Assembly (NCBI GenBank): GCA_024654575.1
Contig: JANLHG010000020.1
Location: 1 to 55,990 of the forward strand
From: Patescibacteria group bacterium
GTDB lineage: Bacteria > Patescibacteriota > Minisyncoccia > Phycocordibacterales > PALSA-1337
Direction of reading: 5' to 3'
Length of the DNA stretch: 55,990 nucleotides
Shown here: positions 1 to 55,990 of the stretch, piece after piece
How positions within the stretch are numbered: position 1 is the first letter of the stretch
Layout of the letters: each line of letters starts with the position of its first letter
Made by a program: the position numbers and the translations under genes
Notes under the pieces: generated by a model
What the model saw: only the letters and a program-made list of their open reading frames with translations
Told to the model about the DNA's origin: nothing
Databases searched by the model: none

Positions 1-2
1 CT

Positions 3-1589
3 ATTTCTGATGATGAAATTGTTTATAAAGAAAATAAAACAAAACTTTATACGTTCAAGTATTGGAAGGACTTCCCTATCTCCATCGCTACGACTCGTCC
101 TGAAACAAAACTTGGTGACACTGGTATTGCTGTAAATCCAGAAGATATTAGATATAAAAAATATATTGGGAAAGAATTTGAGGGTAATTTCGCTGGTACT
201 AATCTTAAGATAAGAATTGTTTCTGATTCTTCAGTTGATCCAGAATTTGGTACTGGTGCCGTTGGGATTACTCCTGCTCATAGTATGATTGACTACGAAA
301 TTGGCGAAAAAAATAATTTACCAGTTATTCAAGTTATTAATGAATACGCAAGAATATCAATAGATAACCCAGAATTTAAAGATAAAAAAACTACCGAAGC
401 AAGAGATCTTATTATTGAATGGATTAGAAAAGAAAATTTACTTGAAAATGAAGAAGAAATAACTCAAAATATTGCAACTGCTGAAAGAACTGGTGGTGTT
501 GTTGAACCGTTACCTAAATTACAATGGTTTGTAAATGTTAATAAACCAATTCCAGAACGAGATAATAAAACTCTTAAAGACATAATGCGATATGCTGTAC
601 AAAGTAAACAAATAAATATTTTACCAGAATATTTTGATAAAACTTATTTTCATTGGATTGATAATTTGCGTGATTGGTGTATTTCTAGACAAATATGGTT
701 TGGACATCGTATACCAGTTTGGTATAAAGGCGATGAAGTATATTGCGGTATTGAAGCACCAAAAGAAAATGGATGGGAACAAGATGAAGATACACTTGAT
801 ACTTGGTTTTCTTCTGGATTATGGACATTTTCTACACTTGGTTGGCCTGAAAAAACAAAGGATTTGGAATTGTATCATCCCACGAGTGTACTTGAAACTG
901 GTTATGATATTTTATTTTTCTGGGTAGCTAGAATGATTCTTATGTCAGGATATCTTCTTGGCACCGTTCCTTTTAAGACGATATATCTCCATGGTATTGT
1001 TCGTGATGAAAAAGGTCGAAAAATATCAAAATCCCTAGATAATAACGCTGATCCCGTTGATCTTGGTAAAAAATATGGTTCAGATGCTGTCCGTTTAGGT
1101 CTTATTATTGGTACTGGTCCGGGTAATGATTCAAAAATTAGTGAAAATAAATTAAAGGGTTATAAAAATTTTGCCAACAAAATTTGGAATATCGCTCGGT
1201 TTATTTTAAGCACTAATGAAAACGTAGAATATGATGAAAAGTTTAGTGAATATACTGATGAAGATAAAAAATTAATAAAAGATCAGAGTAATTTATTATT
1301 GGAGATTACTAAAGAAATGGATGAGTATAAATTTTATTTAGTAGGTGAAAAGATATACCACTATGTATGGCATACGTTTGCTGATATCATTATTGAAGAT
1401 AGTAAAAATATTTTTGCAGGAATTGATAATTATGCAATTTTATCTAGAAAACAACTCTTATTTCATTCTCTCGGCTTTATTTTAAAAATACTTCATCCTT
1501 TTATGCCGTTTATTACTGAAGAAATTTGGAGTTTATCACCACTTAATAAAAATAAAACACTGCTTCTTGTGGAAAAGTGGCCAATTTAA
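3..1589 (+). CDS. valS: Valyl-tRNA synthetase, C-terminal part (5' end outside window)
   Basis: Frame is open from the window edge: ISDDEIVYKENKTKLYTFKYWKDFPISIATTRPETKLGDTGIAVNP (editing domain), later GRKISKSLDNNADP (KMSKS motif). Confidence 0.95.
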   Translation: MSDDEIVYKENKTKLYTFKYWKDFPISIATTRPETKLGDTGIAVNPEDIRYKKYIGKEFEGNFAGTNLKIRIVSDSSVDPEFGTGAVGITPAHSMIDYEIGEKNNLPVIQVINEYARISIDNPEFKDKKTTEARDLIIEWIRKENLLENEEEITQNIATAERTGGVVEPLPKLQWFVNVNKPIPERDNKTLKDIMRYAVQSKQINILPEYFDKTYFHWIDNLRDWCISRQIWFGHRIPVWYKGDEVYCGIEAPKENGWEQDEDTLDTWFSSGLWTFSTLGWPEKTKDLELYHPTSVLETGYDILFFWVARMILMSGYLLGTVPFKTIYLHGIVRDEKGRKISKSLDNNADPVDLGKKYGSDAVRLGLIIGTGPGNDSKISENKLKGYKNFANKIWNIARFILSTNENVEYDEKFSEYTDEDKKLIKDQSNLLLEITKEMDEYKFYLVGEKIYHYVWHTFADIIIEDSKNIFAGIDNYAILSRKQLLFHSLGFILKILHPFMPFITEEIWSLSPLNKNKTLLLVEKWPI

Positions 1590-1592
1590 TTT

Positions 1593-2291
1593 ATGTCTTC
1601 AATTTCACTAATTTATGCACTTTTGGCTAGCATCGTTCCAGTTTTCTTGTGGCTTTGTTTTTGGTTGAGAGAAGACCGTCTTCATCCAGAACCACGTTTA
1701 TTTATTTTCCTCGCTTTTTTAGGTGGAATGTTAGCTGTTCCAATAGTTTTACCTATTGAACAGTTTGTGAATAATCATTTCAGTGATACCTCAACAATTC
1801 TTTTCTTGTGGGCATTTACTGAAGAATTTACAAAGTACTTTATAGGGTTTGCTTTTGTTTTAAGGAGAAAATTTGTTGATGAACCGATTGATGTAATTAT
1901 ATATATGATTACGATAGCACTTGGTTTTGCAGCGTTGGAAAATACTTTTTTTATATTAAAACCAATTTTAGAAGGAGATGTCGTTCGTACTATTATTACT
2001 AGCGATATGCGTTTTATGGGTGCTACTTTGCTTCATGTCGTATCGTCAGCTATTATTGGTTCTGCTATAGCTCTTTCATTTTTTAAAAATAAAATTATTA
2101 AAATATTTTCGCTGTCTTTCGGTATTATTTTAGCTACTTTTTTTCATATGATATTTAATTTTTTTATCACAAAAGGACAAGTTTCAGATGCTTTCACTGT
2201 GTTTGTGTCTGTCTGGGTTGCTTCAATAATTCTATTGTTGATTTTTGAGAAAGTGAAGTTATTCACACCTGTGCAAGAATCAAATGTGTAG
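1593..2291 (+). CDS. PrsW-family intramembrane protease
   Basis: Multi-TM; LREDRLHPEPR, EEFTKY, ALENTFFI and HMIFNF motifs typical of PrsW. Confidence 0.8.
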   Translation: MSSISLIYALLASIVPVFLWLCFWLREDRLHPEPRLFIFLAFLGGMLAVPIVLPIEQFVNNHFSDTSTILFLWAFTEEFTKYFIGFAFVLRRKFVDEPIDVIIYMITIALGFAALENTFFILKPILEGDVVRTIITSDMRFMGATLLHVVSSAIIGSAIALSFFKNKIIKIFSLSFGIILATFFHMIFNFFITKGQVSDAFTVFVSVWVASIILLLIFEKVKLFTPVQESNV

Positions 2292-2318
2292 TATACTATA
2301 AACATAATAATCTAATTT

Positions 2319-2783
2319 ATGTCAAAAGAAAAAATATCATTTTTTGAACGTCTAACTGGCTCAGTAAAAGCTAGTGATGAAATTGAGGAAAAAGCCTCAA
2401 AAGTAAAAAATAGTTCGAATTGGAGTTTGGAAGAAGAGGAAGAAGAAAAAGATGGGCAACTTACTGTTGATGTTTATCAAACACCTGATGATATTATAAT
2501 AAAAACTATGGTTGCTGGAGTAAAACCGGAAGATTTAGATATTTCTATTACTAGAGACATGGTAACTATCAAAGGAAAGCGAGAAGAAGAAAGAGGTATC
2601 AGAGGAGATGATTTTTTTACGAAAGAACTTTACTGGGGTACTTTTTCTAGAGTTATTACTTTACCTCAAGAAATAGATGTGGAAGAAGCTGAAGCACTCG
2701 AAAGACACGGTCTACTCATAGTTCGTCTTCCAAGAATAGACAAAGGTAGACAAACGAAACTGAAGGTTAAATCAAACGGCTAA
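2319..2783 (+). CDS. Hsp20/alpha-crystallin small heat shock protein
   Basis: VDVYQTPDDIIIKTMVAGVKPEDLDISI...GLLIVRLPR alpha-crystallin core. Confidence 0.9.
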   Translation: MSKEKISFFERLTGSVKASDEIEEKASKVKNSSNWSLEEEEEEKDGQLTVDVYQTPDDIIIKTMVAGVKPEDLDISITRDMVTIKGKREEERGIRGDDFFTKELYWGTFSRVITLPQEIDVEEAEALERHGLLIVRLPRIDKGRQTKLKVKSNG

Positions 2784-2789
2784 TTAATT

Positions 2790-2864
2790 TGGTGCCTGGG
2801 GGCAGAATCGCACTGCCGACCTGTCCCTCTTCAGGGGAACGCTCTACTACTGAGCTACCCAGGC
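2790..2864 (-). tRNA. tRNA-Phe(GAA), CCA encoded
   Basis: Reverse complement GCCTGGGTAGCTCAGTAGTAGAGCGTTCCCCTGAAGAGGGAC...CCCAGGCACCA folds as a cloverleaf; loop CTGAAGA. Confidence 0.93.
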
Positions 2865-2869
2865 AATTT

Positions 2870-3100
2870 TTATTTCAATATATCTTCAATTCCTGTTCCG
2901 CTATAAATCGCCGTGAGTTGATTTACATATGGTTTTATTGCCACATAAGCACCAAAGGAAAACAAAATAATAACAATCCAATATCCGTATTGCATCACTC
3001 TTCCCCACCGCGCCGAACGTTGCATTTTTTTTAAAATGACATTATTCTCTTTTGCAAGAGAAGCGGTTTCTTCTAAAATTTCTCGTTCTTCTGGAGTCAT
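2870..3100 (-). CDS. Small hypothetical single-TM protein
   Basis: ORF with one hydrophobic segment. Confidence 0.55.
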   Translation of the reverse strand: MTPEEREILEETASLAKENNVILKKMQRSARWGRVMQYGYWIVIILFSFGAYVAIKPYVNQLTAIYSGTGIEDILK

Positions 3101-3146
3101 AGAAATAGTATAACAAAAAACGAAAAAAATGCTATAGTTTTTATAT

Positions 3147-3218
3147 GCTCTTGTAGTTCAACGGATAGAACAACCCCGTCCTAAGGGGTAGATGTCAGTT
3201 CAATTCTGGCCAGGAGCA
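3147..3218 (+). tRNA. tRNA-Arg(CCT)
   Basis: GCTCTTG...CAGGAGC acceptor stem, anticodon loop GTCCTAA; CCA not encoded. Confidence 0.9.
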
Positions 3219-3221
3219 CAA

Positions 3222-3458
3222 TTATTTTATCCCTAATGTTGTAGAGAGTTTCTCTTTATCAAAGCCGATAGTGATATCCCCATCAATATCAATAACAGGT
3301 ACACCCATTTGTCCGCTTTTTTCTATCATTTCTTTTCGTTTTTCTGTATCTTCACCTACATTATATTCCGTATATTGAATATTATTTGTCTTAAAAAATT
3401 CTTTAGCTTGATTACAATATGTACAAGTTGGTGTTGAATAAATTGTTACATTTTTCAT
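3222..3458 (-). CDS. Glutaredoxin-family protein
   Basis: MKNVTIYSTPTCTYCNQAKEFF, CxxC, GVPVIDIDG. Confidence 0.9.
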   Translation of the reverse strand: MKNVTIYSTPTCTYCNQAKEFFKTNNIQYTEYNVGEDTEKRKEMIEKSGQMGVPVIDIDGDITIGFDKEKLSTTLGIK

Positions 3459-3471
3459 ATGATTTATTTTT

Positions 3472-3711
3472 TTATCTTTTAATATCTGACATTATACCAT
3501 TATATGCGTTGGCTACGCTTTCTTTGATAAATATCAGCGGACTGTTTCCTTCGGCTACATCTTTTGGTGCATCAATGGAAGCGAATTCCATTTTTATAAA
3601 TGAAAGCCAAATCACAAAAATAATTCCAGTGATCGCTAATGATACCGAAAAAACAACAGTTTTTTTATGGTGATCTGATTTTTTTCTCAAATTTTCAATA
3701 ATTTTACTCAT
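3472..3711 (-). CDS. Hypothetical small membrane protein
   Basis: ORF with one TM segment. Confidence 0.5.
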   Translation of the reverse strand: MSKIIENLRKKSDHHKKTVVFSVSLAITGIIFVIWLSFIKMEFASIDAPKDVAEGNSPLIFIKESVANAYNGIMSDIKR

Positions 3712-3716
3712 AATAT

Positions 3717-4328
3717 TTATTGATTAGCTAAGAGAATTACAACGTCCCCTTCTTTACCATCCAAATCTTTTTTCTTGATAGTTAATTTATCAAGTGGTTC
3801 CGACTTTTCTCCGCTCTCTTTTACGAAAATTTTTAAAGAAGCATCATCGTAATACATAGGAATTATTATTTTTGGTTCAAGTGATACTGCGAATTTATAT
3901 GATTCTGAGGGTGAAAGTATTTCGTTGTTCACTGGTGTAAAAAGAATGTCAATTTCCTCTAAAGCTTCTTTCGTGGAGTTTATTAGGTTGATATCTTTTA
4001 AAGCACCCAAAAAACAAATATTCATACCTTCAAGGGATACTAAATAAATAGTATTAATTCGTTCTTCAACTGATTTTGATAAAAATCCTCTTATAAACAC
4101 CCCTTTAGTTTCATATTCTCCTGGGCCAGAAATAACAAAGGGTTTGGCCTCTCCATGGGATACTTGGTCAATACCATTAAAATCAGGATGATTGGTCGTA
4201 ATAAGAGCAATATCTGCTCCAAAACGACTTGTTTTTAATTTTGAATCTTTGGAAATTGGATTAAAAGCCAATGTCGTATTACCGAATTGTACCTTAAAGA
4301 ATTCTCCACCTTGATATGTAATAATCAT
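3717..4328 (-). CDS. MBL-fold metallohydrolase-like protein (UlaG-like)
   Basis: ITYQGGEFFKVQFGNTTLAFNP...ALITTNHPDF...SGPGEYETKGVFIRG. Confidence 0.75.
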   Translation of the reverse strand: MIITYQGGEFFKVQFGNTTLAFNPISKDSKLKTSRFGADIALITTNHPDFNGIDQVSHGEAKPFVISGPGEYETKGVFIRGFLSKSVEERINTIYLVSLEGMNICFLGALKDINLINSTKEALEEIDILFTPVNNEILSPSESYKFAVSLEPKIIIPMYYDDASLKIFVKESGEKSEPLDKLTIKKKDLDGKEGDVVILLANQ

Positions 4329-4463
4329 AAAATAGATTATAGCATTATTTTAAAACTAGACAAAATCAATATTTCCCCATATACTTGAGCACGTTATTAG
4401 TCACATGCAAGATAACCACGCAAATTGTTTTATTATTAAAAAGCGGAACTTGCGTATAAAAAT

Positions 4464-5597
4464 ATGTTAAAAAAAATAAAAGAAAAGATTTTGGGTGAGC
4501 ATAAAAATGTGGTACAGGCAGAAGTTGAAAAAGAGTCCATAATGACTAAGTTTTTTAACGATTCTTTAACTCCTCCAAATGCTGGAGATGTTGTAGAAGG
4601 TCCCGTTATTGGTATTGAAAAGAGTGTTGTTTACGTTGACCTTAATCCTTACGGGACTGGTATCATTTATGGTAGAGAATATATAAGTGCTAGAGATATT
4701 ATTAAAAAAATTAACATTGGAGATAGTATTGCAGCTAAAATTGTTGATACAAATAATAAAGATGGATATATTGAGCTTTCTCTAAAAGAGGCACGTCAAG
4801 CATTGATTTGGAATGAGGCGGAAAAAGCTATTAATGAAAGAAAAATTCTTGAATTACCTGTTGTTGAAGCTAATAAAGGAGGATTACTTATAGAATGGCA
4901 AGGAATTATTGGTTTTCTTCCAGCTTCTCAATTAAAAACAGAGCATTATCCGCGAGTGGCAGATGGAGATAAAGATAAAATTCTTGAAGAGTTAAAGAAA
5001 TTTGTGGGACAACGAATTGCTGTTTCAATAATTTCTGCTCTTCCCAAGGAAGGTAAGCTTATTTTCTCTGAAAAAAATCCAGTTGAAAAAGATAAAGAAA
5101 AAATTATTGGTCATTATAGCGTAGGCGATACAGTTGAAGGTTCCATAACTGGAATTGTTGATTTTGGTATTTTTGTGAAGATTGAAGATGGATTAGAAGG
5201 ACTTGTTCATATTTCTGAAATTGATTGGTCACTTGTAGAAGATCCTCGCCTATTTTTCAAAGTCGGTGAGAAAGTTGATGTGAAAATCATTGAAATAAAA
5301 GATGGTAAAGTTTCGCTTTCAATTAAAGCTCTTAAAGAAAATCCATGGGTTCATGCAGTCGGAAAATATGAAAAAGAAAAGGTGGTTGAAGGTGTGGTCA
5401 TAAAATTCAATAAACACGGTGCTTTAGCGTCTATAGAAGAAGGTATTGCTGGACTTGTTCATATCTCAGAGTTTGGAAGTGAGGCAAAACTTAGAGAAAA
5501 ACTAGAGCTTGGTAAAAAATATAGTTTCAAAATTACTCTTTTTGACCCTAAGGAACAGAAAATGGCTCTCTCGTTTGTTGATAAAGAGAAGAAATAA
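4464..5597 (+). CDS. rpsA: S1 RNA-binding domain protein (ribosomal protein S1-like)
   Basis: Repeated S1 motifs, e.g. VGDTVEGSITGIVDFGIFVKIEDGLEGLVHISEI. Confidence 0.85.
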   Translation: MLKKIKEKILGEHKNVVQAEVEKESIMTKFFNDSLTPPNAGDVVEGPVIGIEKSVVYVDLNPYGTGIIYGREYISARDIIKKINIGDSIAAKIVDTNNKDGYIELSLKEARQALIWNEAEKAINERKILELPVVEANKGGLLIEWQGIIGFLPASQLKTEHYPRVADGDKDKILEELKKFVGQRIAVSIISALPKEGKLIFSEKNPVEKDKEKIIGHYSVGDTVEGSITGIVDFGIFVKIEDGLEGLVHISEIDWSLVEDPRLFFKVGEKVDVKIIEIKDGKVSLSIKALKENPWVHAVGKYEKEKVVEGVVIKFNKHGALASIEEGIAGLVHISEFGSEAKLREKLELGKKYSFKITLFDPKEQKMALSFVDKEKK

Positions 5598-5600
5598 AAC

Positions 5601-6128
5601 TTACTTATTAAACTCAGTCATTGCTTTTTCACGACCTTCGGCGATTATCATTTCAATCGCTTGAGTAACTCTTTTAGACACTTTTTTCAATTCGACTAGT
5701 TCGGATGGTTTAAATTTACCTAAAATAAGTTCTTCAATTCCCTTTCCATCTTTTGGAAGTTTTAGTTTACCTGAACTAGTTGTTGGGCAAATTCCAACTC
5801 TTATCCTTATGAACTCCTCAGTTTTTATGGTTTTGATTATTGATTCAACTCCCCTATGTCCACCAGCACTTCTGTTGAATGAAATTTTAAACTTCCCTAT
5901 CGGAAAATTGAAATCATCGTGAATGACTATTAATTTTAAAGCTTTCTTTTTATTAGTGATAATTTTTTTTAGAGCCAAACCAGATTTATTCATAAAAGTA
6001 TCAGGAGCAATCAGAGTCATCCCTTTATTTTTTATTTTTTCCAGGCCCTCAAGCATAATACGTCCAGTATTATGCCTAGTATTTACATATTCTTCTCCGG
6101 GATTACCAAGTCCAACAATATACCACAT
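5601..6128 (-). CDS. pth: Peptidyl-tRNA hydrolase
   Basis: YIVGLGNPGEEYVNTRHNTGR, TFMNKSG, IVIHDDFNFPIGKFKI, SAGGHRGVESI. Confidence 0.88.
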   Translation of the reverse strand: MWYIVGLGNPGEEYVNTRHNTGRIMLEGLEKIKNKGMTLIAPDTFMNKSGLALKKIITNKKKALKLIVIHDDFNFPIGKFKISFNRSAGGHRGVESIIKTIKTEEFIRIRVGICPTTSSGKLKLPKDGKGIEELILGKFKPSELVELKKVSKRVTQAIEMIIAEGREKAMTEFNK

Positions 6129-6145
6129 AAAATTAAAATTAATTG

Positions 6146-6174
6146 TTGACTTATTATACTACAAAAGATAAAAT
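6146..6174 (+). promoter_or_regulatory. Putative sigma70-type promoter of lepB operon
   Basis: TTGACT - 17 nt - TAAAAT just upstream of lepB. Confidence 0.5.
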
Positions 6175-6186
6175 CTAAACAATATT

Positions 6187-6762
6187 ATGGAAGTAGAACA
6201 TAAATTTGAGAATAAGAGTCAATTTTTGAAAGAAGTTATACAATTTGTTCTCATTGTTCTGATTGTTGTCCTTCCAATCAGATTTTTTATTGCTCAACCA
6301 TTTGTTGTTAGTGGAGAATCTATGGATTCAACATTTAATAATGGTAATTATTTGATAGTAGATGAATTGAGTTACAGATTTAGTAATCCTAAGCGTGGAG
6401 ATGTGGTAATTTTTAAGTATCCATATGATCAAAAACGGTATTTGATTAAACGATTAATTGGTTTACCTCTTGAAACTGTCAAAATGAAAAGTGGAATTAT
6501 TACTATAGAAAATCAAGATGGTGAATTCGTTTTGTCTGAACCTTATATTGACTCTAAAAACAATCTTTTGTATGGAGATTTGGAAGTTATTCTTCAAGAT
6601 GATGAATATTTTGTTTTAGGAGATAATAGAATAGCTAGTTCTGATTCTAGAATCTGGGGTAATCTTTCAAAAAATCTTATTATTGGAAGGCCGATTATCC
6701 GCCTTTTTCCTTTTAATAGTATAGAAGTTTTGCCTGGTTCATACAATAAATATGTCCAATAA
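6187..6762 (+). CDS. lepB: Signal peptidase I
   Basis: SGESMDSTFNNGNYLIVDELSYRF, RGDVVIFKYP, KRLIGLP, GDNRIASSDSR. Confidence 0.93.
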   Translation: MEVEHKFENKSQFLKEVIQFVLIVLIVVLPIRFFIAQPFVVSGESMDSTFNNGNYLIVDELSYRFSNPKRGDVVIFKYPYDQKRYLIKRLIGLPLETVKMKSGIITIENQDGEFVLSEPYIDSKNNLLYGDLEVILQDDEYFVLGDNRIASSDSRIWGNLSKNLIIGRPIIRLFPFNSIEVLPGSYNKYVQ

Positions 6763-7930
6763 AAATTTAAATGAATCTGCGGAGATAGCTGTTTATTATG
6801 GTTTTAGTCCAATAGAAACTCCAGAAATTAAAAAAGTAGATATTAATAATTGTAAAAATCTATTTTATGATGACGTTGTTGAAGACGAAGGTGAAGAGAC
6901 CGAAACAGTATTACCTCTACATGTTGAAGAAAAATCTTCAATCTTAAGAATCTATGTTGAAAAAAAAATGGATTCCTTACCTCAACCTGTATATTTATAC
7001 ATAAAAGGTAATTTTAAAAATAGCTTAAAGAAAAAAAATAGTTCTTATTCTAGATATTGTGATTTAGAAATAGTTGGCGATTCAAAAAGTATTTCTGAAG
7101 CCATTCTCATTCAGACATCAATAGTTATCTTGGCGAATGAGGGATATAAGGATGTATGTGTAGAAATAAATTCTATTGGAGATAAGGATTCCCAGGCTCG
7201 TTTTCTGAAAGAATTAAATCAATACTATCGAAAAAATGCAAACCAAATACAACCTTGTTGTAAGGAAGCATTAAAGAGTGATGTATTTGAGTTACTTCAT
7301 TGTAAAAATGAAAAATGTCATTTGTTAAAAATGTCTGCACCTAAAACAATCGCCTACCTTGGAGAAGCTAGTCGAGAACATTTTAAAGAAGTTCTTGAGT
7401 ATTTGGAAGCTTTAGATATCCCTTATAGAATAAATAATAACCTTATTGGTAATAGAAAATATTGTTCAGATACGATATTTGAAATTATTGATATGGATAG
7501 TACTTCAAAAGTAAAAAAAACACTTGCGGTTGGTGTCAGATATGATGGATTATCAAAACGTCTTGGTTTTAAAAAAGAGGTGGGAGGAGTCGGTATTTCC
7601 CTACTCATTAAAAGAAAAGCAAAAGAAATTAAAAGAAAAATAAAAACTCCAACACTATATTTTATTCAATTAGGGTTTGAAGCAAAATGTAAAAGTTTAC
7701 AAATTATAGAGATGTTGCGACAAGCTAAAATAGCAGTTTATCACTCACTTGGTAAAGATAAAATGACTGCTCAGATGAATGTATTGGAAAAATTAAAAGT
7801 GACTCATACTTTGCTTATGGGTAAAAAAGAAGCAATAGAAAAAACAATAATAGTAAAAGATATGACAAAACGATCTCAGGAAACAGTTCCTATTAATAAA
7901 CTTGTTGCATATTTAAAAAAAAGGTGTTAG
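6752..7930 (+). CDS. HisRS-like class II aaRS paralogue, probably catalytically degenerate
   Basis: HisRS-like scaffold (VCVEINSIGDKDSQARF, LLHCKNEKCHLLKMSAPKTIAYL, REHFKEVLEYLEALDIPYRIN, VRYDGLSKRLG), but the LVRGLDYY and motif 2 FRxERP residues are not preserved. Confidence 0.7.
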   Translation: MSNKNLNESAEIAVYYGFSPIETPEIKKVDINNCKNLFYDDVVEDEGEETETVLPLHVEEKSSILRIYVEKKMDSLPQPVYLYIKGNFKNSLKKKNSSYSRYCDLEIVGDSKSISEAILIQTSIVILANEGYKDVCVEINSIGDKDSQARFLKELNQYYRKNANQIQPCCKEALKSDVFELLHCKNEKCHLLKMSAPKTIAYLGEASREHFKEVLEYLEALDIPYRINNNLIGNRKYCSDTIFEIIDMDSTSKVKKTLAVGVRYDGLSKRLGFKKEVGGVGISLLIKRKAKEIKRKIKTPTLYFIQLGFEAKCKSLQIIEMLRQAKIAVYHSLGKDKMTAQMNVLEKLKVTHTLLMGKKEAIEKTIIVKDMTKRSQETVPINKLVAYLKKRC

Positions 7931-7941
7931 CATAGCCAAAT

Positions 7942-8193
7942 ATGATAAATGTAGAAGTCAGCAGAAATAATAATGAAAATAGTGTAAGTATAATTCGCCG
8001 ATTTACCAAAAGAGTACAAGGTTCAGGTGTACTCCCTAGGGTTAGAGGTATTAGATATGCTTCTAGAAAACTTTCTTATTATAAAACAAAAATGAAAACC
8101 TTGAAGTCTATCAAGAGAAAGTTGGAAATAGAAGAATTGATTAAACTTGGGAAAATGCAAGAAAAACCGAGTAAATTTATTAAAAAGAAATAA
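7942..8193 (+). CDS. rpsU: 30S ribosomal protein S21-like (bS21)
   Basis: Small basic protein VEVSRNNNENSVSIIRRFTKRVQGSGVLPRVRGIRYASRK. Confidence 0.7.
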   Translation: MINVEVSRNNNENSVSIIRRFTKRVQGSGVLPRVRGIRYASRKLSYYKTKMKTLKSIKRKLEIEELIKLGKMQEKPSKFIKKK

Positions 8194-8579
8194 TGATTGA
8201 AGAGTCTTTTACTTTAAATAAATCTCTAAAAGGCAAGCTCCCACGCTTGCCTTTTGAGTTAATAAAAAATGAAATATTAGGTAAAAAATACATTCTCACT
8301 CTTAATTTTGTATCTAATGATGAATCTCAAAAATTAAATATGAAATATAGAAACAAAAATGAGCCGACTGATATTTTGAGTTTTCCTTTAAGTGATAAAG
8401 AAGGAGAAATATATATTGATCTAGCATCAAGTAAAAAAGAGATGAAAAAATTTGGGAGAAAATTTGATAATTTTATAGGTTTTCTTTTTATACACGGATT
8501 AGTTCACCTTAAAGGATTTGATCATAGTGATAAAATGGAAAAAGAAGAAATTAGATATAGAGCACTTTTCAACATATAA
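8193..8579 (+). CDS. ybeY: Endoribonuclease YbeY (rRNA maturation)
   Basis: NEPTDILSFPL and HGLVHLKGFDH metal motif. Confidence 0.92.
   Translation: MIEESFTLNKSLKGKLPRLPFELIKNEILGKKYILTLNFVSNDESQKLNMKYRNKNEPTDILSFPLSDKEGEIYIDLASSKKEMKKFGRKFDNFIGFLFIHGLVHLKGFDHSDKMEKEEIRYRALFNI
8228..8255 (+). repeat. 11-bp-stem perfect inverted repeat inside the 5' part of ybeY
   Basis: AAAAGGCAAGC-TCCCAC-GCTTGCCTTTT. Confidence 0.9.
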
Positions 8580-8613
8580 AAAATTAAATATGCGTTATAA
8601 TAGATATATATCT

Positions 8614-9762
8614 ATGTCTACGAATATTATTACAGGAATTGATGTCGGCACACAACAGATAAAAGTTGTAGTGTGTCAACGTGCTGGAGAGAATGAAAAA
8701 ATGCCTAAAATTATAGGTATGGGAGTTGTGGAAACCAGAGGATTACGTCATGGTTATATTACTGATCAAGGTGAAGTTGTAAAAAGTATAAAGATGGCTA
8801 TTGCTCAGGCGGAAAAAACAGCAAAATTAAAAATTAGAAAAGCTTTTGTTTCTATTGGTGGTATTGGACTTAGTAGTATTGTGTCACAAGGTTCAGTTAT
8901 TATTACTCGTGCGGATTTAGAGATAACAACTTTGGATATCAAGAAAGCTTATGAATCTAGTGAACATGAAATTCCTTCAACTTATATTCAAAATCGAAAA
9001 ATTATTCACACTATTCCATTAAGTTACAAAATTGATGGTAAGGTAGCAATGGGTAAACCGGAAGGAATGAAGGGTGCTAAATTAGAGGTTAAAAATCTTT
9101 ATATTACTTGTTTTGAACAACACTTAAATTTTATGATATCTGCTGTTGAAGATGCTGGAATAGAGGTTGAAGATGTTATGGCGTCCCCTATTGCTGGAGG
9201 TTTAGTGATTCTTTCTAAACAACAAAAAACAGCAGGTTGTGTTTTAGCTAATATTGGAGCAGAAACAGTTTCTATTGTTGTGTTTGAAAATAACATTCCA
9301 ATTTCACTTGAAATTTTTGAGATAGGTTCTACTGATATTACAAACGATATTGCCTTAGGGTTGAAAGTTTCTTTGGAAGAAGCTGAACAAATTAAAGTTG
9401 GTTCTATAACTACTACTTCATATCCTAGACGTAAACTTGAAGAAATTATAAATGCTCGTCTATCGGATATTTTTGAATTAATAGAAACACATTTGAAAAA
9501 AATCGGAAGAAGTGGTCTTCTACCTGCGGGGATTATAATTACAGGTGGAGGCTCTGGTATTAATATGATTGAAGATTTCGCAAAATCTTCATTAAAATTA
9601 CCTTCAAAAATTGCTATGAGAGATTCACCGTGGGTGATTGCGTACGGACTTTGTGTTTTTGGATTCACGGCTGAAGGTGAAGGTACTATAAATATACATT
9701 CAAAGATTTTTAATAAAACTAAAAATAAATTTATGGGGTGGGTAAAATCACTTCTTCCTTGA
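8614..9762 (+). CDS. ftsA: Cell division protein FtsA (start at 8614 or 8590; the 8518 ORF start lies inside ybeY)
   Basis: MSTNIITGIDVGTQQIKVVV, GCVLANIGAETVSIVVFE, GIIITGGGSGI. Confidence 0.92.
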   Translation: MSTNIITGIDVGTQQIKVVVCQRAGENEKMPKIIGMGVVETRGLRHGYITDQGEVVKSIKMAIAQAEKTAKLKIRKAFVSIGGIGLSSIVSQGSVIITRADLEITTLDIKKAYESSEHEIPSTYIQNRKIIHTIPLSYKIDGKVAMGKPEGMKGAKLEVKNLYITCFEQHLNFMISAVEDAGIEVEDVMASPIAGGLVILSKQQKTAGCVLANIGAETVSIVVFENNIPISLEIFEIGSTDITNDIALGLKVSLEEAEQIKVGSITTTSYPRRKLEEIINARLSDIFELIETHLKKIGRSGLLPAGIIITGGGSGINMIEDFAKSSLKLPSKIAMRDSPWVIAYGLCVFGFTAEGEGTINIHSKIFNKTKNKFMGWVKSLLP

Positions 9763-9851
9763 TTGAGAATTAGAGCATAGTTTAATTATTTCACAAGCTT
9801 TCCCTTTTGCTCTTCTTTTTGCTATTATGTACCCACTAATCCTTAATAAAT

Positions 9852-11024
9852 ATGCCTAATATCACCCCTGAAATAGAAACATTTGCAAGAATAAAAGTCC
9901 TAGGAATTGGAGGTTCTGGAAAGAATGCTACTAATCATATGATAACTTCAAAAGTGAAAGGTGTTGATTTTGTTGCTATAAACACTGATGCTCAAGATTT
10001 ACATTACTCTCTTGCGAAAAAGAAAATTCATATTGGGAAAAATTTGACTCGTGGTCTAGGTACTGGAATGAATCCAGATTTAGGCAAAAGAGCGGTTGAG
10101 GAAACCAAAGAAGAAATTCAGGATGCTATAAAAGGTGCGGATATGATATTTATCGCTTGTGGTTTCGGTGGAGGTACCGGCTCTGGTGTCTCACCAATTG
10201 TTGCACGTACCGCTAAAGAACTCGGTGCACTAACAGTTGCTGTTGTTACCAAACCTTTTTTCTTTGAAGGTACTCAAAGAATGAAAATAGCTGAAACTGC
10301 CCTTGAAGAAATGAGGAAGGAAGTAGATGCTATTATTGTTATTCCAAACGATCGTCTCCTAACTATTATTGATAAAAATACAACGGCTAAGAATGCTTTT
10401 TCGTTATGTGACGAGATTCTAAAACAAGCAGTTGAAGGTATTTCTGACCTTATTACTACTCCCGGTATAATAAACATCGACTTTGCCGATATTCGTGCAG
10501 TTATGGAAAATGCAGGTTCCGCTCTTATGGGTATAGGTTCTGCGATTGGGGAAAATAGAGCTATAGAAGCGGCAAAATTAGCTATTAATTCCCCACTTCT
10601 TGATCTTTCTATAAATGGTGCGAAAGGTGTTTTGTTCTCAATTGCTGGCGGTGAAGATTTAACTATGTTTGAAATTCAGGATGCCGCAAAAGTTATTACA
10701 GAATCAATTGATCCAAACGCAAAAGTTATTTTTGGTACAGTTCGTGATGATAAATTAAAGAAAAATGAAGTTAGGGTAACTGTCATAGCTTCAGGATTTC
10801 CAGATAATGGAGAAAAGAAATCACTTTTCCAAGAAGATACTAATGAATCAGGTAGAATTTTTAATAGTATTCCAACTGGTCCAGTTGTTCAGGTAAAAGA
10901 AAAGACTAGCGATGTCTCTAATCAAGCGGTAGAAAAAAAGATAGAAACAAAAGACAAAGATGAAGATGAAGATTCTGATTGGGGTGCAGTTCCAGCATTT
11001 TTAAGAAGGTCTAAATTGAAATAA
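9852..11024 (+). CDS. ftsZ: Cell division protein FtsZ
   Basis: IKVLGIGGSGKNATNHM, FGGGTGSGVSP tubulin signature, C-terminal WGAVPAFLRRSK tail. Confidence 0.96.
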   Translation: MPNITPEIETFARIKVLGIGGSGKNATNHMITSKVKGVDFVAINTDAQDLHYSLAKKKIHIGKNLTRGLGTGMNPDLGKRAVEETKEEIQDAIKGADMIFIACGFGGGTGSGVSPIVARTAKELGALTVAVVTKPFFFEGTQRMKIAETALEEMRKEVDAIIVIPNDRLLTIIDKNTTAKNAFSLCDEILKQAVEGISDLITTPGIINIDFADIRAVMENAGSALMGIGSAIGENRAIEAAKLAINSPLLDLSINGAKGVLFSIAGGEDLTMFEIQDAAKVITESIDPNAKVIFGTVRDDKLKKNEVRVTVIASGFPDNGEKKSLFQEDTNESGRIFNSIPTGPVVQVKEKTSDVSNQAVEKKIETKDKDEDEDSDWGAVPAFLRRSKLK

Positions 11025-11027
11025 TAT

Positions 11028-11951
11028 ATGATTTACGACTTAGCAATTATTGGTGGCGGTCCGGCAGGAGTATCTGCTGGTGTTTATGCTGCTAGAAAAC
11101 GATTGAAGACTGTTTTTATCACTAAAGATTTTTTGGGACAAAGTTCAGTTTCTGATGGTATTGAAAATTGGATAGGAACAATAAAAATATCTGGAACGGA
11201 ATTGTCTAAAAATTTAGAGAATCATTTGAAAGCGTACGCGAGTGATGTTGTGGAAATTAAGGAAGGAGAAAATTGTGAGAATGTTTCAAAAATATCTGAA
11301 GGTTTTTTAATAAAAACAAAAACACAAGAGTTTCAAGTAAAAACAGTTCTTATTACCGCTGGAAGCAGAAGAAGAAAACTAGAAATACCAGGTGCGAAAG
11401 AGTTTGATAATAAAGGACTGACCTACTGTGCTACTTGTGACGGTCCACTTTTTGCGGATAAAGATGTCGTTGTTATTGGTGGTGGTAATGCTGCTTTTGA
11501 AACTGCTGGACAATTATTGGCTTACTGTAAAAGTGTCACTTTATTAAATAGAAGTGAAATATTTAAAGCAGATGAAGTAACAGTTAAAAAAATTCTTTCT
11601 AATCCAAAAATGAAAGCTGTTATCAATGTAACTCCGGTAGAAATAAAAGGAGATAAATTTGTTAACGCTATTGTTTATCAAGATGCCAAAACAAATGAAA
11701 AAATTGAATTAAAAACAGACGGGATTTTTGTGGAGATAGGACTTTTGCCTAACACCGATTTTATAAAAGATGTAGTTAATCTTAATCAGTACAATCAAAT
11801 TATCGTTGACCCTAGAAATCAGCGCGCCTCTACGTCTGGTATTTGGTCTGCTGGAGATTGTACAGATGGACTTTACCATCAAAACAATATCGCTTCTGGC
11901 GATGCCGTCCGCGCCCTTGAAGACATTTATACTTATTTGCATTTGCAGTAA
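11028..11951 (+). CDS. trxB: Thioredoxin reductase-like FAD/NAD(P)-binding protein
   Basis: AIIGGGPAGVSAGVYAAR, YCATCDGPLF redox CxxC, VVIGGGNAAFE, GIWSAGDCTDG. Confidence 0.92.
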   Translation: MIYDLAIIGGGPAGVSAGVYAARKRLKTVFITKDFLGQSSVSDGIENWIGTIKISGTELSKNLENHLKAYASDVVEIKEGENCENVSKISEGFLIKTKTQEFQVKTVLITAGSRRRKLEIPGAKEFDNKGLTYCATCDGPLFADKDVVVIGGGNAAFETAGQLLAYCKSVTLLNRSEIFKADEVTVKKILSNPKMKAVINVTPVEIKGDKFVNAIVYQDAKTNEKIELKTDGIFVEIGLLPNTDFIKDVVNLNQYNQIIVDPRNQRASTSGIWSAGDCTDGLYHQNNIASGDAVRALEDIYTYLHLQ

Positions 11952-11958
11952 TTATTTT

Positions 11959-12342
11959 ATGCAAAAAGATTTTGATAAGTGGAACAAAAGAAAAAAGGAA
12001 ATTAATGAAGAACAGCCAAATTTCTACCATGCGAGAGATATTCGTTGGTGTTCTCTTGGTGTTAATATAGGATTTGAACAGGATGGAACAAGTGAAGCAT
12101 ATCGTAGACCTGTTTTGATTATTAAAGGATTTAGCCGTCATGTTTGTTTAGTTGTACCACTTACGACATCCATAAAGAGAAATCCATATCATATTAATGT
12201 GGGCGTGGTTGAAGGTAAGAAAGCGTTTGTTATTTTATCTCAAATAAGATTAATTGATACGAAACGATTACATGATCGACTTGCTATTTTAAATAAAGAA
12301 AAGTTTGAAGAAATAAGAAAAGCCATCAGAGTTTTAATCTAA
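11959..12342 (+). CDS. PemK/MazF-family toxin-like protein
   Basis: MQKDFDKWNKRKKEI...IRWCSLGVNIGFEQDG..YRRPVLIIKGF..VPLTTSIK..FVILSQIRLIDTKRL. Confidence 0.8.
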   Translation: MQKDFDKWNKRKKEINEEQPNFYHARDIRWCSLGVNIGFEQDGTSEAYRRPVLIIKGFSRHVCLVVPLTTSIKRNPYHINVGVVEGKKAFVILSQIRLIDTKRLHDRLAILNKEKFEEIRKAIRVLI

Positions 12343-12358
12343 TGGCTATTTCTTTGTT

Positions 12359-12392
12359 CTCTCCGATTTTCATCGGAGGACGGCCCGAAGGC
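12359..12392 (+). repeat. Double hairpin downstream of pemK-like gene (copy 1)
   Basis: CTCCGAT-TTTC-ATCGGAG followed by GCC-CGAA-GGC; counterpart at 44441-44470. Confidence 0.7.
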
Positions 12393-12419
12393 ATTTGTAA
12401 TTAAAGATTAGCATAGATA

Positions 12420-12668
12420 ATTAAATCTTGCAACTTTGAGGATCTAAAAGATTTTGCTGATGAAGTAGTTGTCACTACTTTTCCCTCAGAATCTGATAAC
12501 CGTCACGGCAGAAGGTCTCCTTTTGTTAGGGTATTTTTCGAAAATCAACAAGAAATGGAAAACTGCAAACAGATTCTTTCTCGGGTTCCAAACCTGTATA
12601 AGGTTTGCTTCGACGTTGAGTTTGTGCAGGTGAAAGCTTTTTGCAGTTTTCCACCAAAGACGGTATGA
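12420..12668 (+). CDS. Possible unlisted small CDS or 5'-truncated remnant (no ATG/GTG/TTG start near the 5' end)
   Basis: Open frame after TAG at 12414: FEDLKDFADEVVVTTFPSESDNRHGRRSPFVRVFFENQQEMENCKQILSRVPNLYKVCFDVEFVQVKAFCSFPPKTV*, followed by a strong terminator. Confidence 0.45.
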   Translation: MKSCNFEDLKDFADEVVVTTFPSESDNRHGRRSPFVRVFFENQQEMENCKQILSRVPNLYKVCFDVEFVQVKAFCSFPPKTV

Positions 12669-12688
12669 TTCGACAAAATTTATTTTCC

Positions 12689-12719
12689 CCGCGAATGTTG
12701 GAAACATTCGCGGTTTTTT
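12689..12719 (+). terminator. Rho-independent terminator
   Basis: CCGCGAATGTT-GGA-AACATTCGCGG-TTTTTT. Confidence 0.92.
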
Positions 12720-12731
12720 CTTTTTATAGAA

Positions 12732-13709
12732 TTACTTCCAATGTGTTTTGATATATTCCTCTGCTTCACTCATGGAAAAAGGTTGAGTTGAATTCCCTAC
12801 TCTGACGAAAAATTCCTCCTTTTTATCACTATTACGCAAGTAAGCTGGTTTATGACTTTCTCTGATTGAAATAACACAAACCTCAAAATTTTTCACTTTT
12901 TCAAATTTTACATCCACATATTTTGTGAATGGTAAACCTATCATTGTTTTTACTAGTGTATTGAGATGGTTTTCAAATCCATCCCTATTTTTCTTTGGTA
13001 ATGTTTTATAATCATCTTCCAGTCCCACAACTTCTCCTTCATCATTTACACCTATTATTAAAATTCCACCATTGGTATTAAGAAAAGAAACAATTGTTTT
13101 TAAAATAGTGTGTTCTATTTCCTTACTCACTTCTTTTTTACGGATATCAAAACGCATTGTTTGTTTAAATTCCATAAAACTGCTTTCGCCATCTTTAATT
13201 AAAGATAAAATATTTTTATTTGTTGATGAACGTGTTAATGAATTATGTGCTAATTGTTTTATGATATGTACATATTCGTCAACATTATTAGCGTTTTTTA
13301 TTTTTGTAACTCTATTATTTCCATGGACTATAGTGATAGTTGCGTGATTCATTAATTTACTTAAAAGCGATTGATAGATTTCAACTGATACCACATTAGT
13401 CAAACTTACTGCTTTTTTATGGCGGAAAAATAAACCGAATTTTTTAACAATTTCTTTTTCAGTTATTTCGTAATGAGAAAAATACCAATTAAGAAAAAGT
13501 AGTGATACGTATATTAATTGAAAAAGAGAGAATCCTAGTATTAAAAAAATCTGATAGCGTATAATTTTTGTTAGTCCCCAACTTTGGTAAAGCATCTCAT
13601 AATTGGCCAAAAATGATATGGAATACAGAAAAATTGCTGCCAATGTTTCCATAATAAGAACATCTCTTAGGAAAACCAATGGTCCTTCTTTGATAATTAT
13701 CCGTCTCAT
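12732..13709 (-). CDS. Membrane bPH2 (YdbS-like) domain fused to Schlafen AlbA_2 domain
   Basis: N-terminal TM segments and FSHYEITEKEIVKKFGLFFRHKKAVSLTNVVSVEIYQSLLSKL; C-terminal GESSFMEFKQTMRFD...ILKTIVSFLNTNGGILIIGVNDEGEVVGL. Confidence 0.75.
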   Translation of the reverse strand: MRRIIIKEGPLVFLRDVLIMETLAAIFLYSISFLANYEMLYQSWGLTKIIRYQIFLILGFSLFQLIYVSLLFLNWYFSHYEITEKEIVKKFGLFFRHKKAVSLTNVVSVEIYQSLLSKLMNHATITIVHGNNRVTKIKNANNVDEYVHIIKQLAHNSLTRSSTNKNILSLIKDGESSFMEFKQTMRFDIRKKEVSKEIEHTILKTIVSFLNTNGGILIIGVNDEGEVVGLEDDYKTLPKKNRDGFENHLNTLVKTMIGLPFTKYVDVKFEKVKNFEVCVISIRESHKPAYLRNSDKKEEFFVRVGNSTQPFSMSEAEEYIKTHWK

Positions 13710-13735
13710 ATTAACTACATATTAGCATAAAATAG

Positions 13736-13825
13736 TGGCGGAAAGGGGGAGATTTGAACTCCCGAGACCCTTACGAGTCCGCTGGTTTTCGAAACCAGTG
13801 CATTAGACCACTCTGCCACCTTTCC
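13736..13825 (-). tRNA. tRNA-Ser(CGA), CCA encoded
   Basis: Reverse complement GGAAAGGTGGCAGAGTGGTCTAATGCACTGGTTTCGAAAACCAGC...CCTTTCCGCCA with long variable arm. Confidence 0.93.
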
Positions 13826-13869
13826 CTATAGCTATTATATGCTATATTATATCTGTTATTTAACCAAAT

Positions 13870-13941
13870 GGCCCTATCGTCTAATGGTTAGGACAGCAGG
13901 TTTTCAATCTGTTAACCGGGGTTCGACTCCCCGTAGGGTCA
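13870..13941 (+). tRNA. tRNA-Glu(TTC)
   Basis: GGCCCTA...TAGGGTC acceptor, loop TTTTCAA. Confidence 0.93.
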
Positions 13942-13986
13942 CAAAATTGGACTTTTTTAGGTTTTTTTGTTTTAATTACACCTCAT

Positions 13987-15735
13987 ATGGAAATACGAAA
14001 TATTGCTATCATAGCTCACGTTGACCACGGCAAGACCACTCTTACTGATGGGATTATGCGTCAAACTGGTTCAGTAATGGAAGGTAGTATGGATTCTAAT
14101 GCTTTGGAGCTTGAACGAGGTATTACTATCTACGCTAAAAATACCTCTATAAACTACAAAGGAACTAAAATTAATATTGTTGATACTCCCGGACATGCTG
14201 ATTTTGGTTCAGAAGTTGAAAGAGTGCTTCGTTCAATTGATGATGTTCTTCTTATCGTTGATGCTCAAGAAGGCCCTATGCCTCAAACTCGTTTTGTGTT
14301 GAAGAAATCTTTAGAATTAGGGTTAAAACCGATTGTTGTGATAAATAAGATAGATAAGCCAGCCGCTAGACCAGAACAAGCTCACGAGGAGGTTTTAGAG
14401 CTTTTTATGGAGCTTGGAGCGAATAATGAACAATTAGATTTTACGACTGTTTATGCGATTGGACGAGATGGTATTGCAAAAATGAAACTTACTGACGAAA
14501 GTAAAGACTTGACTCCACTTCTAGATACTATTCTTGAAAAAGTACCACCAGCAAAAGCAGATGTTAATGCTAAACTGCGAATGCAAACATTTAACTTAGG
14601 GTATGATAATTTTCTTGGTCGTCTGGCTGTCGGTAGAATTTATGATGGTACCATAAAAACCGGAATGAATGTTTTTGTTAAAAAATCAGATGGAGAAACG
14701 AGACAGGGAAAAATTACAAAAATATTTACATTTGAAGGTATTGCTAGAAAAGAAGTATCGGAAGCTCAAGCTGGAGATATTATAATGATTGCTGGACTTC
14801 CAGATATTTATATCGGTGAGACAATTTGTGATGACCAAAATACAGAACCAATGCCGTCAATTAAAATAGATGAGCCAACAATTGCCCTTAATTTTTTGGT
14901 TAATGATTCCCCATTTGCTGGACGAGAAGGAAAATATGTCACAGGACGTCAAATTAGAGAACGACTAGAAAAAGAGTTGGAAATAAACGTTGGATTGAAG
15001 GTAGATTTTACTGGTGAATTTTTTAAAGTTTATGGTAGAGGTGAGCTTCATATTGCAATTCTTCTTGAAAATATGCGTCGTGAAGGATATGAATTACAAA
15101 TTTCTCAACCACAAGTAATTATTAAAGAGGAAAATGGAGTAAAAATGGAACCATATGAAGAAGTTATAATTGATGTTCGTCCAGAAGTCTCAAGTATAGT
15201 TATTAAAACTCTTACAGAACGAAGAGGTATTTTAATGAACATGAAAGAAGAAAATGGGATAAGCCGAATGACTTTTGAATGTCCAACTCGCGCTCTTTTG
15301 GGTTATCGTGGTCAATTTACTATTGATACTAGAGGTGAAGGTATTATGTCATCACGATTTGTTGGTTTTAGAGAATATGCAGGAGAAATAAAAAGACAAG
15401 ACCTTGGTTCAATGGTCTCAATGGAAACAGGAAAAACTGCTGCCTTTGCTTTGGATAATTTGCAGACTAGAGGAGTGCTTTATGTTGGAGCAGCTGTTGA
15501 AGTTTATGAAGGAATGATTATTGGTAATGTTAGTAAAGGAAACGACCTGACAGTCAATCCAATTAAAGGAAAACAACTTACAAATATGCGACAGAAAGCG
15601 TCTGATGGACTGACAACTTTGACACCAGCTTGGGAAATTACAATTGAAAGAGGAATGGAAGTGATGGCGGAAGATGATTATTTGGAAATTACTCCAAAAA
15701 ATACACGGTTGAGGAAGAAAGTGTTGAGGAAGTGA
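13987..15735 (+). CDS. typA: Ribosome-associated GTPase TypA/BipA
   Basis: [43 protein letters not shown]; full-length BipA architecture. Confidence 0.95.
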
Positions 15736-15739
15736 GGTG

Positions 15740-17386
15740 TTATTTAATAGTTGCCTTTAAAAACTCCGTAAAAAGTGGATGAGGAGAAAGTGGACGAGCT
15801 AGAAATTCGGGATGAAATTGGACACCTAGGAAAAATGGATGAATAGATTTTGGCAATTCCGCAATTTCCATTAGCTTTCCATCTGGAGATGTTCCAGAAA
15901 ATATCAGTCCCGCTTTTTCTATTTCTTCTATGTATTTTGGATTTACTTCATATCTATGACGATGTCGTTCAATAATTTTTTCTTTTCCTCCATATGCTTT
16001 GTGAGCAATTGTATCTTTCTTTAAATTAGCTTCATAACTTCCTAATCGCATTGAATTACCATAATTATTTTCTTCAAGTTTTTTCTTTTGGTCTAACATA
16101 ATATCAATCACTAAATGAGAAGATTTCGGATTAATTTCAGTAGTGTTTGCATCTTTCCAGTTTAAAACATTTCTAGCATACTCAATAATCATCAGTTGCA
16201 TACCATAACAAAGTCCGAAATAAGGAATTTTATTTTCTCTAGCGAATCTAATAGTTTCAACCAGTCCTTCAATCCCCGCTTCTCCAAATCCTCCCGGTAC
16301 TAAAATACCATCATATTTTTTAAGAGTATTTATTTTAAGATTACCTTTTTCAAAATCTTTTGAGTTTATACAGTGTATTTTGGGTTTTTTACCGAGTGAA
16401 TAAGCTGAATATTTTATAGCTTCAAGTACTGAAATATAAACATCAGAAAGAACAAAATCTCCAGAATCAAAATATTTTCCAACTACTGCGATATTAACTT
16501 CTTCGTTTAGATTTTTTGATTTAGCAATAAACTTTTTCCAGTCAGAAAGATTGGTAACTTGATTTTTAGTGGAAATATTTAATACTTTGCAAAGTTTTAT
16601 ACCTAAATTATCTTTTTCAAAATTAACAGGTACATCATAGATGCTATCCACATCTGGTGCAGAAATAACATTTTCGTGGTCGATATTACAAAATAAGGCA
16701 ATTTTATCTTTTCTTTTATTATCAATTAACAACTCGCTACGAGCTACGATAATGTCAGCTTGTATGCCCGCACCGTTGAGAGTTCTAGCTGCGTATTGTG
16801 TTGGTTTAGTCTTCATTTCTCCTATTTTTGAGGGCATCGGTAGATAACTAACCATCACAAAAGCCACATCTTTCGGATATTTTGTTTTTAACATTCTGGC
16901 GGCTTCCAGAAAAATAATATTTTGATATTCGCCGATAGTACCGCCAATTTCAATAATCGTGATATCTGAATTTGCTATATCACTAGCTTTTTCAATTCTT
17001 TTATTAACCTCAATTGGAATGTCTGGTACTACCTCAACATTTTTACCTTTATATTCTAAATTTCTTTCTTTTTTTATCACTTCAAGATAGACTCGGCCGG
17101 TTGTCATATAGTTTGTGTGAGTAAGGTCAATGTCCAAAAATCTTTCATAATTACCCATATCCTGATCTGTTTCATCTCCGTCGCTAAGAACAAACACTTC
17201 CCCGTGTTCTGTGGGGTTCATAGTACCAGCGTCAACATTGATATACGGGTCAATTTTAAGTGCTGTGACATTAAAACCACGTGCTTTGAGTATTGTACCA
17301 ATAGATGATGAAGTAATCCCCTTACCCACTCCAGACATCACTCCACCAACTACGAAAATATATTTATGTTTTTTCTTTTTTACCAT
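15740..17386 (-). CDS. pyrG: CTP synthase
   Basis: KYIFVVGGVMSGVGKGITSSSIG; glutaminase FGLCYGMQLMIIEYARN. Confidence 0.97.
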   Translation of the reverse strand: MVKKKKHKYIFVVGGVMSGVGKGITSSSIGTILKARGFNVTALKIDPYINVDAGTMNPTEHGEVFVLSDGDETDQDMGNYERFLDIDLTHTNYMTTGRVYLEVIKKERNLEYKGKNVEVVPDIPIEVNKRIEKASDIANSDITIIEIGGTIGEYQNIIFLEAARMLKTKYPKDVAFVMVSYLPMPSKIGEMKTKPTQYAARTLNGAGIQADIIVARSELLIDNKRKDKIALFCNIDHENVISAPDVDSIYDVPVNFEKDNLGIKLCKVLNISTKNQVTNLSDWKKFIAKSKNLNEEVNIAVVGKYFDSGDFVLSDVYISVLEAIKYSAYSLGKKPKIHCINSKDFEKGNLKINTLKKYDGILVPGGFGEAGIEGLVETIRFARENKIPYFGLCYGMQLMIIEYARNVLNWKDANTTEINPKSSHLVIDIMLDQKKKLEENNYGNSMRLGSYEANLKKDTIAHKAYGGKEKIIERHRHRYEVNPKYIEEIEKAGLIFSGTSPDGKLMEIAELPKSIHPFFLGVQFHPEFLARPLSPHPLFTEFLKATIK

Positions 17387-17393
17387 TTTATAA

Positions 17394-18452
17394 TTATCCG
17401 ATTAAAGCTATGGTAACACCAACAACTGCGCATACTAGAGAGATAATCCAATAACGCATAGTTATTTTATATGTTGGCCAACCTCTTGCTTCAAGATGAT
17501 GATGAAATGGCGCGACTAAAAACACTTTTTTCCCGTTTCTAAATTTTTTTGAAAGTACTTGAATTACTGCTGATAATGAAGTAAATAAAAGTGGAAATGC
17601 AATAATTGGAAGGACAATAACGCCATGTCCTTCACCTAATGTATCTGTCATAAAAGCAACAATGGCTAAAGTGATAGTTAAAGCCATAGTTCCAGTCTCA
17701 GACATATAATAACGAGCTGGTGGAATATTGAACCATAAAAACGCTAGTATTCCTCCGACAACCACTGCACAAAAAGCTGCTAGATTTATTTGTTGTAAAT
17801 AAAATGCGATACCTGCGTAAGCACTAAACATGATAGCGAACACTCCACCAGCTAAACCATCAACACCATCTATAATTCCTCCAGAATAAAGAGCTAAAGT
17901 TACTAACATAAAAAAAGGAATAAATAACCATCCTAAATATAATTCTCCGAAAAATGGTGTTCCTATACCCGTGACGTCAAGTTTAAAATAAAACCACAAT
18001 GCAGATAAAAATGAAATAATAGTGACAACTAGAAGTCGTTTTTTTAAAGAAAGTCCGCCGATACCTCTCACTTCCAATAAATCATCAATAAAACCGACTA
18101 TACCTCCAAACATTAAAGATAAAAGAGGAATCCATGTTTGATTTCTACTAAGTATGTCTAATTTTTGAGCTAAAGCGGTTGGAAATAAATGACCAATAAA
18201 CCATAGAAGTGCTACAGTAATAAGTGTTGAAAGCCAAATAATCAAACCACCCATTCTTGGCGTACTAATTTCTTTTTCTTTATGTAATTCGTTAAATACT
18301 AAAGTAGCATTACCTTGCATATCAATTTTACCAGCCTTTTTTTTCCACAATCTATATTTATACAGGTAATGAGATATTATAGATGACAAAATTATACCGA
18401 TAATGAAGGCTAGGGTGCTTGGTATAAATACTTTCACAACATCTATAATCAT
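17394..18452 (-). CDS. mraY: Phospho-N-acetylmuramoyl-pentapeptide transferase
   Basis: TPRMGGLIIW, GFIDDLLEVR, GVDGLAGG, PFHHHLEARGWP. Confidence 0.95.
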   Translation of the reverse strand: MIIDVVKVFIPSTLAFIIGIILSSIISHYLYKYRLWKKKAGKIDMQGNATLVFNELHKEKEISTPRMGGLIIWLSTLITVALLWFIGHLFPTALAQKLDILSRNQTWIPLLSLMFGGIVGFIDDLLEVRGIGGLSLKKRLLVVTIISFLSALWFYFKLDVTGIGTPFFGELYLGWLFIPFFMLVTLALYSGGIIDGVDGLAGGVFAIMFSAYAGIAFYLQQINLAAFCAVVVGGILAFLWFNIPPARYYMSETGTMALTITLAIVAFMTDTLGEGHGVIVLPIIAFPLLFTSLSAVIQVLSKKFRNGKKVFLVAPFHHHLEARGWPTYKITMRYWIISLVCAVVGVTIALIG

Positions 18453-18457
18453 AATAT

Positions 18458-19390
18458 TTAGTCAGTGTAATATTTTTCTGTAGCTTTTACAAGGGTTAAC
18501 ATATCTGTAAAACGTCCTTCATTTGTAGAACCCATCACAACAATAATGACAGGATGATTTTCTTTTGGAATAAATTTTATGATTAAATTTCCCCCAGCCA
18601 ATTCACTAAGTCCAGTTTTTGAAGCTATAACATTTGGAATTTCACTGATTATTTTATTAGTGTTTGAACCGTAATGAGTTATGTTATTTAAAGAAATAAA
18701 TGATTGGTTTTTTTCTTTTGTGACACTAAATAAATATGGATATTTTGACACGGCATAATCAAACATTTTTGCTACGTTTTCAGCCGTTCCATATCCACCA
18801 GAAACTCCCCCGCTTATATCAAGTCCTGAACCATTCATAAAATAAGTGTTTGATAATCCTATTTTTTTAGCATTTTCATTCATCATTCCCAGAAAACCTT
18901 CTTTCATGTGAGCAAGTTCGTACGCTCCGTCGTTTGACGATACTAGTAATGTAAATCGTATAAGATCATCTAGTTTCCATTTTTCCTCTATATGCAAACC
19001 ATTGTCTCCTTCTGTTCGTAAAGCATCTTTACTAATGCTGATCTCAGTATTTTCTGGATTCAATTCTTTTGCAGTGATAATGGTCATTATTTTAGTTAAT
19101 GAAGCCATAGGTAATTGTTTTTTGGAATTCATCTCAAAAAGAACATCATTTTCCGTAATGTCTAAAATATAAGCGCTTTTTGCTTTAATTTTGATATCTT
19201 TGAAGGGATTATTTTTTAAGACAACAGGGGTAGGTTTAGAGAGCGAGACATTAGCTACTATTTCAATTGGTTTTATTTGGTTATAATCAGCTTTTGTTCC
19301 TTTGAAAAACAAAATTGCTAGTAGACAAAGTCCAACGACTGCTATCGTTGTTTTAATCATATTTAGATTTTCTTTTTTATTGGGCTCCAT
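18458..19390 (-). CDS. D-alanyl-D-alanine carboxypeptidase (peptidase S11)
   Basis: PMASLTKIMTIITA (SxxK), SSNDGAYELA (SxN), SKTGLSELAGGN (KTG). Confidence 0.92.
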   Translation of the reverse strand: MEPNKKENLNMIKTTIAVVGLCLLAILFFKGTKADYNQIKPIEIVANVSLSKPTPVVLKNNPFKDIKIKAKSAYILDITENDVLFEMNSKKQLPMASLTKIMTIITAKELNPENTEISISKDALRTEGDNGLHIEEKWKLDDLIRFTLLVSSNDGAYELAHMKEGFLGMMNENAKKIGLSNTYFMNGSGLDISGGVSGGYGTAENVAKMFDYAVSKYPYLFSVTKEKNQSFISLNNITHYGSNTNKIISEIPNVIASKTGLSELAGGNLIIKFIPKENHPVIIVVMGSTNEGRFTDMLTLVKATEKYYTD

Positions 19391-19910
19391 TTTTAAAATT
19401 TTCTATTTCTTCACGGATTTTTTGATAATTTGGAGCGTCTTTCGTTTTTGAAATTCCGAGATATTGCAGAAGTTCAAAAGTGGGACGATACATAAAACTT
19501 CTGGCATCTTTTGGATTAATAATTTTTTCAACTAATCCCCTAATGAGTAGATTTCGTAATATCAGATTTGAATTGACTCCGCGGATGTAATCAATTTCAC
19601 CTCTAGTTATTGGACCTTGATAAAGAACAATTGAAAGTGTTTCAAGTCCTGCTTTTCCTAATTCACGATTAAGTTCTTCTTTGGTTAATTCTTCAATAAA
19701 AGATGACATTTCTGGATTTGCACCAAGTATTATTTCGTCATCTTTATGAATTAATACTAATCCCCTATCTTTTAATTTTTCTTCAAGATTAATTATAGCA
19801 TCCTCAATTTCCTTAGATTCTTTTTTAAAAATCATCGCCAGTTTTTTAATAGAAAGAGATTCACCTTTCCAAAAAAGCATTGCTTCAACTTGTGCATCAA
19901 GAGTTATCAT
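19377..19910 (-). CDS. scpB: Segregation and condensation protein B
   Basis: ScpB-like winged-helix sequence, adjacent to scpA. Confidence 0.88.
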   Translation of the reverse strand: MITLDAQVEAMLFWKGESLSIKKLAMIFKKESKEIEDAIINLEEKLKDRGLVLIHKDDEIILGANPEMSSFIEELTKEELNRELGKAGLETLSIVLYQGPITRGEIDYIRGVNSNLILRNLLIRGLVEKIINPKDARSFMYRPTFELLQYLGISKTKDAPNYQKIREEIENFKNGAQ

Positions 19911-19925
19911 TTTAATATTATATCA

Positions 19926-20657
19926 TTATTCGTATCTTGGTATTCCAACATCTATCGTTTCCATAAAAATGTCGTTTTTATGAGATTCTTGATTCACTAA
20001 AATCACTCCGCGTTTTACTAATTCTAGCATTGCTAGAAAACTGACAATAATATTAACTTTTTCTTGTTTACCGATTGATGAAAAGTCTTTGAAGTTCATT
20101 TTTAGACTTGACTTTATTCTTGTCGAAAGATTTTCTATCACTTCTTCAAGATTTATCATCTTTTTTACAATGGCTTTTGGTAAAATATTATTTTTAGGTA
20201 AGTTTTGTAGAATATCATTTATATTAGTAATTAAATTATCAATCGTAATATTTTTACTTGGAGAAAAAATTGGGTTTATTTCTTGTAATTTTGTTGAAGT
20301 GGCACTAAAAATTATTTTTTTACCAAATATCTCTTCTACTGATTTTCCAGCATTTCTGATTTGTTCATAAATTTTTAATCGTAATTGTAAATCTTCAATA
20401 CTACCCTGTTCTTCTTCACTCAATGTTAGATTAGGTAAAAGTGATTTTGATTTTATCAGTAAAAGAGTTGAAGCAATTAATATAAAGTTAGCACTATCGC
20501 CTATCGGAAACTTTTCAAGTTTTTGTATATATTCAATATAATCATCTGCTACTTTTGCAATAGATATATCATTAATAAAAAATTTCCTTTTTTCTATTAA
20601 AGAAAGTAATAAATCTAATGCTCCTTCAAAGCTTTGTTGCTTGATTACAAATGACAT
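19926..20657 (-). CDS. scpA: Segregation and condensation protein A
   Basis: FEGALDLLLSLIEKRKFFINDISIAKVADDYIEYI. Confidence 0.92.
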   Translation of the reverse strand: MSFVIKQQSFEGALDLLLSLIEKRKFFINDISIAKVADDYIEYIQKLEKFPIGDSANFILIASTLLLIKSKSLLPNLTLSEEEQGSIEDLQLRLKIYEQIRNAGKSVEEIFGKKIIFSATSTKLQEINPIFSPSKNITIDNLITNINDILQNLPKNNILPKAIVKKMINLEEVIENLSTRIKSSLKMNFKDFSSIGKQEKVNIIVSFLAMLELVKRGVILVNQESHKNDIFMETIDVGIPRYE

Positions 20658-20669
20658 ACTGTCATTATA

Positions 20670-22085
20670 CTATTTCACAAGCTTTATCCCCAATTCTTTT
20701 AGTTGTTTTTCACTAACAGTGGATGGAGCATTCATCATTAAGTCTTTACCTTCACCATTTTTTGGATACGCAATAACCTCACGAATATTCGGTTCATTCA
20801 TCAAAATCATTACAATTCTATCAACGCCAGGAGCAAAACCACCATGTGGTGGTGCACCATATTTGAATGCTTCAAGCATATGGGCAAACTTTTTTTGTTG
20901 TTCTTCTTCTGAAATACGTAAAAGTTCAAAAACTTTCTTTTGCATATCAGATTTATGAATTCTTATGCTACCTGAAGACAGTTCATAGCCATTTAATACT
21001 AGGTCATAAGAATTAGCACGAATGTTAAGTAAATCTTCTCCATTCATAAACTTCTCCACATCCTCATCTTTGATTGAACAAAATGGATGGTGTACTGCTT
21101 GTATGTTTCCCTGGTCATCTTTTTCAAACATTGGAAAGTCAATTATCCACGCAAATGCTAGTTCATTTTTGTCATTTTTATCTTTTCTCAAATCTGGTTT
21201 ATCTGAACCATATTTTTCAACGCATTCTGCATATTTTAGACGAGGAAAAGGCACAAAAGTTATTTTTTTTTCTGGAAACATTGTTTGAACGAGTTCGATA
21301 AACATCGCTTCTGTAAAGTTTAGTACATCTTCTTGAGTAGTAAATGACATTTCATAATCAAGCTGAGTAAATTCTGGTTGGCGGTCACCGCGTAAATCTT
21401 CGTCTCTCATACAACGAGCAATTTGAAAATATCTTTCAAATCCGGCTACCATAGAGAGTTGTTTGAATTGTTGAGGTGATTGCGGTAGAGCATAAAATTT
21501 TCCATTTTCAAGTCTAGATGGTACTAAATATTCGCGTGAACCTTCAGGTGTACCTTTCATTAAAATAGGAGTTTCAATTTCTACAAAATCGTTTTTGTGC
21601 ATGTAATCTCGAAAAAAAGAAATAATTTTGTCTCTCATTCTGATGTTTTTTTGCAGACGAGGTCTACGCAAATCAAGGTAACGATATTTTAGTCGTGTCT
21701 CTTCGTTTATTTCGTATCCATCATTTGAAATATCAAAAGGTGGTGTTTCTGATTCATTAAGTACAATGATATTTGTGATTTCTATTTCAATACTGCCATT
21801 TTCCTCATCTTTATTCACCATCTTTTCTGGTCGTTTATTAACCTTTCCATGTACTTCAATCACCCATTCTGGACGAACAGTATTGGCGATAATGTGAGCT
21901 TCTTTATGATTAGGTAAAGCTACCATTTGCACTTTTCCTGACATATCTCTTAAATCAATGAAGATTATTTTTCCATGGTCACGCCTAATATCCACCCAAC
22001 CTTTGAGTATTACTTCCTTGACCGACCCGTCAGGGTTTAGGTCTTCTTCTACTTTTAAATTTTTGATTAAAGTTCTATTTTTCAT
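20670..22085 (-). CDS. aspS: Aspartyl-tRNA synthetase, bacterial-type core without GAD insertion domain
   Basis: GWVDIRRDHGKIIFIDLRD, YLDLRRPRLQKNI, RDEDLRGDRQPEFTQLD; YGSDKPDLRKDKNDKNELAFAWIIDFPMFE shows a compact junction. Confidence 0.93.
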   Translation of the reverse strand: MKNRTLIKNLKVEEDLNPDGSVKEVILKGWVDIRRDHGKIIFIDLRDMSGKVQMVALPNHKEAHIIANTVRPEWVIEVHGKVNKRPEKMVNKDEENGSIEIEITNIIVLNESETPPFDISNDGYEINEETRLKYRYLDLRRPRLQKNIRMRDKIISFFRDYMHKNDFVEIETPILMKGTPEGSREYLVPSRLENGKFYALPQSPQQFKQLSMVAGFERYFQIARCMRDEDLRGDRQPEFTQLDYEMSFTTQEDVLNFTEAMFIELVQTMFPEKKITFVPFPRLKYAECVEKYGSDKPDLRKDKNDKNELAFAWIIDFPMFEKDDQGNIQAVHHPFCSIKDEDVEKFMNGEDLLNIRANSYDLVLNGYELSSGSIRIHKSDMQKKVFELLRISEEEQQKKFAHMLEAFKYGAPPHGGFAPGVDRIVMILMNEPNIREVIAYPKNGEGKDLMMNAPSTVSEKQLKELGIKLVK

Positions 22086-22123
22086 ATTTTAATAATACCA
22101 AAAATATAGCTCCGTGAATAGTC

Positions 22124-22147
22124 AGGATAAGGTTTAACCTTGTCCGG
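22124..22147. repeat. Palindromic element upstream of the 22.3 kb orphan gene
   Basis: GGATAAGGTT-T-AACCTTGTCC inverted repeat. Confidence 0.75.
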
Positions 22148-22154
22148 GATATAC

Positions 22155-22183
22155 TTGACTTTTTAAACTACTTGGTATATAAT
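22155..22183 (+). promoter_or_regulatory. Near-consensus sigma70-type promoter
   Basis: TTGACT - 17 nt - TATAAT. Confidence 0.75.
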
Positions 22184-22262
22184 ATATATAGAATAGAAAA
22201 CCCACTAAAGTAGTGTGTTTCGACTGTTCTTAAAAATAAACAAATAAGGAAAGACTGATCCT

Positions 22263-22967
22263 ATGAATAATACAGAGATCGGTAGTGTTCCGAGTTCAGT
22301 ACTTGGAATGCTTGCAGACTTGAATCTTAAACTCAAACACGGGAGTATCACTCCGATCAATTTGGAGAGATTTTTGAAAGGGCAAAACCCATTTATAGTT
22401 GCCTCACCCGAACAATTCTCCACCGAATCCCAACTCCAAAGTTGGACACTCTTCTACCGCGAAGAATTCAACCAAACCCTCGACTTCTCAGTAATACAGA
22501 TTCCCGAAAAGCGAGAAGGTTTCAACCGTCTCATCATCGTCCCCAAAGGAATGACGATGAATCGAGCATACAAAGCATGTGAAAAACACTTTCCGTGCTG
22601 GCGCTACAACAACGATCTGGACACAGCGGTCCCCACAAACGATCGCACACCATCAGAATCATACGCTATCTGGGTCAGGGACCGGGTGGAGGCAGACGAG
22701 GAATTGAAAAAACTCTCTGCCAACGATCTTGTGGAACAGAAAGTGGGTGGTATCACCTTACTGGAACGTATTCTCTTGGAACTCAAATACTTCCGAGAAA
22801 CCGGCAAGCACCTGGACATCAAAAATGTCACTCTTTGTTCAGGTTCACGCGATGCCGATGGTTCTGTTCCGGATGCGTTCTGGCTTGGCGGTGAGTTCGG
22901 GGTGCGTTGGGGCTATTGCGACTTCCGGGGCTCGGACTTGCGTTCTCGCGAGGCAGTTTCCCTTTGA
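22263..22967 (+). CDS. Orphan hypothetical protein; candidate DGR-type variable protein
   Basis: Higher GC than flanks; C-term LCSGSRDADGSVPDAFWLGGEFGVRWGYCDFRGSDLRSREAVSL; local adenine depletion at 3' end. Confidence 0.75.
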   Translation: MNNTEIGSVPSSVLGMLADLNLKLKHGSITPINLERFLKGQNPFIVASPEQFSTESQLQSWTLFYREEFNQTLDFSVIQIPEKREGFNRLIIVPKGMTMNRAYKACEKHFPCWRYNNDLDTAVPTNDRTPSESYAIWVRDRVEADEELKKLSANDLVEQKVGGITLLERILLELKYFRETGKHLDIKNVTLCSGSRDADGSVPDAFWLGGEFGVRWGYCDFRGSDLRSREAVSL

Positions 22968-22987
22968 CCTTGTACCTTGTTCTATTC

Positions 22988-23015
22988 ATTCCCCGCTTTG
23001 CAAAAAGCGGGGAAT
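22988..23015. repeat. 12-bp-stem hairpin 20 nt after the stop (terminator and/or cruciform)
   Basis: ATTCCCCGCTTT-GCAA-AAAGCGGGGAAT. Confidence 0.88.
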
Positions 23016-23019
23016 TATT

Positions 23020-24027
23020 TTAAAAATAATTTATTTTAATGACTTTTTTTACTTCTTCAACAGTTTCTCTTGCTGTTTTTTGAGCTTTTTCAGTTCCTTC
23101 TTTAAGTAAATTCATTACATATTTAGGGTCTTTAGCTAGCTGTTCTCGTCGTTCACGAATTGGTGTGATAATCTCTTCAAGAACTCCGATTAAATGTTTT
23201 TTAATAGTGACATCACCTAGTCCTCCTTTTTTGTATTGATTTTTCATTTCTTCAACACCATTTTTATCTTTATCAAAAATATCAAGATATGAAAAAACAA
23301 CATTTCCTTCAACATTTCCTTTATCTTCTACACGAATATGTTTGGGGTCGGTATACATCATCATTACTTTTTTTTCAATTTCTTCAGCAGAATCAGCAAG
23401 ATATATTGCGTTATTTGATGATTTTGACATTTTAGAATTACCGTCAATTCCCATAAGTCGTGGGGTTGTAGAAATAATTGGTTTTATTTTTGAAAAAGTT
23501 TCTCCGTAAATACTATTGAATTTTTGAACAATTTCATTAGCTTGTTCAATATGAGGTAGCTGGTCTTCCCCCACAGGAATTATATTGGCTTTGAAAGATA
23601 AAATATCAGCGGTTTGACTTATTGGATAGACGAGAAAACCAGTATTAACATCTTCTCCATAACCTCTTTGTTTCATTTCGTCTTTGACCGTTGGATTGCG
23701 TTTCAGTCGAGCTAGAGTAACTAGATTTAAAAAGAAAATAGTTAATTCAGCAATTTCTGGAATTTGCGATTGAATAAGAAAAGTTGTTTTTGTTGGGTCA
23801 AGTCCACAAGCTAGATTATCAAGAGCGACTTCTATGACATTGTTTCTAACTTTTTCTGGATTATCAAAATTATCAGTCAACGCTTGAATATCGGCAATCA
23901 TATAAAAACAGCTATCGTGTTGTGATTGTAATGACACACGATTTTGAATTGAACCAATATAATGTCCCAAATGAAGACGCCCCGTAGGTCTATCTCCTGT
24001 GAGTACAATGTCTTTAAATTTTGACAT
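23020..24027 (-). CDS. trpS: Tryptophanyl-tRNA synthetase
   Basis: TGDRPTGRLHLGHYIGS, PVGEDQLPHIE, GIDGNSKMSKSSNNAI. Confidence 0.95.
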   Translation of the reverse strand: MSKFKDIVLTGDRPTGRLHLGHYIGSIQNRVSLQSQHDSCFYMIADIQALTDNFDNPEKVRNNVIEVALDNLACGLDPTKTTFLIQSQIPEIAELTIFFLNLVTLARLKRNPTVKDEMKQRGYGEDVNTGFLVYPISQTADILSFKANIIPVGEDQLPHIEQANEIVQKFNSIYGETFSKIKPIISTTPRLMGIDGNSKMSKSSNNAIYLADSAEEIEKKVMMMYTDPKHIRVEDKGNVEGNVVFSYLDIFDKDKNGVEEMKNQYKKGGLGDVTIKKHLIGVLEEIITPIRERREQLAKDPKYVMNLLKEGTEKAQKTARETVEEVKKVIKINYF

Positions 24028-24039
24028 ATGATAATTATA

Positions 24040-25131
24040 TCATATCCCCTCTTTTTTTAATTCTTCAATAAGTTTGATGGCGGATTTTGATAGTTTTCGT
24101 GGAAGGTTGATACTTATTTTTATCATCAAATCACCTCGTCTGTTTTTATCAATCGGCACCCCCTTTCCTTTAACTCGCAAGATCTCTCCATGAGAAACAC
24201 CTGCAGGGATTTTAACATTAATATCTCCGTCTAGAGTTTTTATTGATACTTCTTCGCCTAAGATAGCACTTGAAAGTTTGATATTCATATCCATAACGAG
24301 ATTATGTCCTTCTTTGTAGAATGTATTGTGTCGTTTTACATGAATTTTGATATATAAATCACCGGAAGTGCCATTTGATACTGCTTCACCAGCACCAGTT
24401 AAGCGTATCATTTCCCCATTATTTATGGCTGATGGAATTTTTACTTTTATTTCTTCTTGTTTTCGAGTAATTCCCGCTCCTCTACAGATTGAACATTTTT
24501 CTTTAGGAATTTCTCCAATTCCATTACAAGTAGTACAAGTTCTTACAGTAGAAAAATTACCCATGAAAGATTTTCTAGCTTCGTGAATTTTTCCTTTACC
24601 ATTGCAAATATCACAAGTTTTCATTCCAGAACCGGGTTTTGCACCATTTCCTTTACAAGTATCACATTTTGCATTTTTTGAGAGTAAAATAACCCTTTCT
24701 GTGCCAAAAACAGCATCTTCAAATGAAACCTCTATATCAATAGAAATATCTCTACCACGAGCCGTTTGTCGCGAACCAGCACCATTAGAGCGACCACCAA
24801 AGAATTCTCCAAATATATCGCCTAGGTCAAATTCAAAACCATTACCACTTCCATTTTGAGTAAATTGAGAAAAATCAAAACCACCAAAACCTTGACTATT
24901 TTGGTCAAAGCCTTGAGAGCCATCAAAATTACTTCCATAGGCATCATACTGTTTTCTTTTTGATTCATCCGATAATACCGTATATGCTTCATTTACTTCT
25001 TTAAATTTGGCTTCATTACCGCTTTTTTTATCTGGATGATATTCGTGTGCTAACCTACGGAACGCCTTCTTTATATCGTCTTTTGAGGCGCTTTTTTCAA
25101 TTCCTAATATAGAATAATAATCTTTTGCCAT
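24040..25131 (-). CDS. dnaJ: Chaperone DnaJ
   Basis: [33 protein letters not shown]; four CxxCxGxG-type zinc motifs. Confidence 0.96.
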
Positions 25132-25171
25132 TACAATTAAAGTATATAGTTAACTATAACGCTGTCAAATA

Positions 25172-25903
25172 TTATTGAACGTCAGATGTTTCAGGTGTTG
25201 TAGAGGATGTTCTTCCTTTCTCTCTTATAGATTTTATAATGTCTCCAACATTTTTTCTAGCTCCTCTAATATCCTGAGCTCCTACCCTTAATTTTTCTCT
25301 TGCATCTTTTAGAACTTGTCTATTTGCTTGCATTTTTGTTTTATCACCTTCATCTGGCACAAGTGCAGATACAGATGAAACTACTGCGTCAACTTGATTT
25401 TTTGCGTCTTCAATTTTTGAATTAAATTCGGCAAATAAAGTTTCTTGTTCAAGAGTTATTTTTGCTTGAATTTTCGTACTAAGTCCCATCATGATATCAA
25501 TCAAGGAAGATAGTTTGTCTGCTTGAGCAATAATTTGTCCTTGTGGAATAATCAGAGAGTAATTTTTATAAGAATCAGTAACTGCCTTTACATCTTCTTT
25601 AAGTCCACTTTCATTTTCTCTATTATTTTCAATTTTTACTTTTAGAACTCTAAGAGGATTGATTTGTTCTTGAAGCGCTGATTTTATAGTTTCTTTTTGA
25701 TTATCATCAATATGCTTCATATTATCTATTCTCTCTACAAGTTTATTTAGATTAGTTACTCTTCGTTCCACCTCTTGAGTTCCTCGCATTCTCATTTTTT
25801 CTGCCTGTGCTGTCATTCTAGGACTTGTTGAAGAAGTTTGAGCAAAAACTGGTAAAGCTACCACAATAAGAGCAAGAGCAATTATTATTTTTTTATTCAT
25901 CAT
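25172..25903 (-). CDS. Hypothetical secreted coiled-coil protein
   Basis: Signal peptide ([21 protein letters not shown]) and helical charged body. Confidence 0.65.
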   Translation of the reverse strand: MMNKKIIIALALIVVALPVFAQTSSTSPRMTAQAEKMRMRGTQEVERRVTNLNKLVERIDNMKHIDDNQKETIKSALQEQINPLRVLKVKIENNRENESGLKEDVKAVTDSYKNYSLIIPQGQIIAQADKLSSLIDIMMGLSTKIQAKITLEQETLFAEFNSKIEDAKNQVDAVVSSVSALVPDEGDKTKMQANRQVLKDAREKLRVGAQDIRGARKNVGDIIKSIREKGRTSSTTPETSDVQ

Positions 25904-25920
25904 AATTTAATTATCAATTA

Positions 25921-26157
25921 TTATTGAGTAATAGGTGTGTCATTTATGGCTTCATCTACGCTGGCCATTCCTTCGTCGAATGAGTTTAGTTGAGCATCAA
26001 CAGAAGCTATATCTTCGTCTATTGAAGTCACAGCAGTAGTTGTTTCTACTGGTACGCTTGGAGTTGGAACAGTATTATTCCCTCCATACCAGAACCAAAC
26101 CATTGCGAGAACTATGATAACCGCTACTATAAGGACTATTTTTGGTGTATTAGTCAT
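25921..26157 (-). CDS. Hypothetical single-TM protein
   Basis: N-terminal TM and acidic exported tail. Confidence 0.55.
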   Translation of the reverse strand: MTNTPKIVLIVAVIIVLAMVWFWYGGNNTVPTPSVPVETTTAVTSIDEDIASVDAQLNSFDEGMASVDEAINDTPITQ

Positions 26158-26189
26158 ATTCTTATTTAATTAACTACTAATATCTAATA

Positions 26190-26444
26190 TTAAGAAAGAT
26201 GCTTTGAAACGAGTTTTGTCATTTCAAACATATTTACTACATCTTTACCGCCAAAAACTTTCTTTAGTTTTTCATCAGCGTTAATATTTCGCTTGTTTGC
26301 TGGGTCCTGAAGATTATTCTTTTTTATATAAACCCAAAGTGCTTTAACAACCTCTGAACGAGGCATAGGTCCTTTACCTACCACCGCCGCTAGTTCGTCG
26401 CTAACAGTCATTGGCTTCATAAATGCAGAGTTTGAATTCGCCAT
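26190..26444 (-). CDS. Standalone SWIB/MDM2 domain protein
   Basis: SAFMKPMTVSDELAAVVGKGPMPRSEVVKALWVYIKKNNLQDPANKRNINADEKLKKVFG. Confidence 0.9.
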   Translation of the reverse strand: MANSNSAFMKPMTVSDELAAVVGKGPMPRSEVVKALWVYIKKNNLQDPANKRNINADEKLKKVFGGKDVVNMFEMTKLVSKHLS

Positions 26445-26523
26445 ATTTTTTAAATTAACTTTTAATACTTGTAATCATATCACTCATACAAAACTTTGGG
26501 AAGCAACTCTAAAGGGGGATAGT

Positions 26524-27264
26524 TTATTTCTTAGCTAAACCATCAAGTGCTCGGAGAGCCTCAACTGGAAGCATAAATACCACAGTATTACTTTGGTCTG
26601 ATGACATATCGTTAACTGATTGCAATGTTCTCAAATGTAACGCTCCTGGGACTTGAGCCAACATAGATGCAGCTTTAGCAATATTTTCAGAGGCCGCTAA
26701 TTCTCCTTCAGAATTGATTATTACAGCTCTTTTTTCTCTTTCAGCTTCGGCTTGTTTACCTATTGTTCTTTCCATATCTGGTGGCAAACTCACATCTTTG
26801 AGTTCAACATTTTGAACTTTTAAACCCCAAGCGTCAGTTTCTTTATCTACAATTTCTCGAATTTTCTCCGCAATCTTATCTCGACTAGAAAGTAATTCAT
26901 CTAGAGTGACTTCTCCGACGATGTTTCGCATTGTTGTTTGTGCATATTGAGAAATAGCATAACGAAAATCTTCAACTTCTATAATGGCCTTGTTAGCATC
27001 GCTTACTTTATAGTAAATAACGGCATTGACTTTAACTGTCACATTATCTCTAGTGATTGTATTTTGGTCTGGAACATCTACCGCTTTTACTCTGATGTCT
27101 ACTTTTTGATAACTTTGAACGATAGGCCACACGATTCTCCACCCAGGTTCCATAATAGAAGTGAACTTACCAAGGGTAAATCTAACTCCTCTTTCGTATT
27201 GATTAATTTGACGAATACTTCTAATCAAAATAGCTAAAACTATCGCCGATATTGTATATTCCAT
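26524..27264 (-). CDS. SPFH/Band 7 (slipin/stomatin-like) protein
   Basis: IRQINQYERGVRFTLGKF..PGWRIVWP..VDVPDQNTITRDNVTVKVNAVIYYKV. Confidence 0.92.
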   Translation of the reverse strand: MEYTISAIVLAILIRSIRQINQYERGVRFTLGKFTSIMEPGWRIVWPIVQSYQKVDIRVKAVDVPDQNTITRDNVTVKVNAVIYYKVSDANKAIIEVEDFRYAISQYAQTTMRNIVGEVTLDELLSSRDKIAEKIREIVDKETDAWGLKVQNVELKDVSLPPDMERTIGKQAEAEREKRAVIINSEGELAASENIAKAASMLAQVPGALHLRTLQSVNDMSSDQSNTVVFMLPVEALRALDGLAKK

Positions 27265-27442
27265 ATTAAATTATTGTATTAATAGTAATTAGTTTCTGTA
27301 GTGTATTATAGCATGTTTTACATGAAATATTTATTTACGACCTACTTTGCTATTTCAAAAATTTTTTCTACTAATTTTGGCCTAGCATAAAAAGCTCTTG
27401 TAGTTGAATTTTTTGATCCTTTTGTTCTAGCCTGTATCCATT

Positions 27443-27709
27443 TTACCAGCCAATTCTCATTTCTTCAAGAAAACCTTTTGACATTAGCTTGAGGGTTTTT
27501 TCATCTAAATTTTGTAAATTTTCCCAAAGCTGAAATGTTTGATATATATCATCCTCTTTAATATTTTCCCATTCGTTGGGTTCAATTTCGACAAAGTCAT
27601 TATCTTCAGGAGTGTACTCTTGATTCATAACCAAAAATGGAAAATAAAAATCTGTATGTTGATCCAAATATTTTAATATTTCTATAGCCAATTTTCTACT
27701 TATATCCAT
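27443..27709 (-). CDS. Hypothetical acidic protein; C-terminus possibly frameshifted (tail may continue to 27342)
   Basis: ORF; +1 frame continues NENWLVKWIQARTKGSKNSTTRAFYARPKLVEKIFEIAK*. Confidence 0.5.
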   Translation of the reverse strand: MDISRKLAIEILKYLDQHTDFYFPFLVMNQEYTPEDNDFVEIEPNEWENIKEDDIYQTFQLWENLQNLDEKTLKLMSKGFLEEMRIGW

Positions 27710-27743
27710 ATCTGATCTTTGATCAAATATAAAATAAAGTCAA

Positions 27744-28761
<1,018 letters not shown>

Positions 28762-28779
28762 CTAAATTATATCATATTG

Positions 28780-29292
28780 TTAGTAAAAGGCGTCAGGAAC
28801 AAAATATAACGCTACAGAATTCATACAAAATCTCTTACCTGTGGGTTGTGGACCGTCATCAAAAACATGTCCAAGATGTGAACCACAAGTATCTAAGACT
28901 TCTATCCTATCATCTAAAAGTCCAGTCTCTTTGCGAAGTACCAGCACATCTTCAGATAGTGGAGCCCAGAAACTTGGCCAGCCAGTGCCCGAGTCGTATT
29001 TTTGTTCTGATCGAAAGAGTGGTTTGTCACAGCCCACACTGTAATATGTTCCTTTTCGTTTCTCGTGATTGAGAACACCGGTAAATGGAGTTTCTGTACC
29101 CGACTCCCTTAAAACATGATATTGCTCAGGGGTTAGGATTTCTTTCCAATGGTCCTTAACCACGACGGTGTCAGGTACTTTTTGCAGAGAAGAAAAGGTT
29201 TTGTGTTGGTAATACGCGAAACCAAATACAAACAAACAGACTAACAATATGACAGCAATTGTTTTATAAAATTGATGTATAAAATCATACAT
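28780..29292 (-). CDS. msrB: Methionine sulfoxide reductase B with N-terminal TM anchor
   Basis: SGTGWPSFWAPL, CGSHLGHVFDDGPQPTGKRFCMNS; N-terminal hydrophobic segment. Confidence 0.92.
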   Translation of the reverse strand: MYDFIHQFYKTIAVILLVCLFVFGFAYYQHKTFSSLQKVPDTVVVKDHWKEILTPEQYHVLRESGTETPFTGVLNHEKRKGTYYSVGCDKPLFRSEQKYDSGTGWPSFWAPLSEDVLVLRKETGLLDDRIEVLDTCGSHLGHVFDDGPQPTGKRFCMNSVALYFVPDAFY

Positions 29293-29293
29293 A

Positions 29294-29782
29294 TTATTTT
29301 AAATAGCTATCAAACCATATAGCATGACAAGTATAACTTGTTGGATTTTTCTGTAGATAATCCTGATGGTAGGCCTCTGCTTTGTAAAAAGTTACAAGTG
29401 GCTCGAGCGTTGTCACTACAGGGTCTGTCCAGCGTTTTGATTTGTTTACGATATCAATAAATTCTTCTCCCTCTTTTCTCTCCTCCTTGTTTCCATAGAA
29501 AATAGCCGAACGATAAGATGTCCCCCGGTCATTTCCTTGCTGATTGAGAGTAGTAGGGTTGTGAATCTGAAAGAAAAAGTCGAGAAGGTTTTTGTAGGAT
29601 GTTTTCGATGGATCGTATTCAATCTCAACCGCTTCGGCATGACCAGGGTGATTTTCATATGTTGGGTCTTCATTTTCTCCGCCAGTATAGCCAACTTCAG
29701 TTGCAACAACACCAGGCTGTGTCCTGATCAGATCCTCAAGTCCCCAAAAACATCCACCAGCTAATACAATTTTTTTATTCAT
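29294..29782 (-). CDS. msrA: Methionine sulfoxide reductase A
   Basis: [47 protein letters not shown]. Confidence 0.95.
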
Positions 29783-30140
29783 TTGATTTACCCGGAATAA
29801 ACTTCATTGATATTGAATTTACACAATGACGAATATTCTTTTCTGTTAGTCCTTCACCTGTAAACAGGTGGCCTAGGTGCCCACCGCATTTTTCACAAGT
29901 TATTTCTGTACGCATACCATCTTTATCTATACTTTTATGAATTGCTCCGGGTATTTCATCGTCGAAACTAGGCCAGCCACAAGTAGACTCAAACTTACTA
30001 TGCGAATCATATAATGGGGCATCACATTGTCTACAAACATAAACTCCATTTTCCTTGTTGTTTACATACTCACCTTTAAATGGAGCTTCTGTGCCCTTAT
30101 CCAGAATCACTCTTTTTTCTTCTTCATTTAATTTATTCAT
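29775..30140 (-). CDS. msrB: Methionine sulfoxide reductase B (soluble, Zn-type)
   Basis: [43 protein letters not shown]. Confidence 0.93.
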
Positions 30141-30171
30141 ATATTGATATCTAGATAATAATGAAATTATT

Positions 30172-31896
30172 TTACCCGAAAGTAAACGTAAATGCTTGTA
30201 ATCCAGCTTTTGGTATCACTATCTTAAGGGTGTGTTTGCCATAATCTGCATCTTGGATGAGTGAATATAATGTTTCATCTTTGATGGTTATCTTTTTTAC
30301 AAACTCATCGTCTTTGTAAATTTCAACCTCAATTCCTTTCGCTGATCCTGCGGTTATGTAGACATTTTTTGCTTCGTAGTTAAAGACAATACTTCCAACA
30401 GTTATATTTTCGGCATATTCAGAAGTTATATTCCATGTACCACCAAGATAAAGTTTATTGGAAGAAATTGAGGGAGGAACTAAAAGAATTTGCTCACCCG
30501 TACGACCTGCGATACCGTTTGCAAGGTATTCATTTCTCGCTGATCCAAAATATACTTCTGGACTTTTCACCTTTCCAGATTCCACGGATACAACATTTTC
30601 GGGCTTTGATATATTTGAGGACACCTCCAAATTCATATCTAACCTGTCAGCCCGCTCTCTAAGAGCTTTTTGTATCGCAACTTCTGCTTCTTTGTATTGA
30701 CCCTCTCCTGCGTGGTCATAGACGATATATCCGTCAATATCTATCAGATATTTTCTAGGCCAATACTGATTGTTATATGCATTCCATGTGGAAAAATCAT
30801 TATCAAGTACCACGGGATATTTTATACCAAAGTCTTTTACAGCCTTTTCTACATTCTTTTGAACTTTCTCAAAAGAAAATTCCGGAGTGTGAAGACCGAT
30901 AATGACTAGTCCTTCGTCTTCATATTCTTTATACCACTCGTTTAGATACGGAATGGTGCGTTGGCAATTTATACAGCTATAAGTCCAAATGTCTAATAGT
31001 ACAACTTTTTTGCCTTTAAATTCGTTTATAGTTATGGGTAAATTGTTTGTATTTATGAAACCATCGGGAGTGCTGATGTCAGGCGCTAAAATAAACTTTC
31101 TGCCCTTCTCTTCAATACTTAGAAATGACCCTGTATTTGAATCACTATTTATACTTGTATTATTTTTCTCATTTTTTTCTAACAATTTTTGTTCAATTTT
31201 TGTAACATCTAAGAATCCCGCGTCAAGCAAATTAATTTGAAGTTTCTTATCATATCCAGAAATAATAGCGATTGCTACTAAAATGAAAATAACGCCAAAT
31301 ATTTTTTTAAACCATCCTCTAGGATCTGAAACTTTCCCGATTTTCGCCATAATACGTTCACCTAAAAGAGCGACGACTATAAGGGCAAGCGATAATCCTA
31401 AAACATAAGTAAAAAGATAGACGATTCCTAAGAAAAACGAAACGGGTAAGACTGTCGCTAAGATAACAAAGTATGTCGGACTACAAGCAGAAAAAATAGG
31501 TCCAAGTGACGCGCCTATGATCACATCTCCCCAAACACTATTCTTTTGATATCCTTTTGTTAATACTTTATTTGATTTAATACTTAAAGTATTTGCAAAA
31601 GAAAATTTTTCCCATAGATTTGGAAAGACCATAGTTAGACCAAACAAGAAAATAATTCCGCCGGAAATCCACTTCCAAAAATCTTGAGGAATATCAATTA
31701 GCAAAGAACTTGCTTTGAGAATAAGCGTGAATAGTATGATCGAAATCCCAAGCGATGCCACAACCACAAAGAGTCTCTTCCTGTTTGGAGTAATGTCTGT
31801 GATAGAGTGTCCAATAATCACAGGGAGGAGTGGCAGAATACACGGAGCAAGTATTGTTAGCACTCCAGCGATAAATGAAATTAGGAGAAGCAACAT
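30172..31896 (-). CDS. DipZ-like CcdA-TlpA fusion (thiol-disulfide electron transporter)
   Basis: N-term CcdA TM domain ([19 protein letters not shown]), central Trx-like [19 protein letters not shown]-terminal beta domain. Confidence 0.9.
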
Positions 31897-31897
31897 G

Positions 31898-32401
31898 TTA
31901 TTTCACTTCTGCTACCAGCGCAATGAGAGTTGGGCTACCACTCCATTTTTTAATAAGGTTTCCGTCTTTATCAACTTGCACAAATGTATGTTGGTAGGTA
32001 ACGCCATATTTTTGCTTGAGTGCAGTAGAATTGTCATAATTGACATCAAGTATTGCTAAGCTTGAAGGGATTTTCGAAAGATTAGCCTTAATATCCGCAT
32101 CCACCGCCCTACAAGTCGGACACCAGCTTGCTCTGAAAAACAAAACTACGTCGTGAGTAGCGGAAGCCAATGCAACTTTTTCTGGTGCGTACGCTTCGTA
32201 TGACCCTGCCTTCATCATCAACTCCCCGTCATCCACTATCATTTCGTCTACACCTTCGTATCCTGGAACGGGCACCATCATGCTTTCTCCCTCTTTATTT
32301 TTCATCAACGCATCATTTTTGCTATTCATTGATGCATATACTCCTCCTACTACGACCACCAATGCAATAACCCCAATAATAATTCCTGTGTTTTTGTTCA
32401 T
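31898..32401 (-). CDS. Membrane-anchored thioredoxin-family protein
   Basis: FFRASWCPTCRAVDADIK; N-terminal TM. Confidence 0.85.
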   Translation of the reverse strand: MNKNTGIIIGVIALVVVVGGVYASMNSKNDALMKNKEGESMMVPVPGYEGVDEMIVDDGELMMKAGSYEAYAPEKVALASATHDVVLFFRASWCPTCRAVDADIKANLSKIPSSLAILDVNYDNSTALKQKYGVTYQHTFVQVDKDGNLIKKWSGSPTLIALVAEVK

Positions 32402-32447
32402 AAAAATTTATTAATTAATAATGATAATAAATAAAGTGTACACAATA

Positions 32448-32485
32448 ACAAAACGAATGTAAAGCTCACTTTACATTCGTTTTGT
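32448..32485. repeat. 17-bp-stem perfect hairpin upstream of thioredoxin/dipZ operon
   Basis: ACAAAACGAATGTAAAG-CTCA-CTTTACATTCGTTTTGT. Confidence 0.95.
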
Positions 32486-32498
32486 GGATAACCACATT

Positions 32499-32864
32499 TT
32501 AAAGATTTTTATCACTCCAAATTCTCGTAACGATTTTGACAACTATCATCATAATTAAAGCAACAACCAACCATGGATCTACAGAGTGTGAATATCCCTG
32601 TACTGCAATGCCGAACATAAGAATTGCTGATCCGGCGAGAAATGCGTTTCGTCCGGCAAGTGAACGATTCACATCATCACGTTCATCAAACGCTCTTTCT
32701 TTCAAAATAAAACTTGCAAATATACCAAAGAGAACTAGAAGGATGGCAAGCATTCCCATCACCATCATGTCCGGCATCCAAAAATGAAAAGGGTTAAGAA
32801 GCAAAATCGCCAGGACAATCAGTGTGAGAGGTACAATTATTTCTTTTGTGATTTTATTTTTCAT
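32499..32864 (-). CDS. Hypothetical membrane protein co-transcribed with Xre regulator
   Basis: Multi-TM ORF; likely start MKNKITKEIIVPL at 32864. Confidence 0.6.
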   Translation of the reverse strand: MKNKITKEIIVPLTLIVLAILLLNPFHFWMPDMMVMGMLAILLVLFGIFASFILKERAFDERDDVNRSLAGRNAFLAGSAILMFGIAVQGYSHSVDPWLVVALIMMIVVKIVTRIWSDKNL

Positions 32865-33066
32865 AAGAAATTTTAAATATATTTTCAACTGGTAACTTAA
32901 AGAAACTGGCAATTTTCAGAGCGAGCAATACTGACGGTGTGTAATTGCCTTTCTCAATCGCAATAATCGTCTGTCGGCTCACCTGCAATTTTTCTGCTAG
33001 CTCTTCTTGCGTAACACCCTTTTTGTTTCGCAATGTATTCACTTCATTTGAAATATATTCTTGCAT
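32854..33066 (-). CDS. Xre-family HTH transcriptional regulator
   Basis: TLRNKKGVTQEELAEKLQVSRQTIIAIEKGNYTPSVLLALKIASFF. Confidence 0.92.
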   Translation of the reverse strand: MQEYISNEVNTLRNKKGVTQEELAEKLQVSRQTIIAIEKGNYTPSVLLALKIASFFKLPVENIFKISYEK

Positions 33067-33074
33067 GATTCGTA

Positions 33075-33088
33075 ATGTAAGTTTACAT
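33075..33088. promoter_or_regulatory. Putative Xre operator palindrome
   Basis: ATGTAA-GT-TTACAT just upstream of the Xre start; half-sites recur in the 32448-32485 hairpin. Confidence 0.45.
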
Positions 33089-33114
33089 AACCGTACTCAA
33101 ATGTCAATCTGACT

Positions 33115-33627
33115 TTACATCTTTCGGCTATCATACGCCCAGTGCAGAACCGCTTGCCTTTGCGTCGGCCGGCAAATTAAATCTTTCGGCCGACAATTCT
33201 TTTGGATCTGCGATATATGCCGGCGAATAGCTCTCCAACGCTTGATCTGCCGTTCGTCTTCAACCGGAAGCCGTCTGCCCATGTAGTAACGACAATACCA
33301 CTGGAACCAGCCACGAGGGTCGTGCTCTTCGTTGATCCAACCCTTCTCAATCCAGACTTTGAGCGGTTGGCTGGCGTGTTTATGGAAAAAGTTGAGGGTG
33401 TCGTCGTGATATTCAGGCGAAAGTTTGGCGCGGGTAAACCAATCTTTTGGAAACTCCTTTTTGCAATCGGTCATATACTTGCCGCCAAAAACTCCGAGCG
33501 CGAGCATTTGTTTTGGCGTAAGCTCCGGCTTGAAATCCGGATGAAAATTCCGTCCCACCGGTTCGGTAAGCTGGTATGTGTAACCTGTTTGGAATTTGTC
33601 GTTTACTTTGACAGTTTTTTTTCTCAT
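33115..33627 (-). CDS. Conserved-looking hypothetical protein
   Basis: Long ORF rich in W/Y/R; PKDWFTRAKLSPEYHDDTLNFF..DPRGWFQWYCRYYMGRR. Confidence 0.65.
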   Translation of the reverse strand: MRKKTVKVNDKFQTGYTYQLTEPVGRNFHPDFKPELTPKQMLALGVFGGKYMTDCKKEFPKDWFTRAKLSPEYHDDTLNFFHKHASQPLKVWIEKGWINEEHDPRGWFQWYCRYYMGRRLPVEDERQIKRWRAIRRHISQIQKNCRPKDLICRPTQRQAVLHWAYDSRKM

Positions 33628-33665
33628 AGATGCGTTATTCCCAAAAATCCATGAATATCAATAAT

Positions 33666-34319
33666 TTATCTTACCCCTATCTGCACCTCACTCCTAAGCA
33701 TAAATGGTATTGTCCAAGGTACGTTATAACGCGCCACATTGACGGCTCCCACGATTTCAACGCCATCACGCCTAAGTGCCTCCAAAAGTTCTGTCTCATA
33801 CTTTTTAAAAGCTGATTCACTGGTCGTCCAACTGAACCTCCGCACTGCCACCTTATGCGCTGGCACTTCACGCAACTCTATCCGCTTATCATTTGGCTCA
33901 GGCAAAGTCTCGAGCGTGTATTTACTTGGCATGACAAAAGAGATCTTGTATGCGCCACTACCTGCTTCTTCTTCAGTATTAACTGGCACCGTCATGGCGA
34001 TCTTCTCTGAAATACTCTCTTCGGTATTAACCGGCACGGTCATAGCAATCTTGTCTTTTTTTGTATTGTCACCAAAGATATAGCTGGCGATTATAGGAAA
34101 ACCTTTTCTTGCCGCCTCGTCTTTGTTCTCTGCACCGCTAACAGTAGTTTCAGCGACAATGTAAGATGCATATTCTCGTATCTCATAGCCACTTGCCTCA
34201 CTCACAACCGTATACTTTGGTTCTTCAATATTTCGCACTGGAAGCCAGCTGTATAAAAACCAGCCAACCAAAATGACTCCGATAATTATTAATGTAATAT
34301 TCATAGTTTTTTTCTTCAT
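33666..34319 (-). CDS. SOUL heme-binding family protein with N-terminal TM
   Basis: YEIREYASYIVAETTV; twin KIAMTVPVNTEE; likely start MKKKTMNITLI at 34319. Confidence 0.88.
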   Translation of the reverse strand: MKKKTMNITLIIIGVILVGWFLYSWLPVRNIEEPKYTVVSEASGYEIREYASYIVAETTVSGAENKDEAARKGFPIIASYIFGDNTKKDKIAMTVPVNTEESISEKIAMTVPVNTEEEAGSGAYKISFVMPSKYTLETLPEPNDKRIELREVPAHKVAVRRFSWTTSESAFKKYETELLEALRRDGVEIVGAVNVARYNVPWTIPFMLRSEVQIGVR

Positions 34320-34434
34320 ATTTTTATTATACCATTTTTTTAAAAAAATACTCTCTCGTTCGAGTGTGCGCAAAACTGCGTTCGCACTTGTCCGCTTCTG
34401 GAGGAAGGATGAGAGGGGGTGCGAGCGGGACTCC

Positions 34435-34827
34435 CTAGGTAGTTTGTTCTAAGAATATTGCTAGTTCTCGAAGTGGTCTTCTTTCGTTATCCCAAAAATG
34501 AGTTTTGATACCGATAGATTGAGCACTTTTTACTGCTTCGGGATTATGCTCGAAATAAACAACATCTTCCGATTTTAAATTAAAATGCTCAAGCATTTTT
34601 TTGTAATATTCGGGGTTGGTTTTTTCGGGGTCGTGCTTGAGTGTAAAAACTTCGTATGGCATTTTATCCAATCCAAATTTCTTAAACTGCTCGTCATTTG
34701 CACCAGTGAGAATTATCTTAGTATTTGGAAACTCATCAAGCATTTTTCGCATTGGCTCAAAAATCTCAAAACCATTTTCGGTTTCTACAACAAACGTATC
34801 TACGGCATCAACAAGAATTGTTTTCAT
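34435..34827 (-). CDS. HAD-like hydrolase family protein
   Basis: ILVDAVDTFVVETENG..KIILTGAND..EDVVYFEHNPEAVKSAQSIGIKTHFW. Confidence 0.65.
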   Translation of the reverse strand: MKTILVDAVDTFVVETENGFEIFEPMRKMLDEFPNTKIILTGANDEQFKKFGLDKMPYEVFTLKHDPEKTNPEYYKKMLEHFNLKSEDVVYFEHNPEAVKSAQSIGIKTHFWDNERRPLRELAIFLEQTT

Positions 34828-34831
34828 ATTA

Positions 34832-34999
34832 TTATTTTATTAAAATTCTCGCTTCTTGTAAAATTGCCGTATCTCTTGGAACGATATAGGCACTACCCTC
34901 GATATTTGTCGCCTTACTTTCAGATAACACCTTCAATGCTTCATCATAAGGCAACCACACCTGTTCAAAACCATTTTCTTTTTCCTTGTCCGCCGTAGC
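34832..34999 (-). pseudogene. Possible C-terminal remnant of a NUDIX hydrolase
   Basis: AFAKATADKEKENGFEQVWLPYDEALKVLSESKATNIEGSAYIVPRDTAILQEARILIK* without N-terminal NUDIX box. Confidence 0.45.
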
Positions 35000-35039
35000 T
35001 TTAGCAAAGGCCTGGACCCACCCTTCCGTTCGCGCGCAA

Positions 35040-35077
35040 CATCCCCGCCGTGGGAAAAAGAGGAGACGGCGGGGATG
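35040..35077. repeat. GC-rich inverted repeat at downstream edge of defence operon
   Basis: CATCCCCGCCGT - 14 nt - ACGGCGGGGATG. Confidence 0.9.
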
Positions 35078-35090
35078 CTCCCTTAAATTG

Positions 35091-37805
35091 CTATTTAATA
35101 TTCAATTTTTCTCCTCTTTTTTCAAATGCTTCTTTTCCGCCTTCAAGTTTAAGCAATTCTTCTCTGTTTTTTGTGTCCTCGATCGTTGTTTCGATAACTT
35201 CCGTCTGTCCAGATTCATTTTTCAAAATGAAAATTTTCTCTGCATCTCCATTGATTACAAAATTGGCATTGTGCGTAGCAAAAATAATTTGGCGATCTGA
35301 TTTTTTCTCTTTCAGCAAAGGCACGAGATAGTTCGCAATCAACGAGCTATCAAGATGAGCCTCTGGCTCATCAATGATTAACGGATAATTACCGAACAAG
35401 AGCAAAATCACAACTACCGCCGTACATCTTTGTCCGAAAGACGCTTGTTCAACATCTCGATCGTCATATTTAACCTGAATTATCTTGTTTGATTTTACAT
35501 CATACAAATGCTTATCCCTAATTGCTTGAAAAATTTGAAAATTCTTTTCGTCCTTGAATACCTCGTCAAGAAATTTAATGTATTGTTTGTCATTTTTTTG
35601 AGATTGCTTAACAGCCCTTTTAATATCCTCTAAATTTTTTGATGAGAATATTTCCTTACTATCCGCAATATAATCACATACATATTTTCCCTTTTCGGAA
35701 TCCTTAAAGGCTTCTTTGAACTTCTCGTAAAATTCTTTTGCTAAAGCATTCCACGCCCGATTTTCGTCAAAAGAGTACTCTAAAGAAATCTTTTTAATAT
35801 CTTTGCCCTTGTTATTCTCAAACTGCGTTTTTAGCAATTTTTGTAACGGATCGACTATTGTTTTTATTTTATTTTCATAGCCTTCTTTATCAGTTTTCAA
35901 TTTCGTAACAGTATCACTAAGAGTTGCTATAATTTTGTTTTTGCCTTCGATTTGAAAAATAATTTGTTCAATTTCTCGCTCCAAGGCAACAATTTTCTGA
36001 GGTGCTGATTTTATTTGCTCAATATTATCTTCTGAAAAATTGCCTTTATTGAGTAATTTCTTTAATTCTTCTTCCAATAGCACCAAATTATCTTGATGTA
36101 ATTTTTCTTCTTTTTTAGCTTCATCAAAATTCTTGTCTTCAAGAAATGCAATAGCTTCATTTGCCTTACTTATTGCTAATAAGAAAGATTCCTTGTACTT
36201 AATTTGATCATTATTTCCATCAAGAACTTTCGAATAAAATTCAATCGTGTCGCTCAACTGCGTTTTTAACAAATACACCTCATTAGACCATTTTTTGTGT
36301 ACCTGTAATTTTTGCGTCAATTCAGATATTGAATCTGTGAGTTTCTTGTAGTCCTTGCTCTCAATTATGTTTTTCGTGTTCTCTAATGATCTTTTTTCTT
36401 TTTCTTTTGTCTTTTGTTGTGCGTATAATTCTTGCGAACTAAAAACTGCCTCGATAATTTTATCTAGATCATTTTGATATTTTAAAATATCATCCTCAAA
36501 TTTCTGCAAAATCTTACTGGGACCATTCGCCCTGTCGTAAATTGCTTGTGTAAATTTTACCTTATCTCTTGCAAAGGTTTCTATCTCACTTTGGGCTAGA
36601 AATTCAAAAATTTCTGTTCCACCGAAAGAAAAAACTGCATTATCGTTTGGATCAAATCCAGATGGATTCAATCCTTTTTTATCTTTACCGTCGCCAAACC
36701 AAAATAACTTGGAAGAATCAGGGTTGTTTGAATGTAAGCCAAGAAAATTCAAAATAGTGCTTTTCCCAGAACCTCTTCCGCCGATGAAGCAATTAAAATA
36801 TGGGCTTAAACTATAAGAGTAATTATTCCCAGCAAAACAAAATTTATCTTCGCCAACTTTTGCGTCAGCTGGAATTTTTAGAGTGATTGAATCAATTGTG
36901 TTTATCGGTTTTTTGGGTTTCCTCTCGCCAATAAAAATTCTTGTTTCTGGTTCATAAACAATCTGCTTCAATCCCTCAAATGTTGGGTCGGCTTTAATCC
37001 ATGTAATATCTTTTTCAACCACCTCAACATTTTTAATAGTTTTAACAACTCTTTTGCCAAGCCAATTATCTAAATCATCAAAAGAGTGCGCGTCGCAACC
37101 ACCAGCGACAGGTTTCTTTTTTGCAATCTCATTATCTTCATAACGATCAGTCTTAAGATAATATTCAACATTTTGTTGTCCACCAAAGAAACCGTCGCAG
37201 ATTTTATCAATCTCATCAGTAATATTGAGTTTTCTTGGAGAGTTGTTATCTGGACGAAGTCCGGCGTTGTTTGAAGCACCAAATATTAAATAACACTCAT
37301 CATCACCAAAAATTTCTTTCAATTTTTTCTTAAGAATCTTATAGTCAATTCCCGCACTTTTACAATCTGCTTGCGTGGAAATATCTTTGCAAGAAACACA
37401 AGCACCGTTTTTACTGATATTCGTATCTAGTTTTGAAAGGAAAGATTCGATTTTATCCTTTTCGGTCTTATCACTAAAAATAATGTGTAAATTCACTTCT
37501 TCGGCATTTTTGTTTACAGAAACTTCTAAACGAAGCTCTAAATTTGAAAAAAACTTCTTTTTTGATTGAGGATATTTTATCTTAAACTTTTCTATAAATG
37601 TAAAATAATTTTCTGCGGAAAAATAATCGGTTATACCAATAACATCAACATCTGATTTTTCTATTGATTCACAAAACTTATTCCACAGATTAGTTCCTTT
37701 TGTAGATTTAAAATTATCGCTCAATTTGGTATTTGGAGTATGCACATGCAAGTCCCATTTCCTCCATTCAGAGCCGATATTCTGTTTTGTAATTTCTGTA
37801 CTCAT
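35091..37805 (-). CDS. PHP-domain + SMC/ABC-type ATPase fusion (TrlF-like)
   Basis: N-term WDLHVHTPN, GITDYFS, CDAHSFDD (PHP); GGRGSGKST Walker A; ASFGQRCTAVVVILL signature; PLIIDEPEAHLD Walker B; ATHNANFV H-loop. Confidence 0.85.
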   Translation of the reverse strand: MSTEITKQNIGSEWRKWDLHVHTPNTKLSDNFKSTKGTNLWNKFCESIEKSDVDVIGITDYFSAENYFTFIEKFKIKYPQSKKKFFSNLELRLEVSVNKNAEEVNLHIIFSDKTEKDKIESFLSKLDTNISKNGACVSCKDISTQADCKSAGIDYKILKKKLKEIFGDDECYLIFGASNNAGLRPDNNSPRKLNITDEIDKICDGFFGGQQNVEYYLKTDRYEDNEIAKKKPVAGGCDAHSFDDLDNWLGKRVVKTIKNVEVVEKDITWIKADPTFEGLKQIVYEPETRIFIGERKPKKPINTIDSITLKIPADAKVGEDKFCFAGNNYSYSLSPYFNCFIGGRGSGKSTILNFLGLHSNNPDSSKLFWFGDGKDKKGLNPSGFDPNDNAVFSFGGTEIFEFLAQSEIETFARDKVKFTQAIYDRANGPSKILQKFEDDILKYQNDLDKIIEAVFSSQELYAQQKTKEKEKRSLENTKNIIESKDYKKLTDSISELTQKLQVHKKWSNEVYLLKTQLSDTIEFYSKVLDGNNDQIKYKESFLLAISKANEAIAFLEDKNFDEAKKEEKLHQDNLVLLEEELKKLLNKGNFSEDNIEQIKSAPQKIVALEREIEQIIFQIEGKNKIIATLSDTVTKLKTDKEGYENKIKTIVDPLQKLLKTQFENNKGKDIKKISLEYSFDENRAWNALAKEFYEKFKEAFKDSEKGKYVCDYIADSKEIFSSKNLEDIKRAVKQSQKNDKQYIKFLDEVFKDEKNFQIFQAIRDKHLYDVKSNKIIQVKYDDRDVEQASFGQRCTAVVVILLLFGNYPLIIDEPEAHLDSSLIANYLVPLLKEKKSDRQIIFATHNANFVINGDAEKIFILKNESGQTEVIETTIEDTKNREELLKLEGGKEAFEKRGEKLNIK

Positions 37806-37808
37806 GTT

Positions 37809-39701
37809 TTAGTATTTCCAGAGTTTCCCGATAATTCCTTCTGTTTCAGTCTTTAAGGTTTCAATTTTTTGAGAATACTCTGAAATGAATTTTTTCTTCT
37901 CTTGTATTTCTTTAATTATTTTCTGCTGTTCTTCAATTGGCGGTAGTGGTATTTTTTGATCAAGAAATATTTTTTCATCTAAATACCGTCTATTGGTCAC
38001 TCCCGCACTGGACAATGTACAGATTTTCTTAAATTCATCAGAAAAAAGTAAATAATTGAGGTAGTTATTATCTAAACCTACATCCGTTTTAATATCGTAT
38101 GCCCAAAAGTTGCCAGTAATGATAGCCCCTTCAATTTCCTCTGGTACTATTCCAAATGCTCCATTCCTAGCGTCAATTTTAGATAACAAAAGCTGACCTT
38201 CGGAAACTGTGAATTGTTTTTTTGTCCCAATCTTTTCACCCAAAACCTCATCCCTTAAACATATTCCTTTCCCATGCATTTTTATCGTAACTCGTTTATA
38301 TTTTTTTGAATCTTTGATCTCTATTTGCGTTTTGTTTCTAACCAAAACATTTCGTAGTGAAATGCTATTAACATGCGTTCTGGTATTTTGTGAATTCTCG
38401 TATCTCCCGAAAAAGAAATCATAGTTTTTGTTTTTTGCTATGTCCGATTTTTTTATTAACCTTGTTTGAGTATTTCCTGCTTTTTTTCCTTCTGTTCGAG
38501 CAAGTAGGATTTTCTGTATTTCTGGCAAATCATTCTTTGATATAGAGTTTCTTTGTAGTCCTAAATCAAAACCATCAAATAAAACTTCGGCGAATATAAT
38601 CTCATCGCTTTTCTTTGCAATATTTTTATCTATAAATAGAATATTCGTCTTCGCGTCGGTATATGGATTAAAGACACCTTGTGGGAGAGATAACACTGCC
38701 CATAAGTAATTATTGTCAATCAACTTTTTTCTTAATGCTTTAGCTTTTGTGTCAAAAATAATACCCTCTGGCACAATAACTCCCGCTCTACCTGATAGAT
38801 TCAAATGATCTAAAATATAATCAACAAACAAAATTTCTGCTTTGCTCGATTGAATACTAAATCTTTGATGTGGAGTAATTCCACCCTTCGGTGTCATAAA
38901 TGGAGGATTAGCCATAATCACATCGTACATTTCGTCCCATTTTTCCTCGCTTGAAAGAGTGTCGTATTCAAAAATTTTTGGCTCGGCGAAGCCGTGCAGA
39001 TACATATTTACTTTTGATAATTTCACCATATCTGGCGAAATATCATAACCGACTAAGTTATTCATTAACTTTTTCTTTTCATCGGGAGTAAGTGGTCTAT
39101 CTTTTTGCTGTTTTAGGATATGTTTGTATGCTGAAATTAAAAATCCAGCCGTACCGCACGCAGGGTCTAAAATAGTATCGCCTTTCTTTGGGTCTACAAC
39201 TTCAGCAATAAAATCAATAATATGTCTTGGTGTGCGGAATTGTCCTGCATCACCTTGAGAGCCAAGAATAGAGAGCAAATATTCAAAAGCATTTCCTAAA
39301 TCTTCACTGTGGTCATAAGTAAAGCCATTAATTTCTTTCAGAAATAAAGTCAAAGTTTCAGGGCTTCGGTATGGAAGAAAAGCATCTTTGAAAATATCGC
39401 GGAATAATTGCGGTATGTGCGGATTTTGAGACATTTTAGCAACGGCTTCGCCGTAAAGTTCCAAACGCTCGTGTCCTCCGAGCTTCTGGTCAAGTAATTT
39501 TGTCCACGCATATTTTTCAAAACCTTTCGTAAAAAATCTTGCCTTTCCACCAAGCTCAATGGCTTCTTTGTCCATATCGTCCATAAACTTGTAAATCAAA
39601 GCTGTTGTGATTTGCTCAACTTGGGCTTTTGGATCTGGGACTTTACCAACAAGGATATTGCGGGCGGAGTCAATTTTTCGTTTTGTTTCTTGAGTAAGCA
39701 T
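37809..39701 (-). CDS. hsdM: Type I R-M methyltransferase HsdM fused to one C-terminal specificity TRD
   Basis: GQFRTPRHIIDFIAEV, DPACGTAGFLISAY, MANPPFMTPKGG; C-term TRD with LPPIEEQQKIIKEIQ. Confidence 0.9.
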   Translation of the reverse strand: MLTQETKRKIDSARNILVGKVPDPKAQVEQITTALIYKFMDDMDKEAIELGGKARFFTKGFEKYAWTKLLDQKLGGHERLELYGEAVAKMSQNPHIPQLFRDIFKDAFLPYRSPETLTLFLKEINGFTYDHSEDLGNAFEYLLSILGSQGDAGQFRTPRHIIDFIAEVVDPKKGDTILDPACGTAGFLISAYKHILKQQKDRPLTPDEKKKLMNNLVGYDISPDMVKLSKVNMYLHGFAEPKIFEYDTLSSEEKWDEMYDVIMANPPFMTPKGGITPHQRFSIQSSKAEILFVDYILDHLNLSGRAGVIVPEGIIFDTKAKALRKKLIDNNYLWAVLSLPQGVFNPYTDAKTNILFIDKNIAKKSDEIIFAEVLFDGFDLGLQRNSISKNDLPEIQKILLARTEGKKAGNTQTRLIKKSDIAKNKNYDFFFGRYENSQNTRTHVNSISLRNVLVRNKTQIEIKDSKKYKRVTIKMHGKGICLRDEVLGEKIGTKKQFTVSEGQLLLSKIDARNGAFGIVPEEIEGAIITGNFWAYDIKTDVGLDNNYLNYLLFSDEFKKICTLSSAGVTNRRYLDEKIFLDQKIPLPPIEEQQKIIKEIQEKKKFISEYSQKIETLKTETEGIIGKLWKY

Positions 39702-39704
39702 AAT

Positions 39705-42191
39705 TTACATATAAGTATTTACGGACACATAATCTTTGACATATTCCGGTATCACTTCGCGGAAGCCGTTTAGCTCTTTGAAATCTCCCATTGATACTTT
39801 CGGATTTGTGGCAAAGCGACCATATTCTTTTGATTCCACAATCTCACGAATTTCATTATCAGTTATGTATGCTTTCAGGAAATTTTTGATTGGATAGTAA
39901 TATTTGCTATCGGGCTTGTAGATAGATATGAACTTTTCAAATTCTTCTTCCAAAAGCTCGTCTTTGTTTTTGAATTTATCGAGGCGACCAAAAATTTTAT
40001 CTATGACTTCTCGTAGGGAAATGCGACGATCAACCTTTGCTGATTTTCGGAGTTTTTCAAGGTTATAAAATTCCTGCGGTTTATCAAAAATTTCTGTCTT
40101 TACATATTCCTCAACAGCTTGCATATCGCCCTGTTCGTATTTCTCTTTGATAAATGAATCAGCTTTGATTGTGTCCTCAAATTTCTCAAAGAGTTTTCTA
40201 TCAACTTTCATTCCCTCAACGCCTACGGCTTTTTCGTTGAAAGTTTTAAGTGGGTCAGGAGTTCCAATAATTATTTCGTCAATATCAACTCCGCCACCGC
40301 CTGTACCACCAGTACCAAGTTTGGGAATTTTTAGAACCTCGTCATAGTTAAACTTTTCCTCAAAATATTCACAGTTTGCAAAGAAATCAAAAAGTTTAAA
40401 CTTATCTTTTTCAGTATTAGTTTTGTCGCCATCATTTTCAAAGGAAAAAACATATTTTCGCGTACCGCGCCCTTTGATCTGAATAAAATCAGTTGGCGAG
40501 AAAATCGGGCGCATAAGTCCGAGATTTAATATATTTTGGCAATCATAGCCAGTAGTCATCATGCCAACAGTTACGCAAACTCTCGTTTTGCTTGATTTGT
40601 ATCCATCAAGCCATTTTGTGTGTCCATTGAGATTATCGTTTGAAAAATTGATTGTGAATTGCTGGGCATCGCTAATATTTGAAGTAACTTGAACAGCAAA
40701 ATCGGAATTGTATTTATTCGGGTAGTGTTTATCAGCTAACTGATTAAGCATTTGCGTAATCTTTGTCGCATGATTTTGACTAACGCAATAAATAATACTT
40801 TTACCTATTTCTCCGCTCACTGGATCAACAAGGGCGTTCTTGAGAAAAGTTTCGCAAAAAATCGTGTTTGTTTTATCCGAGAAAAATTTCCTTTCAAAAT
40901 CCTTTTGGTAAAAAGTTTGTTCCTCTTTTCCTTCTTCCGTATCAACGAGCAAAGAATATCCCTCATCAGACAAAAGCTGTGTCGTTATTTCTGTTCGAGC
41001 ATCCGCAACGATAGGATTTACCAAAAAGCCCTCTTTCACTCCGTCTAACAAGCTGTAACGAAAAGTAGGCTCGCTGTTTTCGCAACCAAAAGTAGTGTAA
41101 GTATCAAGAAGTTGCCTACGCTCCCAAGCTCGCGGGTCTTTCTCGCCTAGTTTTACAGGGTCAATGCCTTTGAGATAATTTTTCGGTGTAGCAGTAAGCC
41201 CAAGTTTATAACCGACAAAGTATTCAAAAACTGCTCGGCTATTCCCGCCAATTGAGCGATGTGCTTCGTCTGAAATAATAAGGTCAAAATCTGTCGGCGA
41301 GAAAAGTTTTTGGTATTTATCAGAAATGCTTTGAATCGTGGTAACGACAATTTCAGCTTTTCTCCAATCATCACGATTTTCTTTGTAAATAACTGTCGTG
41401 TAATCTTTTGAAAGCCACTTTTTGAAATTTTTCGCTGCTTGATCTTCAAGTTCTATGCGGTCTACTAAAAACAAAACTCTTTTTGCATTTCCAGTTTTAA
41501 GAAATAGTTTTATAACGGCGGCGCAGGTAAGAGTTTTACCTGTTCCAGTCGCCATTTCAAAAAGATAACGATCTTTTCCACCGCTTGCCCAAGTTTGCAG
41601 AGCTTCAATCGCTTTCAATTGATACGGACGCAAAAACTTTAGGTCGTATTCTTTTACAAGTTCTGATTTTTTGTCGTCATTCCATCGTGGGTCTTTTTGG
41701 TAAGTAGGATTTTGTGTTAATGCAATATAATCGGCGGTCAATTTTTCATCCGCAAGTTTTGCTGGGTCAGGTTTGAAAGATTCAAAATGTTTCAGAGATT
41801 CTTGTGCTGGAAAAACTGTAATTATTTGCGGATTACCTCGTTCTAAATCCCAAAAATAATGTATGTTGCCGTTTGAAAGAATTACGAAGCGAACATTCAG
41901 TGATTGAGCATATCTACGAGCTTGCTCTTTTCCGTTCAAAGGGTCTTTATCCTCTGATTTTGCTTCCAAAACTAAATATGGAAAACCTTTTTCATCTAGC
42001 AAAAGAAAATCAACAAAGCCGTCTTTTGTTTTATCAAAATCATTACCAAGTTCATCAACTGCATTTTTTGTTAGCTTTACATTGTTTTCTAAAGTAATGT
42101 TTGCCGATCCTTTTTCGTCGTCAAAAAACCTCCAGCCAGATGTTTGGAGTAAATTATTGATTTTGATTCTGGCTTTGGCTTCTTTTTGCAT
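39705..42191 (-). CDS. hsdR: Type I R-M restriction subunit HsdR
   Basis: Nuclease PYLVLEAKSEDKD; helicase ATGTGKTLT, SDEAHRS, GLTATP, TTGYDCQNI. Confidence 0.93.
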   Translation of the reverse strand: MQKEAKARIKINNLLQTSGWRFFDDEKGSANITLENNVKLTKNAVDELGNDFDKTKDGFVDFLLLDEKGFPYLVLEAKSEDKDPLNGKEQARRYAQSLNVRFVILSNGNIHYFWDLERGNPQIITVFPAQESLKHFESFKPDPAKLADEKLTADYIALTQNPTYQKDPRWNDDKKSELVKEYDLKFLRPYQLKAIEALQTWASGGKDRYLFEMATGTGKTLTCAAVIKLFLKTGNAKRVLFLVDRIELEDQAAKNFKKWLSKDYTTVIYKENRDDWRKAEIVVTTIQSISDKYQKLFSPTDFDLIISDEAHRSIGGNSRAVFEYFVGYKLGLTATPKNYLKGIDPVKLGEKDPRAWERRQLLDTYTTFGCENSEPTFRYSLLDGVKEGFLVNPIVADARTEITTQLLSDEGYSLLVDTEEGKEEQTFYQKDFERKFFSDKTNTIFCETFLKNALVDPVSGEIGKSIIYCVSQNHATKITQMLNQLADKHYPNKYNSDFAVQVTSNISDAQQFTINFSNDNLNGHTKWLDGYKSSKTRVCVTVGMMTTGYDCQNILNLGLMRPIFSPTDFIQIKGRGTRKYVFSFENDGDKTNTEKDKFKLFDFFANCEYFEEKFNYDEVLKIPKLGTGGTGGGGVDIDEIIIGTPDPLKTFNEKAVGVEGMKVDRKLFEKFEDTIKADSFIKEKYEQGDMQAVEEYVKTEIFDKPQEFYNLEKLRKSAKVDRRISLREVIDKIFGRLDKFKNKDELLEEEFEKFISIYKPDSKYYYPIKNFLKAYITDNEIREIVESKEYGRFATNPKVSMGDFKELNGFREVIPEYVKDYVSVNTYM

Positions 42192-42193
42192 AA

Positions 42194-42946
42194 TTATTTT
42201 CTGGTTATCAAATCATACGCCAAGCTAGCCAGCGAGATGTAGTGAATAGCCAAGTTTTTATCAAGATCACGCGCTGGCGTATGTGCCTTTTCATTTCTCA
42301 AAAATTGGATCGACATGTGTAAAAACTTTACACCCTCAAAAAAGTCACTTTCCACATCGTCTACAGGCTGATGCCCGAAAATCTTTTCGTAATTTGAATT
42401 ACTAAAAGCATCTGTTGCCTTTTCTTTTCCTGTTATGTCTTTTAGTTTTTTTCTAACGATTTTGTACGCTTCTTCTACTGCATTAAAATAGTGTCCGCTG
42501 TTCAGCAATTTTTGCACATGATCAAAAACCTCTTTTTGTAGAGTGATACTAATATTTCCGTTTTTGAATGTCGCTTTAGATTTACTTTCTTTTGTTTCAA
42601 TTTTTTTACCAGACAACTTTTCAGCAATTTCCCTGCTAGCGTTTATTCTGTCGGCTGGAAAATCTTCTCGCTTGAGATTATCTATCAAAATTTGACTCTC
42701 AATATATTCAATAAGTTTCAAAATTGTTTTAGCAACTGTCTTGTCGTCTGATTTCAACCACAAACCCTTCAAACGATTTGCCTTTGATCCGCTGGAGTAA
42801 TTATATTTTTGCGTATAAATATCAATGCCGACATCGTCTCTAAAAAATTCGCCCATTGTCCGGTCAGAGAAATTCAAAACATAGCCTCCTCCCATTTGGA
42901 AATTTTTCTCAAGTATTTGTTTTTCTATTGTGTTTAAATTTGCCAT
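42194..42946 (-). CDS. AbiJ-like N-terminal domain + HEPN-like (TIGR02391/Ymh-type) C-terminal domain
   Basis: GGYVLNFSDRTMGEFFRDDVGIDIYTQKYNYSSGSKANRLKGLW; C-term HMSIQFLRNEKAHTPARD with RNxxxH. Confidence 0.75.
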   Translation of the reverse strand: MANLNTIEKQILEKNFQMGGGYVLNFSDRTMGEFFRDDVGIDIYTQKYNYSSGSKANRLKGLWLKSDDKTVAKTILKLIEYIESQILIDNLKREDFPADRINASREIAEKLSGKKIETKESKSKATFKNGNISITLQKEVFDHVQKLLNSGHYFNAVEEAYKIVRKKLKDITGKEKATDAFSNSNYEKIFGHQPVDDVESDFFEGVKFLHMSIQFLRNEKAHTPARDLDKNLAIHYISLASLAYDLITRK

Positions 42947-42948
42947 GA

Positions 42949-43110
42949 TTATTTCAAAAGTTCGCTACTGGAAATTCTCAACGCATTAGAAATTTTTTCC
43001 AAAGTCGAAAGAGTAGGGTTCATACGACCATCAATATCGCCTTGTGTAATACCTTTCTCTGTTCGAATACGCTTTAGATTCTTGCCTAATTTCGTAGATT
43101 CACTTTTCAT
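42949..43110 (-). CDS. 53-aa Xre-like HTH protein with apparent internal deletion
   Basis: MKSESTKLGKNLKRIRTEKGITQGDIDGRMNPTLSTLEKISNALRISSSELLK*; below the 60-aa ORF-track cutoff. Confidence 0.7.
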   Translation of the reverse strand: MKSESTKLGKNLKRIRTEKGITQGDIDGRMNPTLSTLEKISNALRISSSELLK

Positions 43111-43157
43111 ATCCACAGTATAGCACTAACATTTACATTATACACCAATCTATTTTT

Positions 43158-43231
43158 TGGCTGCGGGACTTGGAATCGAACCAAGATTCACGGCTTCAAA
43201 GGCCGCTGTACTACCATTATACGATCCCGCA
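43158..43231 (-). tRNA. tRNA-Gln(TTG), U1-A72, G73, CCA encoded
   Basis: Reverse complement TGCGGGATCGTATAATGGTAGTACAGCGGCCTTTGAAGCCGTGAATCTTGGTTCGATTCCAAGTCCCGCAGCCA. Confidence 0.92.
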
Positions 43232-43457
43232 ATATTATTTCTTTTTCACGCCTACAATCTTTCAACTTTCTCTCATACGTTCTTGCCTCCTTTTCTGAAT
43301 TAAAATCCTCAGTATATACAAGGATGAATGGAACATAATGTTTTGTTGATCGTACCTTTCCATCATTATGTTCCTTGACCCTTTCTCTAATTCTATTAGT
43401 ACTTCCTACATAATACCACTTCTTTGCTAAACTTTTTATTATATATACTTTCCACAT
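43188..43457 (-). CDS. GIY-YIG endonuclease-domain protein; 3' end overlaps tRNA-Gln
   Basis: MWKVYIIKSLAKKWYYVGSTNRIRERVKEHNDGKVRSTKHYVPFILVYTEDFNSEKEARTYERKLK; last codons read through the tRNA 5' half. Confidence 0.85.
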   Translation of the reverse strand: MWKVYIIKSLAKKWYYVGSTNRIRERVKEHNDGKVRSTKHYVPFILVYTEDFNSEKEARTYERKLKDCRREKEIILRDRIMVVQRPLKP

Positions 43458-43461
43458 AAAT

Positions 43462-43507
43462 GCTGTACTACCATTATACCTGCCTGCGCAGGCAGGCGAT
43501 CCCGCAA
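43462..43507 (-). repeat. Partial tRNA-Gln 5' duplicate interrupted by an 18-bp palindrome
   Basis: GCTGTACTACCATTATA|CCTGCCTGCGCAGGCAGG|CGATCCCGCAA versus intact GCTGTACTACCATTATACGATCCCGCAA at 43205-43232. Confidence 0.93.
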
Positions 43508-43602
43508 AATTTTTAAAATACAATTATAAAATACTATAAAAATACTATAATATCAATACCTTAAATTCCATCACGTATGACATATGGTATTATTAAATAA
43601 TT

Positions 43603-44040
43603 ATGAAAAAAACATTGTTTATACTTTTTATTGTTTTACTTATCGCGACTTTTGGTATTGTCTGGTGGCTTTCAAAGAATGAAGTACAAAAACCTATTAT
43701 AACCACAAATGAAAACATTCACCTCACTTCTCCTCGCCCAAACGCAACCATCAAAAGCCCGCTTACTATCACTGGTGAAGCTAGAGGGAATTGGTTTTTT
43801 GAGGCGAGTTTTCCAGTAGTGCTCACAAATTGGGACGGGTTGATTATTGCACAAGGTATCGCACAAGCAAAAGGAGAATGGATGACGACAGATTTTGTCC
43901 CGTTTGAGGCCACATTTACTTTTACGGTAGATAAAAATGTATACAGTAACAAAGGTTCGCTGATATTGCAAAAAGACAATCCATCTGGGTTACCAGAATA
44001 TGATGACGCACTAGAAATTCCGATCGTGTTTTCGGATTAG
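43603..44040 (+). CDS. Gmad2 (Ig-like) domain exported protein
   Basis: N-term TM; IHLTSPRPNATIKSPLTITGEARGNWFFEASFPVVLTNWDGLIIAQG. Confidence 0.8.
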   Translation: MKKTLFILFIVLLIATFGIVWWLSKNEVQKPIITTNENIHLTSPRPNATIKSPLTITGEARGNWFFEASFPVVLTNWDGLIIAQGIAQAKGEWMTTDFVPFEATFTFTVDKNVYSNKGSLILQKDNPSGLPEYDDALEIPIVFSD

Positions 44041-44097
44041 TAAGGTAGAAGAAATAATTCGCTAGTTTAATCAAAATGATATAATTATTGTGTTAAT

Positions 44098-44429
44098 ATG
44101 CAAAAAGATTTTGATAAGTGGAATAGTAAGAAAAAACAAATAGACGTTAAGAATGAAATTCCTTTTTTTAAGGAGAAGAATTTATGCGACCAATTTTGAT
44201 TATTAAAAAATATAATCAATATTCTTTTCTTGCTCTTCCATTGAGTACTTCATCTAAAACAAATAAGTATCGTATTCCAATTGGAGTGGTTGATGACAAA
44301 AATGCTCTCGCTAATTTGTCTCAAATAAAAAATATAGATAGTAAAAGACTTATCAATAAAGTTGGTTATATAGAACATGACAAATTGAAGGTTATAAAAG
44401 AAAAAACTAGCCGAATTAATTTTGGCTAG
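44098..44429 (+). pseudogene. PemK/MazF-like gene disrupted by internal deletion/frameshift (second copy)
   Basis: N-part MQKDFDKWNSKKKQIDVKNEIPFFKEKN..stop; C-part from 44184 MRPILIIKKYNQYSFLALPLST..ALANLSQIKNIDSKRL; central WxxLGxNxGxEQ segment missing relative to 11959-12342. Confidence 0.75.
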
Positions 44430-44440
44430 TTTTTTCACTT

Positions 44441-44470
44441 TCTCCCTCTTACGAGGGCGAGCCCGAAGGC
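44441..44470 (+). repeat. Double hairpin downstream of pemK-like pseudogene (copy 2)
   Basis: CCCTC-TTAC-GAGGG then GCC-CGAA-GGC; compare 12359-12392. Confidence 0.7.
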
Positions 44471-44490
44471 CATCTGTACATAGAAGTATA

Positions 44491-45519
44491 TCAGGTAAGC
44501 TTAATCACCGCAAGTTCTAATGGAAGCTCTTCTATATACGACTTTCCTATAAGGTCGTAAGTATTTAACATTTCTACAAGCACGGCGGAATTGATTTTGG
44601 AATCTTTGGCTTCAGCTAGGTGTTTTAGAAAAACGAAGTCCTCTTCAGAAGTTTCTTTCATTATCTGACCTTCCATTTCTTTGGCGTTTTTTAAGATAAG
44701 AACATTACGAAGTTTTGCTAAAATAAGTTTTAGATAGATTTTCATATCAACATTATTTTCTTTCGCTTGTGTGATAGCTCTTAAACCTTTTGTTTTATCA
44801 CCAGAATTAAGAGCTACCACAAAATCATTAACTATATTTCCTCTCGGTGCACCAGTAACCATTTCAATATCTTCTAAATCAATTTTCTTTTTATTATTTG
44901 AGCTTATGACTTTATCTAAAATACCATGTGCATCTCTAAAAGAACCATCTCCTAAAATAGCAATTAGTTCTGCCCCATTATTTTCTATGACGTAACCTTC
45001 TTTTTTCGCAGTATCAATAATAACTTTTTTAAGAACTTTAATGGAAGGTTTTTTGAAAGAAAATGTCTGACAACGAGAAATAACTGTTTCTGGAATTTTT
45101 TGATTTTCAGTAGTGGCGAGAATAAAAATGACGTGTTTCGGTGGTTCCTCTAATGTTTTTAAAAGGGCATTGAAAGCATCTTTGGAAAGCATGTGAACTT
45201 CATCAAGAATATATACTTTATAAGGTGATTCAAAAGGGAGGGTGCTAACGGATTCTTTTAATTGACGAATATCTTCAATTCCCCTATTTGAAGCGGCGTC
45301 TATTTCATAAAGATCATTGGGCGTACAACCGATTGCACTAGCGAAAATCCTAGCAACGGTGGTTTTACCAGTTCCTCTCGTACCAGAAAAAAGATAAGCG
45401 TGAGAAATATTACCGAGTTTAATGGAACCTTCCAAAACTTTAACGATATGGTCTTGTTCTATAACATTAGAAAATTTCTGTGGGCGATATTTTCTATATA
45501 ATGCGATTGATTCTTTCAT
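44491..45519 (-). CDS. dnaX: DNA polymerase III gamma/tau subunit (short form)
   Basis: YRKYRPQKFSNVIEQDHIVK, SGTRGTGKTTVARIFA, LDEVHMLSKDAFNALLKTLEEPP. Confidence 0.94.
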   Translation of the reverse strand: MKESIALYRKYRPQKFSNVIEQDHIVKVLEGSIKLGNISHAYLFSGTRGTGKTTVARIFASAIGCTPNDLYEIDAASNRGIEDIRQLKESVSTLPFESPYKVYILDEVHMLSKDAFNALLKTLEEPPKHVIFILATTENQKIPETVISRCQTFSFKKPSIKVLKKVIIDTAKKEGYVIENNGAELIAILGDGSFRDAHGILDKVISSNNKKKIDLEDIEMVTGAPRGNIVNDFVVALNSGDKTKGLRAITQAKENNVDMKIYLKLILAKLRNVLILKNAKEMEGQIMKETSEEDFVFLKHLAEAKDSKINSAVLVEMLNTYDLIGKSYIEELPLELAVIKLT

Positions 45520-45533
45520 AATGGCATTATACC

Positions 45534-45562
45534 AAAAAAAGTGCGATGGTAAACCACCGCAC
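45534..45562 (-). terminator. Rho-independent terminator
   Basis: Minus strand GTGCGGTGGTTTACCATCGCAC-TTTTTTT. Confidence 0.85.
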
Positions 45563-45584
45563 TCTGTAACACACGAAGAAAGCT

Positions 45585-45896
45585 TTATATTTTTCTCATT
45601 CTAAACAATCTCAAGAGGCGGTCCATTAATGATGATGTTTGAACGGACACCGACGAGTTGCATAAACCAGAAATAAAATCTTCCCTTTTTCCAAAGTTGT
45701 TTATTCTTGAAAAATCTTCAAAGAACGACTCCGTTATTTCTGTTTTACCAGAATGAGTGATAATGAAAGTACCTTCATCACGAAACACCACATTTTGATG
45801 AGATAAGTTCAGTAGTGACAATGTACGTAATAGAAGACTAATTTCCTCTTTACGTTGCGGGAACCGACTTTGCAGACGATGAATTAGCTGAGACAT
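45585..45896 (-). CDS. Hypothetical protein with own terminator
   Basis: ORF followed by terminator; no recognised domain. Confidence 0.55.
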   Translation of the reverse strand: MSQLIHRLQSRFPQRKEEISLLLRTLSLLNLSHQNVVFRDEGTFIITHSGKTEITESFFEDFSRINNFGKREDFISGLCNSSVSVQTSSLMDRLLRLFRMRKI

Positions 45897-45918
45897 GATA
45901 ATTCCTTTCTATTTTTTA

Positions 45919-46875
45919 TTATAGCATACTAATTATTTTTTCTACTTCTTTAGCATTATTAGTTTCCATAAGTTTAGTTCGTAATTCTGATGCACCTGAG
46001 AAGCCGTTTATGTAAGCTTTGAAATGTTTCTTCATTACAGAAAAGTTTTTTGTCTCGCCGAGAAATTTTTCAAACAATTTTGTATGTTCAATTAAAACTT
46101 CTAATTTTTCTTTTGTTGTAGGTTTTTTTTCAGAAAAAAGCCATGGATTGCCAAAAATAGCTCTACCTAACATCACTCCATCTGCACCACTTTCTTTAGC
46201 TTTCATGTGTGCATCGGCAAGGTCTTTAACATCACCATTTCCGAATATTAATGTTTTTGAACCGAGTTTATTTCTAATTTCCACAGCTTCTTTAATGTAC
46301 CCCCATTGAGCTGGTACTTTTGACATTTCTTTTCTTGTCCGAGCGTGAATGGTTATGACAGCAGGTTCCTCGGCTAAAAGTTCTGGAAGCCATTTAGTAA
46401 GTTCATTTTTTGAGTAACCGACTCTAGTTTTAACTGAGACTGGAATTTGCCGATTAACGGATTTCGCACCTTTTTTTGCTGATTTAATTATTTCTCTAGC
46501 TAATTTTGGATTTTTAATATGAGCAGCACCAGCACCCTGTTTTTCAATACTTTTATCAGGACACCCCATATTTATATCAATTCCGTCAAAGCCGAGTTCT
46601 AGTGCTAAAGCCGAAGCTTTCTCAATTATTTCTGGTTTAGCTGAAAAAAATTGAGCCACAATCGGTCTTTCTTCTTCACTAAACTGTAAATCCTTCATTA
46701 GTTTCTTTTTTCCTTTTTCATTAGCTAACATCAAACCATCAGCAGAAACGAATTCTGTCCACATTACATCTGGTTTTCCATATTTAGCAATTATTTGACG
46801 AAACGCACAATCAGTTACGTCCGCCATTGGTGCTAACACCATAATTGGTCGTTTTAATTTTTCCCAGAAATTCAT
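45919..46875 (-). CDS. dusB: tRNA-dihydrouridine synthase (Dus family)
   Basis: VLAPMADVTDCAFRQI, GIDINMGCPDKSI, VSVKTRVGY, ADGVMLGRAIFGNPWLF. Confidence 0.93.
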   Translation of the reverse strand: MNFWEKLKRPIMVLAPMADVTDCAFRQIIAKYGKPDVMWTEFVSADGLMLANEKGKKKLMKDLQFSEEERPIVAQFFSAKPEIIEKASALALELGFDGIDINMGCPDKSIEKQGAGAAHIKNPKLAREIIKSAKKGAKSVNRQIPVSVKTRVGYSKNELTKWLPELLAEEPAVITIHARTRKEMSKVPAQWGYIKEAVEIRNKLGSKTLIFGNGDVKDLADAHMKAKESGADGVMLGRAIFGNPWLFSEKKPTTKEKLEVLIEHTKLFEKFLGETKNFSVMKKHFKAYINGFSGASELRTKLMETNNAKEVEKIISML

Positions 46876-47825
46876 TATTTTAAATATTTATTTTTATTGG
46901 CCACATGTTGATCGTGCGTTTCTGCATAATGCATTACACCGTTTTTATCAGATAAATAATATAAATATTTCGTATTTACTGGGTTTAAAGTAGCAATAAT
47001 AGAATCAAGTCCGGGATTATTTATTGGCCCAGGTGGAAGACCTTTATTTTTATAAAGATTGTATGGAGAGTCAATTTCTAAATCATTATAATATATTTTA
47101 GGAGTATTTACTCCGTATATATATGAAAAAGTCACATCTACTTGAAGTGGCATTCCTATTTTTATTCTTTTCCACAAAACTCCAGCGATTATTTTTTTGT
47201 CTTCAATTTTAGATGCTTCTTTTTCAACTATTGAAGCCATCGTTAGGACTTCTTTCAGTGGTTTTCCAAATGCATTTATTTGATATTTTATTGAAGCAAT
47301 TTTTTTATCAAAATTATCAGTCATAATTTTGATTACTTGTTCTTCATTGGTATTTGGAAAAAGTAAATATGTATCGGGAAATAGATAACCCTCCTTACCT
47401 TTAGTTAATCTCAAGAAATTGTTTTTATTGAACTTTGTCAATTGACTTTCAAATTTATCAGCCATTTCCGCTAAGGTACTTCCTTCAAAAATGACTATTC
47501 TCATTGACGCAAAGCCATATTTTCCGTGAGTAATACGAAAAGCTACATCACTAGCACTAGTTTTTTCTTGAAATAAATAATCACCCTCTATTACTTTTTT
47601 CTCTCCCCCATTAGCAATGATGAATATCCTAAAAAGAAACGCTGAATTAATTATTTTTTTGTCTTCCAATAGTGTAGAAATGGTTTTTAATGTGGCTCCT
47701 TTATCTAGACTGATGGTTATTTCTTTCGGAAAATCTCTCGGGGGATGATTATACCAACCGTAAAAAATTATTAGAATAGCAATAAATGATATAAGTACTT
47801 TTAATATAAGTATTTTTATTTTCAT
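46875..47825 (-). CDS. mltG: Endolytic transglycosylase MltG
   Basis: EGYLFPDTYLLFP, MASIVEKEA, PYNLYKNKGLPPGPINNPG. Confidence 0.94.
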   Translation of the reverse strand: MKIKILILKVLISFIAILIIFYGWYNHPPRDFPKEITISLDKGATLKTISTLLEDKKIINSAFLFRIFIIANGGEKKVIEGDYLFQEKTSASDVAFRITHGKYGFASMRIVIFEGSTLAEMADKFESQLTKFNKNNFLRLTKGKEGYLFPDTYLLFPNTNEEQVIKIMTDNFDKKIASIKYQINAFGKPLKEVLTMASIVEKEASKIEDKKIIAGVLWKRIKIGMPLQVDVTFSYIYGVNTPKIYYNDLEIDSPYNLYKNKGLPPGPINNPGLDSIIATLNPVNTKYLYYLSDKNGVMHYAETHDQHVANKNKYLK

Positions 47826-47827
47826 AA

Positions 47828-49021
47828 TTAAATAGGTAAATTTGAAGGAGCTTCCGATTTTTTTGAAGGAATACGAGTAAGTGTTGGAGTCGCTGTAACT
47901 CTGCCTGGAAAATGAAATACTGAAGCTAATTCCTCGTTATTCATAATAAATTTCGTGCCTATGAATGGAGGGTAGAAAAAAGAGCGACGTTTATAAGCTT
48001 CTAATCCTTTTTTTCGTGTTTTGTTTTGCTTTCTGTTTTTGAAATCCTGCCAAGGATAATCAAAATTATCAAGCCAACCGGTGCTTTTAAAACTATTTAA
48101 ATGAGGAGCGGTATAAGATTGCAACATGGATTTTAATCCACCTATCTGATTTTTATCAAAACTTTCTTGAGCGCCAAAATAGATTGCACGCATTCCAACA
48201 TCGAAGGGGATTTTTGATGTTTGTCTTTCTATAGCAGCAATTCGTTCTAGTTGTCCTTTGGTAGGATTTGGGAAACGTAATGACTCTTTATTTTCACTTT
48301 TAGGAATTGCCTCTTTTTGTATTTTTTCAATTTCTTTTTTAGCACCATCTTTCCATGGGTCAGGTTTAGCTTTATGAGCACGAATAATAATTTGTAACCA
48401 TACTTGTTGGTCCTTTCCTATTGACCCCATAAATTCAATAAGCTGATTTATTGGGTCAACTTTATTTTCTTCTTCTAGTTGATCTTTAGTATCTATGTTG
48501 TAATCTGCATAAGTTTTTATTGGATAAAAATCTTTCTCAGCTTTTTTAATATCAAAAACATGCAAACCCATTTTGTCTGGATTGAAATGTACCGACTTTG
48601 AGTAATCTTGAGCTAGATGTATTTCAATTCCAGGATATTGAGCATAAAGACCGTTTTCAATCAGACCTTTGAATTTTTTTTGAGCAAAAATATAAAATTT
48701 AACATCACCTTCAATTGAAACAATTTCAAGAGAAAAACTAGCGCGCATTTGACCTTTCCAGTATCTATCAATAAAGGTTGATTCACCTCCCTTTTGACTT
48801 AGGACCATTAAAAATGTTTCCATTGCCTGTGGAGATTTTAATATTTCTTGAGGTAATTTTATTTCTAATAATATATTATCTAAATTAGCAAAAAAATCCG
48901 CTTGAACATAATTTATCCAAGTTTTCCAGAAAATTATTATTAGAAATATCGGTAACCAATATGCGGAGTAATCAATCGTGAATTTAACTGCCTCGTAGAT
49001 GAGTTGGTCGATTAATGACAT
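47828..49021 (-). CDS. Conserved hypothetical membrane protein (possible Patescibacteria T4SS-associated family)
   Basis: N-terminal TM; ETFLMVLSQKGGESTFIDRYWKGQMRASFSLEIVSIEGDVKFYI. Confidence 0.6.
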   Translation of the reverse strand: MSLIDQLIYEAVKFTIDYSAYWLPIFLIIIFWKTWINYVQADFFANLDNILLEIKLPQEILKSPQAMETFLMVLSQKGGESTFIDRYWKGQMRASFSLEIVSIEGDVKFYIFAQKKFKGLIENGLYAQYPGIEIHLAQDYSKSVHFNPDKMGLHVFDIKKAEKDFYPIKTYADYNIDTKDQLEEENKVDPINQLIEFMGSIGKDQQVWLQIIIRAHKAKPDPWKDGAKKEIEKIQKEAIPKSENKESLRFPNPTKGQLERIAAIERQTSKIPFDVGMRAIYFGAQESFDKNQIGGLKSMLQSYTAPHLNSFKSTGWLDNFDYPWQDFKNRKQNKTRKKGLEAYKRRSFFYPPFIGTKFIMNNEELASVFHFPGRVTATPTLTRIPSKKSEAPSNLPI

Positions 49022-49030
49022 ATGTCACTA

Positions 49031-50083
49031 TTATACAACCTTTTCTTTGTTTTGAGTAATAGAATATTTACCGTCTTTTCCTTTTGTGAAGAATTTAGGA
49101 TTTTGTAAATTAACCATAATAGTATTTTCTTTGACGTATCTTTCTTTTAAGACTTTTTCGATTATTTCTTCTTTGTTTAGAGTTCCATTTTTTTCAAGAA
49201 TTTTTTTGATAACATCTTTAACTACTCCGCTCATATAACCCCATTCAGAAAGTGCATAAAGTCCTCTTCCTACCAAAACAAATCGTGGATCTTTGATAAG
49301 TTCGTTGTGACAAGTAGCAATATGAGCTTTTTTCTTGAAAACTTGTTCTATACTTTTTGCTACTTCTTTAAAGTGGATTGGAGAACCGTGTTTTCGTATT
49401 ACGAGGAATGCATAATCACGCATACCCTTAGTTTTTATGTTTGGAGAAGTAGAAATACCCCATTCGCCAAGAGGATTTTTACCGATATTTTTTGAAATAC
49501 CAAGCCATCGTTTTACGATTTCTTGATTTTTGTATTTTTCAGAAACATCTTTAAGATGCTCTAAAAATGTTGAAACAATTTCGCTTTCAAGAACTAAATC
49601 CTTGTCTGTTAGTCCATTGTATAGTTTTCTAAGTGCTTCATGAACATCTTTGGCTAATTTTTCATTAACATGCCATCGATGACGAAATTCATCATCTTCT
49701 TTTTCTTTTTTGAATGCGTCACCAAGTACCAAAAGAAGATTTAGATGATTTTGTATGTTTTTATCTTTTGAAAAATGATTAAGAATATCGTCTTCTAAAA
49801 CAATACCTCCTAAAGAATGAAGAAGTTCTTCAATTTCATCAAAAGATTTTTTTTCTTGCTTATAAATTTCTGATTTTCTGATGTTATTAAGAGCGTAATT
49901 TTCAATTTGGCGTACTCTTTCTCTAGTGATTCCATAAAGCTTACCGATAGCTTCTAGAGTCATTTTATTGGTGTTTTTACCTAAGCCATAACGGCTGGTA
50001 ATGATTTCTTTAGCTCGGTCAGGTAGAACCGATAAAAGTTTCTTTGTTACTTGCTTTGGTTTAAGTTGTAATTCTGATGGCAT
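49031..50083 (-). CDS. Sigma70 region 4 fused to HARE-HTH domains
   Basis: PDRAKEIITSRYGLGKNTNKMTLEAIGKLYGITRERVRQIENYALNNIRKS (sigma r4) plus RDYAFLVIRKHGSPIHFKEVAKSI..FVLVGRGLYALSEWGYMSGVVKDVIKKILEKNGTLNKEEIIEKVL (HARE-HTH). Confidence 0.82.
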   Translation of the reverse strand: MPSELQLKPKQVTKKLLSVLPDRAKEIITSRYGLGKNTNKMTLEAIGKLYGITRERVRQIENYALNNIRKSEIYKQEKKSFDEIEELLHSLGGIVLEDDILNHFSKDKNIQNHLNLLLVLGDAFKKEKEDDEFRHRWHVNEKLAKDVHEALRKLYNGLTDKDLVLESEIVSTFLEHLKDVSEKYKNQEIVKRWLGISKNIGKNPLGEWGISTSPNIKTKGMRDYAFLVIRKHGSPIHFKEVAKSIEQVFKKKAHIATCHNELIKDPRFVLVGRGLYALSEWGYMSGVVKDVIKKILEKNGTLNKEEIIEKVLKERYVKENTIMVNLQNPKFFTKGKDGKYSITQNKEKVV

Positions 50084-50126
50084 ACTCTATTTGTATCACT
50101 ATTATAATTTAAAGTCAAATGTTAGT

Positions 50127-52493
50127 TTATTCTACAACGAAGTTAATTAATTTGTTCTTTACAAAAATTGTTTTTTTAATATCTTTATCTTCTACCCATT
50201 TAATAATGTCTTTATTTTTCAAGGCTTTTTTAGTAATTTCCTGTTCTTCCATATTAGATTCAACTTCCATTAATGTTCTGATTTTTCCATTCACTTGAAC
50301 AACCATCTTCACTTTTTCATCTTTTATTTTGTTCTCGTAGTAAGCTGGCCAAGTGTCTGTGTGTATAGATTTAGTGTGTCCTAATTCGTACCATAATTCC
50401 TCAGTAACATGTGGTGCAAATGGGCAAAGAATTTTTAAAAATAATTCATACAAACTTTGATTAATTTTCTCTGCTTTTTCCATTTCATTTGCGAGTATCA
50501 TCATATGAGAAATAGATGTATTGAAGCTCATTGTTTCTATGTCGTCTCCTATTTTTTTGATTGCCTGATGAACCTTCTTTTCAAGATTATTTTCCACTGG
50601 AACATCACTTATTTTATCTTTTAACTTCCAGATTTTTTCAATAAATCGGCGTGGACCAATAATACTCTCTGTTTTCCAAGAAAATTCCTGCTCAAATGGT
50701 GCTGCAAACATTTCATAAACTCTTAAAGTGTCTGCGCCGTATGTTTCAATTATTTGGTCTGGATTAACCACATTTCCACGGGATTTTGACATTTTTTCTC
50801 CATTTTCAGCTAAAATAAACCCATGTGAAGTTCTTTTTTGATAGGGCTCGCTTGTCGGAACAACTCCTATATCAAATAAAAATTTGTGCCAAAAACGAGA
50901 ATAAAGAAGATGTAGAGTAGTATGCTCCATTCCACCGTTGTACCAATTCACTGGAGTCCAATATTTAAGTTTTTCAATATCTGCAAGCATCTGATCATTA
51001 TTTGGGTCTATATAACGAAGATAATACCAAGAAGAACCTGCCCAATTTGGCATTGTATCAGTTTCTCTTTTTGCACTACCTTTACATTTTGGACATTTAG
51101 TATTAACCCAAGAATCTATTTTGGAAAGTGGTGATTCTCCTGTATCAGTTGCTTTGTAATTCTCTACTTCTGGCAAAATTACAGGCAAACTTTCTTCTGG
51201 TACCGGCACCCATCCGCATTTAATGCAATTAATCATTGGTATCGGCTCGCCCCAGTATCGTTGTCTAGAAAAAATCCAATCACGAAGTTTGAAAGTAGTT
51301 ACCATTTTTCCACCGACAGTTTCAGTCATTTTTTTTCTACCTTCTTCGGTATCATTTACTTCAATTTCTTTAATAGGTAAATTGTATTTTTTAGCAAATT
51401 CAGAATCTCTTTCATCATGTGCTGGTACTGCCATTATCGCTCCTGTACCATATGAAGCGAGTACATAATCAGCTATCCAAATAGGTAATTCTTCGTTGTT
51501 CGCTGGATTTATAACTTTTACACCTTTTAATTCAACTCCAGTTTTTACTTGCACTGAGCCCGTCGAAGTGTTTGTAGTTCTTTGAATTTCTGTTTTATTT
51601 TTTGTTTGTGCAATATAGTTTACAATGTCATCCCAATTTGTAATTTCAGGTTTTAGTTTTTCAATCAGTTCATGTTCTGGAGCTAAAACAACATAAGTTG
51701 CCCCCAAAAGAGTATCTGCTCTAGTGGTGAAGACTTTTAAGGAGCCAGGCTCCTGTGGGAGCCTGGCTCCTACAAGTTTAAACTCAATCTCCGACCCCTC
51801 ACTTTTTCCTATCCAATTTCTTTGTTGAATTTTTATTCTATCTAAATAATCAACTTCATCTAAATCTTTATCTAATCGTTCAGCATATTTTGTAATAGCA
51901 AGCATCCATTGTTCTTTTTCTTTTTTTTCTACAGAAGTTCCACATCTTTCACATTTTGAATCCACAACTTCTTCATTAGCAAGGCCAATTTTACAAGATG
52001 GACACCAATTGATTGTCATCTTTTTTTTGTATGCTAGATTATTTTTAAAAAATTGCAAAAAAATCCACTGTGTCCATTTGTAATATTGGGGGTCAGTGGT
52101 ATTTATTTCTCTTGACCAATCAAACGAAAAACCTGCTGATTTAAGTTGTTTTCTAAAATTATCAGTGTTTTGTTTAGTCACAACCGCTGGATCAAGACCC
52201 ATTTTAATAGCGTAATTTTCCGTTGGGAGTCCAAAAGCATCCCAGCCAATTGGATAAAGGACATTAAATCCTTGCATTCGTCTTTTACGACAAATGATAT
52301 CCATTGCTGTGTTGCTTCGTAAATGGCCGGTATGCATTCCATCACCTGATGGATATGGGAATTCTATTAGTCCGTAAAATTTTTGTTTCTCTTGTCCTGA
52401 GGAATTCGAAGGGTTTTTTACCTCATATATTTTGTCTTCTTCCCATTTTTTTTGCCATTTTTCTTCTATTTCTTTATGATTGTAGTTTTTCAT
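50127..52493 (-). CDS. leuS: Leucyl-tRNA synthetase (ORF extends upstream; likely start 52493, MKNYNHKEIEEKWQKKW)
   Basis: IEFPYPSGDGMHTGHLRS, TTRADTLLGATYVVLAPEH, NGEKMSKSRGNVVNP. Confidence 0.95.
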   Translation of the reverse strand: MKNYNHKEIEEKWQKKWEEDKIYEVKNPSNSSGQEKQKFYGLIEFPYPSGDGMHTGHLRSNTAMDIICRKRRMQGFNVLYPIGWDAFGLPTENYAIKMGLDPAVVTKQNTDNFRKQLKSAGFSFDWSREINTTDPQYYKWTQWIFLQFFKNNLAYKKKMTINWCPSCKIGLANEEVVDSKCERCGTSVEKKEKEQWMLAITKYAERLDKDLDEVDYLDRIKIQQRNWIGKSEGSEIEFKLVGARLPQEPGSLKVFTTRADTLLGATYVVLAPEHELIEKLKPEITNWDDIVNYIAQTKNKTEIQRTTNTSTGSVQVKTGVELKGVKVINPANNEELPIWIADYVLASYGTGAIMAVPAHDERDSEFAKKYNLPIKEIEVNDTEEGRKKMTETVGGKMVTTFKLRDWIFSRQRYWGEPIPMINCIKCGWVPVPEESLPVILPEVENYKATDTGESPLSKIDSWVNTKCPKCKGSAKRETDTMPNWAGSSWYYLRYIDPNNDQMLADIEKLKYWTPVNWYNGGMEHTTLHLLYSRFWHKFLFDIGVVPTSEPYQKRTSHGFILAENGEKMSKSRGNVVNPDQIIETYGADTLRVYEMFAAPFEQEFSWKTESIIGPRRFIEKIWKLKDKISDVPVENNLEKKVHQAIKKIGDDIETMSFNTSISHMMILANEMEKAEKINQSLYELFLKILCPFAPHVTEELWYELGHTKSIHTDTWPAYYENKIKDEKVKMVVQVNGKIRTLMEVESNMEEQEITKKALKNKDIIKWVEDKDIKKTIFVKNKLINFVVE
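51552..51570 (-). repeat. Palindromic mini-element within leuS (editing domain)
   Basis: Minus CACTTCGACGGGCTCAGTG encoding TSTGSV between RTTN and QVKTG. Confidence 0.65.
51740..51771 (-). repeat. 14-bp-stem perfect palindrome within leuS
   Basis: AGGAGCCAGGCTCC-TGTG-GGAGCCTGGCTCCT encoding VGARLPQEPGS. Confidence 0.9.
52391..52414 (-). repeat. Mini-element within leuS N-terminal region, related to the one in ychF
   Basis: Minus ACCCTTCGAATTCCTCAGGACAAG encoding NPSNSSGQ. Confidence 0.65.
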
Positions 52494-52522
52494 TAAATTA
52501 ATCTTACACCATTTTTGTCTAT

Positions 52523-52556
52523 AAAAAAAGCGCTTTGATGATCCACCAGAGCGCTG
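52523..52556 (-). terminator. Rho-independent terminator of the 52.6-53.5 kb gene
   Basis: Minus AGCGCTCTGGTGGATCATCAAAGCGCT-TTTTTT. Confidence 0.85.
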
Positions 52557-52578
52557 TGTGTTAAAAACATACTTTTTT

Positions 52579-53508
52579 CTATTCATTCCATTTTTGTTCC
52601 AATTCTTCGAAAAAAACAGACAGTCCAACAAGACACGCGAGCGCTTGCGCCGGATTGTCCATATTATGACAACTGACGTCGCAACCCCTTTTTTCAGTGT
52701 CTCTTCTACTATTTTCGTTGATTGTATAAACGCCGGCGGCATCACCAGGAATCGTAAGACAAAGGTTTGCATCCTCTCGGATTTCTGCTCGTAAATAATG
52801 ACAATTGTAATCATTATTTTGTTTTTTCATCATATAAAACCACGAATGTTTCAGTGCGTCTGAAATCTTATTTTCTAATGCAACACAACAATTTTTTCCA
52901 GTTGCGATTACATCTCGTAATAGAATTAAACCATCTTTACTTAAATGGCCACTCATGGAACTGCCATGCATATTACGTTCAGCACAGATACTAAGACTAA
53001 ACAGTTGTGGTAATACATCTTTCGACATTTCCACTTCTAATCCCATATTAAGAAGATTAAATAGGATTTGTAGGCTTTCAGTAATCGTATATGCATTGTC
53101 CCATTGATACACCATTTGATTTTTTGAACCATTACAATGCGGGCATTGACGATTGTTATATTCACCAGTGTTGTTACAGTTTTGACATGACAACCCTGTG
53201 GATATATGAATACGAGGTAAACTAATCGAAAATACCACAAATTTAGTTTCCGGAATCACGCATTTACGAAAAATACTTTCATTAAAACCGAAAAAATCTT
53301 TCGTGAGGTCAAAATTAAAAGAAGAAAATAAATTTTCAGATATTTTTTTCTTTGCATACTGCATTAACCCTGAATCCTTAGGGATTGCTGGCACTGCTTG
53401 AATGTATGCTTCCGATATATGGATTTCCAACTTATTTTGGACTGGCTTCCATCGAAGTTTATACCAAGACGGTATCGTGTCAAAAAGCAGAAATTTTTTA
53501 TCGCTCAT
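52579..53508 (-). CDS. Hypothetical protein with DnaJ-type zinc-finger-like motif
   Basis: LSCQNCNNTGEYNNRQCPHCNGSKN; long ORF with own terminator. Confidence 0.65.
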   Translation of the reverse strand: MSDKKFLLFDTIPSWYKLRWKPVQNKLEIHISEAYIQAVPAIPKDSGLMQYAKKKISENLFSSFNFDLTKDFFGFNESIFRKCVIPETKFVVFSISLPRIHISTGLSCQNCNNTGEYNNRQCPHCNGSKNQMVYQWDNAYTITESLQILFNLLNMGLEVEMSKDVLPQLFSLSICAERNMHGSSMSGHLSKDGLILLRDVIATGKNCCVALENKISDALKHSWFYMMKKQNNDYNCHYLRAEIREDANLCLTIPGDAAGVYTINENSRRDTEKRGCDVSCHNMDNPAQALACLVGLSVFFEELEQKWNE

Positions 53509-53570
53509 TATTTACCTTTCGTTGATTGTTCTAAATTAAAGGTATTATATTAAATTTGAGAAGTCAATTT

Positions 53571-54113
53571 TTAGTTATTCTTAAACTTTTTTATCGCTAC
53601 CCAGACTAAAATAGCTAAAGCAATTCCTAGAATGATTACTTTAACCAGATTATCTGCAGAACTCCAATATCTCATTGAGGCGATAATAAAAGATAAAACT
53701 CCAGCTAAAGAAAGTGCTGTACTAATTAACATATTTCCTGAAAAAAAGTTTCCGATGGCCACAATAATAGCACCTAAAATTACTAAAGTAATAAAGACAT
53801 TTCTATCATAAACTTTCCGTGCGGTTTCAAAATCATTTCGACAAGTGAATTGTAGATCACAATATCCAATTGGTCTTATTTCGCCAATTTGTACTGGTTT
53901 TGAATAATAATTATCATTAGTCCACTGTCCGCCTTTATCTACACAAGCTTTTTGATTATCTGGAATTGTCACTACTTGTGAAGTGTTAGGACAGAAAGTT
54001 TCGTACACTGGTTCACTATAAACTAAAGAAAGTGTGTAATTAAAAAATAAATTAAGCACAATAACTATACCAATAATAAGAGACCACTTGAGAACTTTTG
54101 ATTGTGTATTCAT
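53571..54113 (-). CDS. Hypothetical multi-TM protein
   Basis: ORF with several hydrophobic helices. Confidence 0.6.
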   Translation of the reverse strand: MNTQSKVLKWSLIIGIVIVLNLFFNYTLSLVYSEPVYETFCPNTSQVVTIPDNQKACVDKGGQWTNDNYYSKPVQIGEIRPIGYCDLQFTCRNDFETARKVYDRNVFITLVILGAIIVAIGNFFSGNMLISTALSLAGVLSFIIASMRYWSSADNLVKVIILGIALAILVWVAIKKFKNN

Positions 54114-54184
54114 AATTGATTATTATAGCATAAATAATAAAGCCGCATATTCCAGCGGCTAAATGTTGTTTTTCATAACATTTT

Positions 54185-54349
54185 TTATCTAAAAATCAGA
54201 TAAACCAGCGCGATAGAGACAATCATCCAAGGTGATGACCTGAACAAGGCAGTCGGTATCTGTTGAGGTATCACAAACTCGAGAAAGCTAATGAACAGCA
54301 ATACGAGTGCAATCAAAAAAAGTACAATTTTAAAGATAAGTGTGAACAT
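54185..54349 (-). CDS. Small membrane protein, 54 aa (not in supplied ORF track)
   Basis: MFTLIFKIVLFLIALVLLFISFLEFVIPQQIPTALFRSSPWMIVSIALVYLIFR*. Confidence 0.55.
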   Translation of the reverse strand: MFTLIFKIVLFLIALVLLFISFLEFVIPQQIPTALFRSSPWMIVSIALVYLIFR

Positions 54350-54389
54350 AGCTATTGATAATGTAGGACGTTATCAATAATTTGTCAAT

Positions 54390-55490
54390 TTATATCTTAA
54401 ACTCAATCACATCACCGTCTTTAACTACATAATCTTTTCCTTCAGTGCGAGATAGTCCTTTGTCGAGAAATTTGTCCCAGCTTATAACTTCGGCCTTGAT
54501 AAATTTATCTTTGAAATCAGTATGAATAGCAGTGCCAGCAAGCGGAGCAGTCCAGCCATTTATTATCGTCCATGCACGAGTTTCATCTTCGCCAGTAGTA
54601 AAATAAGTAATGAGATTGAGCATTTGATAACCCTCTTTAATAAGGTCATCAATACCGTCTCTTGCCCCGAGCGGAGTCGAGGGGTCTCTAAACATTATTT
54701 TTTCTTCATCATTTAAATCTTTCAAATCTTCTTCTATCTTGGCATCAACAATGACATAATTTGAATTAGTTTCTTTCATAAAATTCATCAGTTCAATCCA
54801 TCTCGGGTCATCTGGTTTTTCGTTTAAATTAGAATTGGGGCCGAATTTTTTATTCAAAACATAGAGAATGGGTTTTACAGTGAGTAAATTAAGTTGTTTT
54901 ATCAACGGTTGTTCAAATTCATTAAGAGAAACACTTTTTGCTAACTTTCCTTCCGTTAATGTTTTTTCAATTCGTGTTAATGCATCATTTTCCACAACTG
55001 CATTTTTGTTTCCTTTTTTTATTTCCGATTTCAAGTTAGCTAGTCGTTTTGAAACTGTTTGTAGGTCGGCTAAAATAAGTTCAAGATTAATAACTTCAAT
55101 ATCTTTAATCGGATTTATTTTTCCTTCAACAACATGAATGATATTATCGTCTTCAAAAATACGAACTACTTCAGCGATAGCATCCGTCTCTCTTATATTT
55201 GTTAAAAATTGATTACCTAGCCCCTCTCCTTCTGATGCACCTTTTACCAGTCCAGCGATGTCTACGAATTCCACTGCTGCGGGAATAGTTTTTGCTGACT
55301 TGCTAAACTCTGAAAGTTTCCATAGTCGCTCGTCAGGCACATTTACAACCCCCACTGACGGGTCAATGGTGGCGAAAGGATAATTAGCAGAAAGAACACT
55401 CTTTTTTGTCAGAGCATTAAAAAGTGTACTTTTTCCTACATTTGGTAATCCGACGATGCCTATGGCCAGTTTTGAACTTGATATTGACAT
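54390..55490 (-). CDS. ychF: Redox-regulated ATPase/GTPase YchF
   Basis: IGIVGLPNVGKSTLFNALTKKSVLSANYPFATIDPSVGVVNVPDERL; C-terminal TGS-like domain. Confidence 0.96.
   Translation of the reverse strand: MSISSSKLAIGIVGLPNVGKSTLFNALTKKSVLSANYPFATIDPSVGVVNVPDERLWKLSEFSKSAKTIPAAVEFVDIAGLVKGASEGEGLGNQFLTNIRETDAIAEVVRIFEDDNIIHVVEGKINPIKDIEVINLELILADLQTVSKRLANLKSEIKKGNKNAVVENDALTRIEKTLTEGKLAKSVSLNEFEQPLIKQLNLLTVKPILYVLNKKFGPNSNLNEKPDDPRWIELMNFMKETNSNYVIVDAKIEEDLKDLNDEEKIMFRDPSTPLGARDGIDDLIKEGYQMLNLITYFTTGEDETRAWTIINGWTAPLAGTAIHTDFKDKFIKAEVISWDKFLDKGLSRTEGKDYVVKDGDVIEFKI
54661..54685 (-). repeat. Mini-element within ychF, related to leuS element at 52391
   Basis: Minus ACCCCTCGACTCCGCTCGGGGCAAG encoding DPSTPLGAR. 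Confidence 0.7.
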
Positions 55491-55990
55491 TATCTAAATC
55501 TGAATATAATAATAATGAGTTTGGCCTTATCTCCACCGCACCATAAACTTGCATTTCTCTCTGTGTAGATGTGACCTTCTCAAGAATTCTTTTTACTATA
55601 GTTCTTTTTGATTGAAAATTCAAGTTTGTATTTTCAAAAAATGCGGTGGATTCTTTTACGAATGATTCGATTTCTTCTTGGCTTGGAAGAGATATTTCTT
55701 CTTGAGTCCCCTTCTCTGCTTGTGCTTTAGCAATCTGATTTTTGAACGAAGCTATTTTCTCTCGCAATGGTGCTATATATCCCTTAAGTTTTTCAATAGA
55801 AATTAAATCTTTTGAATGTGCTTCTTGGTATCGATCTTCTTGTGCTTGCAATTTAGCTATTTCTCTTTCTATAAGTGGAATATCAACCATAGAATCATTA
55901 GCGCCATATTTTTTCCTTTTTAACCATTTCTCAACTTGCTCATTCATTAATTTGCTTGAACTAAATAATAATTTTAATCTTTGCCATACA
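55417..55990 (-). CDS. Large serine recombinase, C-terminal part (5' end beyond window)
   Basis: Frame is open to the edge: VWQRLKLLFSSSKLMNEQVEKWLKRKKYG..IEREIAKLQAQEDRYQEAHS..FQSKRTIVKRILEKVTSTQREMQVYGAVEI. Confidence 0.7.
   Translation of the reverse strand, partial: VWQRLKLLFSSSKLMNEQVEKWLKRKKYGANDSMVDIPLIEREIAKLQAQEDRYQEAHSKDLISIEKLKGYIAPLREKIASFKNQIAKAQAEKGTQEEISLPSQEEIESFVKESTAFFENTNLNFQSKRTIVKRILEKVTSTQREMQVYGAVEIRPNSLLLYSDLDNVNIKFKTGHRHRRITKCRKKYTF

Follow-up and report, generated by a model that had tools for sequence, protein, structure and literature searches.

Five closely spaced genes in the window (the whole stretch of 55,990 nucleotides analysed, part of the 181,649-base contig C18 in a genome of 0.69 Mb) raised the question of whether a restriction-modification (R-M) core, a HEPN protein and a TrlF-family protein act as one defence system, and how the parts would be coupled. 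A preliminary description of this DNA had read them as one composite system.

Layout of the operon

The operon was composed of five open reading frames (ORFs) on the minus strand, from 43116 to 35091, with intergenic gaps of 2, 2, 3 and 3 nt. The gene order from 5' to 3' was Xre / HEPN / HsdR / HsdM::TRD / TrlF, behind a tRNA gene:

43158..43231, minus strand, tRNA-Gln (ttg), directly upstream, 41 nt ahead of the operon start
42949..43116, minus strand, Xre-family regulator, 53-55 aa (GTG start; ATG at 43110)
42194..42946, minus strand, AbiJ-NTD-like plus Ymh HEPN protein (TIGR02391/PF09509), 250 aa
39705..42191, minus strand, HsdR-like restriction subunit, 828 aa
37809..39701, minus strand, HsdM fused to a single type I target-recognition domain (TRD), 630 aa
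35091..37805, minus strand, TrlF-family protein, PHP plus ABC ATPase, 904 aa

The coding potential of the five ORFs was unmistakable, and we infer that they are co-transcribed. A promoter scan of the operon gave scores little above those of shuffled sequence. The GC content was not distinct, and the genes downstream belonged to other families (HAD-like hydrolase, SOUL). The ORFs and their spacing verified the preliminary account of five minus-strand genes 2-3 nt apart just after tRNA-Gln, and its domain calls (AbiJ-like N-terminus, HEPN, HsdR, HsdM-TRD, PHP and ABC ATPase) were borne out by the comparisons below.

The Xre-family gene

The first gene had been described as a mini-Xre. The family assignment was correct, but alignment with intact Xre sequences (L045, of 68 aa and from the same order, L082 and L053) showed an ordinary Xre minus 15 residues, and not a mini form. 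The missing residues were lost in frame and spanned the HTH recognition helix; Pfam HTH_3 matched the C-terminal half only. Judged from this alignment, conventional DNA binding is hardly to be expected of the protein. Regulation of the operon is uncertain because of this damage. The 15-residue (45-nt) loss may be an assembly error in the metagenome-assembled genome (MAG).

The R-M core

HsdR matched ResIII and HSDR_N_2 and was of the EcoAI type, at 223 bits, under the curated cut-off of 550. It contained the D61...E-A-K residues of a PD-(D/E)XK nuclease and the GTGKT, DEAH and TAT motifs of an SF2 helicase, and was 66% identical to the HsdR of locus L024 and 59% identical to an E. coli IncF plasmid protein. 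HsdM matched N6_Mtase (PF02384, E 3.6e-56), with DPACGT and NPPF motifs, and one Methylase_S domain (E 5e-8). PADLOC (2023 version) matched both subunits to type I R-M.

No separate hsdS gene was present in the operon, and the TRD fused to HsdM was the sole specificity domain. Instead of the two-TRD HsdS by which type I R-M is defined, there was one Methylase_S domain, on HsdM, and the enzyme is therefore termed type I-like. Compared with L024, the catalytic core of HsdM was 71% identical and the TRD 28%. The TRD has therefore been exchanged.

The same genome contained a second, paralogous type I system (L062, 12960-18498) on contig C18 beyond the window. Its HsdR was 55% identical to that of the window, its HsdM was fused to two TRDs, and no TrlF or HEPN gene was adjacent. 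HsdM proteins followed by TrlF (window, L024 and the E. coli locus L105) were short (630-677 aa), with one TRD in the window and E. coli. Most HsdM relatives without TrlF (L062, L095, L097, L099, L103) were 817-857 aa long, with two TRDs in L062. The sample for this length pattern was small, and there were exceptions (L096, 645 aa; L100 and L101, 701 aa).

The AbiJ-NTD-like/Ymh HEPN protein

The HEPN protein scored 93.5 bits against TIGR02391/Hypoth_Ymh, above the cut-off of 39.45. Its motif R217-N218-x3-H222 (R217NEKAH222) conformed to R-x4-6-H, and R217, N218 and H222 were invariant across 14 relatives. Residues 1-120 had no Pfam match, and homologous N-termini were found on plasmid proteins annotated 'abortive infection' and 'restriction endonuclease'. 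AbiJ-NTD1/2 domains occur likewise on such proteins (PMC3710099).

The AlphaFold model was moderate (pLDDT 78, pTM 0.50). Its top fold match in the PDB was the HEPN protein 2hsb, with a Foldseek probability of 0.99 and a statistically weak E of 0.32. Sequence searches of the PDB, with profiles or proteins of HEPN and TrlF as queries, gave no match, and no model in PADLOC (2023 version) matched the HEPN protein. It is best read as a putative abortive HEPN RNase.

Nucleotide comparison of the window copy with its relatives gave dN/dS of about 0.01-0.13 where measurable; across the different R-M partners the measurable values did not exceed about 0.2. Both domains of the protein are under strong purifying selection despite the differing partners.

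The TrlF protein

TrlF scored 471.6 bits against NF045780, above the cut-off of 350. A PHP domain (residues about 1-300) was followed by an ABC ATPase that a coiled coil interrupts, and the ABC motifs were complete (GGRGSGKS, SFGQR, DEPE, THN). The N-terminal region matched no Pfam model. A structural model of residues 1-330 (pTM 0.79) had a PHP fold, with PolC, Pol III alpha and RNase AM as the best matches (E 1.6e-6 to 5e-5).

The PHP metal-ligand set (HxH, TDH, E, H, DxH) was kept except for TDH, which was TDY. This state was common to most TrlF proteins close in sequence to the window copy. In the TrlF alignment, a Tyr at the TDH position (61 in the window protein) was nearly always accompanied by a His at position 107, and proteins with His at the TDH position had no His aligned at 107. 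The pattern may be a change of metal ligand or an effect of the alignment.

E. coli Ppl is reported to be a 3'-5' single-stranded DNA exonuclease that requires 3'-OH ends, nucleotide depletion and relief of NTP inhibition (PMC12904381, a review). The window TrlF scored 117 bits against the Ppl model NF042955, below its cut-off of 1000, and the Ppl match in PADLOC (2023) was weak (93 bits). Ppl chemistry may not carry over to this protein, given that score and the absent TDH histidine. The TrlF of the E. coli plasmids described below aligned over the entire Ppl model at 530 bits.

Genomic neighbourhoods of the HEPN gene

The four closest HEPN relatives, 78-87% identical, were all in R-M operons, of differing kinds:

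L082, Xre-HEPN-type III Mod-Res
L081, HEPN-HsdM-HsdS-HsdR, type I
L064, HsdM-HEPN-HsdS-SMODS-SLATT-HsdR, type I
L063, HEPN-EcoRI methylase-GmrSD/HNH

Among more distant relatives, those of L083 and L084 belonged to type I operons, and that of L085 adjoined a type III pair. TIGR02391 occurred in 12 genomes of the phylum, and in 6 of them (G000, G342, G239, G297, G177, G317) a DNA methylase was at most 5 kb away. No Ymh relative was found in the phage records searched.

In L064 (261-8687), hsdM and hsdR of the type I operon enclosed, besides the Ymh HEPN gene, a CBASS-like pair (a SMODS nucleotidyltransferase and a SLATT_4 membrane effector). In L089 (contig C164 of G563), a Fic gene lay between a 58-residue remnant of a HEPN gene and an EcoRI-type methylase. 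This arrangement suggests that one effector was replaced by another.

Genomic neighbourhoods of TrlF

TrlF was surveyed in 380 genomes of the phylum and was present in 18. Methylases (PF02384, PF01555 or PF00145) were sought within 5 kb. TrlF was that close to a DNA methylase in 11 of the 18 genomes, against 0.77 expected (P about 4e-12); without the window locus the figures were 10 of 17 and 0.59 (P about 2e-11). The expectation was derived from the number of methylases per genome with uniform placement, and takes no account of the grouping of such genes in defence islands. Seven of the 18 TrlF genes were near no R-M gene, some of them at contig ends. The preliminary description had called for an association with hsd genes above chance, and both arms did adjoin R-M genes far beyond the uniform expectation.

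The structure of the operons is more telling than this count: TrlF was usually the tail gene, close behind R-M genes of type I, II, III or IIG that run in the same direction. The neighbourhoods were:

L053, TrlF as tail gene of Xre-HsdM-HsdS-HsdR, type I
L048, TrlF as tail gene of type III Mod-Res
L055, TrlF as tail gene of an EcoO109I R-M system
L046, TrlF as tail gene of an HpaII R-M system, after one unknown gene
L045, TrlF as tail gene of a GmrSD/HNH locus whose first gene is an intact Xre
L058, TrlF within a type I locus
L030, TrlF directly behind an Eco57I-type methylase
L049, TrlF downstream of BpuJI/Mrr genes, a little further off
L024 (Moranbacteria), HsdR-HsdM-TrlF in the window order, 66/53/69% identical, with no Xre or HEPN
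L051, Ymh HEPN gene directly ahead of TrlF, with no adjoining R-M genes
L022, TrlF 92% identical to that of the window, with no R-M gene within 2.8 kb on the contig

HsdR-HsdM::TRD-TrlF was also found, in the same order, in 77 of 5,426 complete E. coli genomes. The copies were at least 99% identical, and all were on plasmids, never on the chromosome. In the example L105 (plasmid NZ_CP022732, 13182-20730), the operon was flanked by the IncF plasmid genes finO and repA.

Other plasmids carried TrlF inside a type I operon alongside an AlbA_2/RecG_C protein (pNDM-KN), inside BREX-1 (Vibrio parahaemolyticus) and adjoining a type II system (Raoultella). No R-M neighbour was present at 8 of the 12 plasmid TrlF loci looked at. 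Viral contigs scanned for TrlF contained none, and those scanned for HsdR contained R-M operons, all without TrlF or HEPN.

Mosaic evolution and mobility

Identity between TrlF proteins differed by segment. Against L024, the PHP region (1-270) was 40% identical and the ABC parts 81-99%. Against L023, the PHP region was 84% identical, the coiled-coil part 47% and the C-terminal ABC part 99%. Segments of TrlF are therefore exchanged, much as TRDs are in HsdM.

Matches to the window TrlF were also found under other phyla, in L022 (binned as WOR-1, 92%) and L023 (binned as Chlorobiaceae, 71%); the MAG bins may be wrong. With that reservation, TrlF appears to cross phyla. The neighbourhoods indicate that HEPN and TrlF are two distinct modules, each spread horizontally and taken up into many kinds of R-M operon.

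In the genomes and plasmids surveyed, each neighbouring pair of the window genes recurred elsewhere, and the full five-gene set was found nowhere beyond the window. The claim of one composite system was only partly right, as the five genes were not conserved as a unit.

Proposed mechanism

The reading we favour, and to which we give about an even chance, is a multilayer restriction operon in which R-M cleaves DNA, TrlF works on the resulting ends, and the HEPN RNase is an abortive backup. The enzyme activities, the DNA-end trigger and the switch activating HEPN are those that we infer. About 8 kb of a 0.69-Mb patescibacterial genome would be spent on this single layered defence operon.

HsdR and HsdM::TRD would constitute a type I-like enzyme, methylating the cell's own DNA and cutting DNA that enters unmodified. 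A single TRD implies pairing of two such HsdM::TRD units on a symmetrical site. TrlF, with its PHP domain and Rad50-like ABC ATPase, is by analogy with the related Ppl probably a nuclease directed to DNA ends. It would be silent until free 3'-OH ends from restriction appeared, perhaps together with a drop in nucleotides, and would then degrade the cut DNA. The AbiJ-NTD/Ymh HEPN RNase would act as the abortive backup once the earlier layers failed. HEPN families linked to R-M have been proposed in general as RNase backups (PMC3710099).

An end-activated TrlF would fit behind any R-M system, because every R-M type yields DNA ends, and the neighbourhoods above agree with this. We tentatively propose, as a possibility of lesser weight, that TrlF and the AbiJ-NTD/Ymh HEPN protein are universal R-M add-ons that answer cut DNA ends and no particular restriction protein, with layers built as genes are exchanged at the two ends of R-M operons. 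Should both proteins function with every R-M type, only a generic signal could couple them. If true, this would be a testable answer to the old question of how backup effectors sense that restriction has been engaged or beaten. The E. coli IncF operon of the same order makes the hypothesis directly testable in laboratory strains.

Several points count against the multilayer reading. Many TrlF genes were free of R-M (7 of 18 in the phylum, 8 of 12 on plasmids, and L022). The low Ppl score and absent TDH histidine of the window TrlF, the assumption of uniform placement behind the enrichment, and the damaged Xre also weigh against it. In Photorhabdus, mutations escaping growth restriction strike trlG, not trlF (PMC7554251).

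Alternative explanations

The best of the alternatives, which we consider unlikely, holds that the genes are independent defence modules under one promoter, each with its own phage trigger, and that the R-M operon is a mere insertion site with no coupling. The R-M-free occurrences (L022, the Ymh-TrlF pair of L051 and several plasmid TrlF loci) and the free swapping of partners would be expected from it, and embedded effectors in type I operons have been described as recombination hot spots (PMC12255303). However, the tight spacing, the tail position of TrlF behind all R-M types and the recurrence across phyla and plasmids exceed co-residence in an island.

In a second alternative, the HsdR/HsdM complex would hold HEPN, and perhaps TrlF, inactive in the manner of PrrC, and anti-restriction proteins of the phage would free it. 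PrrC-EcoprrI is a precedent, and such a latch was explicitly proposed for R-M-linked HEPN proteins (PMC3710099). Against it, HEPN proteins 78-87% identical were found with two kinds of type I system, with type III and with EcoRI-methylase/GmrSD. The unrelated partners leave these HEPN proteins no shared surface for a latch, and a latch on Hsd proteins would not easily survive such swapping. Furthermore, the N-terminal part of the L024 TrlF was exchanged, yet HsdR and the HsdM core were similar. We regard this alternative as improbable; a generic trigger is more likely, given that almost the same extras occur with R-M enzymes unrelated to one another.

The least probable reading is that Xre-HEPN is a toxin-antitoxin pair stabilising the operon and TrlF an end-processing repair factor shielding the host from its own restriction enzyme: Xre was immediately ahead of HEPN in the window and L082 and the ABC part of TrlF is Rad50-like, but Xre preceded HEPN in just two of the five closest loci, and its recognition helix was lost while the HEPN gene was intact and under purifying selection. 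The simple toxin-antitoxin reading was dropped, as Xre is usually absent and is broken in the window.

Comparison with known systems

The principle of a HEPN backup to R-M was published in 2013 (Anantharaman et al., PMC3710099), where the Ymh family is covered together with its fusion to AbiJ-NTD1 and its R-M operons. The window operon resembles those systems in HEPN family, operon setting and the proposed RNase backup, and probably in type of N-terminal domain. It differs in its PHP-ABC partner ('PHP' is absent from that text) and in the single TRD fused to HsdM.

PrrC-EcoprrI likewise encodes a HEPN RNase together with type I R-M. However, PrrC is a single ABC-HEPN protein latched by its own HsdMSR, whereas HEPN and ABC are separate in the window and their partners interchangeable. 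E. coli Ppl shares the PHP and SMC-like ATPase parts, and its model NF042955 aligns with TrlF. The window TrlF differs in its score (117 of 1000 bits) and in TDY for TDH; Ppl is a single-gene anti-phage system.

The Photorhabdus TRL locus TrlR-TrlF-TrlG (PMC7554251) also combines the TrlF family with a small regulator. In contrast, the window operon has an R-M core and HEPN, and no TrlG; TRL was discovered via temperature-restricted growth. On Yersinia pYR3, trlR and trlF are separated by type I M genes (PMC7554251). The RptR-Rms-DarTG2 island (PMC12255303) similarly contains a small regulator, type I R-M and an embedded toxin, but both the toxin and the regulator family differ. Its authors also saw a pair of an RNA-binding protein and an AAA-like ATPase between hsdS and hsdR.

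The E. coli IncF operon was alike in gene order, HsdR (59%), HsdM core (58%) and the single TRD. It differed in having no Xre or HEPN and a distant TrlF (25-41% over parts).

No named system with this five-gene set was found in the literature or in PADLOC 2023; the 2020 ABC-ATPase survey was outside this comparison. R-M operons with embedded effectors, HEPN backups and TrlF near type I genes are already known. What is new is that a HEPN arm and a TrlF arm are combined on a single R-M core, that both arms change partners widely, and that an E. coli operon makes the idea testable.

The tRNA-Gln flank

Insertion of the operon as an island or at an att site was considered and rejected, as no direct repeats were seen flanking the operon and the tRNA-Gln repeat was part of the neighbouring GIY-YIG gene. 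This endonuclease gene (43188-43510, minus strand) had a broken copy of the 5' half of tRNA-Gln on one side and an intact one on the other. The two copies (GTATAATGGTAGTACAGC, at 43462-43479 and 43205-43222) were the only ones in the genome. A homing-type element seems to have inserted into the tRNA-Gln gene and to have repaired it with a copy of the 5' part that it brought along.

The broken copy was interrupted by a perfect 18-bp palindrome, CCTGCCTGCGCAGGCAGG, at 43479-43496 of the window. The genome contained six exact copies of this palindrome and three with one mismatch, where shuffles of the window gave an expectation of none. It is probably a dispersed repeat.
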